Positions 1-64,000 of a DNA stretch of 64,000 nt are shown here, in pieces. A program made the translations under genes and the position numbers. How positions within the stretch are numbered: position 1 is the stretch's first letter; each line of letters opens with the position of its first letter. This DNA comes from Litorivicinus sp. (GTDB lineage: Bacteria; Pseudomonadota; Gammaproteobacteria; Pseudomonadales; Litorivicinaceae): the NCBI GenBank assembly GCA_018401755.1, contig JAGYKJ010000007.1:248001-312000 (forward strand), in the 5' to 3' direction. The notes beneath the pieces are model-generated. The model was not told the DNA's origin. It did not search any database and saw nothing but the letters and a program-made list of their open reading frames with translations.

Positions 1-273
1 TGCTTTTTGCCGCCCGAGTGAAGAATTTCGCTCTGCGATCAAGGGCACCAGCCCGCACGGACCAAGCTTCAGCGCGTCGGTCAACGCGATTCGGGTGTCA
101 CTCAGTGGCCGAGGTTTTGGCTGCATCCGAGGCACGTATGTGGCAGATATCACCGGTACATCCATATTGAGAACTCGTGCAACGCGGGTCAGGTAGGCGT
201 TGGCGTCGAAGGTATCTTGCCTCTCACTGCACCCGATCAAACCAACGAGTAAGGCGATCCAACCTATCCGCAT
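1..273 (-). CDS. DUF3080-like lipoprotein, C-terminus outside window
   Basis: Reverse-strand reading gives MRIGWIALLVGLIGCSERQDTFDANAYLTRVARVLN...LKLGPCGLVPLIAERNSSLGRQKA; lipobox LIGC and CGLxxLIAERNSSLG pattern; overlaps epmC 3' end. Confidence 0.7.
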   Translation of the reverse strand, partial: MRIGWIALLVGLIGCSERQDTFDANAYLTRVARVLNMDVPVISATYVPRMQPKPRPLSDTRIALTDALKLGPCGLVPLIAERNSSLGRQKA

Positions 274-740
274 GTCTGAAGAGCTCTTAAAACCCGCGCG
301 GCCGTTGGTGGAAGTGCGCTGGCAAGGGTCTCGCGTGCCATCTGAATTCGCATCAAAAATGAACCATCATCTGGTCGCTCTGAGAAGTCATCTCGGCTGG
401 GCGAAAAAGGCAGCCCAAGGCAATCACAAAACATCCACTCAAGCGCTTGTGGCCTTACTTCTGCGGTTTCAAAAGCGGCCTGTTCGTTGGCTGTTCGGCC
501 TTCAGCTGCGTACCAATAACCAAAATCGTCCAAGCGCCGACGCTGATCACCGGCTAAGCAGTAATGCGCAATTTCATGGAGTAGACTGCGCGGGAAATCG
601 TGTCGAAATTGCAAGCAGCCGGGCGCACCGTTGCGTGGTGCACGATAAAAGGGTTCGCTGTATCCACCTTCGATTTGCAGTTCAGGGAGTACCTGTTGCA
701 GTGTTCGAATCAGGAGTGCGCAATCATCAAAATCAGTCAT
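264..740 (-). CDS. epmC: elongation factor P hydroxylase (EpmC/YfcM family)
   Basis: MTDFDDCALLIRTL...FYRAPRNGAPGCLQFRHDFPRSLLHEIAHYCLAGDQRRRLDDFGYWYAAEGRT...EVRPQALEWMFCDCLGLPF; ORF in track extends further upstream but the family start is at 740. Confidence 0.9.
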   Translation of the reverse strand: MTDFDDCALLIRTLQQVLPELQIEGGYSEPFYRAPRNGAPGCLQFRHDFPRSLLHEIAHYCLAGDQRRRLDDFGYWYAAEGRTANEQAAFETAEVRPQALEWMFCDCLGLPFSPSRDDFSERPDDGSFLMRIQMARETLASALPPTAARVLRALQTCG

Positions 741-1227
741 GGAGATAGTGTACGTGTGGTGGCTCTGGATTGTCGTGGCCATGGTGCTGATTGCGGGTCC
801 AATTTTTTGGGCGCGTCCAACACCGCGTGAGCGGCGACTCGCCGCCTTGCGCACGGATGCGATGGCATTGGGCTTGAAGCTTTCGACAGAATATGTGGAT
901 GGGTGGACAAAACAGCGTCTGAATCGCTCCCAAGTCCAAGTGTATCGTCTGGTCTGCCCCACGGGTTCACGGACTTTTCGACTATGGCGATTCCCAGGGC
1001 GGATTGACTGGACGCCGACGCCAGACACCCCAGGTCGCATGGGCCGGGACGGCGTGTTAGGTGATCTGGTGCAGACACTGCCGGTAAGTATTCTGAGTGT
1101 TGCAGTGGATACCTGGAGTGTCTCCCTGGCTGTGGATGAAGATGCACCGGGACTCACAGCCGCACAGATCGACGGGCATTTACGAGATCTTAAAGCGATT
1201 CTGAGTCCGTCTGAGACGCCACAGTAG
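739..1227 (+). CDS. hypothetical protein with N-terminal transmembrane helix
   Basis: 162-aa ORF, hydrophobic N-terminus MEIVYVWWLWIVVAMVLIAGPIFWA, between epmC and topA. Confidence 0.55.
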   Translation: MEIVYVWWLWIVVAMVLIAGPIFWARPTPRERRLAALRTDAMALGLKLSTEYVDGWTKQRLNRSQVQVYRLVCPTGSRTFRLWRFPGRIDWTPTPDTPGRMGRDGVLGDLVQTLPVSILSVAVDTWSVSLAVDEDAPGLTAAQIDGHLRDLKAILSPSETPQ

Positions 1228-1334
1228 TTGCTCGGGTTGCAGCGATCGATGAATTCGTGCTTGCATAAAAAGTGCCTTTGCATTTCAAATGCGGAACTTT
1301 GAGATTCACCTACACTTGGGATGCCCAACGCTTT

Positions 1335-3902
1335 ATGGCTAAATCACTTGTGATCGTCGAATCGCCCGCAAAGGCGAAAACGATCAATAAATACCTCGGC
1401 TCCAACTATATCGTGAAGTCGAGTATTGGGCATATCCGTGACCTGCCGACTTCCGGTGGAGGGACTGAAACCCGAGCGAAACCGAGCAAAAGTGCTGAAC
1501 CCAAAGAAGAGCGGCAACGGGCTCAGTTGGTGCGCCGTATGGGGGTGGATCCTGAACGTCACTGGGAAGCGCGCTATGAGATTCTGCCTGGCAAAGAAAA
1601 GGTGGTCTCTGAGCTAAAAAAACTGGCGGCTCAAGCAGAGATCATTTATCTCGCGACCGACTTGGATCGTGAGGGAGAAGCGATCGCATGGCATCTTCAA
1701 GAAACGATTGGCGGTGATCCTGACAAGTATCGTCGCGTGGTATTTTCTGAGATCACAAAATCCGCGATTGACGCGGCATTTTCCAAGCCTGCAAAGGTGA
1801 ATGTCGATCGCGTTAATGCACAGCAGGCGCGTCGGTTTTTGGATCGCGTCGTGGGTTATATGGTATCGCCACTGTTGTGGGCCAAAATTGCCCGTGGTCT
1901 ATCGGCGGGCCGTGTTCAGTCAGTTGCAGTGCGCTTAGTGGTTGAACGAGAGCGCGCGATTCGTGCCTTCGTTCCAGAGGAATACTGGGAGATCTTCGCT
2001 GATCTGCGGGCGGCCTCAGCCGATGCGCGTTTTCAGGTGATTGAGCACGCGGGCCGGCCATTCAAGCCGACCACTGAAGCAGAGTCGACCGCTGCTGTGA
2101 CTGCGTTGGCTGATGCGGCATATCGCGTGCGGGAACGAGAAAGTAAGCCAGGTAAAACACGACCCCCGGCCCCCTTTATCACATCTACGCTGCAACAAGC
2201 AGCAAGCCAACGCCTTGGCTTTGGCGTGAAGAAGACAATGACGCTTGCTCAACGTCTTTATGAGGCTGGATTGATTACCTACATGCGGACTGATTCGACA
2301 TATATGTCACAGGACGCAATTCAAGTCGCTCGCGGCTATATCAGCGAATCATTTAAGCCTGCATTTTTGCCGGAAAAGCCTAACTACTATGCGTCACGCG
2401 AGAATGCACAAGAAGCACATGAGGCAATTCGTCCAACCAACGTCCATCTGTTAGCCACGGCACTGACGGGTGTTGAGCGCGACGCGCAGCGTCTGTATGA
2501 ATTGATCTGGCGTCAGTTTGTGGCGTGTCAGATGACCCCTGCTGAGTATCTCACCACGAGTATTTATGTTGATGCCAACGGCTATGGGCTCAGAGCGCGA
2601 GGTCGGGTAACCACCTTTTTGGGCTACCAAGCAGTTCTCCCCACTCAGGGAAAGGGCGAGGATGCGGCTGAGTTACCGAATGTTGTCGAGGGTGATGTAT
2701 TGACGCTTCAGGCGCTCGATCCAATCCAGAAGTTTACCTCTCCACCGGCGCGTTATAACGAGGCCTCCTTGGTTCGCGAACTCGAGAAGCAAGGGATTGG
2801 GAGACCATCCACCTATGCTGCGATCATTACCACGATCCAAGATCGTGGATATGTCGAGATGGAAGGGCGGCGATTATTTGCCACCAAGATGGGTGAAATT
2901 GTCACAGATCGGTTGGTGGAGAATTTTAGCGATTTGTTGAGCTACGACTTCACTGCGGGCATGGAAGACGCTCTTGATGGTGTCGCTGACGGCCGCAAAG
3001 ATTGGATCCAGCTATTGGATGAGTTTTATGCGCACTTTAAAGCCAATCTTGATCAGGCCGCGAGTGACGAGGGGATGCGTCCTAACGCACCAACAGTCAC
3101 CGATATTCCCTGTCCGAGCTGTGCCCGTCCGATGATGATTCGGACCGCGACCACTGGGGTCTTTTTAGGCTGTTCTGGGTATCAACTTCCACCCAAGGAG
3201 CGTTGCAAAACAACGATCAATTTATTGCCTGGTCATGAGGCGGTGCCTGAAGGAGAGGAAGCTGAAACCCAGGCTTTACTCGAAAAAAATCGCTGTCCAT
3301 TGTGCGAGATTGCGATGGAGGCGTACTTGGTGGACGCAACTCGGAAACTTCATGTGTGTGGAAATAATCCGGATTGTGCGGGGTACACGGTTGAGCTTGG
3401 GCAATACAAGATTAAGGGCTATGAGGGTCCGACGATTGCATGCGATAAATGCGGATCCGAGATGCAGTTACGAACTGGACGCTTTGGGAAATTCTTCGGA
3501 TGTACACAGGCTGAGTGTAAAAATACACGTAAGTTACTGAAGAATGGTCAGGCTGCCCCTCCCAAAATGGATCCTATTCCAATGCCTTGGCTTGCCTGTG
3601 CGAAGGTGGACGATACCTATGTCTTGCGGGATGGCGCTGCCGGCTTATTTTTGGCGGCCAGCGGGTTTCCGAAAAACCGCGAAACACGGCCACCGAAGAT
3701 TGCAGAGCTGAAAAAGGTATCAGACCAGCTGGATCCAAAATATCAATACTTACTGGATGCCCCTGATATTGATCCCGAAGGTCATCCGACCGAGGTTCGG
3801 TTCAGTCGCAAGGCGGGCGCCAACTATGTGATGTCCGAGGCAAATGGTAAGCCAACCGGTTGGAAGGTAACGTATCAAAATGGGCGTTGGGTGACGGGTT
3901 AA
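1335..3902 (+). CDS. topA: DNA topoisomerase I
   Basis: [22 protein letters not shown]..., active-site region [12 protein letters not shown]-terminal zinc-finger repeats; start at 1335. Confidence 0.97.
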
Positions 3903-4406
3903 ATGCCGGTCGCGCAAGCACATTCTCGTCTTCGCGAGTCGCTCAGTAAGAGCAGGGCCCTGCTTGCCTTGGCGGAGCAGTCCTCAGCTCGCCTTGATCA
4001 ACATGCCTTAGATGAGGCGATCCTGCACCAGATTGGCGCCACAGTGGTTGCATTGTGCCAAACAGTGGCGGAATCCCATGGGATTAGTGCATCGACAGTC
4101 CAGGGATTAACGAGCCTGCAGTCTGCTCTTCGCGCACGTCAGCTGATTTCCGTGGAAGCGGAAGTTTTGGCACAGCAGGCATCTGCCGTCGATGGATGGT
4201 GGGGACATTGGCAGAACGAACTCGAGCGTGTGATGCAGCCAAAACCCTTGGCGAAGACTGCGCCGGCCTATGGTTTGATTGGATCTGACCGCTCGGACTC
4301 GGTAACCTCGACGAATACTGCCGCTCGCGAGGCCCATTACCGCCCTTGGATCGAGGCGTTAGCTGAGCTTATCCAGACGCTGGAGTACAGCCTACTAGAG
4401 GCTTAA
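3903..4406 (+). CDS. DUF6586-like hypothetical protein
   Basis: 167-aa ORF between topA and lexA, the position and character of the Pseudomonas topA-linked family. Confidence 0.6.
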
Positions 4407-5032
4407 TGCAGATGTGTCCGTATCACACCCACGGCCAGTCCTTCGATCAATAAGCTGTCCGGATCGCGCACTTCAATGGGGGCGTAGGCGGGATTCTCCG
4501 CAAGCAATAACACCCGACTGGCTTCAATGCATAATCGCTTTACAGTGACTTCGCCGTCCACTCTCGCCACCACAATGTCGCCACTTGCGGCATCACGACG
4601 CTTCAAAACAGCCAATAAATCACCATCGAGAATGCCAACGCCTTGCATGGAGTCTCCTTGGACGGTCAACAAATAATCGGGACGTGTCGCAAACAGATGC
4701 GGTTGTACTGGAACAACCCGTTCAATATGGGCTTGGGAGTCGATCGGTATCCCAGCAGCCACCCGTCCGATAACAGGCAGACCAATCTCTGATGCATCAG
4801 CGTCATCGACATCGATAAGGCATTGGATACCGCGTGATGCGCCATTGTGTAGACGGATTGCACCCCGACGCTCGAGCGCGCGAAGATGGGATTCAGCGGC
4901 ATTGACGGATCGGTAACCAAGTGCGGTGGCGATCTCCGCTCGTGTTGGTGGGCGACCGTCAAGACGAATTGCTTCACGAATCATGTCGAGCACCCGAGTT
5001 TGTGCTTTTGTTAACCGAATCTCTGTCGTCAT
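4403..5032 (-). CDS. lexA: LexA repressor
   Basis: [61 protein letters not shown]...; autoproteolysis region [26 protein letters not shown]. Confidence 0.97.
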
Positions 5033-5033
5033 G

Positions 5034-5049
5034 CTGAATAAATTAACAG
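5034..5049. promoter_or_regulatory. SOS box CTGAATAAATTAACAG upstream of lexA
   Basis: CTG-N10-CAG with AT-rich core, 2 bp upstream of the lexA start codon. Confidence 0.8.
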
Positions 5050-5075
5050 TCTTTTCGGAGATTGCAACCGTCGTC

Positions 5076-5990
5076 TCAAACCTGACCAAGAATCAGATAT
5101 TCGAGCAAGGCCTTTTGAGCATGCAAACGATTTCCAGCCTGTATCCAGACCCACTCGGTCCGAGGATCGTCAAGTAATGTGTCACTGATTTCCTCTCCGC
5201 GATGTGCAGGCAGGCAATGCAAGAACATGACGTCATCCGCGGCTTGTTCCAGTAAAGACTCAGTCACTTGGTAGGGGGCCAGTGCGGCCCGCCGCTCACG
5301 AACCTCTGATTCCTGACCCATGCTTGCCCAGACATCAGTGGTCACCACATGCGCGCCTTTGACCGCAGCAATTGGGTCGGTTGAGAACTGCACGCGTCCT
5401 TTGCCCAGTTTGACCCACGACGGGTCGGGCTGGTAGGCGGGAGGACCCGCAATGATGAGGTCAAATCCAAACAAGCCAGCGGCTTCGCAGTAGGTTTGGC
5501 AGACATTATTCCCGTCTCCGATCCACGCGACCTTTAAATCAGAAATCTGACCAAATTTAGCGATTATCGTTTGCAGATCAGCGAGCAGCTGACACGGATG
5601 ACAGCTGTCGCTGAGCCCATTGATGACTGGAATCTTTGCGTAACGTGAGAAGATTTCTAATTTCTCGTGAAGGTCGGTTCGAATCATCACAGCATCGACC
5701 ATTTCCGATAAAACGCGGGCGGTATCGGACAGTGGCTCACCACGTCCTAACTGCGTATCTGTGGGTGATAAAAAAATCGCTGAACCACCGAGCTGATGAA
5801 TGCCCGCCTCAAAACTAACCCGGGTCCGTGTTGAGGACTTTTCAAAGATCATCGCAAGCACACGCTGCGGCAAGCTCAAGACCGATTGGCCGCTTTGCTG
5901 CGCCACTTTGAGCGCAGATGCGCGATCGAGCACCTGAAATAGCGCCTGTTGATCCAAATCGCTGAGAGTGAGAAAGTGTTGTGTTGCCAT
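5076..5990 (-). CDS. argF: ornithine carbamoyltransferase
   Basis: [12 protein letters not shown]...[21 protein letters not shown]...[12 protein letters not shown]. Confidence 0.95.
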
Positions 5991-6058
5991 GCACATGTTC
6001 CAGCAAAGCGGTGCAGTGTAGCATTGGAACCCCGATCAATCGAGATAGAGAACCCTTC

Positions 6059-6379
6059 ATGAGCGCAATTGAAACGATCAAATCACAAATCGAAGAAAAC
6101 CCAGTGTTGTTGTATATGAAAGGAACCCCAAATCAGCCCCAGTGCGGGTTTTCATCGCAAACCGTGCAAGCACTCATGGCTTGCGGACGGCCGTTTGCCT
6201 TCGTCAATATTCTAGAGCACCCAGATATTCGAGCCGAGCTCCCGAGCTATGCTGAGTGGCCAACATTCCCGCAACTGTGGGTTCAGGGCGAACTCGTTGG
6301 TGGATGCGATATCGTTCTTGAAATGTATCAGTCCGGTGAGCTTAAGCCGCTGGTTGAGGCGGCTTCACCCGAAGCTTGA
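6059..6379 (+). CDS. grxD: monothiol glutaredoxin, Grx4 family
   Basis: MSAIETIKSQIEENPVLLYMKGTPNQPQCGFSSQTVQAL...WPTFPQLWVQGELVGGCDIVLEM. Confidence 0.95.
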   Translation: MSAIETIKSQIEENPVLLYMKGTPNQPQCGFSSQTVQALMACGRPFAFVNILEHPDIRAELPSYAEWPTFPQLWVQGELVGGCDIVLEMYQSGELKPLVEAASPEA

Positions 6380-9300
6380 GGGTCAAGAGTGATCGTAGTG
6401 CAGCAGGCTTCAGCGGTTTATGAAGTACCGTTGCACCGACACGCTGTGCGCGTTGTTTCATTTCATCATCTCGGTCAGCTGTAATCAGAATGGCAAGTAA
6501 CTCGGGTTGTTGCTCCCTAAGGGCGGCAATAATCCGAGTCCCATACTCTCCGTGATCTAAGTGATAGTCCACGAGGGCGGCATCGAGCCGATCAAGGGTT
6601 GTTTGCACCGCCAAGGCATCAGCCAAGGTTGCAGCGACGTGGACCGAGGCGCCCCAGCCTCCAAGAAGCGCCTGCATGCCTTGTAAGATACTGGAATCAT
6701 TATCAATGACCAGAATCTGACGATCTTGCAACGGCTTCGACAGTCCAGCATCGGCTCGTGTGTGCGGGCTACGCAAGGGGATTGGTGTGCCAAGCGCACG
6801 AGGGATGGCGATCCTAAAGAGAGATCCACGGCCGGGGATCGAACGAACCGTCAATTGCAGTCGAAGCAGGTCGATGATGCGCTTGGAGATTGATAGGCCA
6901 AGTCCCAAGCCTTTTTGATCTGTTTGAATGCCCTCAGATAATCGTTTGAACTCGTCAAAGATCACCGGCAGATCGTCAGGATGGATACCAATCCCTGTAT
7001 CCCAAATTTCGATCAAAACCTCGGTATCACGCATACGCATTGCAACCAGAACCCGGCCACCTCGGTCGGTGTAACGCAGTGCATTGGAAATCAAGTTTTG
7101 TAGGACTCGTCGCAATAACTTAGGATCGGTCTGAACCACAGCGGAGCGCATCCGCGTTGTAAAGCCTATTTGGCGATCGTCTGCAATGATTCTAAATTCT
7201 TCGCTAAGTTGTCCCACTAACTCTCTGAGATCAAACAGCATCTCTTCCTTCTTAAGGGCGCCAGCATCCAACTTTGAGATCTCAAGTAAGGTTGAGATGA
7301 GGCTTTCCGCTGATCCGAGTGCACCCTCAAGGTGATGGGTTAGCTCACGAATCTCTGCGGTTTCCGCCCGTTCGGATAGGGAGGTACAAAACAGACGCGC
7401 GGCGTTGAGTGGCTGCAATAAGTCATGACTGGCTGCCGCCAAAAACCGAGTTTTCGAGACATTCGCTTGTTCAGCAATTCGCTTGGCATCGGATAGTGCA
7501 ACTTCGGTCGCAGCGCGTCGAAGGTTCTCGTCTGCAAGCTGACTATTGACTTCTTGCAGCGCCAAGGTGCGTTCGGTTACTCGTGCTTCAAGCGTCTCGT
7601 TGGCCTCCTCAAGCGCTCGTTTGGCAAGATTGCGTTCGGTGACGTCCTGATATAACACGAAAATTCCCTGGACTGTCCCAGACTCATCCCGATGAGGAAC
7701 GTATAAGGCCTCATATTCATGACGTTCGCCGACACGATCAACTGCGACTTCAAAGCGCTGTCGCCGTCCCTCAAGTGCGCGCTTTAGATAGGGTTCCCGT
7801 AGCCTTGAATTCAGCGTCGGAGAAGATTTCACGATTGGGCTTTCCGATCACCTGCTCTCGCCAGACGCGCATGGTCCGCTCAAAGGCTTTATTGATAAAT
7901 TGGATTCGGAGATCGCGGTCTAAATAGGCAATCATCGCAGGTAAATTGTCGGTATAGACCCGAATGGCTTGTTCAGACTCTCGAAGCGCCTGTTCAGTGT
8001 GTTTGTAGTTTGTGACGTCGGAAAATGAGGTGACAAATCCCCCGTTGGGCGTCGGCTGGCCAATGATTTCAAGGGTCACTCCCGTCGAGAGGGTCACTTC
8101 GCGTCGATAAGGTGTCCCACGATTTAAAAAATCCAGACGACGCTGTACAGCCGTTTCGATCTGCTCATCATTGGTGAAGTGACCAATCAAGCCGCTTTTG
8201 ACATTGTGTCGATACAGATCGCCAATTGGTCGACCAATCGTAAGAAGTTCATCGGGGAAGTTGAAAATTTCGTGGTAACGACGATTCCAAGCGACCAAAA
8301 GCTGATTCTGGTCGACAACACTGATGCCTTGGGAGAGGTGTTCGATAGAGCGTCGCAATAGATCCTGATTGGACTGCGCGAGTTGTGAAGCTTCATCAAC
8401 GAGACTCACCAACTCCCCGACATGGATACGCTGGCGCTGGCTTGCCGACCGAATCACCAACCGTGCAGAGGAATGACCGATTTCCTGGGCAAGCGTACTT
8501 TCAATGGCATCCAGTAACTCAGCGGGCGCCTGATGCTTCGGCGAGAGTGTCGGGATCGATCGTTCAAGCTTATAGGTCTCCACCAGGCCCTGCACACGCT
8601 CCATTCCCAGATACCGGCCGGCAAGTGCGATCAGATCCGAGACTGTAATTTGCTGTTTCAGATAGCGGCTGGAGCCTCCGCGTGGTCGAAATTGGGCGTC
8701 GACGAAGGCGGCTGCTTGAATACGGTCAATCAGTCGTGCGGTAGTCGCCATAGAGATTGCGATATAGCTGAGTAGATTGAGACCCAAAGAGAGCAGGACG
8801 CCCAAGGTCAAGTCATCGATACCCAGAGCATCCGCGCTTGCCCTGACCCAAGTCACGCCGGGATCTAACTCGGGAATTACGAGTGTAAACAGCCAAACAA
8901 ACAGCCCAACCGTCAGACTGGCAAGTGCGCCATTCTGATTTCCGTTACGCCAGTAAAGACCGCCAAGCAATGCGGGCGCAAATTGAGCGGCTGCAGCAAA
9001 CGCTACAAGTCCGATTGCGGCCAATGTGCGTTCGCTGGTCGCACTTTGATAATACAACCATGCCAGCGCCATCACCGCGACGATGCAGGCTCGGCGAATT
9101 GACACAAGAATCCACGCAAGATCCGGACGATCACGGAACTGCTCGGGAGAGGCTCGAAAGATGAGGGGTAAGACAATTTCATTGGCCAGCATAATGGCGA
9201 GAGCCAGGGTCGATACTAGAATCATGGCAGCAGCAGCCGAAAGCCCTCCGAGAAATGCGAGCGCAGCCAAGGGATCGTTATTGAAGGCCATCGGTAACAG

Positions 9301-10251
9301 CAATACGAACGCATCGGCAGGCGCCAGAGTCCCAAACTTTAGGAGCCCAGCTGCGGCGATGGGGATGACAAAGAGCGTAAACCCGAGCAAATAAAGTGGA
9401 AATACCCAGCGAGCGATCGTCTGCGATCGTGCCTCGGGCGCTTCCACAAAAGTGACGTGAAACTGTCTCGGTAAACAGATGATTGCAAGCGAAGCCAGCA
9501 CGAACTGGGTAATGAGGCCTGCTTGACTAAAATCTGTATTAAAGACATTGGCGACTTGGGGCGCTGCGCGCGCTTGATCAAACAAATCTTTGAATCCGTC
9601 AAATAATTCAAAGACGCAAAATAGCCCGACGAGCAAGAAGGCGGCCAATTTCACAAGACTCTCGACAGCGATAGCAATCATCATGCCCCGATGATGGTCA
9701 CGGCGTTGGCCGGGGAGCCGGGTACCAAACAAGATGGCAAACAGCGTCAGTAGTAACGCGGCGAACAGGGCTGCATCCACGGGTTCAGGCGCTATGGTGG
9801 CAGGTGCTCCTGACATGATATTGAACGTTTGTCCCACAGCCTTGAGCTGCAGGGCGATGTAGGGGATGGTGCCAAAGAGTGCGATCAGTGTGGTGAGTAC
9901 GGCGAGTGTATGCGATCGGCCGTAGCGCGCCGACATGAAATCCGCAAGCGATCCGATGTGATGGGTGCGCACAACAGCTGCAAACTTTAGGATAACAGGC
10001 CAGCAAAAAATGAAGACCATCATTGGCCCGAGATAGATCGGTGCAAATGCCCATCCTGACGCTGCCGCTGATCCTACGGCGCCATAATAGGTCCAACTGG
10101 TGGCATAAACGCCGATTGATAAAGGGTACACCCAATCGCTGGAGCGCGCGCCACCAAAGGACGACGTGTCCCGGTCACCATGCCATGCGATGATGAACAA
10201 TACCCCGAGATAACCAAGAGAGAGGATCGCAAGTTCCCAGGGTGATGACAC
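6342..10251 (-). CDS. SSS (sodium:solute symporter)-PAS-histidine kinase-receiver hybrid sensor; split by a single-base frameshift near 7796-7798
   Basis: ORF 7771-10251 (PutP-like transmembrane domain plus PAS) runs into ORF 6342-7832 (PAS end, HisKA AASHDLLQPLNAARLF, HATPase, REC); removing one G from a GGG run gives FKATEPYLKRALEG continuity. Confidence 0.85.
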
Positions 10252-10300
10252 GCTACCTCCTTCAATGATGTGGATATTTACAGGCTATGAACCTGCGCAT

Positions 10301-10892
10301 TGTAAAGCTCAATAAAAACCGGACACCATTTTAAGTTGTTGTTCAGCTCTGGCAGGAGCCAAACCCCCATTGGCCTGATGTGGCCGTTTCCAATTGTAGT
10401 ACCCCAAGAGATATTTACCGAGATCCTCACGAGCCACTCCAACAGTCTCATAGCCGAGTGGCGGCAGCCACTCGGTCTTCAAACTTCTAAACAAACGCTC
10501 CATCGGTGCATTATCCCAACAGTTCCCACGGCGACTCATGCTCTGCGTCACACGATGACGCCATAGAATCCGCCGGAAGCGACGAGAGGCATATTGGCTC
10601 CCTTGATCCGAGTGGAACATCAATCCAGGCCCAGGACGACGCTCTCGCATGGCGTTCTCAAAGGCCGTGGTCACCAGCTCGCCATTGGGTTTATCTGATA
10701 ACGCAAAGCCCACCACACGACGTGTATGCAAATCCATCACTACAGCCAAATAGTGCCAACGATCTCCAGCCCATACTCGCACCTTCTCGTTTGAACTCTC
10801 GAGAAAATGGACGTCGTTTCTTCATCTAGGCAATCTCCTTCAAGTGGTCATTTACCACTCAGTGGACTGTCCGGATTTAGTGAACCACTACA
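10301..10892 (-). mobile_element. IS3-family element, internally deleted (orfA start fused to orfB 3' part), both terminal inverted repeats present
   Basis: 27-bp imperfect TIRs TGTAAAGCTCAATAAAAACCGGACACC (10301) and TGTAGTGGTTCACTAAATCCGGACAGT (complement of 10866-10892); DDE-integrase C-terminal part HSDQGSQYASRRFR...MSRRGNCWDNAPMERLFRSLKTEWL. Confidence 0.8.
10309..10825 (-). pseudogene. IS3-family transposase, N-terminal orfB and most of orfA deleted
   Basis: ATGAAGAAACGACGTCCATTTTCTCGAGAGTTCAAACGAGAA (orfA-like start) joined to VRVWAGDRWHYLAVVMDLHTRRVVGFAL... (orfB). Confidence 0.75.
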
Positions 10893-10901
10893 CTTTTTCT
10901 A

Positions 10902-11264
10902 TTAGTTTTGCCTACTAAATATCAGCAGCAATAATTGTGTGATCTCGCCCTCTAGAGGGAAAGAGAGCATACCCATCACTGAGTATCCAAGCGCCCAAGG
11001 CATAAAATAGAATCGGAATAGGTAAAAAAACCAAGCTACGTAAAGTGGAATTAGAGGCGGGACTAGGAATCCTGGAGTAATCGGGTTGAACAAACGAATA
11101 ACTGGATCAGTGTATTTAACAAAGATTTTCATAAAGAAGAAGTCGGAGTGGATTGGTAAAAAAATATTCATAGCGACACGCCCGATAAGAGTCCACATGA
11201 TGAGCCCTAAAATATAGTCCATAACGATTACCCATCCGGGCAAGTGAGCCATCGAGACTTCCAT
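10902..11264 (-). CDS. hypothetical multi-pass membrane protein
   Basis: 120-aa hydrophobic ORF downstream of the symporter operon. Confidence 0.55.
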   Translation of the reverse strand: MEVSMAHLPGWVIVMDYILGLIMWTLIGRVAMNIFLPIHSDFFFMKIFVKYTDPVIRLFNPITPGFLVPPLIPLYVAWFFYLFRFYFMPWALGYSVMGMLSFPLEGEITQLLLLIFSRQN

Positions 11265-11309
11265 GAAAATACCTTAAGTTGATTCAAAAATTACTTCGGA
11301 ATTTATCAA

Positions 11310-11338
11310 AAAAATAGGGGGCGTTGCCCCCTATTTTT
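11310..11338. terminator. bidirectional intrinsic terminator
   Basis: AAAAATAGGGGGC-GTT-GCCCCCTATTTTT, perfect 13-bp stem. Confidence 0.88.
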
Positions 11339-11350
11339 ATCAAGAAAAAT

Positions 11351-13165
11351 TTAGTGTGTCGCAGACAACACTTCTTCTCCTGATGGATCGCGAGTTGCAT
11401 CCACCATACGCTGAGTTTCCTCATCTGGCTCTGGAGTCAAAAGACTTACAACAACCATCGCAATACAGCTCACGCCTGCGCCAATGATACCGAACCGTAG
11501 ATGGTCGATAGCCAACCAAGGCGCCATGCCAGCCGCAAATACTTGGTAGAGGTACCAACTACCTACTCCAAAGCCAAGTACCATACCAGCAATAGCCCCT
11601 TCTCTAGTCGCCCTTTTCCACCAAACACCAAGTACCAGCGGGAAGAATAAGCCAGACATTGCGAAATTAAACGCCCAGGCAACCGCACCGAGAATCCCCG
11701 TGAGTTTAAGACTCGCGACTAAAGCCGCAGCCACCCCGATGACAACGAGTAACACCCTGGCAACTATCAGACGAGTTTTCGTTTCAGCTTTTGGGTCAAT
11801 AATCTTGTAGTACAAGTCATGGCTCAAAGCATTAGCGATTGCTAAAAGCAATCCGTCAGCTGTGGACATCGCAGCGGCCATACCCCCTGCAGCTACTAAG
11901 CCAGAGATTACATATGGGAGACCCGCGATTTCAGGTGTCGCGAGCACAACGATATCAGCGCGCATGAAGAATTCATTCAACTGCAGAATTCCGTCACCAT
12001 TGCCATCGTTCAGCCACAACATATTCACTGCGGACCAGTTTTGTACCCAAGGTAAAGCCTGCACCTCAGCGATAGACTTACCGATAATGCTAGTTGCGAG
12101 AGTTGGATCAATTAACTGCAATTTGGTTAGGGTCGCGAGTGCTGGTGCTGTGAAGTACAACAAAAAGATGAAAAACAATGAGTACGCCACAGACCGACGC
12201 GCGTCCCGAACCGAGGGCGTTGTAAAGTAGCGCATCAAAATGTGCGGTAAAGACGCAGTACCCATCATCATACAGATGGCGAGGGTCGCAAAGCTCCAAC
12301 TTTGCATCCCACCTTGTGGATCATAATGTGGAACTGACAGGATACTAAGGCCACCGAAAGGAGGCTTTTCGACAGCTGCCGCACCTAGCTGAAGAGCAGG
12401 CTCAAGTTCTTGAATCCTGGTAACCGCATCTCCATAGTTAAAGTGAGGTATCAGACCAAAACCCTGAGTGTTAGACATCCAAATGACCGGGATCAAGTAA
12501 GCAATGATTAGTACTATGTACTGAGCTACCTGCGTCCATGTCACAGCTCTCATACCGCCAAGCATGGAACATAATAGAATGCCTAATAGGCCAAACCACA
12601 CGCCTGCCTCAAAAGGGATCTGTAACGCTCGAGCGGCAATAGTGCCTGAAGCATTAATCTGAGCCGTTACGTATGTGAATGAGGCAGCCACGAGAATCAC
12701 AACTGCGCAAAAACGTGGCAGATTTCCACCGTAACGGGTACCAATGAAATCGGGCACTGTATAGCAACCAAACTTTCGGAGATATGGAGCCAGCAAGGAA
12801 TTAACGAGCACATAACCACCGGTCCACCCCACAATAAAGGCTAGGTATCCGTACCCCCCAAAGTAAATACCACCTGCCAATGCCACGAACGACGCACCAG
12901 ACATCCAGTCTGCTGCTGTTGCCATTCCATTATAAACAGCCGGAACCTCGCGCCCCGCCACGTAGTATGCGGAGACTTCCATCGTACGAGACAGCCAGCC
13001 AATGGCGGCATAAATCACGATGGTAAATACGACAAACAGAATGCCAATCGTACTGGCAGTCATGCCCATCTGCTCAAAGATGGCCATTAAGATAATAAAA
13101 CCAATAAATCCGCCTGTGTACATCGCGTACACGCGGCCCAGATTGTCAGTAAATTTTCCTTGCAT
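11351..13165 (-). CDS. sodium:solute symporter large subunit (VC_2705/ActP-like)
   Basis: MQGKFTDNLGRVYAMYTGGFIGFIILMAIFEQMG...GMATAADWMSGASFVALAGGIYFGGYGYLAFIVGWTGGYVLV; paired with DUF4212 subunit. Confidence 0.9.
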   Translation of the reverse strand: MQGKFTDNLGRVYAMYTGGFIGFIILMAIFEQMGMTASTIGILFVVFTIVIYAAIGWLSRTMEVSAYYVAGREVPAVYNGMATAADWMSGASFVALAGGIYFGGYGYLAFIVGWTGGYVLVNSLLAPYLRKFGCYTVPDFIGTRYGGNLPRFCAVVILVAASFTYVTAQINASGTIAARALQIPFEAGVWFGLLGILLCSMLGGMRAVTWTQVAQYIVLIIAYLIPVIWMSNTQGFGLIPHFNYGDAVTRIQELEPALQLGAAAVEKPPFGGLSILSVPHYDPQGGMQSWSFATLAICMMMGTASLPHILMRYFTTPSVRDARRSVAYSLFFIFLLYFTAPALATLTKLQLIDPTLATSIIGKSIAEVQALPWVQNWSAVNMLWLNDGNGDGILQLNEFFMRADIVVLATPEIAGLPYVISGLVAAGGMAAAMSTADGLLLAIANALSHDLYYKIIDPKAETKTRLIVARVLLVVIGVAAALVASLKLTGILGAVAWAFNFAMSGLFFPLVLGVWWKRATREGAIAGMVLGFGVGSWYLYQVFAAGMAPWLAIDHLRFGIIGAGVSCIAMVVVSLLTPEPDEETQRMVDATRDPSGEEVLSATH

Positions 13166-13179
13166 GTTCAGTTCTCCCC

Positions 13180-13425
13180 TCAAACACCAGCATCATCATC
13201 AATTTTGTCTTGCTTGTAATTCTGATAAAAGATCAGCGCAACAAATATGATTAATGAACCTTGAACAGGGAAATAATATCCCAGCGGGAACCCTAAAAAA
13301 GAATAAGCCATAAGGGCTTTAGCGTTCCAAGGGATAATGATCGAGAAGATGAACCAAATGGCTAAGACTAAAAACGTCAAATTCCGCGTTCTCGTCCAAT
13401 GCCGCTTCTTTTCTTCGCTATCCAT
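13180..13425 (-). CDS. DUF4212 / putative solute:sodium symporter small subunit
   Basis: MDSEEKKRHWTRTRNLTFLVLAIWFIFSIIIPWNAKAL...GFPLGYYFPVQGSLIIFVALIFYQN, directly upstream of the large subunit. Confidence 0.87.
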   Translation of the reverse strand: MDSEEKKRHWTRTRNLTFLVLAIWFIFSIIIPWNAKALMAYSFLGFPLGYYFPVQGSLIIFVALIFYQNYKQDKIDDDAGV

Positions 13426-13577
13426 AAGCTGACCTCCTAAATTTTAGTGGTACCAAAAATTGATGCTATACCTAGGCTTTGACAGATAGAACCTAGCCCG
13501 ACCATTGCAAACGAAGAGTACTCAAAAAAAATATAAATAAAGACTAGACCTTGGCCTAATAAACTTCACCCCGTCTA

Positions 13578-14264
13578 GTGGGCATAGTGATCTTCCAAAT
13601 GAGTATGTCTATGGGAGGTATTTCTTTGATCAGTCATCTACTCACAAAGATTCAAGAAGTTTGGCGCATGCTGGGCCAGTATCCAATCTTCAAGCGACGT
13701 ACTTTCCTTCTGGAGTCCATAAAAGAAGTCGGTGACTTTGCAATCACGCGCTCAGCTTTCATTGCACAAAAGACTATGTTTGGCTATGTGAAGACAAGAA
13801 TGGGGACAAGTTATCCAGAAATGTTTCGTGACGATTTGATGGTTGAATCGCTTAAAGAAGCTACCATGCATCACTACTCTGCTTGTTTGAGCGACTTAAC
13901 TATTTTCGTACTCAAGGCTCTGGTAGATCAACGCTTTTTGGATTGTTCCACTGCCGAAAAACACGCTTTACTAATTTTTCGCAAAGGTCTTGAAACGAAT
14001 ACCAATCCAAGTTTAAAGCGATTTAAAATTGATGATGCCTGTGCCTCATTCGAAGCACGAATTCGTGTTTTTGCGTGGCCTGAACAACTCGATCCGTTTG
14101 TCCTCTTCAGAGAGAGTCCACGTAGTCTGGGAAAGTGGGCCCCTATTGCCGATGAATTTAAACGATTGGATCAAGAGATAGCCGAAAACTCAGTTTCGTT
14201 TGCGTGGATCGAGGTTCGTAAGGAATTTTATGATTTACTACACTGGCAAGATCACGAGCTGTAA
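13578..14264 (+). CDS. hypothetical protein divergent from symporter operon
   Basis: 228-aa ORF; no family recognised. Confidence 0.5.
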   Translation: MGIVIFQMSMSMGGISLISHLLTKIQEVWRMLGQYPIFKRRTFLLESIKEVGDFAITRSAFIAQKTMFGYVKTRMGTSYPEMFRDDLMVESLKEATMHHYSACLSDLTIFVLKALVDQRFLDCSTAEKHALLIFRKGLETNTNPSLKRFKIDDACASFEARIRVFAWPEQLDPFVLFRESPRSLGKWAPIADEFKRLDQEIAENSVSFAWIEVRKEFYDLLHWQDHEL

Positions 14265-14515
14265 GGCTTACACCCAGTTAGAACTTTGAAGATTCGCAAA
14301 CACTATACTACCCTCGCGGTAGGTTCCTGTTATCGATGACTCAGACAACCTAGGTCAATGTGAATCGCCCTAGGTTCTTCGGAGACTTGTGAGTTTAAGT
14401 CAGGCCGCATAACCTGACAGAATAATTGGTTATTATAGATGGGTAAGTTATGATGATTCGGTTATAACACGTGCGCCATCACCCGAAGGATTGAGTTACA
14501 TCAAGATCACTGCAA

Positions 14516-15493
14516 ATGAAGCTTCAACAACTGCGCTACATCTGTGAAGTCGCGAATCACGATCTAAATGTGTCGTTGACGGCACAAAGTCTGTTTACCT
14601 CTCAGCCTGGGATTTCGAAGCAAATTCGTTTGCTTGAAGATGAGCTCGGGGTTGAGGTATTCGCACGCAACGGCAAGCACTTGGTGTCGATCACCCCTGC
14701 AGGCGAGGAGGTCCTCCGAGTTGCCAGTGAAATTTTGCAGAAGGTCGATGCGATCAAGCATATTTCTCAGGAATTCTCGGATGAAACCAAAGGTGTGTTA
14801 TCCATCGCGACCACGCACACGCAAGCGCGTTACGTGCTGCCCCCAGTGATCCACCAATTCATGCAAGACTACCCAGATGTGGCATTGCAAATGCAGCAAG
14901 GAACTCCCGCACAGATCGCAGAAATGGCAGCAGCTGGTGAGGTGGATTTTGCCATCGCGACGGAAGGATTAGAGCATTTCTCGAATCTCTTGTTGATGCC
15001 CTGTTATCGGTGGAACCGGGCTATTTTAGTACCGAAGGATCACCCTCTGGTGCAGCTAAGCACGGCGGTGCGTCTTGAGGATTTGGTGAAATATCCGATC
15101 GTTACTTACGTCTTCGGATTTACTGGACGTTCAAAGTTAGATGATGCTTTCGAACGCAAGGGCCTGATTCCGAAGGTGGTCTTTACTGCGGCAGATGCAG
15201 ATGTGATCAAGACCTATGTGCGACTTGGTTTGGGTGTCGGCATTGTCGCTGACATGGCTCATGACCCGATCACGGATCCAGACTTGGTGTCGTTGCCTGC
15301 CAAGCATTTATTCGAATCGAGCATTACCTCGATCGCGTTTCGGAGAGGGACCTTCTTACGGGGCTACATGTACCGGTTCATTCATCTATTTGCGCCACAT
15401 TTATCGCGTGAGGTGATCGGCCAGTTCCTCCGGAGTCAAGGGCGTCAGGAAGTGGAGCAGATTTTTCGGGGGATCGAGATTCCTGATCTGTGA
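14516..15493 (+). CDS. cysB: LysR-type regulator CysB
   Basis: MKLQQLRYICEVANHDLNVSLTAQSLFTSQPGISKQIRLLEDELGVEVFARNGKHL...TTHTQARYVLPPVI. Confidence 0.93.
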   Translation: MKLQQLRYICEVANHDLNVSLTAQSLFTSQPGISKQIRLLEDELGVEVFARNGKHLVSITPAGEEVLRVASEILQKVDAIKHISQEFSDETKGVLSIATTHTQARYVLPPVIHQFMQDYPDVALQMQQGTPAQIAEMAAAGEVDFAIATEGLEHFSNLLLMPCYRWNRAILVPKDHPLVQLSTAVRLEDLVKYPIVTYVFGFTGRSKLDDAFERKGLIPKVVFTAADADVIKTYVRLGLGVGIVADMAHDPITDPDLVSLPAKHLFESSITSIAFRRGTFLRGYMYRFIHLFAPHLSREVIGQFLRSQGRQEVEQIFRGIEIPDL

Positions 15494-16353
15494 CGGGTCG
15501 AGCACTGGCATCCTACTCGGTGCATCGTCACAGCCGTGATTGCGGCGGCTACCGCCATGTGATGCATCATTGGCATGACCCGGACGGAATGGGTACGTTG
15601 GTGTGTTTGCATGGTGCCGGTGTTGCTGCGGAACTCACCTGGGAATCAATGGCGACCACGCTGCAGGGCTATCGAGATGTGTATTGTCCTGATTTGCGCG
15701 GGATGGGGCACTCACATCCTCTAGGCGACACAGAAATTCCCTTTACCGCGCATGCGGTAGCTGACGACGTGGCTGATTGGCTCCGCCATTGTCATGTGAC
15801 GAGCTATGATCTAGTTGGGTATAGCTTTGGCGGACTCGTGGCATTATTGCTTCATGGTCGTGGACCCGCTGCAAGGCGCTTGGTGCTGATCGAATCAGCA
15901 CTTTTTGAGCGCGCATCCATCGACGTGTTGCGTGATTTGCGACAGCGGTACGCGGACGTTGCCGACCAACTTCTGACTGACACAGATCCCAGTGCTGGTG
16001 TGCTTTGCTTCTTGGAGTTGGTCGCACCCTTTCGATCACGACATCCTCGTGTTGAGCGGATGACGATTCAGCGACTATCGGCGCGCCCTGCGGGCTTTGC
16101 TTTCGCGCTAAAGGCAGTTAACGAGGCGGCCTGGACTCTTGACCGCGCAAGCTTGATTGCCTCAGTTCCTCGGACTCTTGCCATCTTGGGCGGTAACAGT
16201 CGACCTGAGTCACAGGCCTTATCTCGACAACTGGCAGAGACTCATTGTCATTGGTCAGTTGAGGTCATTCCCGGCGTTGATCATGCGCTTCCCTACCAAA
16301 AACCAGGTCAAGTCGCGCAGGCGATCATGCGGTTTTTGGGTCGAGAGGACTGA
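15490..16353 (+). CDS. alpha/beta hydrolase
   Basis: LVCLHGAGVAAELTWE..., nucleophile elbow GYSFGG, catalytic VDHALP. Confidence 0.85.
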   Translation: MTGRALASYSVHRHSRDCGGYRHVMHHWHDPDGMGTLVCLHGAGVAAELTWESMATTLQGYRDVYCPDLRGMGHSHPLGDTEIPFTAHAVADDVADWLRHCHVTSYDLVGYSFGGLVALLLHGRGPAARRLVLIESALFERASIDVLRDLRQRYADVADQLLTDTDPSAGVLCFLELVAPFRSRHPRVERMTIQRLSARPAGFAFALKAVNEAAWTLDRASLIASVPRTLAILGGNSRPESQALSRQLAETHCHWSVEVIPGVDHALPYQKPGQVAQAIMRFLGRED

Positions 16354-16358
16354 GGCAC

Positions 16359-17198
16359 TTACTTCAGGGGCTTTCGCTTCCCAGTCATGGCCAAAATCCT
16401 GGCGCTAATCTCTTCCACAGACCTATCTGTCGTGCTGATAAACGGGATTGCATGCCGACGATACAAGGCCTCGACCTCGTTGACTTCGTATTGGCATTGG
16501 CGCAGCGAGGCATATCGGGAGTCAGGGCGGCGCATTTCTCGGATTGCTTGAAGCCGCTCTGGGTCGATGGTGAGTCCAAATAACTTACTTTTGTACTTTC
16601 GAAGTGAATCTGGAATCGCGTCCTCACCGAGATCTTCTTCAGTGATGGGGTAGTTGGCGACTTTGAGCCCGTACTGCATCGCAAGATAGAGGCTGGTGGG
16701 TGTCTTTCCAGAACGAGAGACACCAATTAGGACAAGGTCTGCCTGATCGTAATAGCGAATCCGAGCCCCATCATCGTTATCTAACGCAAAATTCACCGCA
16801 TCGATGCGTCGACTGTACTGCCCATCCGGCGCGACCGAATGACTGACGCCAACCGAGTAAGATGAGCTCTGACCAAGAGCGCGCTCCAATGGCTTCAAAA
16901 ATGTCTGAAAAATATCCACTAAAAATCCGTCGGCGTTAGCGAGCACATCGCGCACATCTTGGTTGACAATGGTGTCGAAGACGATCGGTTGATGGCCGAA
17001 ATGGCGCCCTGCTTGGTTGATTTCTTCGACTACTTTTTTTGCCTTATCAACGGTATCGATGTAGGGCAGTGTGATTTTTTCGAATTGCATACTGCGGAAT
17101 TGGCTGAGTAATGCCTGTCCGAGTCCTTCGGCGGTGAGGCCGGTGCCGTCTGAAATAAAGAACACCGGACGAATGTCTGAGGCCATACTTTGATCCAT
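16359..17198 (-). CDS. ppsR: phosphoenolpyruvate synthase regulatory protein (DUF299)
   Basis: [25 protein letters not shown]...[19 protein letters not shown]; divergent from ppsA. Confidence 0.95.
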
Positions 17199-17310
17199 TT
17201 TCCCGTATAATGCGCGGCTTGATTTAATCGCCGCCCTGAAGTTGATGTGTTGGGTTTCCCAGCAGTCTGCGATATGGGCATGGAAGACACAAGACGGAAG
17301 GGGATTCCTA

Positions 17311-19685
17311 TTGGACAACTACATCCTTTGGTTTGATCAGCTTGGCATGTCAGATGTGGAGCGTGTGGGTGGAAAGAACGCGTCATTGGGAGAGATGATT
17401 TCCAATTTGGCCGGAGCGGGTGTGAGTGTCCCGAACGGTTTTGCGACCACAGCCCATGCATATCGTGAGTTTCTGGCACATGAAGGCCTGGCAGACCGAA
17501 TCAATGCGGCACTGACCGTGTTGAATGTAGATGATGTGAACGCCCTTGCGAAGACGGGTTCGGAAATTCGTCAGTGGATTATTGATACACCCTTCCAGCC
17601 TGCTTTTGAAACGGCGTTGGCTAGTGCTTGGGCGCGAATGATTAAAGACAATGCAGAGATGAAGGTCGCTGTTCGTTCCTCGGCAACTGCAGAAGATCTT
17701 CCCGATGCCTCCTTTGCTGGACAGCAGGAGACGTTTCTTAATATCTCTGGTCTGGATAATGTCCGACACGCGGTCAAGGAAGTCTTTGCCTCGCTGTTCA
17801 ACGATCGAGCCATTTCCTACCGGGTACACCAAGGGTTTGCGCACGAGTTGGTGGCGTTATCTGCCGGTATTCAGCGGATGGTCCGGTCAGAAACAGGCGC
17901 TGCTGGGGTGATGTTTACCATGGATACCGAAAGTGGATTTCGGGATGTGGTCTTTGTTACCGCTGCCTATGGTTTGGGGGAGACGGTCGTTCAGGGCGCT
18001 GTTAATCCGGATGAATTCTACGTGCACAAGCCAACCTTGGCGGCTCATCGTCCAGCTATTCTGAGACGGACGCGTGGCTCCAAGCTGATCAAGATGGTCT
18101 ATGCGGATTCATCTCAGCCAGGACGCTCTGTGAAGACTGTTGATGTAGATTTGGCGGAACGAAAGACATTCTGTATTACCGATGCTGAAGTGGAGTCCTT
18201 GGCTCGCCAAGCGATGACCATTGAAGCCCATTATGGGCGTCCAATGGATATTGAATGGGCGCGTGATGGGGATGATGGGCAGCTATATATCGTGCAAGCC
18301 CGTCCTGAAACCGTGCAAAGCCAACAAGACGGTCGACAGATGGAACGCTTTGTACTGAAGGAAAAGTCAGCGATTTTGGCCCAAGGCCGTGCCATTGGTC
18401 AGAAAATTGGGCAGGGCCCGGTGCGTTTGGTGAAAGATATTTCCCGGATGGACGAGGTACAGCCTGGTGATGTACTCGTCACCGATATGACGGATCCCGA
18501 TTGGGAGCCGGTCATGAAGCGGGCGTCTGCCATCGTCACCAATCGAGGCGGACGTACGTGTCACGCAGCCATCATTGCGCGTGAGCTTGGGATTCCAGCA
18601 GTGGTGGGATGTGGTGACGCGACTGAGTTATTGCAGCCTAACACACAGGTCACGGTGTCGTGTTCGGAGGGTGATACCGGTAATATCTATGCCGGTACTT
18701 TGGCGTTTGACCACCGTGTGACCAGTGTGGACGCAATGCCTCCATTGCCTTTCAAAATTATGATGAACGTGGGCAATCCAGATCGAGCCTTCGATTTTCA
18801 GAGGTTGCCCCATGCAGGGATTGGTCTGGCGCGCCTCGAGTTTATTATCAATCGTATGATTGGCGTCCATCCACGCGCATTGATGGACTTCGAGACGTTA
18901 TCGCCCGAGTTGCAGGACGACATTGCAGAGCGGATTGGTGGTTACGCAAGTCCCACTGATTTTTATGTTGAAAAGCTCGTTGAAGGGATTTCCACATTGG
19001 CCGCCTCCTTTGCGCCAGAACGGGTCATTGTTCGGCTGTCGGATTTTAAATCCAATGAGTATCGCAATCTGATTGGAGGTCCCTTATACGAGCCGCATGA
19101 GGAAAACCCGATGTTGGGATTCCGTGGTGCATCCCGCTATATCTCTGAGGCATTTCGGCCATGTTTTGAGTTTGAATGCCGTGCGTTAAAAAAGGTGCGC
19201 GATCAGATGGGATTAACCAATGTAGCCATCATGGTTCCTTTTGTGCGAACTCTGGAAGAAGCTGCGGGTGTGATTGCGTTGCTCGAAGCCAATGGATTGA
19301 AGCGCGGTGAAAACGGCTTGAACGTCATCATGATGTGTGAACTGCCATCGAATGCGATCTTAGCGGATGAATTCTTAGAATATTTTGATGGCTTCTCCAT
19401 CGGGTCAAATGACTTGACGCAGCTAACACTCGGGTTAGATCGGGATTCTGGTCTCATCGCGCACGCCTTTGATGAACGCAATCCTGCCGTGAAATTTTTA
19501 TTGTCTCGCGCCATTCAGGCGTGTAACGCGGCGGGTAAGTACATTGGTATCTGCGGGCAAGGACCCTCTGATCATCCCGACTTGGCATTGTGGTTGATGG
19601 ATCAGGGATTGATTCTGTGTCCCTGAATCCAGATACGGTCCTTGAGACCTGGTTCTTTCTCGCGGATGCAACGGCCAATCGCTAG
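17311..19685 (+). CDS. ppsA: phosphoenolpyruvate synthase; frameshift near the 3' end (19605-19607)
   Basis: [30 protein letters not shown]...[22 protein letters not shown]; annotated ORF stops at 19626, but adding one base in the GGG run restores [28 protein letters not shown]. Confidence 0.93.
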
Positions 19686-19860
19686 TCTAGACGGGGTCGT
19701 TGTTTGATCTGATGCGCATGAGGGCAGACTGGGTCGTCGTCAGGTCCGCAATGGCTGTCACAATGCATGGGCTTTATCGAGCACTCCGGAAGCCCTGAGT
19801 GGAGTGATCAGGCTTTTGGCTCTCGCGTCATCGTCATGACGAATTGCTGGCGTTCTGATG

Positions 19861-19886
19861 AAAGGCCCCGCAGGTGCGGGGCCTTT
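19861..19886. terminator. bidirectional intrinsic terminator between ppsA and acnB
   Basis: AAAGGCCCCGCA-GG-TGCGGGGCCTTT. Confidence 0.87.
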
Positions 19887-19896
19887 AAGAGAGACG

Positions 19897-22473
19897 TTAC
19901 GCGATTGTTTCAAGCGGAATCTGCGCTTCTTTTGCTTTTGCCTGGTATTCGGCGATTTGATGGAAATTGAGATATCGATAGATCTCACCAGACATCGACT
20001 CAATCTGCTTCGCATAGCCAAGATACTCGTCCACTGTCGGGAGTCGGCCCAAGACTGCTGCGACTGCAGCGAGTTCCGCACTGGAGAGGAAGACGTTGGC
20101 GCCGTTACCCAGCCGGTTCGGAAAGTTTCGGGTACTGGTCGAAACCACCGTTGCATTATCAGCCACACGCGCCTGATTTCCCATACACAGGGAGCAGCCT
20201 GGCATTTCGGTCCGGGCACCGGACGCACCAAAGATTCCGTAATAGCCTTCAGACATTAATTGATGCGCATCCATCCGAGTCGGCGGGGCGATCCATAGGC
20301 GCGTTGGAATCGACTTAACCTGTCTTAACAGCTCACCTGCGGCGCGGTAATGGCCAATATTGGTCATGCATGAGCCAATGAATACTTCATCAATGACGGT
20401 ATTCTGCACGTCAGACAATGGCTTAATATCATCTGGGTCATTTGGGCACGCCAGCAGGGGCTCTTTAATCTCAGCAAGGTCAATCTCGATGACCTCAAAA
20501 TATTCTGCATCTGCATCGGCTGACATCAGCTCTGGCTTGGCCAACCACGCTTCCATCGCACGAATACGTCGTGCAATGGTACGAGGATCCCCATAACCAT
20601 CCGCAATCATCCACTTTAATAAGGTGATATTGCTCTCGAGATACTCGCGAATTGGTGCTTCATCGAGCTTAATGGTGCAACCGCCGGCAGATCGTTCAGC
20701 GGAGGCGTCCGAGAGCTCAAACGCCTGCTCAACGGTTAGATCAGGAAGTCCCTCGATTTCGAGGATGCGACCAGAGAACACATTCTTTTTGCCTTCTTTC
20801 CCCACCGTCAGCAATCCGCGCTGAATCGCCGCATAGGGTATTGCATTCACCAAGTCCCGCAATGTGATACCAGGATTCATTGTCCCCTTGAATCGGACCA
20901 AGACCGATTCAGGCATGTCGAGCGGCATCACGCCGGTGGCGGCTGCAAAGGCAACCAAGCCGGACCCGCCGGGGAAGGAAATACCAATCGGAAAACGGGT
21001 GTGCGAGTCGCCTCCGGTTCCCACGGTATCCGGAAGTAACATCCGATTTAACCACGAGTGAATGATCCCATCGCCGGGTCGTAATGACACGCCGCCGCGA
21101 TTCATGATGAAGTCAGGTAGCGTATGCTGTGTCTCGACATCCACCGGCTTTGGATAGGCTGCCGTATGGCAGAACGATTGCATCGTGAGATCAGCTTGGA
21201 AGCCTAAGCAGGCCAGTTCTTTGAGCTCGTCACGCGTCATTGGGCCGGTGGTGTCTTGCGAACCCACAGTGGTCATTCGTGGTTCACAGTACGTGCCTGG
21301 ACGAATCCCAGTCACACCGCACGCTCTCCCCACCATCTTTTGTGCCAAGGTAAAGCCAAGGCCGTTATCGGCAGGCGCCGCAGGTGTTCTGAACACGGTA
21401 CTGGTTGGAAGCCCGAGCGCTTCACGTGCGCGAGTTGTTAGACCACGACCGACGATCAATGGAATACGCCCCCCGGCGCGGACTTCGTCAAGAATGACAT
21501 CGCTTTTCAAAGCGAATTCCGCAAGAACGTCGCCTGATGCATTGCTGATTTTACCGGCATAGGGGGAAATCGTGATGATATCTCCGGTATGCAGCTGACT
21601 GACGTCACACTCAATCGGCAGGGCACCGGCATCTTCCATGGTATTAAAGAAAATGGGCGCGATTTTGCCACCGATACACACGCCGCCATCACGCTTATTC
21701 GGGATGTGTGGAATATCATCACCCATGTGCCATAACACCGAGTTGGTCGCAGACTTCCGAGATGAACCCGTTCCAACGACATCTCCCACATAGGCCAGTG
21801 GATGTCCCTTGGCTTTTAACTCCTCAATGGTTTCCAGAGGTCGCTCCATGCGGCCGCGCAACATTGCTTGGGCATGTAATGGAATGTCAGGACGGCTCCA
21901 CGCGTCCACGGCGGGGGACAGATCATCGGTGTTGGTTTCCCCGGGTACTTTGTAGACAGTGACCGTCATCGACTCAGGAACGTCTGGTTTCTTCAAAAAC
22001 CATTCCGCATTTGCCCAAGACTCCATGACGACTTTCGCGTGGGCATTACCGGTATTCATGAGATCGTGGACGTCATGAAATGCGTCAAACATCAGAAGCG
22101 TATCTTTTAATGCGTCGGCGGCAACGGTGGCGACCGCCTCGTCTGATAGAAGCTCAACCAAAGGCGGGATGTTATAGCCACCGAGCATGGTCCCTAGGAG
22201 CCGTGTGGCTTCTTGGCGACTGACTAACGGACAGCTGGCATTGCCCTTCGCAATATCCGTCAAAAAGGCAGCTTTGACATACGCCGCTTCATCGACTCCA
22301 GCCGGGACACGATTTGCGAGAAGGTCGAGAAGAAATGCGTCTTCTCCCACAGGTGGCTGCTTCAATAGCTCCACCAGGCCGGCGACTTGCTCGGCTGAGA
22401 GGGGTTTTGGGATTACGCCCTCGAGGGCGCGTTCTTCAACATGTTTCCGGTAAGCTTCAAGCACAGTAAACAT
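19897..22473 (-). CDS. acnB: aconitate hydratase B
   Basis: 858-aa [41 protein letters not shown]..., cluster motifs [11 protein letters not shown] and [12 protein letters not shown]. Confidence 0.97.
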
Positions 22474-22602
22474 CCTTGCTTTGGGTTGATGTGAGCGCGG
22501 TGAGGAGACCCTTTTGAGGTCGGATTCACTGCGCGCTAATTCGACACATTAGGGTATCAAAATTCGTGCGTCTTCACGTTGATCCTTGGTCGCAGATCCC
22601 GC

Positions 22603-24060
22603 TCATTGGGTCGCGGGATATGCGGGCAAGGTTGCCTTTGTCATTTGCCGAAGGCAGCGTATGACTTGGCAAGAATAGCCATATTCGTTGTCATACCAGA
22701 CGTAGACCACGCAACTATTGTAACCCGCTGCGATCGTCGCGAGACCATCAACGATCCCGGCTGCCCGTGAACCCACAAAATCGGTACTGACAGCCTCTGG
22801 GGAATTTGAATAATCGATTTGCTTTTGTAATTTGGAGTGCACGGCGACTAAGCGAAGGTATTCGTTGAGCTCTTCACGATCCACCGGGTTGTCCAAGTTC
22901 AGATTTAGAATTGCCATGGACACATTCGGCGTTGGAACCCGAATGGCATTCCCGGTTAGCTTTCCTTTGAGCTCGGGGAGAGCTTTGGCAACGGCACTGG
23001 CGGCGCCTGTTTCAGTGATCACCATATTCAGGGCCGCTGCGCGACCACGGCGGTCGCCTTTGTGGAAGTTGTCGATGAGATTTTGATCATTGGTGTAGCT
23101 GTGCACGGTCTCGACATGACCATTGCGAATGCCGTACTTGTCTGCGATCGCTTTGAGCACGGGCGTGATGGCATTTGTGGTGCAGCTTGCCGCTGAAATG
23201 ATGGTGTCGTCATCGGTGATCTCGTCATGGTTTACGCCATGCACGATGTTCTTTAGATCTCCCTTGCCCGGTGCCGTCAGCAAAACGCGCTTCACCCCAG
23301 GGCAGGCCAGATGCTGTGACAGCCCATCTCGATCACGCCATTTACCGGTGTTATCGACCACAACCGCATCGTGAATGCCATAGTGGGTGTAATCGATTTC
23401 AGAGGGTGAATTGGAATAAATCACCTGAATATGTTGCCCATTGGCAATAATTGCATTGTGTTCGTGATCCACTGTAATGGTGCCGTTGAATGAACCGTGT
23501 ACGGAATCACGACGAAGCAGGCTCGCGCGTTTTAAAAGATCGTTATCCGAGCCTTGACGGACCACAATTGCGCGTAGACGCATGGCTGCTTTTGACCCAC
23601 TTTTGGCGATCAATTCACGTGCGAGTAGCCGACCTATGCGTCCAAATCCATACAGCACGATGTCGGTTTCCGAGTCTTCAACAGGATGGCCACCAACCGC
23701 ATTCGCCAGTTCTGAGTGGACGTAATCAAGCAGCGGTTGGCCTCCGCTGAGCCGCTGATAGTTTGCAGCGATTTTGCCAAGATCAATATGACAGGGCGAT
23801 AGCTCCGGTGCGAGCACGTAGACAGCTTGTAAGACCGCATGGACGTCTTCGACATCCAATTCTTTGGCATCAACCTGGCGCGCGAACCGGCAACATTTGA
23901 TGATATTGATCACGGTTCGATTGTTGAGCAGGCGACCAAAGATTGAAGTCTCGATCGCGCGCTCTCGAAACAGACTGCCAATCAATGGAATCATCTCTTC
24001 TGCCGCAGCGACTTTCTTATTCCATTCATCCATCGATTCGTGCAGACGCTCAGTTGTCAT
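22603..24060 (-). CDS. gap: glyceraldehyde-3-phosphate dehydrogenase (long, ~485-aa Pseudomonas-type)
   Basis: GFGRIGRLLARE, SAASCTTNAITPVLK, WYDNEYGYSCQVIR. Confidence 0.93.
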   Translation of the reverse strand: MTTERLHESMDEWNKKVAAAEEMIPLIGSLFRERAIETSIFGRLLNNRTVINIIKCCRFARQVDAKELDVEDVHAVLQAVYVLAPELSPCHIDLGKIAANYQRLSGGQPLLDYVHSELANAVGGHPVEDSETDIVLYGFGRIGRLLARELIAKSGSKAAMRLRAIVVRQGSDNDLLKRASLLRRDSVHGSFNGTITVDHEHNAIIANGQHIQVIYSNSPSEIDYTHYGIHDAVVVDNTGKWRDRDGLSQHLACPGVKRVLLTAPGKGDLKNIVHGVNHDEITDDDTIISAASCTTNAITPVLKAIADKYGIRNGHVETVHSYTNDQNLIDNFHKGDRRGRAAALNMVITETGAASAVAKALPELKGKLTGNAIRVPTPNVSMAILNLNLDNPVDREELNEYLRLVAVHSKLQKQIDYSNSPEAVSTDFVGSRAAGIVDGLATIAAGYNSCVVYVWYDNEYGYSCQVIRCLRQMTKATLPAYPATQ

Positions 24061-24264
24061 GATCCGGACCTCAGCTGGGGGTAAATACATGGCGGCAGTG
24101 TGCCAATGTCAATAAAGATTCACAACTCAACCAACGTGCAAGATCTTTTTGTGACTAAAAATACTTTATGGTCACGATTTCGGTTGGTCAGCGAGGTTCG
24201 CGTGACTGAAGGGTGGAATTTCTTGAAGTGCCCGCATAACGTGCCAATAGGCGAGGAGAAGGCG

Positions 24265-24717
24265 ATGCGAGTCACGACACCCTGTGTGGGGCTATGTTCA
24301 ACAACCTATGGAGATCCGGTGTGTCGTGGATGTAAACGGTTTGCGCATGAAATCGTTGACTGGAACCGCTATGCAGAGCCCCAAAAAGCAGCCGTCATTG
24401 CGCGACTGGCTGCATTACAAGCGCAAGTTGTGTTGCGGTATTTTGATTGTGTCGATGTGCGACTGCTCGAGCATGCGCTAGTCAGTGCGGGCTATCGCTA
24501 TCGGCTGGATCAGCCGGAAACATCTTGGGTCTATGATTTGATGCGTCAGTCGCAAGGTCGATTGGTGCACTGGGCCGAGCTTGGTCTGCGCCGCACACCG
24601 GAGGCAGAGGGAATGGATGGGCCGACGCTTTGGGCGTTAATGCACCTTGAGTACCTCGCTCTAAGTGAGGCACATTACGAACGTTATTTTGTGCAGCCAT
24701 TATCCTTTGAGGAATAA
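24265..24717 (+). CDS. DUF1289 domain-containing protein
   Basis: MRVTTPCVGLCSTTYGDPVCRGCKRFAHEIVDWNRY. Confidence 0.85.
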   Translation: MRVTTPCVGLCSTTYGDPVCRGCKRFAHEIVDWNRYAEPQKAAVIARLAALQAQVVLRYFDCVDVRLLEHALVSAGYRYRLDQPETSWVYDLMRQSQGRLVHWAELGLRRTPEAEGMDGPTLWALMHLEYLALSEAHYERYFVQPLSFEE

Positions 24718-24769
24718 CGTCCTGCGGATCCGCGCGGTACACTAAGTGGATCGGAACAAGGAGAGTCTA

Positions 24770-25666
24770 TTGCTGTTTCCAACGCTTGAATCGACGTTTG
24801 GCCAAACGCCACTCATTGCATTGCAGCGCTTGAATGCTGGTTTACCAGCAACCGTCCAAGTGCTTTGTAAGATGGAAGGAAATAATCCCGCAGGGTCTGT
24901 TAAGGATCGGCCTGCGTATTACATGATTCAGGGCGCTGCAGCGCGCGGAGAAATTCGGGCGGGTGATCGTTTGATTGAGGCCACCAGCGGAAATACTGGG
25001 ATTGCCTTGGCGATGGTTGCTGCGATTCAGGGATATCGCATGACACTGATCATGCCGGATAACCTGTCAGATGAGCGTAAGCGAGCGATGACGGCGTATG
25101 GCGCGGAGTTGATCCTCGTCTCAGAGAATGAGGGGATGGAGGGTGCACGTGATCTGGCGCTTGCAATGGAGGCACGCGGCGAAGGGCGTGTGCTGAATCA
25201 GTTTGCCAACCCAGATTGTCCACGAGCGCATTACGAAACAACAGGGCCTGAAATCTGGGCGCAGACTGACGGTACGGTCACGCATTTTGTCAGTTCGATG
25301 GGGACGACGGGGACCATTATGGGCGTCTCTCGGTACTTAAAAGAACAGGATCAAGCAATTCAGATCGTCGGTTTGCAACCCAGTGAGGGCTCCAAAATTG
25401 CTGGCATCCGACGTTGGCCGATTGCCTATCGGCCCGAGATTTTTGAGCCTGAGCGAGTGGATGTGACCTTGGATATTCAGCAAGCGGAGGCTGAAGACAT
25501 GGCTCGGCAGCTGGCCTCGCGTGAGGGAATCTTTTGCGGAGTAAGCGCCGGGGGTGCAGTCGTGGGTGCACTGCGTGTTGCCCAAACACTCACCTCCGGA
25601 GTCGTGGTCTGTATCATTTGTGACCGGGGTGATCGGTATTTATCGACTGATCTATTCCCACGATGA
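24770..25666 (+). CDS. cysM: cysteine synthase B
   Basis: LLFPTLESTFGQTPLIALQRL...MEGNNPAGSVKDRPAYYMI...EATSGNTGIALA; TTG start preceded by AAGGAG (ORF track gives 24746). Confidence 0.94.
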   Translation: MLFPTLESTFGQTPLIALQRLNAGLPATVQVLCKMEGNNPAGSVKDRPAYYMIQGAAARGEIRAGDRLIEATSGNTGIALAMVAAIQGYRMTLIMPDNLSDERKRAMTAYGAELILVSENEGMEGARDLALAMEARGEGRVLNQFANPDCPRAHYETTGPEIWAQTDGTVTHFVSSMGTTGTIMGVSRYLKEQDQAIQIVGLQPSEGSKIAGIRRWPIAYRPEIFEPERVDVTLDIQQAEAEDMARQLASREGIFCGVSAGGAVVGALRVAQTLTSGVVVCIICDRGDRYLSTDLFPR

Positions 25667-27018
25667 GTGCGCGGGGACATGCCCGGCGCGGTCGTCGCGC
25701 TCCGATCCCTGAGTTTCCGATTCGGGTTGATCGGCTCAGTCATGAAGGTCGAGGAATCGCACAGTGGGGTGAGAGAGTGCTCTTTGTGGGGGGCGCACTC
25801 CCGGGTGAGTTGGTGCGAGTCAAAGTGCTCAATAAAACCTCGCAGGTCGCTGAGGGGATTGCCACGGAAGTCCTGGAATCTTCACCACAACGAATCACAC
25901 CCTTGTGTCCTCATGCAGGGCATTGTGGGGGCTGTGCCTTGCAGCATCTGAGCGCAGAACAGCAAGTCGCCATCAAGACGGATGCCTTGTCTGCATTGAT
26001 GCTGAAAAGTGGTCTGGATCTCAAACGGGTGACACGGTTGCCTGCGTTACTTGGTCCATCCCTTGGCTATCGACGTCGCGCGCGATTAGGCGTGCGGTGG
26101 GTCCGTGCCAAGGATCGGATTCTGGTGGGATTTCGAGAGCGGGCGTCAAACTACATTGCGGATATTTCAGATTGTCCGGTGTTGGATGGACGTATTGGCC
26201 AGCATCTTGGGCGGTTGGCTGGGGCGATTGCGGCCTTCAGCCGTGTGGATCAGGTGCCTCAAGTTGAGGTGGCGGCGGGCGATGATACGGTCGCTATCGT
26301 CGTGCGACACCTCACGCCATTGACGGATGCAGATCGTCAGATCTTACTGGATTTGGGGCTGGAAACAGGCTGGCACATCTACAGTCAGGCAGCTGGACCT
26401 GATTCGATTCAGCGTCTCTGGCCAGAGGATGGACCGACCGCATTGACCTATCGGATTGGTGAGCTTGGCCTTGAATATCAGTTTGAAGTAACTGATTTTA
26501 CGCAGATTAATTCTGAGATAAATCGCAAAATGGTGTTACAAGCGCTCGAGCTACTGCAGTTGAGTTCGCACGATCGCGTATTGGATTTATTTAGTGGGTT
26601 GGGGAATTTTACCTTGGCGGCAGCGACACAGGCGGCCTGGGTGACGGCCGTGGAAGTGAGTCCCACCATGGTGGCGCGTTGCTTGAATAACGCTGCACAC
26701 AATCGATTGACCAATATCGATGCGGCTGCCTGTGATTTAACGGCTCCGATTGCTGCTCAACAGTGGGCTCGGGCTGACTATTCCGTGGTGATCATCGATC
26801 CCCCACGCTCGGGTGCTCGAGAGGTCCTTGAGGCGCTCCCACTGACCGGGGTCGAACGTATCCTGTATGTGAGTTGTAATCCTGCAACGCTCGCTCGTGA
26901 TGCGGCAATCTTGCATGAGCGGGGATTTGTCATGACCCATCTTGGGATGATGGACATGTTTCCCCAAACTGCGCATGTCGAATCGATGGCCTTGTTCGTT
27001 CGAGGTCGTCGTGGTTAA
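25663..27018 (+). CDS. rlmD: 23S rRNA (uracil(1939)-C(5))-methyltransferase
   Basis: CxxxxxCGGCALQHL motif, DLFSGLGNFTLA, SCNPATLARDA. Confidence 0.95.
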   Translation: MSARGHARRGRRAPIPEFPIRVDRLSHEGRGIAQWGERVLFVGGALPGELVRVKVLNKTSQVAEGIATEVLESSPQRITPLCPHAGHCGGCALQHLSAEQQVAIKTDALSALMLKSGLDLKRVTRLPALLGPSLGYRRRARLGVRWVRAKDRILVGFRERASNYIADISDCPVLDGRIGQHLGRLAGAIAAFSRVDQVPQVEVAAGDDTVAIVVRHLTPLTDADRQILLDLGLETGWHIYSQAAGPDSIQRLWPEDGPTALTYRIGELGLEYQFEVTDFTQINSEINRKMVLQALELLQLSSHDRVLDLFSGLGNFTLAAATQAAWVTAVEVSPTMVARCLNNAAHNRLTNIDAAACDLTAPIAAQQWARADYSVVIIDPPRSGAREVLEALPLTGVERILYVSCNPATLARDAAILHERGFVMTHLGMMDMFPQTAHVESMALFVRGRRG

Positions 27019-29239
27019 GGCCCGGGAACTGCATCCCACCCAATTGGATGCCGATATCGCGATCGCCGATTGGCCGACTCGGCTTGCTGGGCAGGCTGGG
27101 CTTGAGGATGCTACAGCGCTCCGTGCCGCATGTGATTTACTCGCGAAGCTTGAGGCGAAACGTGTCGAGAACACAGACTGGGCCGGTCCCAACGCCTACC
27201 GATTTGGCCTTGAGATGGCAGACATCTTGTCGACGATGCCCACTGACGAGGATGCATTATTGGCTGCCTTGCTCTATCGCGCGGTGCGACTCGAGCGATT
27301 ATCCATTCGTGACGTGCGCGAACAATTTGGGAAGACGGTAGCCAAGCTGATCGAGGGTGTTCAGCAGATGGCTATCATTGGACAGACTCGACAAGACACG
27401 CCCGAATCCTTCCTGGGCCAGCACGAGCAGCAAGCGGATGCGGTCAGGCGCATGCTGGTTGCAGTCATCGATGATGTGCGGGTTGCACTCATTAAGCTGG
27501 CGGAGCGGACGACCGCGATTCGGGCCGTCAAAAACGCGGATCGGGCAAGACGCATGAAAGTGGCTCGTGAGGTGTCGGATATTTATGCGCCACTGGCGCA
27601 TCGCCTCGGCATTGGTCAGCTCAAGTGGGAGTTGGAGGATCTTGCGTTCCGGTACCTCGAGGAAGATGCCTATAAGACAATCGCGAAGGCATTGGCTGAG
27701 CGGCGCGAGGATCGCGAACGGTATATTGAGGAGTTAGTCGATGCGTTAATGCATGCGTTGACTGCCCAAGGAATCCATGCCGATCTCACTTGGCGTGCAA
27801 AACATATCTATTCAATCTGGCGGAAGATGCAGCGTAAGCAAGTTGATTTTTCGCAGATTTATGATGTGCGTGCGGTCCGTATCTTGGTGCCAACTGTTCA
27901 GGATTGCTATGCGGCGCTCGGACTGGTGCACGGGACCTGGAAGAGTATCCCGCATGAATTTGATGATTACATTGCGGCGCCCAAGCCAAATGGTTATCGA
28001 TCTCTCCACACTGCAGTGATTGGGCCACAAGGGAAGGTCGTTGAGATCCAGATTCGCACCCAGCAAATGCACGATGAGGCGGAGTATGGGGTTTGCGCGC
28101 ATTACCGCTACAAAGGAACGGATACACAAGAGCGCGGTCAAGGGTATGAAGATAAGATCGCTTGGCTGCGCCAAGTTCTCGATTGGCACGATGAGGTGGG
28201 TGACCTCCGAGATCTCTCCGATGCCTTACGTCAGGATGTGCTGGAAGATCGCATCTATGTGTTTACCAAAGATGGTCATGTCGTTGACCTTCCCGCCGGC
28301 TCCACACCGCTTGATTTTGCTTACAAGCTCCATACTGAGGTGGGCCACTCGTGTCGAGGCGCGAAAGTCAATCGGCGGATTGTTCCGCTGACCTACCCGC
28401 TGAAGGTGGGCGATCAGGTGGAGATTTTGCGTCAGTCCGAATTGCGCCCAAGCCGTGATTGGCTCAATCTCGGCTTGGGTTATTTAAAGACATCTCGTGC
28501 CCGCGCCAAAGTACAGTCTTGGTTTAAGCAGTTAGATCGTGATCAGAACATTCAAGCAGGACGTCAACTAATCGACGCCGAGACGCGGCGATTGGCACTC
28601 GGTCATATTGATATGGCCCAGGTGGTTCGCGCTCTGAATTTTCATCATTTGGACGATGTGTATGCAGCGGTCGGGGCTGGTGACATCCGTGTGTCGCAGT
28701 TTGTTGGTGCATTAAGCCGACTCACCGGTCAGACCCAGCGGGAGTTAGATCTTGAGCCCCGGCGGGCATCGCCGACGGAACGAACGGACGGCATCCAAAT
28801 TCATGGTGTCGGGAAGTTGTTGACGCAGATCGCAACCTGCTGTCAGCCAGTGCCGGGTGATTCCATTGTGGGTTACATCACCAAAAGCCGAGGGGTCAGT
28901 ATTCACCGAGATGATTGCACCAATATTTTGTCGTTGGAGGAGTCGACTCCGGAGCGAATCATTGATGTCAGCTGGGGTGCGACACAAACGGATACCTATC
29001 CGGTCGAGGTCGAGATTCGGGCCTATGATCGCCAAGGGCTTCTGCGTGATGTGACTTCAGTGCTTGCCAACGATCGGGTGAATGTGACTGGATTGAATTC
29101 TAAAACAGATCATGCGTTACACATTGCAACGCTTCGCTTATCCATTGAAATCAAAGGCCTACAAGAGTTATCCCAAGTTCTTGATAGAATACAGCGCATT
29201 CATAATGTGATCTCCGTTCACCGCGTGAGGGATGCTTGA
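27011..29239 (+). CDS. relA: GTP diphosphokinase RelA
   Basis: Pseudo-HD domain, synthetase YDVRAVRILV...AAPKPNGYRSLHTAVIGPQGKVVEIQIRT, TGS and ACT domains; GTG start overlapping rlmD stop. Confidence 0.96.
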   Translation: MVKARELHPTQLDADIAIADWPTRLAGQAGLEDATALRAACDLLAKLEAKRVENTDWAGPNAYRFGLEMADILSTMPTDEDALLAALLYRAVRLERLSIRDVREQFGKTVAKLIEGVQQMAIIGQTRQDTPESFLGQHEQQADAVRRMLVAVIDDVRVALIKLAERTTAIRAVKNADRARRMKVAREVSDIYAPLAHRLGIGQLKWELEDLAFRYLEEDAYKTIAKALAERREDRERYIEELVDALMHALTAQGIHADLTWRAKHIYSIWRKMQRKQVDFSQIYDVRAVRILVPTVQDCYAALGLVHGTWKSIPHEFDDYIAAPKPNGYRSLHTAVIGPQGKVVEIQIRTQQMHDEAEYGVCAHYRYKGTDTQERGQGYEDKIAWLRQVLDWHDEVGDLRDLSDALRQDVLEDRIYVFTKDGHVVDLPAGSTPLDFAYKLHTEVGHSCRGAKVNRRIVPLTYPLKVGDQVEILRQSELRPSRDWLNLGLGYLKTSRARAKVQSWFKQLDRDQNIQAGRQLIDAETRRLALGHIDMAQVVRALNFHHLDDVYAAVGAGDIRVSQFVGALSRLTGQTQRELDLEPRRASPTERTDGIQIHGVGKLLTQIATCCQPVPGDSIVGYITKSRGVSIHRDDCTNILSLEESTPERIIDVSWGATQTDTYPVEVEIRAYDRQGLLRDVTSVLANDRVNVTGLNSKTDHALHIATLRLSIEIKGLQELSQVLDRIQRIHNVISVHRVRDA

Positions 29240-30057
29240 TGACGCGATACTGCTGGACGGATCTGCGAGTCTTGATGAAGCGATTACGTGATCCAGAGAC
29301 CGGATGTCCTTGGGATTTGGAGCAGCGCTTTGACACCATCGCTCCATTCACCTTGGAGGAAGCGTATGAAGTGGCCGATGCGATTGAGCGTGGCTCGCTG
29401 GATGAGTTACCCGCCGAACTGGGGGACCTGTTATTTCAGGTGATCTTTTATGCGCAAATGGGTGAGGAGCAGGGTGCATTTGATCTCGATGATGTGATTC
29501 ATGGACTGGTTGAAAAACTCGTAATTCGACATCCGCATGTTTTTCCTGATGGCCAACTCATGGCGTTATCTAAACCGCCAGATTCGAATATGGCAGCCAT
29601 AAAGTCTGCCTGGGAGACGCAAAAAGCGCGCGAGCGCGCTGAGCGGGGACAGCAGGATTTATTTGACGATATCCCGCTCGCGCTGCCGGCCCTGTCGCGT
29701 GCGCAAAAAATCCAAAAACGGGCGCGCATGATCGGATTTGACTGGTCCTCTGCGGCGCCAGTTTTTTCTGTACTTCAAGCTGAGATACAGGAGCTTCACG
29801 AGGCCCTGGAATCGGGCGATTCGGGACGCGTTGCAGATGAACTGGGGGACGTGTTGTTCAGTGCGATTAGCTTGGCACGGCATCATGGCCTTGATGCTGA
29901 GCAAGTCTGTCGTCAGTCCACGACCAAGTTCATGGAACGAATACGGCATGTACAAGCATTGGCGGATCGTGATGATATTCAGTTACCTGGTGCGAGTGAC
30001 GCTGAGCTGGAGGCGCTATGGACGCGGGCAAAGCAGTCGCAGCGTTCAACTTTCTGA
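29236..30057 (+). CDS. mazG: nucleoside triphosphate pyrophosphohydrolase MazG
   Basis: LMKRLRDPETGCPWDLEQRFDTIAPFTLEEAYEVADAIE...ELGDLLFQV. Confidence 0.95.
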   Translation: MMTRYCWTDLRVLMKRLRDPETGCPWDLEQRFDTIAPFTLEEAYEVADAIERGSLDELPAELGDLLFQVIFYAQMGEEQGAFDLDDVIHGLVEKLVIRHPHVFPDGQLMALSKPPDSNMAAIKSAWETQKARERAERGQQDLFDDIPLALPALSRAQKIQKRARMIGFDWSSAAPVFSVLQAEIQELHEALESGDSGRVADELGDVLFSAISLARHHGLDAEQVCRQSTTKFMERIRHVQALADRDDIQLPGASDAELEALWTRAKQSQRSTF

Positions 30058-30110
30058 GGGCTTGCCTTTCACGGGGGAAACCGGATACGGTCAGTGTTTG
30101 ACGACGATAA

Positions 30111-30779
<669 letters not shown>

Positions 30780-30782
30780 TCC

Positions 30783-31865
30783 ATGTCGCGAAGGCCTCGC
30801 CTTCTTCTTGATGCTGAGGCTCTCGTTGCGAACTATCAATTGCTTGCGCAAACCGGCGTGCAGGCCACTGCTGCGGTCGTGAAAGCAAACGCGTACGGAT
30901 TGGGAGTCGATTGGGTAGTACCGACTCTGGTCGATGCCGGATGCGAAATCTTTTTTGTTGCCTATCCAGAAGAGGGTGTGCAAGTTCGCTCTCTGGCGCC
31001 GAGTGCCGTGATCTATGTTTTTCATGGAATGGATCGCTCAAATCTCGAGCTCTACCGCGCGCAGCGTCTGCGTCCATGCTTGAATTCGCGTGAGGGGATC
31101 CAGCTTGCCTCAGGCGAGGGGCTTGAACCAGCCATCCATGTGGACACTGGCATGCATCGGTTGGGTTTGTGCGTCGAGACATTGGCTGAGCGGGATATTC
31201 GTGCTTGTTCTCCAAGTTTATTGATGAGCCACTTAGTCGCCAGTGATCAGCCCGCTTCACCCTTAAATATGCTGCAGCGTTCGATGTTCGTCTCTTGGGT
31301 GAGCTCGCTAAACATGACTGTGCCTTGTTCGCTCGCGAATACCGGCGGGATCTTACTGGGTGCAGAGTACCATTTTGAGATCACACGGCCTGGCATTGGT
31401 TTGTATGGTGGTTCACCAGATCCCTCCTGTGTTTGGCCAGCTCGCGCTGTGGTCTCATGGCATGCCCCAGTATTGATGGTGCAAAAGGTCGATCAGGGCG
31501 CCTCGGTTGGGTATGGAGGTACTTGGATTGCCGATCGCGAGCGTGTCATTGCGACCTGTGCCAGTGGCTATGCAGACGGGCTGCTGCGGACACTTGGTAA
31601 CCAGTGGTGTGCTGAATTACACGGAATTCGCTGCCCATTGGTTGGTCGGGTCAGTATGGATCTTATTGGCATAGACGTGACTGAGGTCATCGAGGCTGGA
31701 TTTTCAGTCGGCTCGACTGATTGGGTTGAGTTGCTCAACGCACGGCATTCAGTCGATGCCATGGCTGCCGCTGCGGGTACGATTGCGTATGAGTGTTTAA
31801 CCCGTTTGGGGCCACGTTTTGATCGATTCGTGACGCATTCAAATCAACCGATGGAGTCTGTGTAG
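30783..31865 (+). CDS. alr: alanine racemase
   Basis: AAVVKANAYGLG, HVDTGMHRLG, GRVSMDLIGIDVT. Confidence 0.93.
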   Translation: MSRRPRLLLDAEALVANYQLLAQTGVQATAAVVKANAYGLGVDWVVPTLVDAGCEIFFVAYPEEGVQVRSLAPSAVIYVFHGMDRSNLELYRAQRLRPCLNSREGIQLASGEGLEPAIHVDTGMHRLGLCVETLAERDIRACSPSLLMSHLVASDQPASPLNMLQRSMFVSWVSSLNMTVPCSLANTGGILLGAEYHFEITRPGIGLYGGSPDPSCVWPARAVVSWHAPVLMVQKVDQGASVGYGGTWIADRERVIATCASGYADGLLRTLGNQWCAELHGIRCPLVGRVSMDLIGIDVTEVIEAGFSVGSTDWVELLNARHSVDAMAAAAGTIAYECLTRLGPRFDRFVTHSNQPMESV

Positions 31866-31869
31866 TGTC

Positions 31870-32526
31870 ATGAATTGTGTTTATTTAGATGCCAGTCGGA
31901 ATAGGCTCGCGGTCGGTCTGAGTGTTGGCGCCGAATGGGTTGAAGCGGGTGATCTTGAAGGCCGCCATGATGCGGTCTTGCTGCCGGCACTGACAGAGCT
32001 GTTGGATCGCTGTCATACGAATCTGGCGTCAGTTGATGCTGTCATCTGTGTGCAAGGTCCAGGCAGTTTTACTGGGCTGCGAATCGCTGTCTCGGCGGTG
32101 CACGCGTTGCATTTGGTGACCCAATGTCAGGTCTTGCCAGTTGATCAGCTTTCATTAATGGCATTTGTCGCACGGAGTCAGGGATGCGATGCGCCATGTG
32201 ACGTTTTGTTGGATGCGCGCATGGGGGATGTTTACGTCGGTCGCGGGGGATTTATACCAGACACCCCCCGATTGGTGGATCGTGAACTTCTGGCAGTTGG
32301 TGCGTTGACCGGCAATACCTGGATTGGTCATCTGGATGAGATGGCATTTCTCCCGGATCGCGTAATTCATCGAGTTGCGCCAACACTTCAGGACCTCAAA
32401 GCCTATGGCGAAGCCTGTCCGCAGAGCTTCTGGATGCCTGGCAATCAACTGATCCCCCTCTATTTACGGCAGACGGTCTCTTGGACGCCGCTTGCGGATC
32501 AGCCATCGAAACTCTATGAATCTTGA
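31870..32526 (+). CDS. tsaB: tRNA threonylcarbamoyladenosine biosynthesis protein TsaB
   Basis: GPGSFTGLRIAVSAVHALHLVTQCQVLPVDQLSLMAF. Confidence 0.93.
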   Translation: MNCVYLDASRNRLAVGLSVGAEWVEAGDLEGRHDAVLLPALTELLDRCHTNLASVDAVICVQGPGSFTGLRIAVSAVHALHLVTQCQVLPVDQLSLMAFVARSQGCDAPCDVLLDARMGDVYVGRGGFIPDTPRLVDRELLAVGALTGNTWIGHLDEMAFLPDRVIHRVAPTLQDLKAYGEACPQSFWMPGNQLIPLYLRQTVSWTPLADQPSKLYES

Positions 32527-33313
32527 ATATGCAATGCTCCTGGCAGTCATCCAGGGCCTCACTGAGTTTTTGCCGATCTCAAGTTCTGCACATTTGATCC
32601 TTCCCTCTGCCGTCTTGGGATGGGTTGATCAAGGGCTGGCATTCGATGTGGCGGTGCATCTTGGTTCCTTGATCGCGGTGATTCTCGCGCTTCGAGTTCG
32701 CCTTGGACGATTGATCAAAGGCGTTTGCGTGGGGATGGGGCGCCGTTACCCACGTCACGCGCGGTTGGGCTGGATGATTGCTGCGGCAACACTCCCTGCG
32801 GTGGTTGCTGGGGTCCTCTTAAAGTCATGGATTGAAGGGGAGCTTCGCGCCGTCGGCGTGATTGCGGCGACCACAATCGGATTTGGTCTGCTACTTTGGT
32901 GGGCTGATGGGCGAGTGGGCCAACGAGGCATGTCACATATTCGATGGCGTGATGTGTTGATCATCGGCATGGCCCAAGCGGTTGCACTCATCCCTGGGAC
33001 ATCGCGCTCCGGGATTACACTGACAGCCGCATTGGCTTTGGGGTGGTCGCGGCGTGCAGCGGCTGAGTTTTCATTTTTGATGTCAGTGCCTGTGATTTTT
33101 GGCGCGAGTCTGCTGAAAGGATGGGATCTTCTGAGTGCGACTGAGTCTGTCCCTTGGTTTGAGATTGGCATGGGGACAGTTGCCTCTGGACTTTCTGCCT
33201 ATGTCTGTATTCGTTTGTTTCTTGGTCTTATCCAACGCATCGGTGTGAAGCCCTTTGTGATGTACCGTCTTGCCTTAGGCGTCGTTCTCCTCGTTGTTCT
33301 CTGGATCCCCTGA
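32516..33313 (+). CDS. uppP: undecaprenyl-diphosphatase
   Basis: MNLEYAMLLAVIQGLTEFLPISSSAHLIL...IPGTSRSGITLTAAL. Confidence 0.96.
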   Translation: MNLEYAMLLAVIQGLTEFLPISSSAHLILPSAVLGWVDQGLAFDVAVHLGSLIAVILALRVRLGRLIKGVCVGMGRRYPRHARLGWMIAAATLPAVVAGVLLKSWIEGELRAVGVIAATTIGFGLLLWWADGRVGQRGMSHIRWRDVLIIGMAQAVALIPGTSRSGITLTAALALGWSRRAAAEFSFLMSVPVIFGASLLKGWDLLSATESVPWFEIGMGTVASGLSAYVCIRLFLGLIQRIGVKPFVMYRLALGVVLLVVLWIP

Positions 33314-33386
33314 CCTTTGGTGCGAGTGTTTTTCGTCATCGGGACGTTCAAGCTGAACATCTTGAGATTGGCAAAGGAGACTACGC

Positions 33387-34037
33387 ATGACGATTCCAGT
33401 ATTTGTTGTATCTGGGCAAGCTATTTTTCGGGAAATGTTGACCCATACTCTGCGCGCAACGGAACTCCGTCTTGTGGGCACCATGACTCGCGGAGCCGAG
33501 GGCATGAACGAGATTATCGAGGCGCGTCCGCGCATCGTGATTTTGGATGAGTTCACGCCTCAGTTGTCTGTCTTTGCCTGGGTGGATCGCTTGTCAGCGG
33601 TGCTTCCAGACACGCGCGTAATTTGCTATCTACGCCATCTCCGTGGCGTATCTTGCCAAACCCTATTGTCGCTTGGTGCTAAGGGGATTGCGGATCCACG
33701 TGTTGAGTCTGCTGCCTTCCTCCGCGGAATCGAGCGCGTCTTACGCGGAGATGTGTATTTATCGCCGTTGGCAGCGCAAGTGTTGGCTTTGAACCGTGTA
33801 AGCGAGCGAAACCCCTTTCAAAAGCTATCTCCCAGGGAGTTGACAGTCTGTGACCTGGTTATTGAAGGCGTGCGTCCAGTACAAATTGCGCGGGACCTCA
33901 AAGTCTCGCCAAAAACAGTCAATACCTATCGCTATCGTATTTTTGAGAAGCTGGGAATTGCCAGCGATGTCGGTTTAACACATTTGGCCTACCGCCACGG
34001 CATGAAGGGGTTAGAATCCCCGCATGAGCGAGTTTGA
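33387..34037 (+). CDS. GacA/UvrY-type LuxR-family response regulator with degenerate receiver
   Basis: C-terminal LSPRELTVCDLVIEGVRPVQIARDLKVSPKTVNTYRYRIFEKLGI; immediately upstream of uvrC-pgsA. Confidence 0.85.
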   Translation: MTIPVFVVSGQAIFREMLTHTLRATELRLVGTMTRGAEGMNEIIEARPRIVILDEFTPQLSVFAWVDRLSAVLPDTRVICYLRHLRGVSCQTLLSLGAKGIADPRVESAAFLRGIERVLRGDVYLSPLAAQVLALNRVSERNPFQKLSPRELTVCDLVIEGVRPVQIARDLKVSPKTVNTYRYRIFEKLGIASDVGLTHLAYRHGMKGLESPHERV

Positions 34038-35841
34038 CCACAGTACATTCCTAAAACATCTGACGACGCGCCCCGGGGTTTACCAAATGAGGGATGCTTC
34101 TGGGCACGTTCTCTATGTGGGAAAGGCTAAGAATTTGAAGTCTCGCGTCTCAAGCTATTTTCGGGGACAGGGGCTGTCATCGAAAACCCTAGCCATGGTT
34201 CAGCGGATTACTGAGATCAGCATCACCATCTGTCGCAATGAGGTTGAGGCGCTGATTCTGGAACAGACGCTGATTAAAACTGAGCGTCCGCCCTACAATA
34301 TCTTGTTGCGTGATGATAAATCCTACCCCTATGTGTACATGAATATCTCTCATTCATTTCCCGGGCTCTATTATCGCCGTGGACAGCGCCAGCCGAATGG
34401 CAAGACGTTTGGACCTTTTCCCTCTGCGGGTGCGGTGAAATCAACGCTGAACCTGATTCAAAAAACATTTCAAATACGTCAGTGCGAAGAAAGTGTCTTT
34501 GCCAATCGATCGAGGCCGTGCCTTCAGTATCAAATCGGGCGTTGCAGCGGACCCTGTGTTGGCTTGATCTCTAAGACTCAGTATGCGGAAGATCTCGAAC
34601 ACGTGAAGCTCTTCCTTGAGGGGCGGTCACAGGATCTTTTTGGGATCCTCGAGGCAAAGATGGATCAGGCAGCCGCCGCACTCGAGTTCGAGCAAGCCAG
34701 TCGCTATCGTGATGTGATTGCGCGACTGAGAACTCTGCTCTCAGAGCAAGCGATGGAAAGTGATTTGTCGGATCTGGATGCGTTGGCTGTGGCTCATGAC
34801 GCGGGTGTCGTCTGCCTCGCTGTCTTGAGCGTCCGAGGAGGGCGGGTGATTGGGGTCAATGCCCAGTTTCCGGATCGTGGTCTTCTAGAGACGAATGCGG
34901 AGATTTTGGCGGCCTTCATCGCCCAGTATTATTTAGGCTCTGAGCGACCAATTCCGAGTGAAGTCTTGTTGGCGGAATCGATTGCTGATCTTGCCCTGGT
35001 GGGCTCAGCACTCAGTGAGGCGGCAAAGCGTCATGTACGCGTTGCACATGCGGTGCGTGGAGTTCGGGCTCAGTATTTGGAGCTGGCTGCGACCAATGCG
35101 ACACAAGCCTTGGGTACTCGCTTGGCAAGTCGAGACGGTCAGGCGAAACGGATTGCTGACTTTGCCACCCGGTTTGGAATTGATCCACCCAATCGGTTGG
35201 AGTGTTTTGACATCAGTCATACGCAAGGTGAGTCCACTGTGGCCAGTTGTGTGGTATTCGATGGGAATGGCCCGCTAAAGCGTGACTATCGTATTTTCAA
35301 TATTGATGGAGTGACCGCGGGTGACGACTATGCGGCCATGGCCCAAGCACTCACGCGACGCTACCAACGGGTGAAGACCGGTGAGGAACAGATACCCGAC
35401 GTGTTGGTGATTGATGGCGGGCTCGGACAGCTCCGTGAAGCCATCCGAATTCTGTCGGACTTGGGCCTGCATGGAATTTTTGTGTTGGGAGTTGCTAAAG
35501 GAGTGACTCGGAAAGCGGGCTTTGAAATCTTGCACCGTGCGGATACGGGGGAGGAATTGCGACTTGATCCGACCGCCCCAGCGTTACATTTGATTCAGCA
35601 GATTCGTGATGAAGCGCATCGATTTGCGATTACCAAACATCGTCAAGCGCGCGGAAAAACCCGAAACACAAGCCCGTTGGAGGGGATTCCAGGTATTGGG
35701 CCCAAGCGACGTCAGGCGCTGCTGCGTCATTTTGGTGGGCTTCAACGACTGGCCTCTGCGAGTATTTCAGATATCGCAAAAGTGCAAGGCATGAGTCAAC
35801 AGAGTGCCGAATTGGTGTACTCTGCTTTGCATCGAGATTGA
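34024..35841 (+). CDS. uvrC: excinuclease ABC subunit C
   Basis: TRPGVYQMRDASGHVLYVGKAKNLKSRVSSYF...DISHTQGESTVASCVVF. Confidence 0.97.
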   Translation: MSEFDHSTFLKHLTTRPGVYQMRDASGHVLYVGKAKNLKSRVSSYFRGQGLSSKTLAMVQRITEISITICRNEVEALILEQTLIKTERPPYNILLRDDKSYPYVYMNISHSFPGLYYRRGQRQPNGKTFGPFPSAGAVKSTLNLIQKTFQIRQCEESVFANRSRPCLQYQIGRCSGPCVGLISKTQYAEDLEHVKLFLEGRSQDLFGILEAKMDQAAAALEFEQASRYRDVIARLRTLLSEQAMESDLSDLDALAVAHDAGVVCLAVLSVRGGRVIGVNAQFPDRGLLETNAEILAAFIAQYYLGSERPIPSEVLLAESIADLALVGSALSEAAKRHVRVAHAVRGVRAQYLELAATNATQALGTRLASRDGQAKRIADFATRFGIDPPNRLECFDISHTQGESTVASCVVFDGNGPLKRDYRIFNIDGVTAGDDYAAMAQALTRRYQRVKTGEEQIPDVLVIDGGLGQLREAIRILSDLGLHGIFVLGVAKGVTRKAGFEILHRADTGEELRLDPTAPALHLIQQIRDEAHRFAITKHRQARGKTRNTSPLEGIPGIGPKRRQALLRHFGGLQRLASASISDIAKVQGMSQQSAELVYSALHRD

Positions 35842-35850
35842 GACGGCTTT

Positions 35851-36396
35851 GTGAATCTTCCAAATATTTTGACATGGCTTCGCGTGATTCTAATTCCGGT
35901 GCTGATCGTCATTTGGATGATCCCCTCCCCTGAGACTGGATTGATTGCGGCAGCAGTCTTTGGGCTTGCATCGATCACCGATTGGCTGGATGGCTGGTTG
36001 GCACGTCGCTGGCAGATGGAGTCCCGGTTTGGGGCATTCCTTGATCCTGTCGCTGATAAACTTATGGTGTCTGCCGCTCTGGTGCTCTTAGTGGATGCTT
36101 TTGATTCGCTTTGGGTCACACTGCCGGCCATCGTGATCATCGGTCGCGAAATCGTTGTCTCTGCTCTGCGTGAGTGGATGAGTGAGATTGGCGAGCGTGC
36201 ACAGGTTGCTGTGTCATGGCTTGGCAAAGTGAAGACCGCCAGCCAAATGATCGCGATTCTTCTATGTTTGGCGCTCCCCGTTGAAATTACCATGTCGCAC
36301 GTTGGGCTTTGGGTCCTTGGACTCGCAGCTGTTCTGACCTTGTGGTCGATGTGGGCCTACCTTCGCGCCGCTTGGCCGCATCTTTCTGCCGAGTAG
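35851..36396 (+). CDS. pgsA: CDP-diacylglycerol--glycerol-3-phosphate 3-phosphatidyltransferase
   Basis: MNLPNILTWLRVILIPVLIV...SITDWLDGWLARRWQMESRFGAFLDPVADKLMV. Confidence 0.96.
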   Translation: MNLPNILTWLRVILIPVLIVIWMIPSPETGLIAAAVFGLASITDWLDGWLARRWQMESRFGAFLDPVADKLMVSAALVLLVDAFDSLWVTLPAIVIIGREIVVSALREWMSEIGERAQVAVSWLGKVKTASQMIAILLCLALPVEITMSHVGLWVLGLAAVLTLWSMWAYLRAAWPHLSAE

Positions 36397-36463
36397 GGCG
36401 TATTTCGGCTGACAAGGTCAGTGGAAATTGGTATACCTAACGTACGGTGTTGGGATCGGTCAC

Positions 36464-36904
36464 ATGCGACAAAACACGCCTTTCTTGGTATCTATACTCA
36501 TGGCATTCTTGGCTGGCTGTACGAGCGTCAGCCACAAGACGGCTGCTCAAATTACTGAACGAGGCGCTTCAGGCTCGGCTCCCGATTGTTCAAAGGCACT
36601 TCAGTCCGCTGATGTTCAAAATGATGTGAAGTGGGGACGTATTATTGCAACGCCTGTTTTGACCGTCGCATCGGTTGGATTATTGCCCGCCTTGCTGGGG
36701 GCAAACGCGGCTCTCGATTACGCTGATCGTCGCAACGCATCTGGCATGCGAGTCGCCTGTGGGTATACCCCATTAAGTGATCGCCAGGTGATCACAGATG
36801 TTGCGACTAATGCTGGGATCAGTCTAGCAATTGGGGCTGTGGATCTAGGCATCGGTGGAAGTGCCGCTGAGGTACAGGGGATTTTTAGTGATTCAGGTCA
36901 ATAG
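36464..36904 (+). CDS. putative lipoprotein
   Basis: MRQNTPFLVSILMAFLAGCTSVSH lipobox; two glycine/hydrophobic segments. Confidence 0.55.
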   Translation: MRQNTPFLVSILMAFLAGCTSVSHKTAAQITERGASGSAPDCSKALQSADVQNDVKWGRIIATPVLTVASVGLLPALLGANAALDYADRRNASGMRVACGYTPLSDRQVITDVATNAGISLAIGAVDLGIGGSAAEVQGIFSDSGQ

Positions 36905-36953
36905 AAATCGTGAGTTTGGTGTGTGAAGTCGGTATACTTCGCGGCTAGAAATT

Positions 36954-36993
36954 TGCGAGCGTGGTGGAACTGGTAGACACACAGGACTTAAAA
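36954..36993 (+). repeat. left attachment repeat: truncated 5' half of tRNA-Leu(TAA)
   Basis: Identical to 58187-58226; diverges at the anticodon 3' stem (AAAACCCCCC versus AAAATCCTG). Confidence 0.95.
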
Positions 36994-37048
36994 CCCCCCA
37001 TTTTTCATAAAAATAAGTAAATAAAACAACAACTTAGAAAAATAAAAC

Positions 37049-37069
37049 ACGACTTACTTGACGACTTAC
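37049..37069. promoter_or_regulatory. putative integrase arm-type site pair, left end
   Basis: ACGACTTAC at 37049-37057 and 37061-37069 (12-bp period); matching pair at right end. Confidence 0.55.
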
Positions 37070-37092
37070 ATACGGGCGGTTTTACTACCGTA

Positions 37093-38307
37093 ATGAGCGG
37101 TCGGTTTCGTCATCCCAAGTATCCCAAATTAGTGATTTTTCAGACTCCAAATGGGCAGTCGGAGAACTGGTACGCCGGGTTCTATCACAAGGGTCGTTTT
37201 GTCCGGAAATCGACCGGAACCGATGACAAAAAACAGGCATTGCTGGTGTCTGAATCGTGGTACCTGAAAAACCAGACTCGGATCGTCTCAGGCGATGCAC
37301 CTGAGTCATCCTCACAACGACTATTCCGACACGCAATCAAGTTCGTTCGTGAAGATATGCAGGTGAAACGCAACAGTGAGGCGTATCAAAAGTCATTGCT
37401 CGGACTGTTGAGAGAGACCTACTACATTGCGCAATTCTTTGGGAAATTGCCGATCGACAAAATCACCTCGTCCACATGGGATGACTACCGTCACTTTCTC
37501 CTGAGAAAACGAGCTGAAGAAGAAAAACCAAACCTCTCCGAGAAAAGCATTCATCAGCACAAGATTGCGGTTCAACGGGTTCTGAAAACTGCACGGAAGA
37601 AAGGGTGGACCAATGATTTGGTGCGGTTTGAGGATATCGATCGTCCGAAGCAGGAAACCACCATTCCCAGAATCTTTTTCAACATCGAGGAATATCGCTC
37701 GCTACTGCAAGCATCCAGATCGAACATCAAATATCACCGTGTCTCATCCCCCAACAAAGGGCGGTGGTTGGATGATGCATTGGAACAACATGACTTCATC
37801 ATTTGGATGGCGAATACAGGGATGCGAGTCGGGGAGGCACTTCAACTGGAGTTCCGTCATGTCCGGATCGTCGAACGAGAGATCTTGGTGAATGGTGTGA
37901 AAGAGACTCGTGAAGTGTGTCTTGTGACGGTCACCAAGGGAAAACGAGGGGCAGGGGAAGAAGCAGAGAGTTTTATCGGGGCACCCAACGTGTTCCGACG
38001 AATTTATGAACGACGACAGATCAAGGATCCAAAAACCTCACGAGAACTGGTCTTTGAAAGAAAACACACAACTGGGTTTGCGAGACTCTTGAGAGACTGC
38101 AAACTTGACGAGGACAACTACGGACGAAAACGAGACTTTGTGTCCCTTCGTCACACCTACATCGTGTTCCGACTTCAACAAGGGACAGACATTTATGATG
38201 TCGCAAGAAACACTCGGACCAGTGTTCCGATCATCCAAAAGCACTACGCACGGTTCTTTAAGAAATCCCAGCATCTAAACGATGTTGTCTGGGGCGCAAA
38301 TGAGTAA
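37093..38307 (+). CDS. tyrosine recombinase/phage-type integrase
   Basis: ANTGMRVGEALQLEFRHV (Arg I), LRHTYIVFRLQQG (HxxR), IIQKHYARFF (Tyr); adjacent to left attachment repeat. Confidence 0.93.
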   Translation: MSGRFRHPKYPKLVIFQTPNGQSENWYAGFYHKGRFVRKSTGTDDKKQALLVSESWYLKNQTRIVSGDAPESSSQRLFRHAIKFVREDMQVKRNSEAYQKSLLGLLRETYYIAQFFGKLPIDKITSSTWDDYRHFLLRKRAEEEKPNLSEKSIHQHKIAVQRVLKTARKKGWTNDLVRFEDIDRPKQETTIPRIFFNIEEYRSLLQASRSNIKYHRVSSPNKGRWLDDALEQHDFIIWMANTGMRVGEALQLEFRHVRIVEREILVNGVKETREVCLVTVTKGKRGAGEEAESFIGAPNVFRRIYERRQIKDPKTSRELVFERKHTTGFARLLRDCKLDEDNYGRKRDFVSLRHTYIVFRLQQGTDIYDVARNTRTSVPIIQKHYARFFKKSQHLNDVVWGANE

Positions 38308-38674
38308 TGAACACAAGTATTGGTGGTTGGCAGATCGCATTGAATCTTATGGCAACGGAGTCTTGGAAAAAATGACCAAATCCAAACGCAAAACACAGCA
38401 ACGACTCATCAGAGATCGATACACTGGAAATCCATTGACCGAAAAGGAATGGATAGAAGCGGTGAAGGAAGCAGAAGAGACCGACTATCGGAAGACCGCA
38501 TTTAGGAATGGGTTAGGTCGGTTTCTAAAATCCAAAGGGTTCTTGGTCTTTGCCCTACTTATTTTCCCGCCTTTGGCACTGCTGTCTGGGTGTGCCTATA
38601 ACTACAAGTCCAACACCTCTGTCAGTGGAGAAAGTGGGTCGGTAAATGCGGGTGTCAGTTCCAGTGATGGGTGA
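38300..38674 (+). CDS. hypothetical protein with C-terminal TM/lipobox-like segment
   Basis: MSNEHKYWWLADRIESYGN...FLVFALLIFPPLALLSGCAYNYKSNTSVSGESGSVNAGVSSSDG. Confidence 0.45.
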   Translation: MSNEHKYWWLADRIESYGNGVLEKMTKSKRKTQQRLIRDRYTGNPLTEKEWIEAVKEAEETDYRKTAFRNGLGRFLKSKGFLVFALLIFPPLALLSGCAYNYKSNTSVSGESGSVNAGVSSSDG

Positions 38675-38752
38675 AATCAGCAAACACTGTCCTGAAAAAT
38701 CTGTCTTGCCAAGAAGTGCGTGAAGAAGCAGATATGCGCCGAATGAGCGCAC

Positions 38753-38980
38753 TCAAACCCAACCTTGCCGCCAAACCTTGTCGTCTCGTAGATCACGCCA
38801 ATCAATAATCTTTGTGGCCTTGGAAAGCACTGCTTCGATTTCTACTTGCTCAATCGGGTCGCTGGGCTGCTCGGGATCAATCACCCGAATGACCAAGAAG
38901 TGCTTTTGCTTGGCCACGGGCGTGACAGCGGTCCATTTGGTCAGTAGAAGTTTTTTGGGGGACAGCAAGGGTACGCTCAC
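38753..38980 (-). CDS. TIGR02450-type Trp-rich small protein
   Basis: LLLTKWTAVTPVAKQKHFLVIRVIDPEQPSDPIEQVEIEAVLSKATKIIDWRDLRDDKVWRQGWV. Confidence 0.8.
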   Translation of the reverse strand: MSVPLLSPKKLLLTKWTAVTPVAKQKHFLVIRVIDPEQPSDPIEQVEIEAVLSKATKIIDWRDLRDDKVWRQGWV

Positions 38981-39190
38981 TGTTGTGGATCAGGGATGAG
39001 ATTATCAGCATTCCGAAATTAGGTGGAAAATTTCATGGATTCACGCTTTCATTTTGTTTGACGACCTGACTGTGGCCAAAAAGCATCGAAGGAATCGTGA
39101 GGTAAAGTGTCGGCTTGGTGATACTTTTCAAGAGTTAGTTAGTCCGCTCTGAATAACTCGTTTTTCATATTAAGCCATTTTTGTTGATAT

Positions 39191-39385
39191 TAAGGTCTCA
39201 TTTTGCTATTCAAAATTTGCCGGTTTTGATATGATTGGCATTCAATTTCTTGCAAATTCAGATGCCATGAAACACAAAAAACGCGTTGAACCGAATCGTG
39301 ATCTGTATCGTCCCCTGCTGATCGATATCATCAACCCAAACCATGAATTGGTTCGGCCAGAGAAACCGCTCTGATTGAGACTTTG
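39191..39385 (+). repeat. diverged direct repeat copy 1; relic of IS5-like transposase N-terminus
   Basis: Encodes MKHKKRVEPNRDLYRPLLIDIINPNHELVRPEKPL* at 39267-39374; similar to 39888-40095. Confidence 0.6.
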
Positions 39386-39434
39386 AATATAAATAAAGAC
39401 TCCCTCAATATACAATTTCTCAGGCCGCCTAAAA

Positions 39435-39779
39435 TCAACGGCTATATGTCCCGCCACCGCCAAATGCGTTCGGTGTATGGGTCGTAGTTCCGCTGGGGCC
39501 GTTGTAGGTCCCGCCACCGCCAAATGCGTTCGGTGTATGGGTCGTAGTTCCGCTGGGGCCGTTGTAGGTCCCGCCACCGCCAAATGCGTTCGGTGTATAG
39601 GTCGTAGTTCCGCTGGGGCCGTTGTAATTCCCGCCACCGCCAAATGCGTTCGGTGTATAGGTCGTAGTTCCGCTGGGGCCGTTGTAGGTCCCGCCGCCGC
39701 CAAACGCATTTGGGGTATAGACTGTTTGTGCAAATGCAGCCGAACCAACCCAGCAAAGCAAGAAAATGAGATATTTCAT
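39435..39779 (-). CDS. small secreted tandem-repeat protein
   Basis: Signal peptide MKYLIFLLCWVGSAAFAQ then repeats of TPNAFGGGGTYNGPSGTTTY. Confidence 0.6.
   Translation of the reverse strand: MKYLIFLLCWVGSAAFAQTVYTPNAFGGGGTYNGPSGTTTYTPNAFGGGGNYNGPSGTTTYTPNAFGGGGTYNGPSGTTTHTPNAFGGGGTYNGPSGTTTHTPNAFGGGGTYSR
39451..39720. repeat. 60-bp tandem repeat, ~4.5 copies
   Basis: CCGCCACCGCCAAATGCGTTCGGTGTATgGGTCGTAGTTCCGCTGGGGCCGTTGTAggTC repeated with a strict 60-bp period. Confidence 0.96.
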
Positions 39780-39887
39780 GACAGCCTCTTTGATAAAAAA
39801 TTTTATTCAATCACAACCTACGCTCAAAAACGTGAAATTGATAGTGCGCCTTTAACAATTTACTTTGGCATACCAAGAAATTGATTA

Positions 39888-40095
39888 ATGAAGATTAATT
39901 TTTCATTTTGCCATTCAAAATTTTGCGGTTTTGATAGAACTGGTGTTCAATTTTTGCAGGTTCAGATGACATGAAAAACGCCTCGAGCCGAATTGTGATC
40001 TATATTATCCCCTGCTGATCGATGTCACCAACCCAAACCATGAATTGATTCGGCTAGAGAAACCGATCGAACGAGATTGTCTAGATGAAGAAAAG
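39888..40095 (+). repeat. diverged direct repeat copy 2; relic of IS5-like transposase N-terminus
   Basis: CCCCTGCTGATCGATGTCACCAACCCAAACCATGAATTGATTCGGCTAGAGAAACCG matches copy 1 with frame disruptions. Confidence 0.55.
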
Positions 40096-40129
40096 ACGTT
40101 CATTTTCTCATTAGAGCCCAGTGGTTTGC

Positions 40130-40366
40130 TCACTGCGATGTCTTAGAGGCTTTATCCCACTTCTGTGAGAATTCTGCAAAACTGTAGTCTCGTCGGTTCA
40201 ACATTCTACTGATCTGTAGCTGAAGCGATTTCAGTTCGATGCCCGAGAATGTAATTGGATCTTCCTCGTCTCTCTGATATCTGAACGTCTGTAGTTGCTC
40301 GTCGCAGCGAGTCAATTCGTGTCGGGTCTCATTTGTTTGCCATTTGATTGAATGTGTTGTTTGCAT
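40130..40366 (-). CDS. hypothetical protein
   Basis: 78-aa ORF only. Confidence 0.3.
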   Translation of the reverse strand: MQTTHSIKWQTNETRHELTRCDEQLQTFRYQRDEEDPITFSGIELKSLQLQISRMLNRRDYSFAEFSQKWDKASKTSQ

Positions 40367-40452
40367 TGGTCGACTTCCTCGTGTACGTATACTTATAGGA
40401 CTGACACAGGTCTTTTGCAGTGAGTCAACTGATGCGATCCATCGTTACTTGA

Positions 40453-40806
40453 TTGAGGCCCAAAATGCTGATTAGTGGTCTAAAGTCTCTGGGTAGGCAC
40501 CTAGCCCTCATGTTGGCGACGATCGCTCTTATGGTGCTACCAACCACAAAGATTCAGTCGTTAGAAATTCCCTTGGTATCAGGATGGGAATTTGCCGATG
40601 GTTCGGTGATCCTGAATGAGTATCAGTTGTGGGAGGCGGGCATTGAGTGCGAGATGCTATTTTGCTTTTTTCCACTGGGCACATCATCAAGTTGTGACGA
40701 TGGACGATTGGCAGCCGCTTCGGGCGAGTGGTTCTCAAGGCATCAAGATGAGACGGGCGTCAAATCAATTCTCTACGATGTGGTCAATGATCGGTTGATT
40801 CGTTAG
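40453..40806 (+). CDS. hypothetical exported protein
   Basis: 117-aa ORF with N-terminal hydrophobic segment, upstream of the ADP-ribosylglycohydrolase. Confidence 0.35.
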   Translation: MRPKMLISGLKSLGRHLALMLATIALMVLPTTKIQSLEIPLVSGWEFADGSVILNEYQLWEAGIECEMLFCFFPLGTSSSCDDGRLAAASGEWFSRHQDETGVKSILYDVVNDRLIR

Positions 40807-40834
40807 CCTCAGTGCGTCACGAGGGAGGGATACC

Positions 40835-41629
40835 ATGTACGGAGCAATTATCGGTGATGTCGTGGGGTCTCCTTATGAGTTCTCTCGAAATAAGCGAAAG
40901 AACTTCATGCCTCTGTTCCATCCCAAGGGTGGGATTACAGACGATACGATCATGACGGTGGCTATTGCTGATTCCCTCATGAACGAAATCCATCCCGCTG
41001 ACGCCATGCGTTCTTGGGCACGAAAGGTGTATCCAACCGAGTCACTCGGAGGCTATGGACAGGGATTCATCAAGTGGCTCTCTGCACCGACAGTGCAACC
41101 CCCTTACAACAGCTATGGCAATGGATCCGCAATGCGGATTTCACCCGCAGGCTGGCTCTATGACGACCTTGCCGTAGCGTTAGAGGTGGCGAAGATCGTG
41201 ACCGAAGTCAGTCATTCGCATCCAGAGGGTGTGAAAGGTGCGCAGGCTGTTGTCTTGGCGATCTATCTTGCTCGCAAGGGCAGTGAACCAAATGCGATTC
41301 GAGACGCCGTGACTGAAATGTTCGGGTATGACTTGGATCGTGATGTCGACACCTGTCGTTCACTGCATACCTATAACGAGACCTGTCAAGGATGTGTGCC
41401 TGATGCTTTGATCTGTGCATTTGAGGCGGATTCCTTTGAAGATGCCATTCGGAATGCAGTTTCTCTAGGTGGTGATGCAGACACAATTGCTGCGATTACA
41501 GGCAGTGTTGCAGAGGTTCTCTTTGGCATTCCAGATGATCTGATTGGTCAAGTTAGGACTTATTTGAAGCCAGACCTGAAACCTGTGATACAGCAGTTTT
41601 ACGATACAGTGGCAGACAAAGTTCACTAG
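40835..41629 (+). CDS. ADP-ribosylglycohydrolase family protein
   Basis: MYGAIIGDVVGSPYEF...GGITDDTIMTVAIADSL...NGSAMRISPAGWL...SLGGDADTIAAITGSVAE. Confidence 0.87.
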   Translation: MYGAIIGDVVGSPYEFSRNKRKNFMPLFHPKGGITDDTIMTVAIADSLMNEIHPADAMRSWARKVYPTESLGGYGQGFIKWLSAPTVQPPYNSYGNGSAMRISPAGWLYDDLAVALEVAKIVTEVSHSHPEGVKGAQAVVLAIYLARKGSEPNAIRDAVTEMFGYDLDRDVDTCRSLHTYNETCQGCVPDALICAFEADSFEDAIRNAVSLGGDADTIAAITGSVAEVLFGIPDDLIGQVRTYLKPDLKPVIQQFYDTVADKVH

Positions 41630-41644
41630 ATCGGAGGAGATGGT

Positions 41645-41968
41645 GTGACGGGAACCCCCAATGCCATTGAACGAGTCTTTTTTGGTAAAGCACATCCAAT
41701 CACTTATCTGTTCATGGGATTTGTGGGTAGCGGGTTTGTTGGTTATGTCGTGCTATCTGCCTATGGATTGCTTGGCACCTTTGCGGAAAATCATCACGAG
41801 ACAATCGCCCCGAATCTTGTGATGTATACAGGGCTGCTGGGTCTTACTGCATTTGGGTTGATGTATTCCGTCTGGCTTTGGGTAGGTTGCTGGCATTATC
41901 GTTCGAACTCGACACATTGGATTCGTTACCCATTGGTGGGTCTCGCAAGGGGTTCTACCCCGTTTTAA
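41645..41968 (+). CDS. small membrane protein, 3' end runs into IS3 left end
   Basis: Two TM segments; final residues encoded by the IS terminus. Confidence 0.4.
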   Translation: MTGTPNAIERVFFGKAHPITYLFMGFVGSGFVGYVVLSAYGLLGTFAENHHETIAPNLVMYTGLLGLTAFGLMYSVWLWVGCWHYRSNSTHWIRYPLVGLARGSTPF

Positions 41969-42013
41969 CGGACACAACTAAAGAGGTGCATACTGCACCC
42001 AGAAGGAGTGTTC

Positions 42014-42301
42014 ATGACTATACGTAGAAAATACAGTGCCGAGTTTAAACGCGAGGCCGTCTTGCAGACCCAGCATCCTGGTGTGTCCTGCAATCAAGTC
42101 GCCCTCGAGCTGGGCATTAATCCAAACGTTTTGGGTCGCTGGAAGCGTGAGCTTGAAGCGAGCCCAGATCGCGCTTTTGCAGGATCTGGAGTGCCGCGGG
42201 ACGAGGAACTGGCCCGCCTGAAGCGAGAGCTGGCACGGGTCAAGAAGGAACGCGATTTTTTGCGCGAAGCGGCGACGTTCTTTGCCAGAGAGTCGTCCTG
42301 A
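42014..42301 (+). CDS. IS3-family transposase OrfA
   Basis: [47 protein letters not shown], leucine-zipper-like tail. Confidence 0.92.
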
Positions 42302-42339
42302 GGTATCAGGCGATTCAACGTTGTCGCGGTGAGTTTACA

Positions 42340-43155
42340 GTGCGTTTGATGTGTCGTTGTTTGCATGTCTCTCCAAGTGGTTATTACGCGTGGGAGACGC
42401 GTTCTCCGAGTTGCCGTGCACTCGAGAACGCTCGTCTGTTGAAGCGGATGCGTGCGATCCACGACGACAGTGGTGGCGTGATTGGTGCACCCCGGATGCA
42501 TGAAGACCTTTGCGATGAGGGTGAGCGTCTCAGTTTAAATCGAGTCGCACGCATCATGGCAGCGGATCAGTTGCAGGGTTGGCCTCGTAAAAAAGGTCGT
42601 GGCAGCAAACGTGGTTCGAGCAGGCCTCAGGGTATTGAGGATCATCTGCAACGCGACTTCACGGCGCTTGAGCCTGAGACCAAGTGGGTCACGGACATCA
42701 CGGAGCTGTCGTCTAGCGAAGGCAAGCTCTACCTGTGCGTGGTCTTGGACTTGTATGCCAAGATTGTCGTGGGTTGGTCGATGCAGATTCGTCAGGACCG
42801 CTTCATGGTGATGCGTGCGGTCGAGATGGCACTCGGACAACGCGAGAGCACGGCACCTGTGATTCTGCACTCGGATCGCGGCACGCAATTTACCAGTGAT
42901 GATTATCAGAAGTTGCTGAAGCGTCATGGGTTGGTGAGCAGCATGAGTCGAGTCGGTCACTGTGGTGATAACGCAGCCTGCGAGGGCTTCTTCGGTCTTT
43001 TAAAGCGAGAGCGAACCCGTTATCAAAAATACCGAACCAGAGCTGAGATACGAGCTGACGTCTTTAGCTACATCGAGCGATTCCATAATCCAAGGATGCA
43101 ACGTAGAGTGGCTAGAGTAGATCAGCAATTTACGTCGTTTTTAAACCGTCCGTGA
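42340..43155 (+). CDS. IS3-family transposase OrfB (DDE integrase); true start probably by frameshift from OrfA
   Basis: [48 protein letters not shown]. Confidence 0.92.
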
Positions 43156-43339
43156 AAATAGGGTAGAACCCATCCCCTGTGTCGCTACACTCCACGGGGA
43201 TACACCCCTAAGAGTAAACAAGGGCAGCGATGTTCCCCTGCGGTTAAAGAGATGGACCCTGGCTTAAGCCCGGACAAATTCTGTCTTGACGACAGGGTCC
43301 ACCATAGACACTGATTTGAAGTTGGAGCAAGAAGTTATG

Positions 43340-46300
43340 TCATCTTGATCGCAAGTTAAAGCAGTTATTTCCGGCGACGGTGCCGTTGTCGGCGATGGGT
43401 TTGGCGGCTTGCGGTGGTGGTGGCTCTACATCAATCACATCATCACCCTCCACGTTTTCTGTTGCAGGTAATGCAGTCGCTGGTCCCGATCAATGGTGCG
43501 ATCGCATTTTGTGGATTACGATGGTGACGGCGAACTCGATTTAGACAGGCACTTACGCCTACACCGACGGGGACGGTGCATTCTCACTCACCTCGACAGA
43601 CGCCAATGCGCCAATCGTGGTGACAACGGACTCGACAACAGCGGCTGGTTTCACGATCAATGCGGTAGATACGGCCTCGGATACATTGTTCTTTCTGGAG
43701 TGACTCTCAAAGCACCCAATGGATCTACTGTTGTCACTCCGACGACGACGGTGGCCTATGACCTGATGGAGACCAACGGGCTGACCGAGGCGCAGGTCGC
43801 GACTGCCTTGGGTCTTGATGGGATCTCCATTTTGTCGTTTTTAACCCCTATGCATCGGGTGTGGATGCGGATGATGCGCTAGCGGTCGCGAAGGTTGCAG
43901 CGACTGTACTTGCGACAGTGCAAGCGATCTCTGCTGCGGCCTCAGGGGCTGGGGCGGATGCAGAGGCTGCTGCCGAGGCAGCATTTGCATCGTGCTGTAA
44001 CAGTTGTACAGGCGAAGGCCCTCAGCAGGCGGACAGATCTTGATCTGACCGATACATGACGGTGACTTGGCATCGATCGAGGCGGAGTCGACCCCACAAA
44101 CTTAAGTTCCCTCTCAGGCATTGATGCGACAGCGTTCACCGCACGACGCTGGATATAGCAATGGACCTCTGTGGCATTTTGTGAATCAGCGCTATCACTG
44201 CAGTAACAAACACAGATCTGACCGATTCGGGGCTGAAGGGGGCTATTGCAACAGGGTCGTATTTAGCCACTCAGGGTTGCCACGGCAGCAGCGGCTGAGA
44301 AATCGATCGCGGGGTCTGGATCAGGCTCAATTACTCTGACTGATGCGACCACTGTATCCGCTGCAGCCACGGCTGCTGGTAGTAATGCGGCACCGACAGA
44401 TATCACGCTGTCTGCGACGACAATCGCAGAGAATGCGACTGCACTGACGTTTACGGCAACCAGCACGGATGATACGTCAGCATCCTTCACGTACAGATTA
44501 TCCGGGGCTGATGCGAGTTTCTTTGCCTTAAATGCTTCAACTGGCGTGTTGACTCTGAATGCATCACCTGATTACGAGACCAAGACGTCTTACTCGATCA
44601 TTCTGACGACAGTGATGATGCACTTATCCCGAAGTCCCTACAATGAGTCGTTCACGATTACTGTGACAGATGTCAACGATGCCCCAGTGTTTGCGTCAGC
44701 GACTGGGACTGGGAGTGTTGCTGAGAACGCGGCGATCTCGACGGTGATATACACAGCGTTTGCGACGGATGAAGACAACGATACGTTGACGTATAGCGTG
44801 TCTGGGAACGACGCCTCCTCCATTACGATCGATGCTTCGACTGGTGCTGTCACACTGAACAGTTCGGCGGACTATGAGACGAAGTCGAGCTACAGCTTTA
44901 CGGTGACGGCAACGGATGGAGATGGTGCGACTGATACCCAGGCTGTGACGGTGTCTGTGACGGATGTAAATGAGACCCCTGTATTTGCGTCATCCACGGC
45001 GTCAATCTCCGTCGCTGAAAACTCAGATGTTTCAACAGTTATTTACACAGCCTTTGCCTCGGATGTGGATGGAGATACACTGACTTACAGTCTGACTGGT
45101 GCTGACGATTCTTTATTAACCATAGATCCTGTAACCGGGGAAGTCAGATTCAATGCTTCGCCTGACTACGAGACCAAGAATCAGTATTTGTTTACCGTGA
45201 CTGCCTCTGATGGGGCACTAACAGACACTGTCGATGTCACGCTGGATGTTACGGATGTCAACGATGCCCCAGTGTTTGCGTCAGCGACTGGGACCTGGGA
45301 GTGTTGCTGAGAACGCGGCGATCTCGACGGTGATATACACAGCGTTTGCGACGGATGAAGACAACGATACGTTGACGTATAGCGTGTCTGGGAACGACGC
45401 CTCCTCCATTACGATCGATGCTTCGACTGGTGCTGTCACGCACTGAACAGTTCAGCGGACTATGAGACTGGGGTCGAGCTACAGCTTTACGGTGACGGCA
45501 ACGGATGGAGATGGTGCGACTGATACCCGAGGCTGTGACGGTGTCTGTGACGGATGTAAATGAGGCCCCTGTATTCAGTGGTGATTTGAGTGGGACGAGG
45601 AGCTGAGGATGGTGGATCGATCACCGGGACATTGGTTGCGACGGATCAGGATGGATTGACTGACGGCACGCTGTATACGCTGACGACTGTGGCGACGAGT
45701 GGCGTTGCACCGATTGATACGGTAAGTGGTGCCTGGGCGTATACGCCAAATGAGAACTTCAACGGGACCGACAGTTTTGTAGTGACGCTGACGGATGATT
45801 TGGGAATACCGCGACGCAAACGATTGCGTTGACAGTGACGCCTGTTGACGATGAGGCGACCTGACGGTTACGCCGGATGGGACGTTTGCTGAGGGTGCGA
45901 GGGTCTCGGTGGCAGTCTCTGTGAGCGACATTGACGGTGCGATTAGTTCTGTCGTATATCAGTTAGAGAGCTCATTGGATCAGACAACGTGGACACCGAT
46001 TACTGGGTCATCCGGGACGGCGAGCTCTGGATCGTTTACAGCGAGTTATATGATTCCTGATGACCAAACGTTGGTGGGTCAGTACTTACGGATCAATTTG
46101 ACGTCGACAGACGCACTCGGAGGCACATCTAGCTACGTTGGTACATCGGATCAGAAGGTGGCTAACGTCAACGATGCCCCAGTGTTTGCGTCAGCGACTG
46201 GGACTGGGAGTGTTGCTGAGAACGCGGCGATCTCGACGGTGATATACACAGCGTTTGCGACGGATGAAGACAACGATACGTTGACGTATAGCGTGTCTGG

Positions 46301-49300
46301 GAACGACGCCTCCTCCATTACGATCGATGCTTCGACTGGTGCTGTCACACTGAACAGTTCAGCGGACTATGAGACGAAGTCGAGCTACAGCTTTACGGTG
46401 ACGGCAACGGATGGAGATGGTGCGACTGATACCCAGGCTGTGACGGTGTCTGTGACGGATGTAAATGAGGCCCCTGTATTCAGTGGTGATTTGAGTGGGA
46501 CGGGAGCTGAGGATGGTGGATCGATCACTGGGACATTGGTTGCGACGGATCAGGATGGATTGACTGACGGCACGCTGTATACGCTGACGACTGTGGCGAC
46601 GAGTGGCGTTGCATCGATTGATACGGTAAGTGGTGCCTGGGCGTATACGCCAAATGAGAACTTCAACGGGACCGACAGTTTTGTAGTGACGCTGACGGAT
46701 GATTTGGGGAATACCGCGACGCAAACGATTGCGTTGACAGTGACGCCTGTTGACGATGAGGCGACCTGGACGGTTACGCCGGATGGGACGTTTGCTGAGG
46801 GTGCGAGGGTCTCGGTGGCAGTCTCTGTGAGCGACATTGACGGTGCGATTAGTTCTGTCGTATATCAGTTAGAGAGCTCATTGGATCAGACAACGTGGAC
46901 ACCGATTACTGGGTCATCCGGGACGGCGAGCTCTGGATCGTTTACAGCGAGTTATATGTGATTCCTGATGACCAAACGTTGGTGGGTCAGTACTTACGGA
47001 TCAATTTGACGTCGACAGGCGCACTCGTCGAGGCACATCTAGCTACGCGGGTACATCGGATCAGAAGGTGGCTAACGTCAACGATGCCCCAGTGTTTGCG
47101 TCAGCGACTGGGACTGGGAGTGTTGCTGAGAACGCGGCGATCTCGACGGTGATATACACAGCGTTTGCGACGGATGAAGACAACGACACGTTGACGCACA
47201 GCGTGGTCTGGGAACGACGCCTCCTCCATTACGATCGATGCTTCGACTGGTGCTGTCACACTGAACAGTTCAGCGGACTATGAGACGAGTCGAGCAACAG
47301 CTTTACGGTGACGGCAACGGATGGAGATGGTGCGACTGATACCCAGGCTGTGACGGTGTCTGTGACGGATGTAAATGAGGCCCCTGTATTCAGTGGTGAT
47401 TTGAGTGGGACGGGAGCTGAGGATGGTGGATCAGATCACCGGGACATTGGTTGCGACGGATCAGGATGGATTGACTGACGGCACGCTGTATACGCTGACG
47501 ACTGTGGCGACGAGTGGCGTTGCACCGATTGATACGGTAAGTGGTGCCTGGGCGTATACGCCAAATGAGAACTTCAACGAGGACCGACAGTTTTGTAGTG
47601 ACGCTGACGGATGATTTGGGAATACCGCGACGCAAACGATTGCGTTGACAGTGACGCCTGTTGACGATGAGGCGACCTGACGGTTACGCCGGATGGGACG
47701 TTTGCTGAGGGTGCGAGGGTCTCGGTGGCAGTCTCTGTGAGCGACATTGACGGTGCGATTAGTTCTGTCGTATATCAGTTAGAGAGCCCATTGGATCAAG
47801 ACAACGCGGACACCCGGTTACTGGGTCATCCGGGACGGCGAGCTCTGGATCGTTTACAGCGAGTTATATGGGATCTCCTGGGATGACCAAACGCTGGTGG
47901 GTCAGTACTTTACGGATCAATTTGACGTCGACAGACGCACTCGGAGGCACATCTAAGCGTACGCGGGTACATCAGGATCAGAAGGTGGCTAACGTCGGCG
48001 ATGCCCCAGTGTTTGCGCCAGCGACTGGGACTGGGAGTGTTGCTGAGAGCACGCGGCGATCTCGACGGTGATATACACAGCGTTTGCGACGGATAGAGAA
48101 GACAACGATACGTTGACGTATAGCGTGTCTGGAGCAGCGGCGCCTCTCCATTACGATCGATGCTTCGACTGGTGCTGTCACACTGGGAACAGTTCAGCGG
48201 ACTATGAGACGAAGTCGAGCTACATCTTTGACAGCGGATGGAATGGTGCGACTGATACCCCGAGCTGTGACGGTGTCTGTGACGGATGTAAATGAAAACC
48301 CCTGTGTTTACTTCTTCTGATACTCAGGTCACTAAACTACAAAATTATGAATACCAAATTATTGGGGTCGACGCGGATATGGGGTCTGGATTAACGTTAG
48401 TAGCGTCTCAATCCCCGTCTTGGCTATCCTTTAATGAAGACACACAAACATGATGACTGGTACGCCTGGTAAGATTGAATTTGGGCACACATTCGACCAT
48501 CATTGGTCTTGTCCGTGGAACTAACCAAGTTACTCAATCTTTTGAAGTCGAGGTGGCGAACATATTAGTTTCTATCGCAATAATTATTGACTCTTTTCAG
48601 ACCGAGAATATTTGATTTGGTCGATAATTTGACTTTGTATGATTGGGGCTACTTCAGTAGCGTCCGATTTTGATTATACTTTCAATGGTTTAATGGCTAT
48701 GACGACTATCTTCAACCTTCTGATTTAGTAGGCCCCAGTTTTATCAAGTAACGCCAGATAGTGAATCGTCCATAGATCCGTCTAGCTTTACTGCAGCGAC
48801 TACTAATGATTACGACCTAGATTTATATAATTCTGGCTCGAGCGAGTGGAGTTCTTGGTGATTATTTTTGCGATGATTATTATCTTTTTCTAAGGACAGA
48901 TCAGAACTGATGACTCATCTGTAGATATGGAGATTGGTCCTTATTTACACTTCTAACGCAGCTAGATAGAACACTGAAAAAGGGCTTCAAGTAATCTGTA
49001 TTGATGTGGATGCATTGAATGGTGCATCCAGTCATTATCAAAAACTTTTCAATAACACTTTTTATTCACTGACCGGCAGCGATGTGAAATTTATGGTACT
49101 CAACTTGAGGCTATTACTTCTCGGTGGTTATCGCTTAATGACTATCTTGCCTACTGGCGACTCCTCACGAAGACGATCACACATTGGCGGGTTGTTAGCA
49201 GTATCGATAGCAGGGTCCCCAGCGTACAGAGAAGTCGAGACGTTGGATTTTCTTAGCGCAGCTTAATGTTGCCACAATAATTCAAGCTGCACCAGAAATA

Positions 49301-49550
49301 TCACAGGAGATTTTGATTGGGGAGTAATTATCCTGATGTGATCAATGTAGGGCTTGAACTCTGATATGAATGGGAATTTACTTATTTCAAGTGAGGAGGA
49401 CATTTAATACAGTTGATATATATTGGCAAATGGATTTAGTTGCATAACCCAGATTGAGGTTCCATAATTTTGGGACATCTTGCTACGCCGCGCGTGACCG
49501 CCGAAGTGTAAATCTTACAAACGAATATATTGGACATCGAAGAGGCAGGT
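43340..49550 (+). pseudogene. giant cadherin-like repeat protein with C-terminal subtilase-like remnants; many frameshifts
   Basis: LKQLFPATVPLSAMGLAACGGGGS start region, repeated VTDVNDAPVFASATGTGSVAENAAISTVIYTAFATDEDNDTLTYSVSGNDASSITIDASTGAVTLNSSADYETKSSYSFTVTATDGDGATDTQAV; subtilase-type NYPDVINVG and FGTS/ATPRVTAEV near 49.3-49.5 kb across shifted frames. Confidence 0.7.
45263..48300 (+). repeat. ~910-bp tandem macro-repeat, three full copies plus partial
   Basis: The marker GATGCCCCAGTGTTTGCG recurs at 45263, 46173, 47083 and (with GGCGATG variant) 48000. Confidence 0.9.
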
Positions 49551-49949
49551 GATTAAAACAAGGCCGACCAGATGAATCTAGGGCCTGGATATTGATTACG
49601 ATATCATAGTTAATTTTTAATCGATCAAGTCGGCGACGATATTATATTTACCATAAATGACGAGTAATATCCAGAGCATCGAGCTACCACTGCTGTCCCG
49701 TGGATGCAGATTCCTGGAGCCCATTGTTGTAACAAATGCTTACATTTCTGATGAAATGGCGGTGGGAGATGTAGAGACAGTGCGGCTTGCTGATTTTGGG
49801 GTAGAAGAAATTGGCGTAGAGTTCTGACTTTGTCTAGTTTGATGTCTAAAAAATAATGGTGCTAGTCCCGTTAAGGCCAGAGACCTGATCTTAAGTATCA
49901 GTTAAATATATTGGAAGATTGTTTTCTTTCCCCCAAGAATCTCAACTGA

Positions 49950-51175
49950 ACCGTCATTCCTGGGCGAAGAGCTGCGTGATCTTTGTTTTGTCGTTTGTCG
50001 AGAGGCTAGATCGACTCTGACATAAAGGTATCGGTTTCAGTTGCCGTTGTATTCTCTGCGGTTGCGCGATGGTCCCAAGTAGTGGCCGTGTGTTGCAAGT
50101 CATAAGCATCACAGAGCGATTCTGACATCCTGTCGCCTAATATCAGGTCGATCGCGCGGTGAGAGCCAACGTTAGCAACAAATCCCTCGTCAAGCGGCAC
50201 TAACTCCGCGACAGTCCCCTACCGAAAAGTGCTCCAGGTGTGACGTCCTCGACTTTCGAGACAATACCAGCAATCGGGGCTTTGATTTGCGTTTGTGAGA
50301 GCCGTTCTGTGGCGCAACTTGCGGGTCATTTGTGTCTCGCTGAGAATCAACTGCTCATCGCGAGCTTCGTTGTATTCCGATGAAGTAGTCAGATTTCAGT
50401 TGATTCACTCGGATTTCGAGGGCTTTATTTTTGGCGTAATCGGGATTCGGTCAGCTGCGCTTCCACTTGTTGAGAAGCGTGCTGTCTCGATTTCACGATC
50501 GAGTTGAGACAGCGAGCTTAGGTTCAAGCCCCTCTGCAATGGTTCGAGGATCGTGCGCTCTTGCTGTGCAATGTTTGCCATCATTTTGTTGATGGGTTTG
50601 CTGAGCTTGGAGTTCAGAGATCGAGATCTGTGTTTCGAGATTTCTGACTGGACTGTATCACGCCACGCAACTGAAGGTTTGTGTACTCAGTGCGCAGGGC
50701 GAGTAATTCCGATTGCATTATCTCGACCGGAATGTCGGCAGAAAATGAAATATCGAAGGAGGGCAATGGATACGCAATTGCCGAGTCAAGCGATCGACTT
50801 TTGCTTGGGTGCGTTGGAATCTGTCGAGAAGTTTGATGCGTTGCTGTTCATTTCTTCCGGCTTCAACACAAATAGCGTTTGCCCTTGAGCGACTTGCTGA
50901 CCCAATGCTGACAAGCACTGCATCAATTTCACCCGGAAAACGACTCTGAACCCGGTGTACGTCACCTTGGGGTTGAATCGTACCTGGCGCCCTGACGACT
51001 TGGTCGAGTTCTGCAAAGTAACGCCCATACCCCTAACAATAGGAAAACCGTAGAGATTAGGATCACAATCAAGATATTTGATTTCGCCGAGTCTGACGCT
51101 CGTGGTTGGCGTTCTTGACGAGCTCTAAATCGCTCGGCTGTCGGCACTTCCTTGACGATTTGCCCTTGATTAAGC
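49950..51175 (-). pseudogene. type I secretion membrane-fusion protein (HlyD-like), frame-broken
   Basis: Fragments MLNQGQIVKEVPTAERFRARQERQP...NILIVILISTVFLLLGVWA (51177-), LGQQVAQGQTLFVLKPEE, PLDEGFVANVGSHRAIDLILGDRM. Confidence 0.65.
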
Positions 51176-52745
51176 AACCAGCACGCGTTGTGTTAGGACC
51201 AGTAAAGGGTCCGGTGCGTGACAATGATCAGAGTTTTGACACACCAAATTCTTTCAAGAGTTCGATGATTTTCTTTTTCAGTATCTGCATCCAGCGCTGA
51301 GGTGGGTTCGTCAAGAAGGACGATATCAGCTTTAGAGACGAAACCGTGCTAGGCAAATGAGCTGGCGTTGGCCGCCGGAGAATGCCCCCGATCAAATAAG
51401 TGGCTTTTCACACCATCACCTAAATTATTTCTGAAACGGTCTAAACAGCCTTTTGGTGCTTCGTGGATGTCTGTATCTGTTGTGCATCAGGATTTCCCGG
51501 GCGAATATTTTCCTCGATCGAACCACTGTAAAAGATTGCGGGTTGCTGATTTAATACGGCGATGCGCTCCCGGAGGAAGCTAGGGTTGTGTGTTGAATGT
51601 TCAGACCCCCAGTAAAACCATCCCCTGAAGCAGTAGTGACGCCCGAAGACAGTAGCGATGTCTTGCCGCTTCAGTAGGACCCCGCACACCCCAAGTCGAG
51701 CCTGCCAGTAAATCGATAGAGTGGGCCTAGTGTTCTATCCTGCTGGCTTTCATATTGCAGAGACTTCCCTCAACAGGAGTCAGCACCCCCATGTAGTGCT
51801 GAGAATTTTGAACGTTGCTCTCTTCATCTGAGGTACTCAAGCATGGCATCAGTGATCGATAAGCGCGCACGGCTGGCCTGAGACAGACAGTTTATGCAAT
51901 TTGCCATTTGACCCAATGGCGAGCGTTCTCCAGAAAGAATCACGCAGCAATGAGACCACCCATTGAGAGGTCATCGAATGTAATGAGTAATGTTCAACAA
52001 CAACAATTCCACCTGTGCAATTTGTTGGCCTGTCATTGCAAAATTGAAGAGAACTGGCTAATTCGTTTTTACAGTTGCCCCGACAACTCGGCGAACGTCG
52101 ACACTTTCGATCCACTTGTCACGTAGGAGGTTTATCCCAGCTAACGTTTTAGCGACTCCATATGGGCTAACAGCTCGATTAGGATGCTGCTTCGACTGTG
52201 ATTCGATTGAGGTTTGTGCGCTTAGCTTTGCAATACGAGGGTGACTGGTCGGAGACCACGGACCGAATCTAACGATAACGGCAGGCACAGCGGCGACCCA
52301 ACCTCCAATTAGGCGAGAACACCCAAGAATTAAAAGATAAATGGAAGGTCGGCAAAGTGACAAGGATGCGGAGGACAAATTCTTTCAGCGAGTCGAACTC
52401 ACCTGGACGGTATTTACGATTGAGCCGATTTGCCGTTGATTGGAGCTGATAGTTGCGTTCTAAAAACTGAAAGTCGGGTACTGACGTCCGCTCAGTCGCC
52501 TTTCCTGCGTCATCAGTTGGCGTTTGAGCGAACGGTTCATCGCAAAGTCAAAGGCGATAACTAAACCGATTCGATCGTCAGGGCGGCTAGAACTCAGTGC
52601 GCTGTTTGGAATGACCTTTGTCATATACGGTCATCACATAAAAGGCACTGAGCGCGAACGTAATAAAGACCGCAGCAATAATGACCCAAAGGTAAAGTTG
52701 TCCGCTGTTGGCGCAAGGCGTCAGAACCAATGTTGATCAGTCATC
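51175..52745 (-). pseudogene. type I secretion ABC transporter (HlyB/LapB-like), frame-broken
   Basis: Walker B region reads ADIVLLDEPTSALDADTEK(K)IIELLKEFGV with one indel; RERIAVLNQQPAIFYSGSIEENI; N-terminal VIIAAVFITFALSAFYVMTVYDK across a shift. Confidence 0.7.
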
Positions 52746-52789
52746 TTGATACCTCAACGAATGGTTTCAGAGATGACTCAGGCCATAGA

Positions 52790-54120
52790 CCACTGTAACT
52801 GCCCGAGACGAGCCTTAGCCGTGATCTTCTCTCTGCGATTGCTGTGCGAGCTCAATTTCGAAGTTCGTGAGTGATTCTGAAAGCCCAGCGTTCGGTGAGA
52901 TTACCGGTTTCTGTCACAATCGTTGGCGCGACAATCTGTGTCTTGATCTCTTGGATCTGTCTCACCGAGTCGCTCGACTTTCGTTTCGATGTTATTCAAA
53001 GACTCGCGAAGCTCGCGTTCTTGGGTGTTGACGTTTCGGCGTTCCAAGTCTGCTTGTAGGTTGATTGTTTGCAATTTGTAGTTCAACGCGTTAATGCGGG
53101 CGTCGGAGGCCCCAGCATCAAAAACGTCGAAGTCTAGAATAAGGTTCGCAGAGTGTTCACGTGTGCCGAGGCCTTCATCGATATCGAATAGTCGTGATTC
53201 TAGCTCTGAAAGAAACTCGGATATTTGTCACGAATCTCTGATTTGATGCGATGAAATGCGCTGAGCTGTTCGAGCTTCAGTGCCTGGATAGTTAAGTATT
53301 ACTAGCCTCAACAGTTGACAATGGTTTGTCATCGACAAGTCGGATCGCTTCTTCACCTGCCTTGAGGAAGTCCCGAGTTCAATCGAGAATTGCGAATTGA
53401 TTTCAGTTTCCAGAGAGCGCTTTCTTGAACTTAGAGTCTCAAGCGTTGACTCCACCTCTAATTGTTTGATCTGAATCGAGCGGATATCAGAAGATGCTTG
53501 CTGTACCCGCACGAAAACGTTCGATCTGGCGATCTCGCGAAGATTGCCTAGCTCCGTTTGAAGGATTTGTGAGGCTGAGGTCTGTGACAGCGCTGGTGCA
53601 ATGTCAGCTGTGAGTTCAATGATTCTTGAAATCAGAGTTTGCTGGAAGCTTCGTAGGCACAGGACCTGGATGCTGATACGCGCATGCATCTGTGCCGTAA
53701 TGGATTCGCTGGTCGCGCCAAAATCGAATGCCGGCTGTCGTCCGGTGACGAGTAGAGTCTAAATACTCTCACTGCCTCGACCGAGGACGGGAAGTGGTCG
53801 CATTTGAGCTTCCTCCAATAGCAGTCCCCCATCGGTCGAGGCTGAAAATTTTGGGAGAAGTGACGCTCTCAACTCGGCTGTGGTGGCATCGATTTCAACA
53901 CTTGCCTTTTGCCATTCGATCTGCACAGTAGGGGATGCTTGGATCCAGCTGAATCAGGATGGACGAAGGACTGTCTTGAGCATTAGAAATATAGGGCACT
54001 AAGAATATTGCGGCTGGGACCCTGAGGAGAGTCGAGCTGCCGGGACGAGGGGAGGCCACCTGTGGACTTCGGAGCATCTGATACATGGATACGGGATACT
54101 TCTTATTTCTCCTATTCACA
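52790..54120 (-). pseudogene. TolC-family outer membrane protein, frame-broken
   Basis: VEIDATTAELRASLLPKFSASTDGGLLLEEAQMRPLPVLGRGSESI, long coiled-coil segments, position upstream of the ABC gene. Confidence 0.6.
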
Positions 54121-54517
54121 GTTGTAAGTATCTCAGAGCTAAGGATCTCCGTTGCTGTGCACGATGGTTGTCGGGATTATCAGGATTCCATCGTCACGGA
54201 TCCCTAGTTTTGGATAGTTGAGTTCTCAACGGAAGGGGGGTGTGACTTCTCGACCGCTGACTTCATATCCCTGTCTGACTAGCTCGGCACCTAAACCTCG
54301 ATCGATTCGTCCTCCACGACCGGGAAGATAGTAGCAGGGGACCCTAGTGCCGCAGTTAAGGTTTCTCATTTCTGATATACCCGTTTCCACCTGTGGTCTC
54401 CCATGCTGTCTCGACCGAGAGTTTATCTGGGTCTCAACACATCATGACCACTCTTTCGAATGAACCATAGCACTCATCCGTCAATGAATGCTTTGATCCA
54501 AAAGGTTATCGGGAGGG

Positions 54518-55312
54518 TCAGTAATTTCTAACGTCGTATCCGATAAACTGTCGTCTCATCTCGTTGGCAACCTTTCCTGTTGTCCCAGAACCCATGAATG
54601 GATCCAACACGAGGTCACCTTCATCCGTGGTCTGCAGGATTGGTAATCGAATGATGTCAGTAGGGAAGGGTGCAGGATGTTCGAGCACCTCGTCTGTTCG
54701 TGAGTTCTTTGCGACTGCTGCTCGAACCACGTATCCTCCAGTCCAGAAATCACCGAGATTCTTTCCGTCCCTTGGAATGTAGGGATACACCTTTTTCTTC
54801 TCTAATCCTCGATGCCGTGGAACTCTTGCATCAACCTTGGTGTCTTTCTGAGGTGCGAGTGTGTGTTCGTATTTGTAGTCCTTGGTCTTTACCAAGTGAA
54901 AGATGAACTCATAAGTGGGTGTCAGATTGTTCTTTGATGATTGTGGTTTGGGATTCGTTTTCGACCAGATGATCGTGTTGCGAAGAATCCATCCTCTTTC
55001 CACCAAACCAATAGCAAATCGATGGGGAATGCTCTGGAGGCATCCATCATGGAAAGTGTCACCGATGACAATAAACATTGACCCTGTGTCCTTCAGGACT
55101 CGTTTGCAGTCACCGAAATGTTCAACCAAATTGTTTACGAACTCTTTCGGTGTGGATTCAGACCCTAACTCTTTTTCTGTCGTGTACGTTCGTTTGTTCC
55201 AGTAGGGAGGAGATGTGAAGATCAAATCAACGGATTCATTCTCCAATTCCGGCATCTCATCAGACGAATGTTGGTTGTGAAACGAACAATTACCAAGTCC
55301 GGTTATCGACAA
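54518..55312 (-). CDS. beta-class DNA methyltransferase (N4-cytosine/N6-adenine), N-terminus altered by IS21
   Basis: ESVDLIFTSPPYWNKR (TSPPY) and DLVLDPFMGSGTTGKVANEMRRQFIGYD; first residues encoded by IS21 end. Confidence 0.88.
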   Translation of the reverse strand: MSITGLGNCSFHNQHSSDEMPELENESVDLIFTSPPYWNKRTYTTEKELGSESTPKEFVNNLVEHFGDCKRVLKDTGSMFIVIGDTFHDGCLQSIPHRFAIGLVERGWILRNTIIWSKTNPKPQSSKNNLTPTYEFIFHLVKTKDYKYEHTLAPQKDTKVDARVPRHRGLEKKKVYPYIPRDGKNLGDFWTGGYVVRAAVAKNSRTDEVLEHPAPFPTDIIRLPILQTTDEGDLVLDPFMGSGTTGKVANEMRRQFIGYDVRNY

Positions 55313-55375
55313 CTATCTTGTCCGGTTCTGCTCCAGTAATTGACGCTGAGTAAAGTTATCAGGAGCTGATCCGCG

Positions 55376-56926
55376 ATGGGCGACACTGCCCGCTTCGAGA
55401 CCAATCGGAGCAGGCATATGTCAGGTAAACCCATCACGGACCAACAGAGGCGACTTTACATGAGTTATCGGTTAAGAGAGACCCAAGAGCGAGCGGCAGC
55501 TCGCGCTGGTATAAGCGAGAGAACAGGGCGACGGATTGATCGAGGCATATCCGGCAAACAACGCCCTCCAAGAGATTGGCGAACAAGGCAAGATCCACTG
55601 AGTGATGTTTGGGACTCTGAGATCCTGCCTCTGTTAAGCAACCAGCCAGACTTAAAGGCAGTGACGCTACTGGAGTTTCTGGAGTCCCGATTCCCAGAGG
55701 TAGATTGGCGCCCCCGGCGCCGCACACTGGAGCGTCGTATCAGGCAATGGCGGGCGATCTCAGGGCCAGATCAGGTGGTGATGTTTCCGCAGGAACATCC
55801 GCCTGGACAAATGGGGCTCTCGGATTTTACTGACATGGACGAACTAAGCGTCACAATTGCCGGCGAGCTCCTGAGTCACCGGCTCTACCACTTCATGTTG
55901 GCGTATTCACATTGGGAACACGTGGAAGTGGTTCTCGGCGGTGAGAGCTATGTGGCGCTGGCCGAGGGGCTGCAAAATGCCCTGTGGATGCTGGGCGGTG
56001 TACCACAGGCTCACCGAACGGACTCTCTCTCGGCGGCCTACCGCAATTTGGACAAGTCTGCTGAAGAAGATCTTACCGAGCGCTACCGCGCTCTGTGCCG
56101 TGATTACGGCATGACGCCCACCCGTAACAATCGCGGTGAGGGTCACGAGAACGGCTCTGTCGAGTCATCTCATCGCCACTTCAAGGATGCGGTTGATCAG
56201 GCTTTACTGCTACGTGGTCATCGTGAGTTTGAGGATGTTGCCAGTTATCGCCGGTTCATTGCAGAACTGGCCGGCCAACGCAACGCGCGTCGGCGCGAAG
56301 CACTCAACGTTGAGATCCCCTTTCTTCGCTCGCTGCCGGAGCAGCGCTGTGATGACTTTGAAGAGGTGCTTGTCAGGGTTACATCCTCTAGCGGATTCTC
56401 GTTGCGCAAGGTTTTCTACACGGTGCCATCTCGCTTGATCGGACATCGGTTAAAGGTGCGCCTCTTCGATGACCGACTGGAGTGTTACGTCGGCCGAGAG
56501 CGTGTTGTGACATTAACCCGTGGGCGGCCGGGTGGATCCACGCGATGGGCCCATGTCGTTGACTACCGCCACGTGGTTCATAGCCTCAAACGCAAACCGA
56601 TGGCACTGGCTAACCTCCGGTATCGAGACGCATTGCTCCCAGGTGCTGTATGGCGGCAAACCTGGGAGGCGCTCATCGCTCAGTGTGACTTGCGCTTGGC
56701 CTGCCGGACTATGGTTGGGTTACTGGCCCTTGCTCACGAGCAGACCTGTGAGCGAAGACTGAGCGAGCAACTCGCACAGCTACTAGACACGAGGCAACTG
56801 CCAGATCTAGAGGTCTTACGACAGACCTTTACACCGGAACCGGAACCCACACCATCGATTGTGGTGCGCATCCCACCGGTCAGCACCTACGATCACCTCC
56901 TCCCACAACAGGCGATGTGGTCATGA
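55376..56926 (+). CDS. istA: IS21-family transposase IstA
   Basis: MGLSDFTDMDELSVTIAGELLSHRLYHFMLAYS...TPTRNNRGEGHENGSVESSHRHFKD. Confidence 0.93.
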   Translation: MGDTARFETNRSRHMSGKPITDQQRRLYMSYRLRETQERAAARAGISERTGRRIDRGISGKQRPPRDWRTRQDPLSDVWDSEILPLLSNQPDLKAVTLLEFLESRFPEVDWRPRRRTLERRIRQWRAISGPDQVVMFPQEHPPGQMGLSDFTDMDELSVTIAGELLSHRLYHFMLAYSHWEHVEVVLGGESYVALAEGLQNALWMLGGVPQAHRTDSLSAAYRNLDKSAEEDLTERYRALCRDYGMTPTRNNRGEGHENGSVESSHRHFKDAVDQALLLRGHREFEDVASYRRFIAELAGQRNARRREALNVEIPFLRSLPEQRCDDFEEVLVRVTSSSGFSLRKVFYTVPSRLIGHRLKVRLFDDRLECYVGRERVVTLTRGRPGGSTRWAHVVDYRHVVHSLKRKPMALANLRYRDALLPGAVWRQTWEALIAQCDLRLACRTMVGLLALAHEQTCERRLSEQLAQLLDTRQLPDLEVLRQTFTPEPEPTPSIVVRIPPVSTYDHLLPQQAMWS

Positions 56927-57702
56927 GTGCTGCTGAGGCAGCTCGACTGCAAACGTTACTGACAGCATTGCGTTTACCCACCATCAAGCGTTTATGGGGC
57001 GATATCGCAGAGCAGTCTGACCGGGAAGGATGGCCGGCGGTGCGCTTGCTGGCCGCGCTGTTGGAACTGGAGGTCGCCGATCGCGAACAGCGACGGATTG
57101 CGCGTCACCTCGATCAGGCCAAGCTGCCTGTTGGCAAGCGGCTCAGTGAGTTTGATTTTAAGGCGATCCCAATGGTGAGCGCAGCTCATGTCGAGGCGTT
57201 GAGTAGTGGTGACCGGTGGCTGGCCGCTGGGCAAAACCTATTGTTCTTTGGTCCGCCAGGCGTGGGGAAAACCCATTTGGCTGCGGCGCTCGGCCGCGCA
57301 CTCGTCGAGAACGGCTATCGAGTTCTCTTCAGTCGTACCACTGACATGGTCCAGCGGTTACAGAGTGCACGCCAGGAACTCAACCTACCGAACCTACTTG
57401 AGAAGCTCGATCGATTTGACCTGCTGATTCTGGATGATCTGTCCTATGTCGAGAAGGATCAGGCGGAGACCAGCGTGCTGTTCGAGCTGATCTCCACTCG
57501 TTATGAGCGGCGATCCTTACTCATCACCGCGAATCAGCCGTTTGGAGAGTGGAACAGGGTCTTTCCCGATCCGGCAATGACCATCGCTGCGATTGACCGA
57601 CTGGTACATCACGCCACCATCTTCGAAATGAATGTCGAAAGCTATCGGCGCCGACAGGCGGTTGAAACCAATAAAAGATCACGAGGCAAACAGGAGGGCT
57701 AA
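56917..57702 (+). CDS. istB: IS21-family helper ATPase IstB
   Basis: LLFFGPPGVGKTHLAAALGRALVENGYRVLFSRT...LLILDDLSYV. Confidence 0.95.
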   Translation: MVMSAAEAARLQTLLTALRLPTIKRLWGDIAEQSDREGWPAVRLLAALLELEVADREQRRIARHLDQAKLPVGKRLSEFDFKAIPMVSAAHVEALSSGDRWLAAGQNLLFFGPPGVGKTHLAAALGRALVENGYRVLFSRTTDMVQRLQSARQELNLPNLLEKLDRFDLLILDDLSYVEKDQAETSVLFELISTRYERRSLLITANQPFGEWNRVFPDPAMTIAAIDRLVHHATIFEMNVESYRRRQAVETNKRSRGKQEG

Positions 57703-57778
57703 ACAACAAAGAGAGAGCTAAATGCCCATCTCGGAACCGGACAAGATAATTGTCGATAACCGGACAAGATAGTTGACG

Positions 57779-58006
57779 CTATACAATAAGTTGATCAGCG
57801 GGACCGAACCCCACTGGCATCCCAAATGCCTCTTCGAACTCATCATCACTTCGGATCTTCTCGGCACTTTTTGACCGTATCCACTCCGTCATGAACTTGG
57901 TGAACTCAAAGGTCATGGTGGTGCGATGGTACTGACAGATTGTCTGAAACTGACGTTTGAGATTTGGATCAGTTCTGAAGATCACGATGTCTGAGGGTGA
58001 ATCCAT
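57779..58006 (-). CDS. small hypothetical protein, 3' end runs into IS21
   Basis: MDSPSDIVIFRTDPNLKRQFQTICQYHRTTMTFEFTKFMTEWIRSK...; stop codon lies in IS21 terminus. Confidence 0.4.
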   Translation of the reverse strand: MDSPSDIVIFRTDPNLKRQFQTICQYHRTTMTFEFTKFMTEWIRSKSAEKIRSDDEFEEAFGMPVGFGPADQLIV

Positions 58007-58111
58007 ATTTTCTCCGTATTAGTTGGGTCTATACGAAGAGTATTTAGGTGTGATCTGTCTTGAGTTGTGAGGGGGAAGTGCGTATCTTTCGCATTCTTAA
58101 TTTTGTGAAAA

Positions 58112-58133
58112 ACGACTTACATAGACGACTTAC
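58112..58133. promoter_or_regulatory. putative integrase arm-type site pair, right end
   Basis: ACGACTTAC at 58112-58120 and 58125-58133; same motif pair as 37049-37069. Confidence 0.55.
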
Positions 58134-58187
58134 AACCAGTTTCTTGTCTAGTAAAATTCACAAAAAAAGTTAATAAAATCAAGCACT

Positions 58188-58274
58188 GCGAGCGTGGTGG
58201 AACTGGTAGACACACAGGACTTAAAATCCTGAGGCAGAAATGCCGTGCGGGTTCGACTCCCGCCGCTCGTACCA
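58188..58274 (+). tRNA. tRNA-Leu(TAA), intact
   Basis: 87 nt, acceptor GCGAGCG/CGCTCGT, anticodon loop CTTAAAA, variable arm, GGTTCGACTCC T-loop, encoded CCA. Confidence 0.97.
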
Positions 58275-58299
58275 TGTCCTTTCTTGAGTTTTGAACGAT

Positions 58300-58323
58300 A
58301 AAAAAACCGCTGCGAGGCAGCGG
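58300..58323 (-). terminator. intrinsic terminator on minus strand
   Basis: Minus strand CCGCTGC-CTC-GCAGCGG followed by TTTTTTT. Confidence 0.75.
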
Positions 58324-58450
58324 CCAGGCGACACGTTAGGCTCCTTGCCTTAACTCTCCGTCCTTAGAGCGCAACGCCGCACGGTCGAACCCCCCACAGG
58401 TCGTTCCATCGGAATTGCTGGTGCACCGTAAATACGCCAAACGAGCGTGG
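58300..58450 (-). ncRNA. candidate small RNA with several ANGGA motifs ending in the terminator above
   Basis: Minus strand: ...GATGGAACG...CTAAGGACGGAGAGTTAAGGCAAGGAGCCTAACG...CCGCTGCCTCGCAGCGGTTTTTTT; no ORF; 5' end not determined. Confidence 0.3.
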
Positions 58451-58611
58451 GTAGACATTAATTGAATCTGCGATTCATGAAAAGATAAAACATGACTAAT
58501 TTCTGCATAAACTTCTGTTTTTACTATGGAATTGTAGTTTTCTTTCGGCTTCGGTATAAATCAATGAACAGGATTTGTTAGTCGTCAACGCATTGGTAAC
58601 ATTGTGGATCT

Positions 58612-59520
58612 CTAGGACCGTTTTTGATCACTGATGGATCGAATAATTGCGATTGCATGCTCTTCAGAGAGGCTGAATTCGCGTCGTAGTTTTTCGATAC
58701 GTCGCGCCTCATCCTCGCTTAAGACACCATCGGCAAGTGCGTCTTGAACCTCGGCCTCAAAAATCGCTTTGCGCTTTGCCATCTGCGAAGCAAACGCAGA
58801 GCCGACAATGCCTGTTAATAAGGCAACAGTGCACACCCCTGATAGGGCGGTAAAGCCGCCGATGATCTTGCCCACTGGTGTGATGGGAGAGACATCACCA
58901 TAGCCAACTGTCGTGAGTGTGATCAGTGCCCACCACATGGTTTCAGGGATTGAACTGAACTTATCGGGCTGTGCCGAATTTTCTGCCACATACATCGCTG
59001 CACTTGACAGAAAAAGTGCAATGAACAGCAGGTATAGGGCTGCACCAAAAGCGCGTCGTTCGCCATAAATTGCGCTGTAAAGATCCTCAATTGCAGACGA
59101 GTAATGACTCATTTTCAGCAACCGGATCAGTCGTATTGCTCGAATCCAGCGCAAATCAGAGCCGGGGATCATAAATTGGAGAAGACTGGGTAAGATCGCG
59201 AGCAGATCAATCATGCCAGTGAGGGAGAACACATAAGCCAATCGGCTTTTGAGTGACGACTGCCTTTTATGCCTGTGAAAGTTTGGGGCAGTCCAGATGC
59301 GAAGTAGATACTCGATTAAAAACACAGTTGCAGAGAAGATCTCAAAAACGAGGAAGTACACCCCGAATTTATTCCCAAGAGTGCTGACAGATTCCAAGGA
59401 AACAGCGAGGATATTAGCGATGATCAGGATTGAAAGTGCGAGATCAAATTGACGACTCGCCCGATCACCACGACCGCCTTTATTGATGATTTCTGCAATA
59501 CGTTGCTGGTTGATTTTCAT
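58612..59520 (-). CDS. voltage-gated-type potassium channel / ion transporter
   Basis: Six TM segments, WIRAIRLIRLLKM S4-like, selectivity filter WWALITLTTVGYGDVSPIT. Confidence 0.92.
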   Translation of the reverse strand: MKINQQRIAEIINKGGRGDRASRQFDLALSILIIANILAVSLESVSTLGNKFGVYFLVFEIFSATVFLIEYLLRIWTAPNFHRHKRQSSLKSRLAYVFSLTGMIDLLAILPSLLQFMIPGSDLRWIRAIRLIRLLKMSHYSSAIEDLYSAIYGERRAFGAALYLLFIALFLSSAAMYVAENSAQPDKFSSIPETMWWALITLTTVGYGDVSPITPVGKIIGGFTALSGVCTVALLTGIVGSAFASQMAKRKAIFEAEVQDALADGVLSEDEARRIEKLRREFSLSEEHAIAIIRSISDQKRS

Positions 59521-59620
59521 TGGCGGCCAAGTTCCGAATTTTGGCGAATCTTATCAGGAGTTGGGCCGGATCTGGGTTGTGTTCGTGCCTTTGGGGCGTT
59601 ACTATCCGCGCCCTCTCTAC

Positions 59621-59694
59621 GGCGCGTTGGCAGAGTGGTTATGCAGCGGATTGCAAATCCGTGGACATCGGTTCGATTCCGGTACGCGCCTCCA
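59621..59694 (+). tRNA. tRNA-Cys(GCA), intact
   Basis: 74 nt; GGCGCGTTGGCAGAGTGGTTATGCAGCGGATTGCAAATCCGTGGACATCGGTTCGATTCCGGTACGCGCCTCCA. Confidence 0.97.
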
Positions 59695-59908
59695 TATCAT
59701 AAACATCTGATATCCTGATAGTTTTATATTTTGGCGCTGGGTTTTATGTGTATGGCCTTAACCATCACTCCCGAAGCTAGTATCCATATGTTGCGTTGTA
59801 TTCGTTAAAACGGGTTGGAACCCCAAAGACACCGTCAACGGCTCGGTATACGGGTTTGCCAATTAATGAGTTGATTACTCGTTTGATAGAGTCATGTTGC
59901 ATTTAATT

Positions 59909-59931
59909 CACTTGTTGCACTTATTTCACTT
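59909..59931. promoter_or_regulatory. three CACTT iterons with 9-bp period upstream of cassette 1 operon
   Basis: CACTTGTTG CACTTATTT CACTT at 59909, 59918, 59927. Confidence 0.4.
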
Positions 59932-59980
59932 AAATTGTATGGTCAGCAGACTAGTTTGAGCCAGAGTGAGAAGAGTACCG

Positions 59981-60463
59981 ATGGCATTAAGAATGCAAGC
60001 GAAGACGGATGCGTCAGAGCTACTATCACATCCTTTGAGTGCAAAGGATAAAGAGCAAATTCTACGGGCTATCCAGAGTTTGCCAGCGTTGGTCGATTCG
60101 ACATGTCGCGTATCGATCGCCTTGAGCCAAGGAAAAAAACTGTCTGAGACCGTTGAAGTGCCAGCGATTGCTCTCAGCTTGTTACGTGATGTACTCGAAG
60201 CCCTGTCTGAAGATCGCTCCATTGTTACCATGTCTTCAAGCAAAGAAATGACAACAGTCGAGGCGGCAGACTTTCTGAATGTGTCTCGGCCATTTGTGAT
60301 TAAAGAAATTGAAGCAGGTCGTTTGCCGCATCGTAAAGTTGGTTCACATCGGCGCATCGCGTTCAGTGACCTTGTAGGCTATGCGCGAAACATGCGTAAC
60401 AATCAGGAAAGCGCACTTGACCGAATGGCGATTAACGCGCAGGAGCTGGGGCTTACGTATTGA
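59981..60463 (+). CDS. excisionase-type HTH DNA-binding protein, putative antitoxin (cassette 1)
   Basis: MTTVEAADFLNVSRPFVIKEIEAGRLPHRKVGSHRRIAFSDLVGYARNM; overlaps downstream PIN gene by 4 nt. Confidence 0.78.
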   Translation: MALRMQAKTDASELLSHPLSAKDKEQILRAIQSLPALVDSTCRVSIALSQGKKLSETVEVPAIALSLLRDVLEALSEDRSIVTMSSSKEMTTVEAADFLNVSRPFVIKEIEAGRLPHRKVGSHRRIAFSDLVGYARNMRNNQESALDRMAINAQELGLTY

Positions 60464-61035
60464 GACATCGATGCACTGCTGTGCTTGACGCATGCGTGCT
60501 GTTTCCTTTGGCCGTCGCAGATGCATTGATCAGTGTAGCGGTTGAGAGGGCGTTCCAAGCGAAATGGACAACTACTATCGAGTGCGAGTGGATTGATGCT
60601 CTAGAACGGCAACGGCCTGATTTGATTGGAAGGCTTGGCTATCGGCGTGATTGCATGCGAGAGGCTATCCCTGATTGGATGGTTCCTGAAGAGCTCTGGG
60701 CTCAGGTCGAATTGAACCAGACATTGCCCGATTCCAATGACATGCATGTTTTTGCCGCAGCAATCGCTTGTGATGCCGACTACATTGTGACCTTTAATCT
60801 GAAGGACTTTCCGGCTACACAACTCGAACCATACGGGATCGTTGCTATCGATCCGGATCATTTCCTAATGACACAGCTCGAGATCCATCAGGCCGTTGTC
60901 GTTTCAGCATTTCGTGGAATGCGATCCAGGCGCAAAAGCCCAAGACATGATGTTGATGAGTTTCTTACAGTCATCTCCGCAAATGGGCTGCCTATGACTG
61001 CGGAGGGTCTTGCCGACTTCGTTGACGACTTATAG
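60460..61035 (+). CDS. PIN-domain protein, putative toxin (cassette 1)
   Basis: AVLDACVLFPLAVADALISVAVE...LPDSNDMHVFAAAIACDADYIVTFNLKDFP. Confidence 0.82.
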   Translation: MRHRCTAVLDACVLFPLAVADALISVAVERAFQAKWTTTIECEWIDALERQRPDLIGRLGYRRDCMREAIPDWMVPEELWAQVELNQTLPDSNDMHVFAAAIACDADYIVTFNLKDFPATQLEPYGIVAIDPDHFLMTQLEIHQAVVVSAFRGMRSRRKSPRHDVDEFLTVISANGLPMTAEGLADFVDDL

Positions 61036-61087
61036 CGATTCACAGATTAAGCCAATGACTCAAAAGTAGACATGGTGTGCTACATCC

Positions 61088-61188
61088 TGTAGCGCACCTT
61101 TATTTTTGTCAATAAATTCAATTATCTAGATGGAATTCAAGCTTTTGCAAATCCGTGGACATCGGTTCGATTCCGGTACGCGCCTCCA
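61088..61188 (+). repeat. 101-bp cassette boundary element, copy A (57-bp leader + tRNA-Cys 3' 44 bp)
   Basis: TGTAGC...TTTATTTTT...CAA...ATGG...CAAGCT then 44 bp identical to 59651-59694. Confidence 0.93.
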
Positions 61189-61323
61189 TGCCTTTTAGAG
61201 TTTTTGACTGCAAAATTTTCTCATTTGATTTATTCCTAATTACCTACGACCTACAGATGATCTCAGATTCTGCATGGTTTGACCGGTGCCATCGTTAATG
61301 GCCTGATTAATCTCTGTTCGCAA

Positions 61324-61707
61324 TCACAGAGATGCTCTGAACGTGGTCAACTGCAGATCTTTGATGCATTTGAAATGCTTTATGTTTCCGCTTAGAAGTA
61401 CGCGGTTCTCCTCGACTGCGGTGGCTGCGACTAGCGCGTCGGCAACGCCAGTTCCATGCGATGACGCATATTCTTCAACGTAAATTGAGGCTCGATAACC
61501 AATTCTTTCTGACAGTGGTAATGTTTCAAAACAAAATTCCTTCAAGAATCCCTTGATCTGGTGTGCCTCCCGCTTATTCTTGGCGCCCTGTAGCAGTTCC
61601 ATCAGGGTTACCAGAGAGATCGCTCGATCTGAGGCATCATCAATAGCGACCGCAGCCTCCACGCTTCCACGCAGATACCAAATGAGAACATCCGTATCAA
61701 AGATCAT
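61324..61707 (-). CDS. vapC: VapC-type PIN-domain ribonuclease toxin (cassette 2)
   Basis: MIFDTDVLIWYLRGSVEAAVAI...LMELLQGAKNKREAHQIKGFLK...GTGVADALVAATAVEENRVLLSGNIKHFKCI. Confidence 0.87.
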   Translation of the reverse strand: MIFDTDVLIWYLRGSVEAAVAIDDASDRAISLVTLMELLQGAKNKREAHQIKGFLKEFCFETLPLSERIGYRASIYVEEYASSHGTGVADALVAATAVEENRVLLSGNIKHFKCIKDLQLTTFRASL

Positions 61708-61954
61708 CGTAGCGCTTTCGTCTGAGTAGGGCGACTTGATCAGTTGCGCTGGTTTCGTCAATTTTATTTGCAGCCCACATGCCAAATGCTTTGTGCTTAG
61801 AGGCAGATAACTGCGTCGTTTCTGATGTTGTATTGATGGGGTTCATGATGGCGGCAGGTTTCCCTCTGTAGAGCACTGTCACCTTTTCTTTGCGATTAAT
61901 CGCATTGATGATTTCCTTAGATTTCTTTCGCAAATCAACAAATGATGCTTCCAT
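61697..61954 (-). CDS. Phd/YefM-type antitoxin (cassette 2)
   Basis: MEASFVDLRKKSKEIINAINRKEKVTVLYRGKPAAIMNPI; overlaps vapC start. Confidence 0.78.
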   Translation of the reverse strand: MEASFVDLRKKSKEIINAINRKEKVTVLYRGKPAAIMNPINTTSETTQLSASKHKAFGMWAANKIDETSATDQVALLRRKRYDDL

Positions 61955-62148
61955 GACAGACTCCCTATGTGTGCATTTAAAGTATACACTCGAAAGGAAA
62001 ATACTGAAGAGTCAATCAAAGCTTTCGATGGCGAGCGCGAGTTAGAGACATTCGATTCGGGTGTTACCTTATGTCCCATAGAGTCTATTACTGAAGCGTG
62101 TTTCGGTGGCGGGAGTTGCCGAAATCGGGCCTGATTGCGCACAGACTC

Positions 62149-62249
62149 TGTAGCATAATTTTATTTTTACTAATTAATACAATGCTTGATATGGTATGCA
62201 AGCTTTTGCAAATCCGTGGACATCGGTTCGATTCCGGTACGCGCCTCCA
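62149..62249 (+). repeat. 101-bp cassette boundary element, copy B
   Basis: Same 57-bp leader pattern; 44 bp identical to tRNA-Cys 3' end at 62206-62249. Confidence 0.93.
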
Positions 62250-62306
62250 CCTATACGTTGATCAAACTCACATACCCGGCAAATCCTCGGGTACTAAAGC
62301 GAGCTT

Positions 62307-62576
62307 TCAAATTCGCCCCGCCATTTTTAGGGCCGCACGCAAAGTCTCATTGATTCGTGTTTGCCAGCCATCACCGCTTGCCCGTAATGCAGCCAATACA
62401 TCTGCGTCGAGGCGTAACTTTACAGGCTCCTTGGTTGACGCTGACTTCGGTCTACCTCGGGTTTTGATTACTTTGCCTTCGTACAGATCAGCCGTCTCGA
62501 AGAACTCGGAAGTCAGCTCGGGAGCATCATCGGCATCAATCCAAGTGCTTTGCGTAGAGTGCTTTTTCGCGGTCAT
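62307..62576 (-). CDS. brnA: BrnA antitoxin (cassette 3)
   Basis: KTRGRPKSASTKEPVKLRLDADVLAALRASGDGWQTRINETLRAAL. Confidence 0.9.
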   Translation of the reverse strand: MTAKKHSTQSTWIDADDAPELTSEFFETADLYEGKVIKTRGRPKSASTKEPVKLRLDADVLAALRASGDGWQTRINETLRAALKMAGRI

Positions 62577-62808
62577 TGGCTTTCCTCATACTAATGATTC
62601 GGCGGGTCTCGCCGCGGGGCGTCCAGACCATAACAATCACGTTGGCGTCTAACCAACCGACTGTAATGAATCGATCCTCTTTGTAGTCTTGTCGCTTGTC
62701 TTGACCCGTGAAATGAATTCCACTAAATACATCTCCTGCCTGAGCGAAGTCCAAGCCCCGCTCAAGCAGAGTTTTCTCTCTTTTGATCGGGTCGAATTCA
62801 AGATTCAT
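62536..62808 (-). CDS. brnT: BrnT toxin (cassette 3)
   Basis: MNLEFDPIKREKTLLERGLDFAQAGDVFSGIHFTGQDKRQDYKEDRFITVGWLDANVIVMVWTPRGETRRIISMRKANDREKALY. Confidence 0.92.
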   Translation of the reverse strand: MNLEFDPIKREKTLLERGLDFAQAGDVFSGIHFTGQDKRQDYKEDRFITVGWLDANVIVMVWTPRGETRRIISMRKANDREKALYAKHLD

Positions 62809-62810
62809 AT

Positions 62811-62832
62811 AATTAATGTACACCCATTAATT
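62811..62832. promoter_or_regulatory. palindromic operator upstream of brnT
   Basis: AATTAATG-TACACC-CATTAATT, perfect 8-bp arms, 2 bp upstream of brnT start. Confidence 0.65.
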
Positions 62833-62944
62833 GTTCGGTCAAGCGCTGTTATTGTAAATAGGCGATTCAGGGCTCACGAGGACGCTTTTCTTCGGAGTGC
62901 ATTCGCCCATTCCGTAAATAATTCAAGTTCTTATTTGCACATTC

Positions 62945-63045
62945 CATAGCACAATTTTATTTTTCCTCATTAATACAAGTGGTTACATGGTGTGCAAGCT
63001 ATTGCAAATCCGTGGACATCGGTTTGATTCCGGTGCGCGCCTCCA
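62945..63045 (+). repeat. 101-bp cassette boundary element, copy C
   Basis: Same leader pattern; 44-bp tRNA-Cys 3' segment at 63002-63045 with two substitutions. Confidence 0.92.
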
Positions 63046-63137
63046 TTGATGTAAGCCACCATCTTTTGTATTAGGTGCGATCTCTTCGCTCCAGCCATTG
63101 ACCGCGTGAGGTAATGCCCAATTCATCGCGATCGGTA

Positions 63138-63431
63138 TCAGGCAGCAGAGTGGGGTTTGGCGGTCAACTCAAGGCCTAGGGATTGCATCACAGCGAGCGT
63201 GGTCTTCAGCGTTGGATTTCCCTCTTCGCTAAACGAGCGGTATAGCTGTTCGCGGGAGAGTCCGGTTTCATGGGCGATCTGGCTCATGCCTTTGGCTCTT
63301 GCTACAACACCCAAAGCCTTCGCAATATAACTACTGTCCCCAGTCTCAAGGGCATCCGCGATGAAGACCTCAATCGCCTCTGGTGAGTCCAAGGCAGTTG
63401 CAGGATCAAACTCGGTTAATTTTTTGTTCAT
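63138..63431 (-). CDS. HigA-type addiction module antidote, apparently without adjacent toxin (cassette 4)
   Basis: MNKKLTEFDPATALDSPEAIEVFIADALETGDSSYIAKALGVVARAKGMSQIAHETGLSREQLYRSFSEEGNPTLKTTLAVMQSLGLEL. Confidence 0.8.
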   Translation of the reverse strand: MNKKLTEFDPATALDSPEAIEVFIADALETGDSSYIAKALGVVARAKGMSQIAHETGLSREQLYRSFSEEGNPTLKTTLAVMQSLGLELTAKPHSAA

Positions 63432-63791
63432 TTTTACGCCCACTTTCGGAAGGTCTCAGTTTGTTTGATTTGAAGCGCAGTGCAATTGTAGTTTATAAAT
63501 CACAGTTAGTGAAATTTGGTTTTCGCATCTGGATGTAAATGGAGCTCGAGTGGCTCGGTGGGATGGCTTGCCAAGGAGGAAAGCGACGGTTGTTTAAGTG
63601 ACCGAAGGCGCAAAAATCAGGCCTAGTCTTTAAAACACTCCTTACGCGAAGCGCCAAAAATCGATGCGTATTCGCCAGAGGTGTAGTGATCTACGCCCAG
63701 CCGGTCATCGAGGCCTGGGACATCTTCACCAAGGCTCGCTCGATTGTTGTATTGTCTCGCCTAAGCAAAGAGAACTGGGAAAGGCGTTTCC

Positions 63792-64000
63792 GATGGACTT
63801 CAACCTCATTGTCGACAGTTTGCAACGGGCGATCCCGGGTCTGTCTGCCGTCTATGTGTTTGGCAGCCAAGCAACGAGTGGTGCGGGGCCTGAAAGCGAT
63901 CTTGATTTGGCAATCCTTGCAGATGGACCGCTAGATGCGGTTCGTCTATGGGAAGTGGCTTCAGCTTTAGAGGGTGTCGCAATGTGCCCTGTTGATTTGC
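63792..64000 (+). CDS. MNT-domain nucleotidyltransferase, MntA-like antitoxin, truncated by window end
   Basis: MDFNLIVDSLQRAIPGLSAVYVFGSQATSGAGPESDLDLAILADGPLDAVRLWEVASALEGVAMCPVDL (frame not in ORF track because it is open at window end). Confidence 0.82.

Follow-up and report, generated by a model that had tools for sequence, protein, structure and literature searches.

How did three toxin-antitoxin (TA) pairs come to stand in a row behind a tRNA-Cys gene, in units that each end in a copy of its 3' end? This is the question raised by the locus studied here, from a marine Litorivicinus sp., which occupies the last part of the window (the whole stretch of 64,000 nucleotides that was analysed). 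After tRNA-Cys there are three copies of a leader followed by the 44 bp of the tRNA 3' end, and these copies close three cassettes of decreasing length (Table 1). The repeats measure about 101-108 bp and show a mutual likeness of 81-89%. The preliminary description had each segment ending in a 44-bp copy of the tRNA 3' end; this is so in all three, but the copy is exact only in two, the third having two substitutions. The site pattern matched three times in the window and not once in 100 dinucleotide shuffles. Pfam agreed with the reading of one TA-like pair in each of the three consecutive segments (HTH_17 with PIN_3, a sub-threshold Phd with PIN, and BrnA with BrnT), and no tyrosine recombinase was found in any complete cassette, as had been proposed. 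The fourth segment had been described as a HigA-like gene followed by an MntA-like one. Pfam supports both genes and places HepT just beyond the window, after the MntA-like gene, but no closing site was present at the far end in the sequence read past the window. Thus, this segment is a candidate cassette at most.

Table 1. Features of the tRNA-Cys array (positions in the window)
Feature	Position	Strand	Remarks
tRNA-Cys(gca), target gene	59621..59694	+	ARAGORN; site-copy identity begins at 59651
Cassette 1 (1494 bp), HTH + PIN pair	59695..61188	+	site 1 at end
HTH_17 protein, 165 aa, putative antitoxin	59966..60463	+	PF12728 7e-11
PIN_3 protein, 191 aa, putative toxin	60460..61035	+	PF13470 3e-6
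Recombination site 1	61080..61188	+	arm 61080-61097, 47-bp spacer 61098-61144, tRNA-Cys 3' half 61145-61188
Cassette 2 (1061 bp), Phd/VapC	61189..62249	+	site 2 at end
VapC-like toxin with PIN domain, 153 aa	61324..61785	-	PF01850 1e-10
Phd/YefM-like antitoxin, 85 aa	61697..61954	-	PF02604 4e-4, below curated cut-off
Recombination site 2	62141..62249	+	arm 62141-62158, spacer 62159-62205, tRNA 3' half 62206-62249
Cassette 3 (796 bp), BrnTA	62250..63045	+	site 3 at end
BrnA antitoxin, 89 aa	62307..62576	-	PF14384 1e-22
BrnT toxin, 95 aa	62536..62823	-	PF04365 9e-21
Recombination site 3	62937..63045	+	arm 62937-62954, spacer 62955-63001, tRNA 3' half 63002-63045 (2 substitutions)
Fourth segment	63046..64000	+	no closing site found
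HI1420/HigA-like antitoxin, fourth segment	63138-63443	-	Pfam
MntA-like nucleotidyltransferase, fourth segment	from 63664	+	Pfam

The sites share one architecture, common to 17 sites, seen in seven genomes at either tRNA-Cys or tRNA-Phe: arm repeats (GCACAY-N6-GCACAC, with the two GCACAC copies 12 bp apart), a spacer, the anticodon loop and the tRNA 3' half. The spacer of the Cys sites is 47 bp long in 8/8, with sequence identities of 57-91%, and that of the Phe sites is 56 bp long in all core-keeping sites but one (55 bp), with identities of 41-82%. Some sites (G012, P3a and P7) are decayed. All sites lie in the same orientation and at one end only, and since the cassette starts show no conservation the site is one-sided: the right site is conserved and the left end is the tRNA 3' half alone, compared with the CIME layout, which has att sites at both ends. 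The site copies resemble the tRNA exactly from the anticodon loop onward and, judging from the sequence, the crossover would fall within this loop of tRNA-Cys, at 59651-59657.

The same genome holds a second, larger array at tRNA-Phe (C5:304766-325036), composed of YhaV/PrlF, ParDE and HigBA cassettes plus metabolic units. The same site occurs with unrelated cargo at two tRNA genes, and metabolic operons of 8-16 kb use it as the TA cassettes do. One unit of 16 kb is present in the cultured relative HIMB30. The description of the cassettes as TA modules therefore stands for most of them, which hold one TA pair, but not for these operons.

The site was found only in this Litorivicinaceae genus, after searches of the genus, a sample of the order, IMG/VR and genome contigs. 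Within the genus the leader is not confined to one genome, being present in six further ones, and in the genomes searched it is never joined to an integrase-bearing element. Ten genome-contig matches outside the genus were attributed to chance, with unrelated sequence past the core. In IMG/VR, the search for viral carriers gave only chance matches with the leader pattern and none with the arm motif or IntPhe, and two matches had the Cys core, a number close to the chance expectation. The phage and plasmid matches inspected were explained by the tRNA half, and were rejected as carriers.

Cassette order and content differ between related genomes. Cassette 3 (BrnTA) is 91% identical to the cassette directly after tRNA-Cys in Ww246 (G010), and cassette 2 (VapBC) is 90% identical to one in the North Sea MAG QXYM01000118, over a background of 67-75% identity, the XerD loci being 66-76% identical. 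In the different species these matching cassettes have other neighbours or positions. Moreover, in G010 and G002, which are 93% identical at the XerD locus, the same chromosomal junction holds BrnTA and VapBC, respectively. At tRNA-Phe, G002 and G015 share a urea-transporter cassette of 8.9 kb at 99.3% identity, against a background of about 69% and flanks at about 67-70%. In G015 the 3' half nearer the tRNA has the donor type and the distal one the GGCGG type, as in the tRNA-Phe of other congeners, which is what a crossover at the anticodon loop would be expected to leave. Note that the G002/G015 identity ends at the arm motif instead of the anticodon loop; one exchange at least must have occurred inside the leader. 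These sequence comparisons show that cassettes have passed between species. The proposal of integrase-less cassettes with a one-sided site at a tRNA target is thus supported, with exchange between species added to it; and since both the site and the cassettes are found again in related species, the segments look like mobile cassettes that depend on an outside enzyme for their movement.

Which enzyme could this be? In the genomes searched, no unit closed by the 17 sites contained a PF00589 protein, and about 13 distinct units are all without integrase. The tyrosine recombinases of the genome are XerC, XerD, a 404-aa enzyme and a P4-type enzyme, none of them in or beside the arrays. The 404-aa enzyme (37093-38307 in the window) was rejected as helper because it is part of a separate tRNA-Leu island and the congeners searched contain nothing closely related to it. 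The P4-type enzyme, which adjoins tRNA-Ser, was also discarded, as was the IntPhe-like family of tyrosine integrases in the genus (beside tRNA-Phe/Leu/Gly), next to which the leader is absent. Two carriers, G002 and G010, have XerC/XerD-type recombinases only. No ICE or IME with the same leader was detected in the genus, the order sample or IMG/VR. The preliminary description had expected a tyrosine recombinase acting in trans, with the same leader at its own att site, and none was found. A 694-aa serine recombinase protein is encoded on an IS-rich 12.5-kb contig.

The layout had been thought to be without precedent, a claim that did not survive comparison with known systems. In Dehalococcoides, islands stand in tandem behind the ssrA RNA gene, each closed by a 3'-end copy with a conserved motif just upstream, and about half of them (15/31), for which cis-mobilization was proposed, have no integration module; the serine integrase DsiB occurs in 16 islands, with a 20 bp direct repeat and reductive dehalogenase cargo (PMC3146451). 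Our tandem units are likewise closed by RNA-gene 3'-end copies but, unlike those islands, none has an integrase, they mostly hold single TA pairs, and their sites combine arm repeats with fixed spacing. The additive islands of Alteromonas (PMC4119200) and Methylophilaceae fGI-2 (PMC10872708) also target tRNAs, with tRNA 3'-end repeats, units from 330 bp up, and cassettes gained and lost; the available parts of these accounts report no recombination-site architecture, no site common to two tRNAs and no TA-cassette arrays. CIMEs, which undergo accretion with ICEs/IMEs, are att-flanked, lack integration and transfer genes and stack at one site, whereas here there is no adjacent ICE/IME helper, the left end is unconserved and units go down to 0.8 kb. 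Tycheposons are also marine and tRNA-anchored, with metabolic cargo, but, according to PMC10872708, carry a tyrosine recombinase and span 4-200 kb; our units have no such enzyme. Three features set our arrays apart from known tandem RNA-gene islands: units of single-TA size, one one-sided site shared by two tRNAs, and the lack of a helper.

As in integrons and superintegrons, the cassettes are compact and often TA-bearing, with a site at one end in fixed orientation, and as in CALINs, which are mobilised in trans, the array has no integrase. However, no IntI lies in or beside these arrays, and the target is a tRNA gene. Neither strand of six sites folded better than shuffled sequence (z -0.7 to +1.9), and an attC-like site was therefore rejected. 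So the integron-like reading holds for the compact cassettes with one-sided sites but not for a single-strand attC fold, and 'integron-like' is an analogy. Among RNA families, only tRNA scored above threshold, and sub-threshold tmRNA matches were taken as chance.

Our preferred explanation, which we consider probable, is that the segments are cassettes without an integrase, which a recombinase working in trans inserts at the anticodon loop. A tyrosine recombinase would join circular cassettes to the loop, perhaps with the help of IHF/HU or another DNA-bending protein (the host carries genes of the HU/IHF family). The incoming cassette would restore the tRNA gene with its own tRNA 3' half, while the displaced half would remain in the site at the far cassette end, so that arrays would grow outward from the tRNA. 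A stabilising role of TA cargo has been proposed for superintegrons and, by analogy, the TA cargo probably stabilises these cassettes.

Alternatively, the units could be CIME-like relics, once integrase-bearing tRNA islands that lost the integrase end, were stacked by accretion and are now immobile. Integrase-bearing elements are indeed common at many tRNAs in the genus, some sites are decayed, and Dehalococcoides offers tandem integrase-less islands (PMC3146451). We regard this as unlikely, since all of the roughly 13 distinct units lack an integrase, TA units as compact as 0.8-1.5 kb return whole in other species, the site spacing is under constraint and the transfer at 99.3% identity is recent. 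Quite improbable, in our view, is homologous recombination only, by natural transformation or transducing particles, between the ~100-bp repeats and tRNA 3' halves, with no present site-specific recombinase. The G002/G015 breakpoint in the arm motif, the similar leader types with different cargo and the carriers without a helper gene would fit it; it leaves unexplained why the spacer varies in sequence yet keeps its length, the arm motifs common to two tRNAs and the start of identity exactly at the anticodon loop, and the repeats are short for efficient exchange between species.

Mobilisation by the XerC/XerD of the host, in the manner of the pdif (dif) modules of Acinetobacter, seems extremely improbable. 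Those modules are also recombinase-less, some carry TA genes and they move in trans, and XerC and XerD are the sole tyrosine recombinases in two carriers; but pdif modules use XerCD dif-like sites, are mainly plasmid-borne and involve no tRNA, whereas the core here is the tRNA anticodon stem-loop. Besides, our sites have 12-15 mismatches of 28 against the gammaproteobacterial dif consensus, the same as shuffled sequence, and a dif-type site was rejected on this basis.

Beyond integration in trans, a wider and doubtful possibility is that of a genus-specific system, in which two tRNA genes take the attI role, the cassettes lack an integrase and have an arm-plus-core site at one side, and a dedicated candidate helper, persisting in the population, serves both tRNAs. 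It would be a separately evolved functional counterpart of the superintegron. If the preferred explanation is right, single TA modules would be captured and stacked, which is the hallmark of superintegrons, without an integron and with tRNA genes as landing sites. It would also provide a concrete, testable route for the recombinase-less spread of very small genes and of whole operons (urea transport, hydroxyproline use, PQQ) in marine bacterioplankton. Several draft contigs stop beside a site or at the 3' end of tRNA-Phe, as assemblies that break at these repeats would do, so that such arrays are probably undercounted.

The tRNA-Cys and its three downstream repeats lie where the preliminary description of the window placed them, and Pfam assigned HTH_17 and PIN_3, Phd (weak) and PIN, and BrnA and BrnT to the pairs that it had called toxin-antitoxin (TA)-like. 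Each repeat is closed by the tRNA-Cys 3' 44 bp and resembles the tRNA precisely from the anticodon loop (TTGCAAATCC); the site pattern matched three times in the window and never in 100 shuffles. BrnA and BrnT are followed by an HI1420-like antitoxin and then MntA/HepT (Pfam). This had been described as a fourth segment; since the sequence read past 63045 has no further site, only the first three segments are closed by one, and the fourth is not established as a cassette. In G000, the genome containing the window (C6:248001-312000; 2.19 Mb, 99% complete), tRNA-Cys lies ~22.8 kb from the shared backbone, versus ~1.1 kb in the related genome G001 (comparison with G001 and G010).

A second array, of 20 kb, lies 3' of the tRNA-Phe of G000, and contains no PF00589 proteins. 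The PQQ-like unit was left out of the site-closed count because it ends in a different junction. Note that one HTH antitoxin cassette start is present at two places in this array, as a 479-bp duplication (95%; C5:311474-311952 and 322689-323167).

The tRNA-Phe array of G000 and the tyrosine integrase family found beside tRNA genes in the genus
Feature	Position	Strand	Length	Remark
tRNA-Phe	C5:325036-325111	minus
NYN nuclease unit			1108 bp	matches PADLOC model HEC-09
HigBA unit			801 bp
HTH/MqsA-like antitoxin unit
PQQ-biosynthesis-like unit			~10 kb	radical SAM/SPASM, PqqB-like lactamase fold, TENA/PqqC
Formamidase unit			3.9 kb
HigB/HI1420 unit			852 bp
ParDE unit			1073 bp
PrlF/YhaV unit			about 1.3 kb
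Integrase	L165:2836-3969
Integrase	L167:1813-2985
Integrase	L184:8065-9276
Integrase	L182:8867-10069
Integrase	L188:6283-6813
Integrase	L209:8748-9248

Alignment of 17 sites from seven genomes (8 tRNA-Cys and 9 tRNA-Phe) revealed one order: two GCACAC repeats (the arm; consensus GCACAYTCTGTAGCACAC), a spacer, and the anticodon loop with the tRNA 3' half; the part ahead of the tRNA copy is the leader. From arm end to loop there are 47 bp in all eight Cys sites and 56 bp in the Phe sites keeping the core, except for one with 55; spacer identity, excluding the last 12 nt, is 57-91% (Cys) and 41-82% (Phe). This constant length for each tRNA, together with a Cys/Phe difference of about one helical turn, points to a protein complex that would bridge arm and core. 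In Phe cores an inverted repeat flanks the loop (ACACG-CCA-TTGAAAA-TCC-TCGTGT). The site is one-sided, because cassette starts share nothing notable, save pairs with related or shared cargo; the reversed motif had no matches in the genus genomes. Neither strand of the site folds, and so it is not attC-like; it contains no match to dif.

Lambda-type attachment sites consist of arm repeats, a bendable spacer and a core, and the cassette site resembles one arm of such a site. The host has three HU/IHF-family genes. We infer cassette circles, their excision and a recombinase delivered in trans: a tyrosine recombinase would join the circles to the anticodon loop, which would restore the tRNA.

Searched for across genomes, as the preliminary description had proposed, the site is present in HIMB30, SRR4030062_bin.37, Ww246 (G010) and a North Sea 'Litoricola' MAG. 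The scan of GTDB genome contigs gave 14 matches, the genuine ones being from gammaproteobacteria of one group only. HIMB30 belongs to the OM252 clade (GTDB family Litoricolaceae; proposed name 'Ca. Halomarinus'; PMC8269220). A model built from seven sites found additional ones among 34 genomes, five of them on another contig of G000. Across 392 genomes of the order, the arm motif plus T-rich spacer start was confined to this genus; one match beyond it, with three mismatches, was taken for chance.

The cassettes differ in rank and place between species. BrnTA, third in the window and immediately after tRNA-Cys in G010, is 91% identical between the two (XerD-locus backbone 66-76%), and VapBC is 90% identical between the window and the related genome G002 (backbone 68-75%). 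One chromosomal junction holds VapBC in G002 and BrnTA in G010, two genomes with 93% identity at their XerD loci. G002 and G015 share an 8.9-kb Phe cassette at 99.3% identity, with flanks at 67-70%; it encodes formamidase and a Urt-like branched-chain/urea-type transporter. In G015, the half next to the tRNA is of the donor type, and the distal one is of the GGCGG form that tRNA-Phe shows in other congeners. Since the G002/G015 identity ends at the arm motif rather than the loop, exchange within the leader is possible, and may proceed via homologous recombination or a helper recombinase acting between sites. The 16.3-kb hydroxyproline/proline unit of HIMB30 also occurs in G012, there with a decayed site.

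Different cargo was found with similar leader types, as if leader exchange were separate from the cassette. Two cassette ends (L109:10315-10544 and L107:7008-7237) are identical and then diverge abruptly at GTAGCACACCGA. In L027 (G020:C30), a tRNA-Cys 3' copy with another leader (7832-7875) lies 3' of an inositol-type catabolic operon, and the 7.8 kb ahead of the copy contain no evident integrase; this is possibly a second site type.

PF00589 proteins are absent from all units, in agreement with the earlier reading of integrase-less cassettes. The trans-acting tyrosine recombinase proposed with it was not found: XerC/XerD are the sole tyrosine recombinases of G002 and G010, two nearly complete carrier genomes. 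Integrase-bearing, tRNA-integrated elements are plentiful in the genus. One related family adjoins the 3' side of tRNA-Phe, tRNA-Leu-TAA and tRNA-Gly-TCC in different species of one genus, i.e. it appears to have switched target between tRNAs, and it is the best-motivated helper candidate. No cassette-type leader lies beside its elements, and it is absent from G000. Viral contigs (IMG/VR) carried neither arm motif nor Phe core.

Among systems already described, the ssrA islands of Dehalococcoides come closest: they stand in tandem with a 15-bp motif adjoining each repeat, and 15 of these islands lack an integration module and were termed possible cis-mobilizable elements (PMC3146451). In Alteromonas (PMC4119200) and Methylophilaceae (PMC10872708), flexible islands of the additive type have been described that carry repeats of the tRNA 3' end. 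The best functional analogues are pdif modules and CALINs (PMC11389934), recombinase-less as the cassettes are here. Because of these precedents, the cassettes are a variant of an already known phenomenon. New are the units down to one TA pair with an integrase in none, and the single spacing-conserved site common to two tRNA genes.

Elsewhere in the window, a 43-nt copy of the tRNA-Leu 5' part (36954-36996; 98% to 58187-58229) lies ~96 bp ahead of a divergent 404-aa tyrosine recombinase (37093-38307). Positions 36954-58229 are probably a separate 21-kb tRNA-Leu island, one that duplicates the 5' rather than the 3' half of its tRNA. The 275 bp at 38226-38500, spanning the recombinase gene end and downstream sequence, are 99.6% identical to G000:C5:6243-6517. 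Tandem repeats occur at 39445-39720 (60 bp; peptide like PNAFGGGGxYxGPSGTTTYT) and at 44662-48317 (~910 bp, 87-99% alike).
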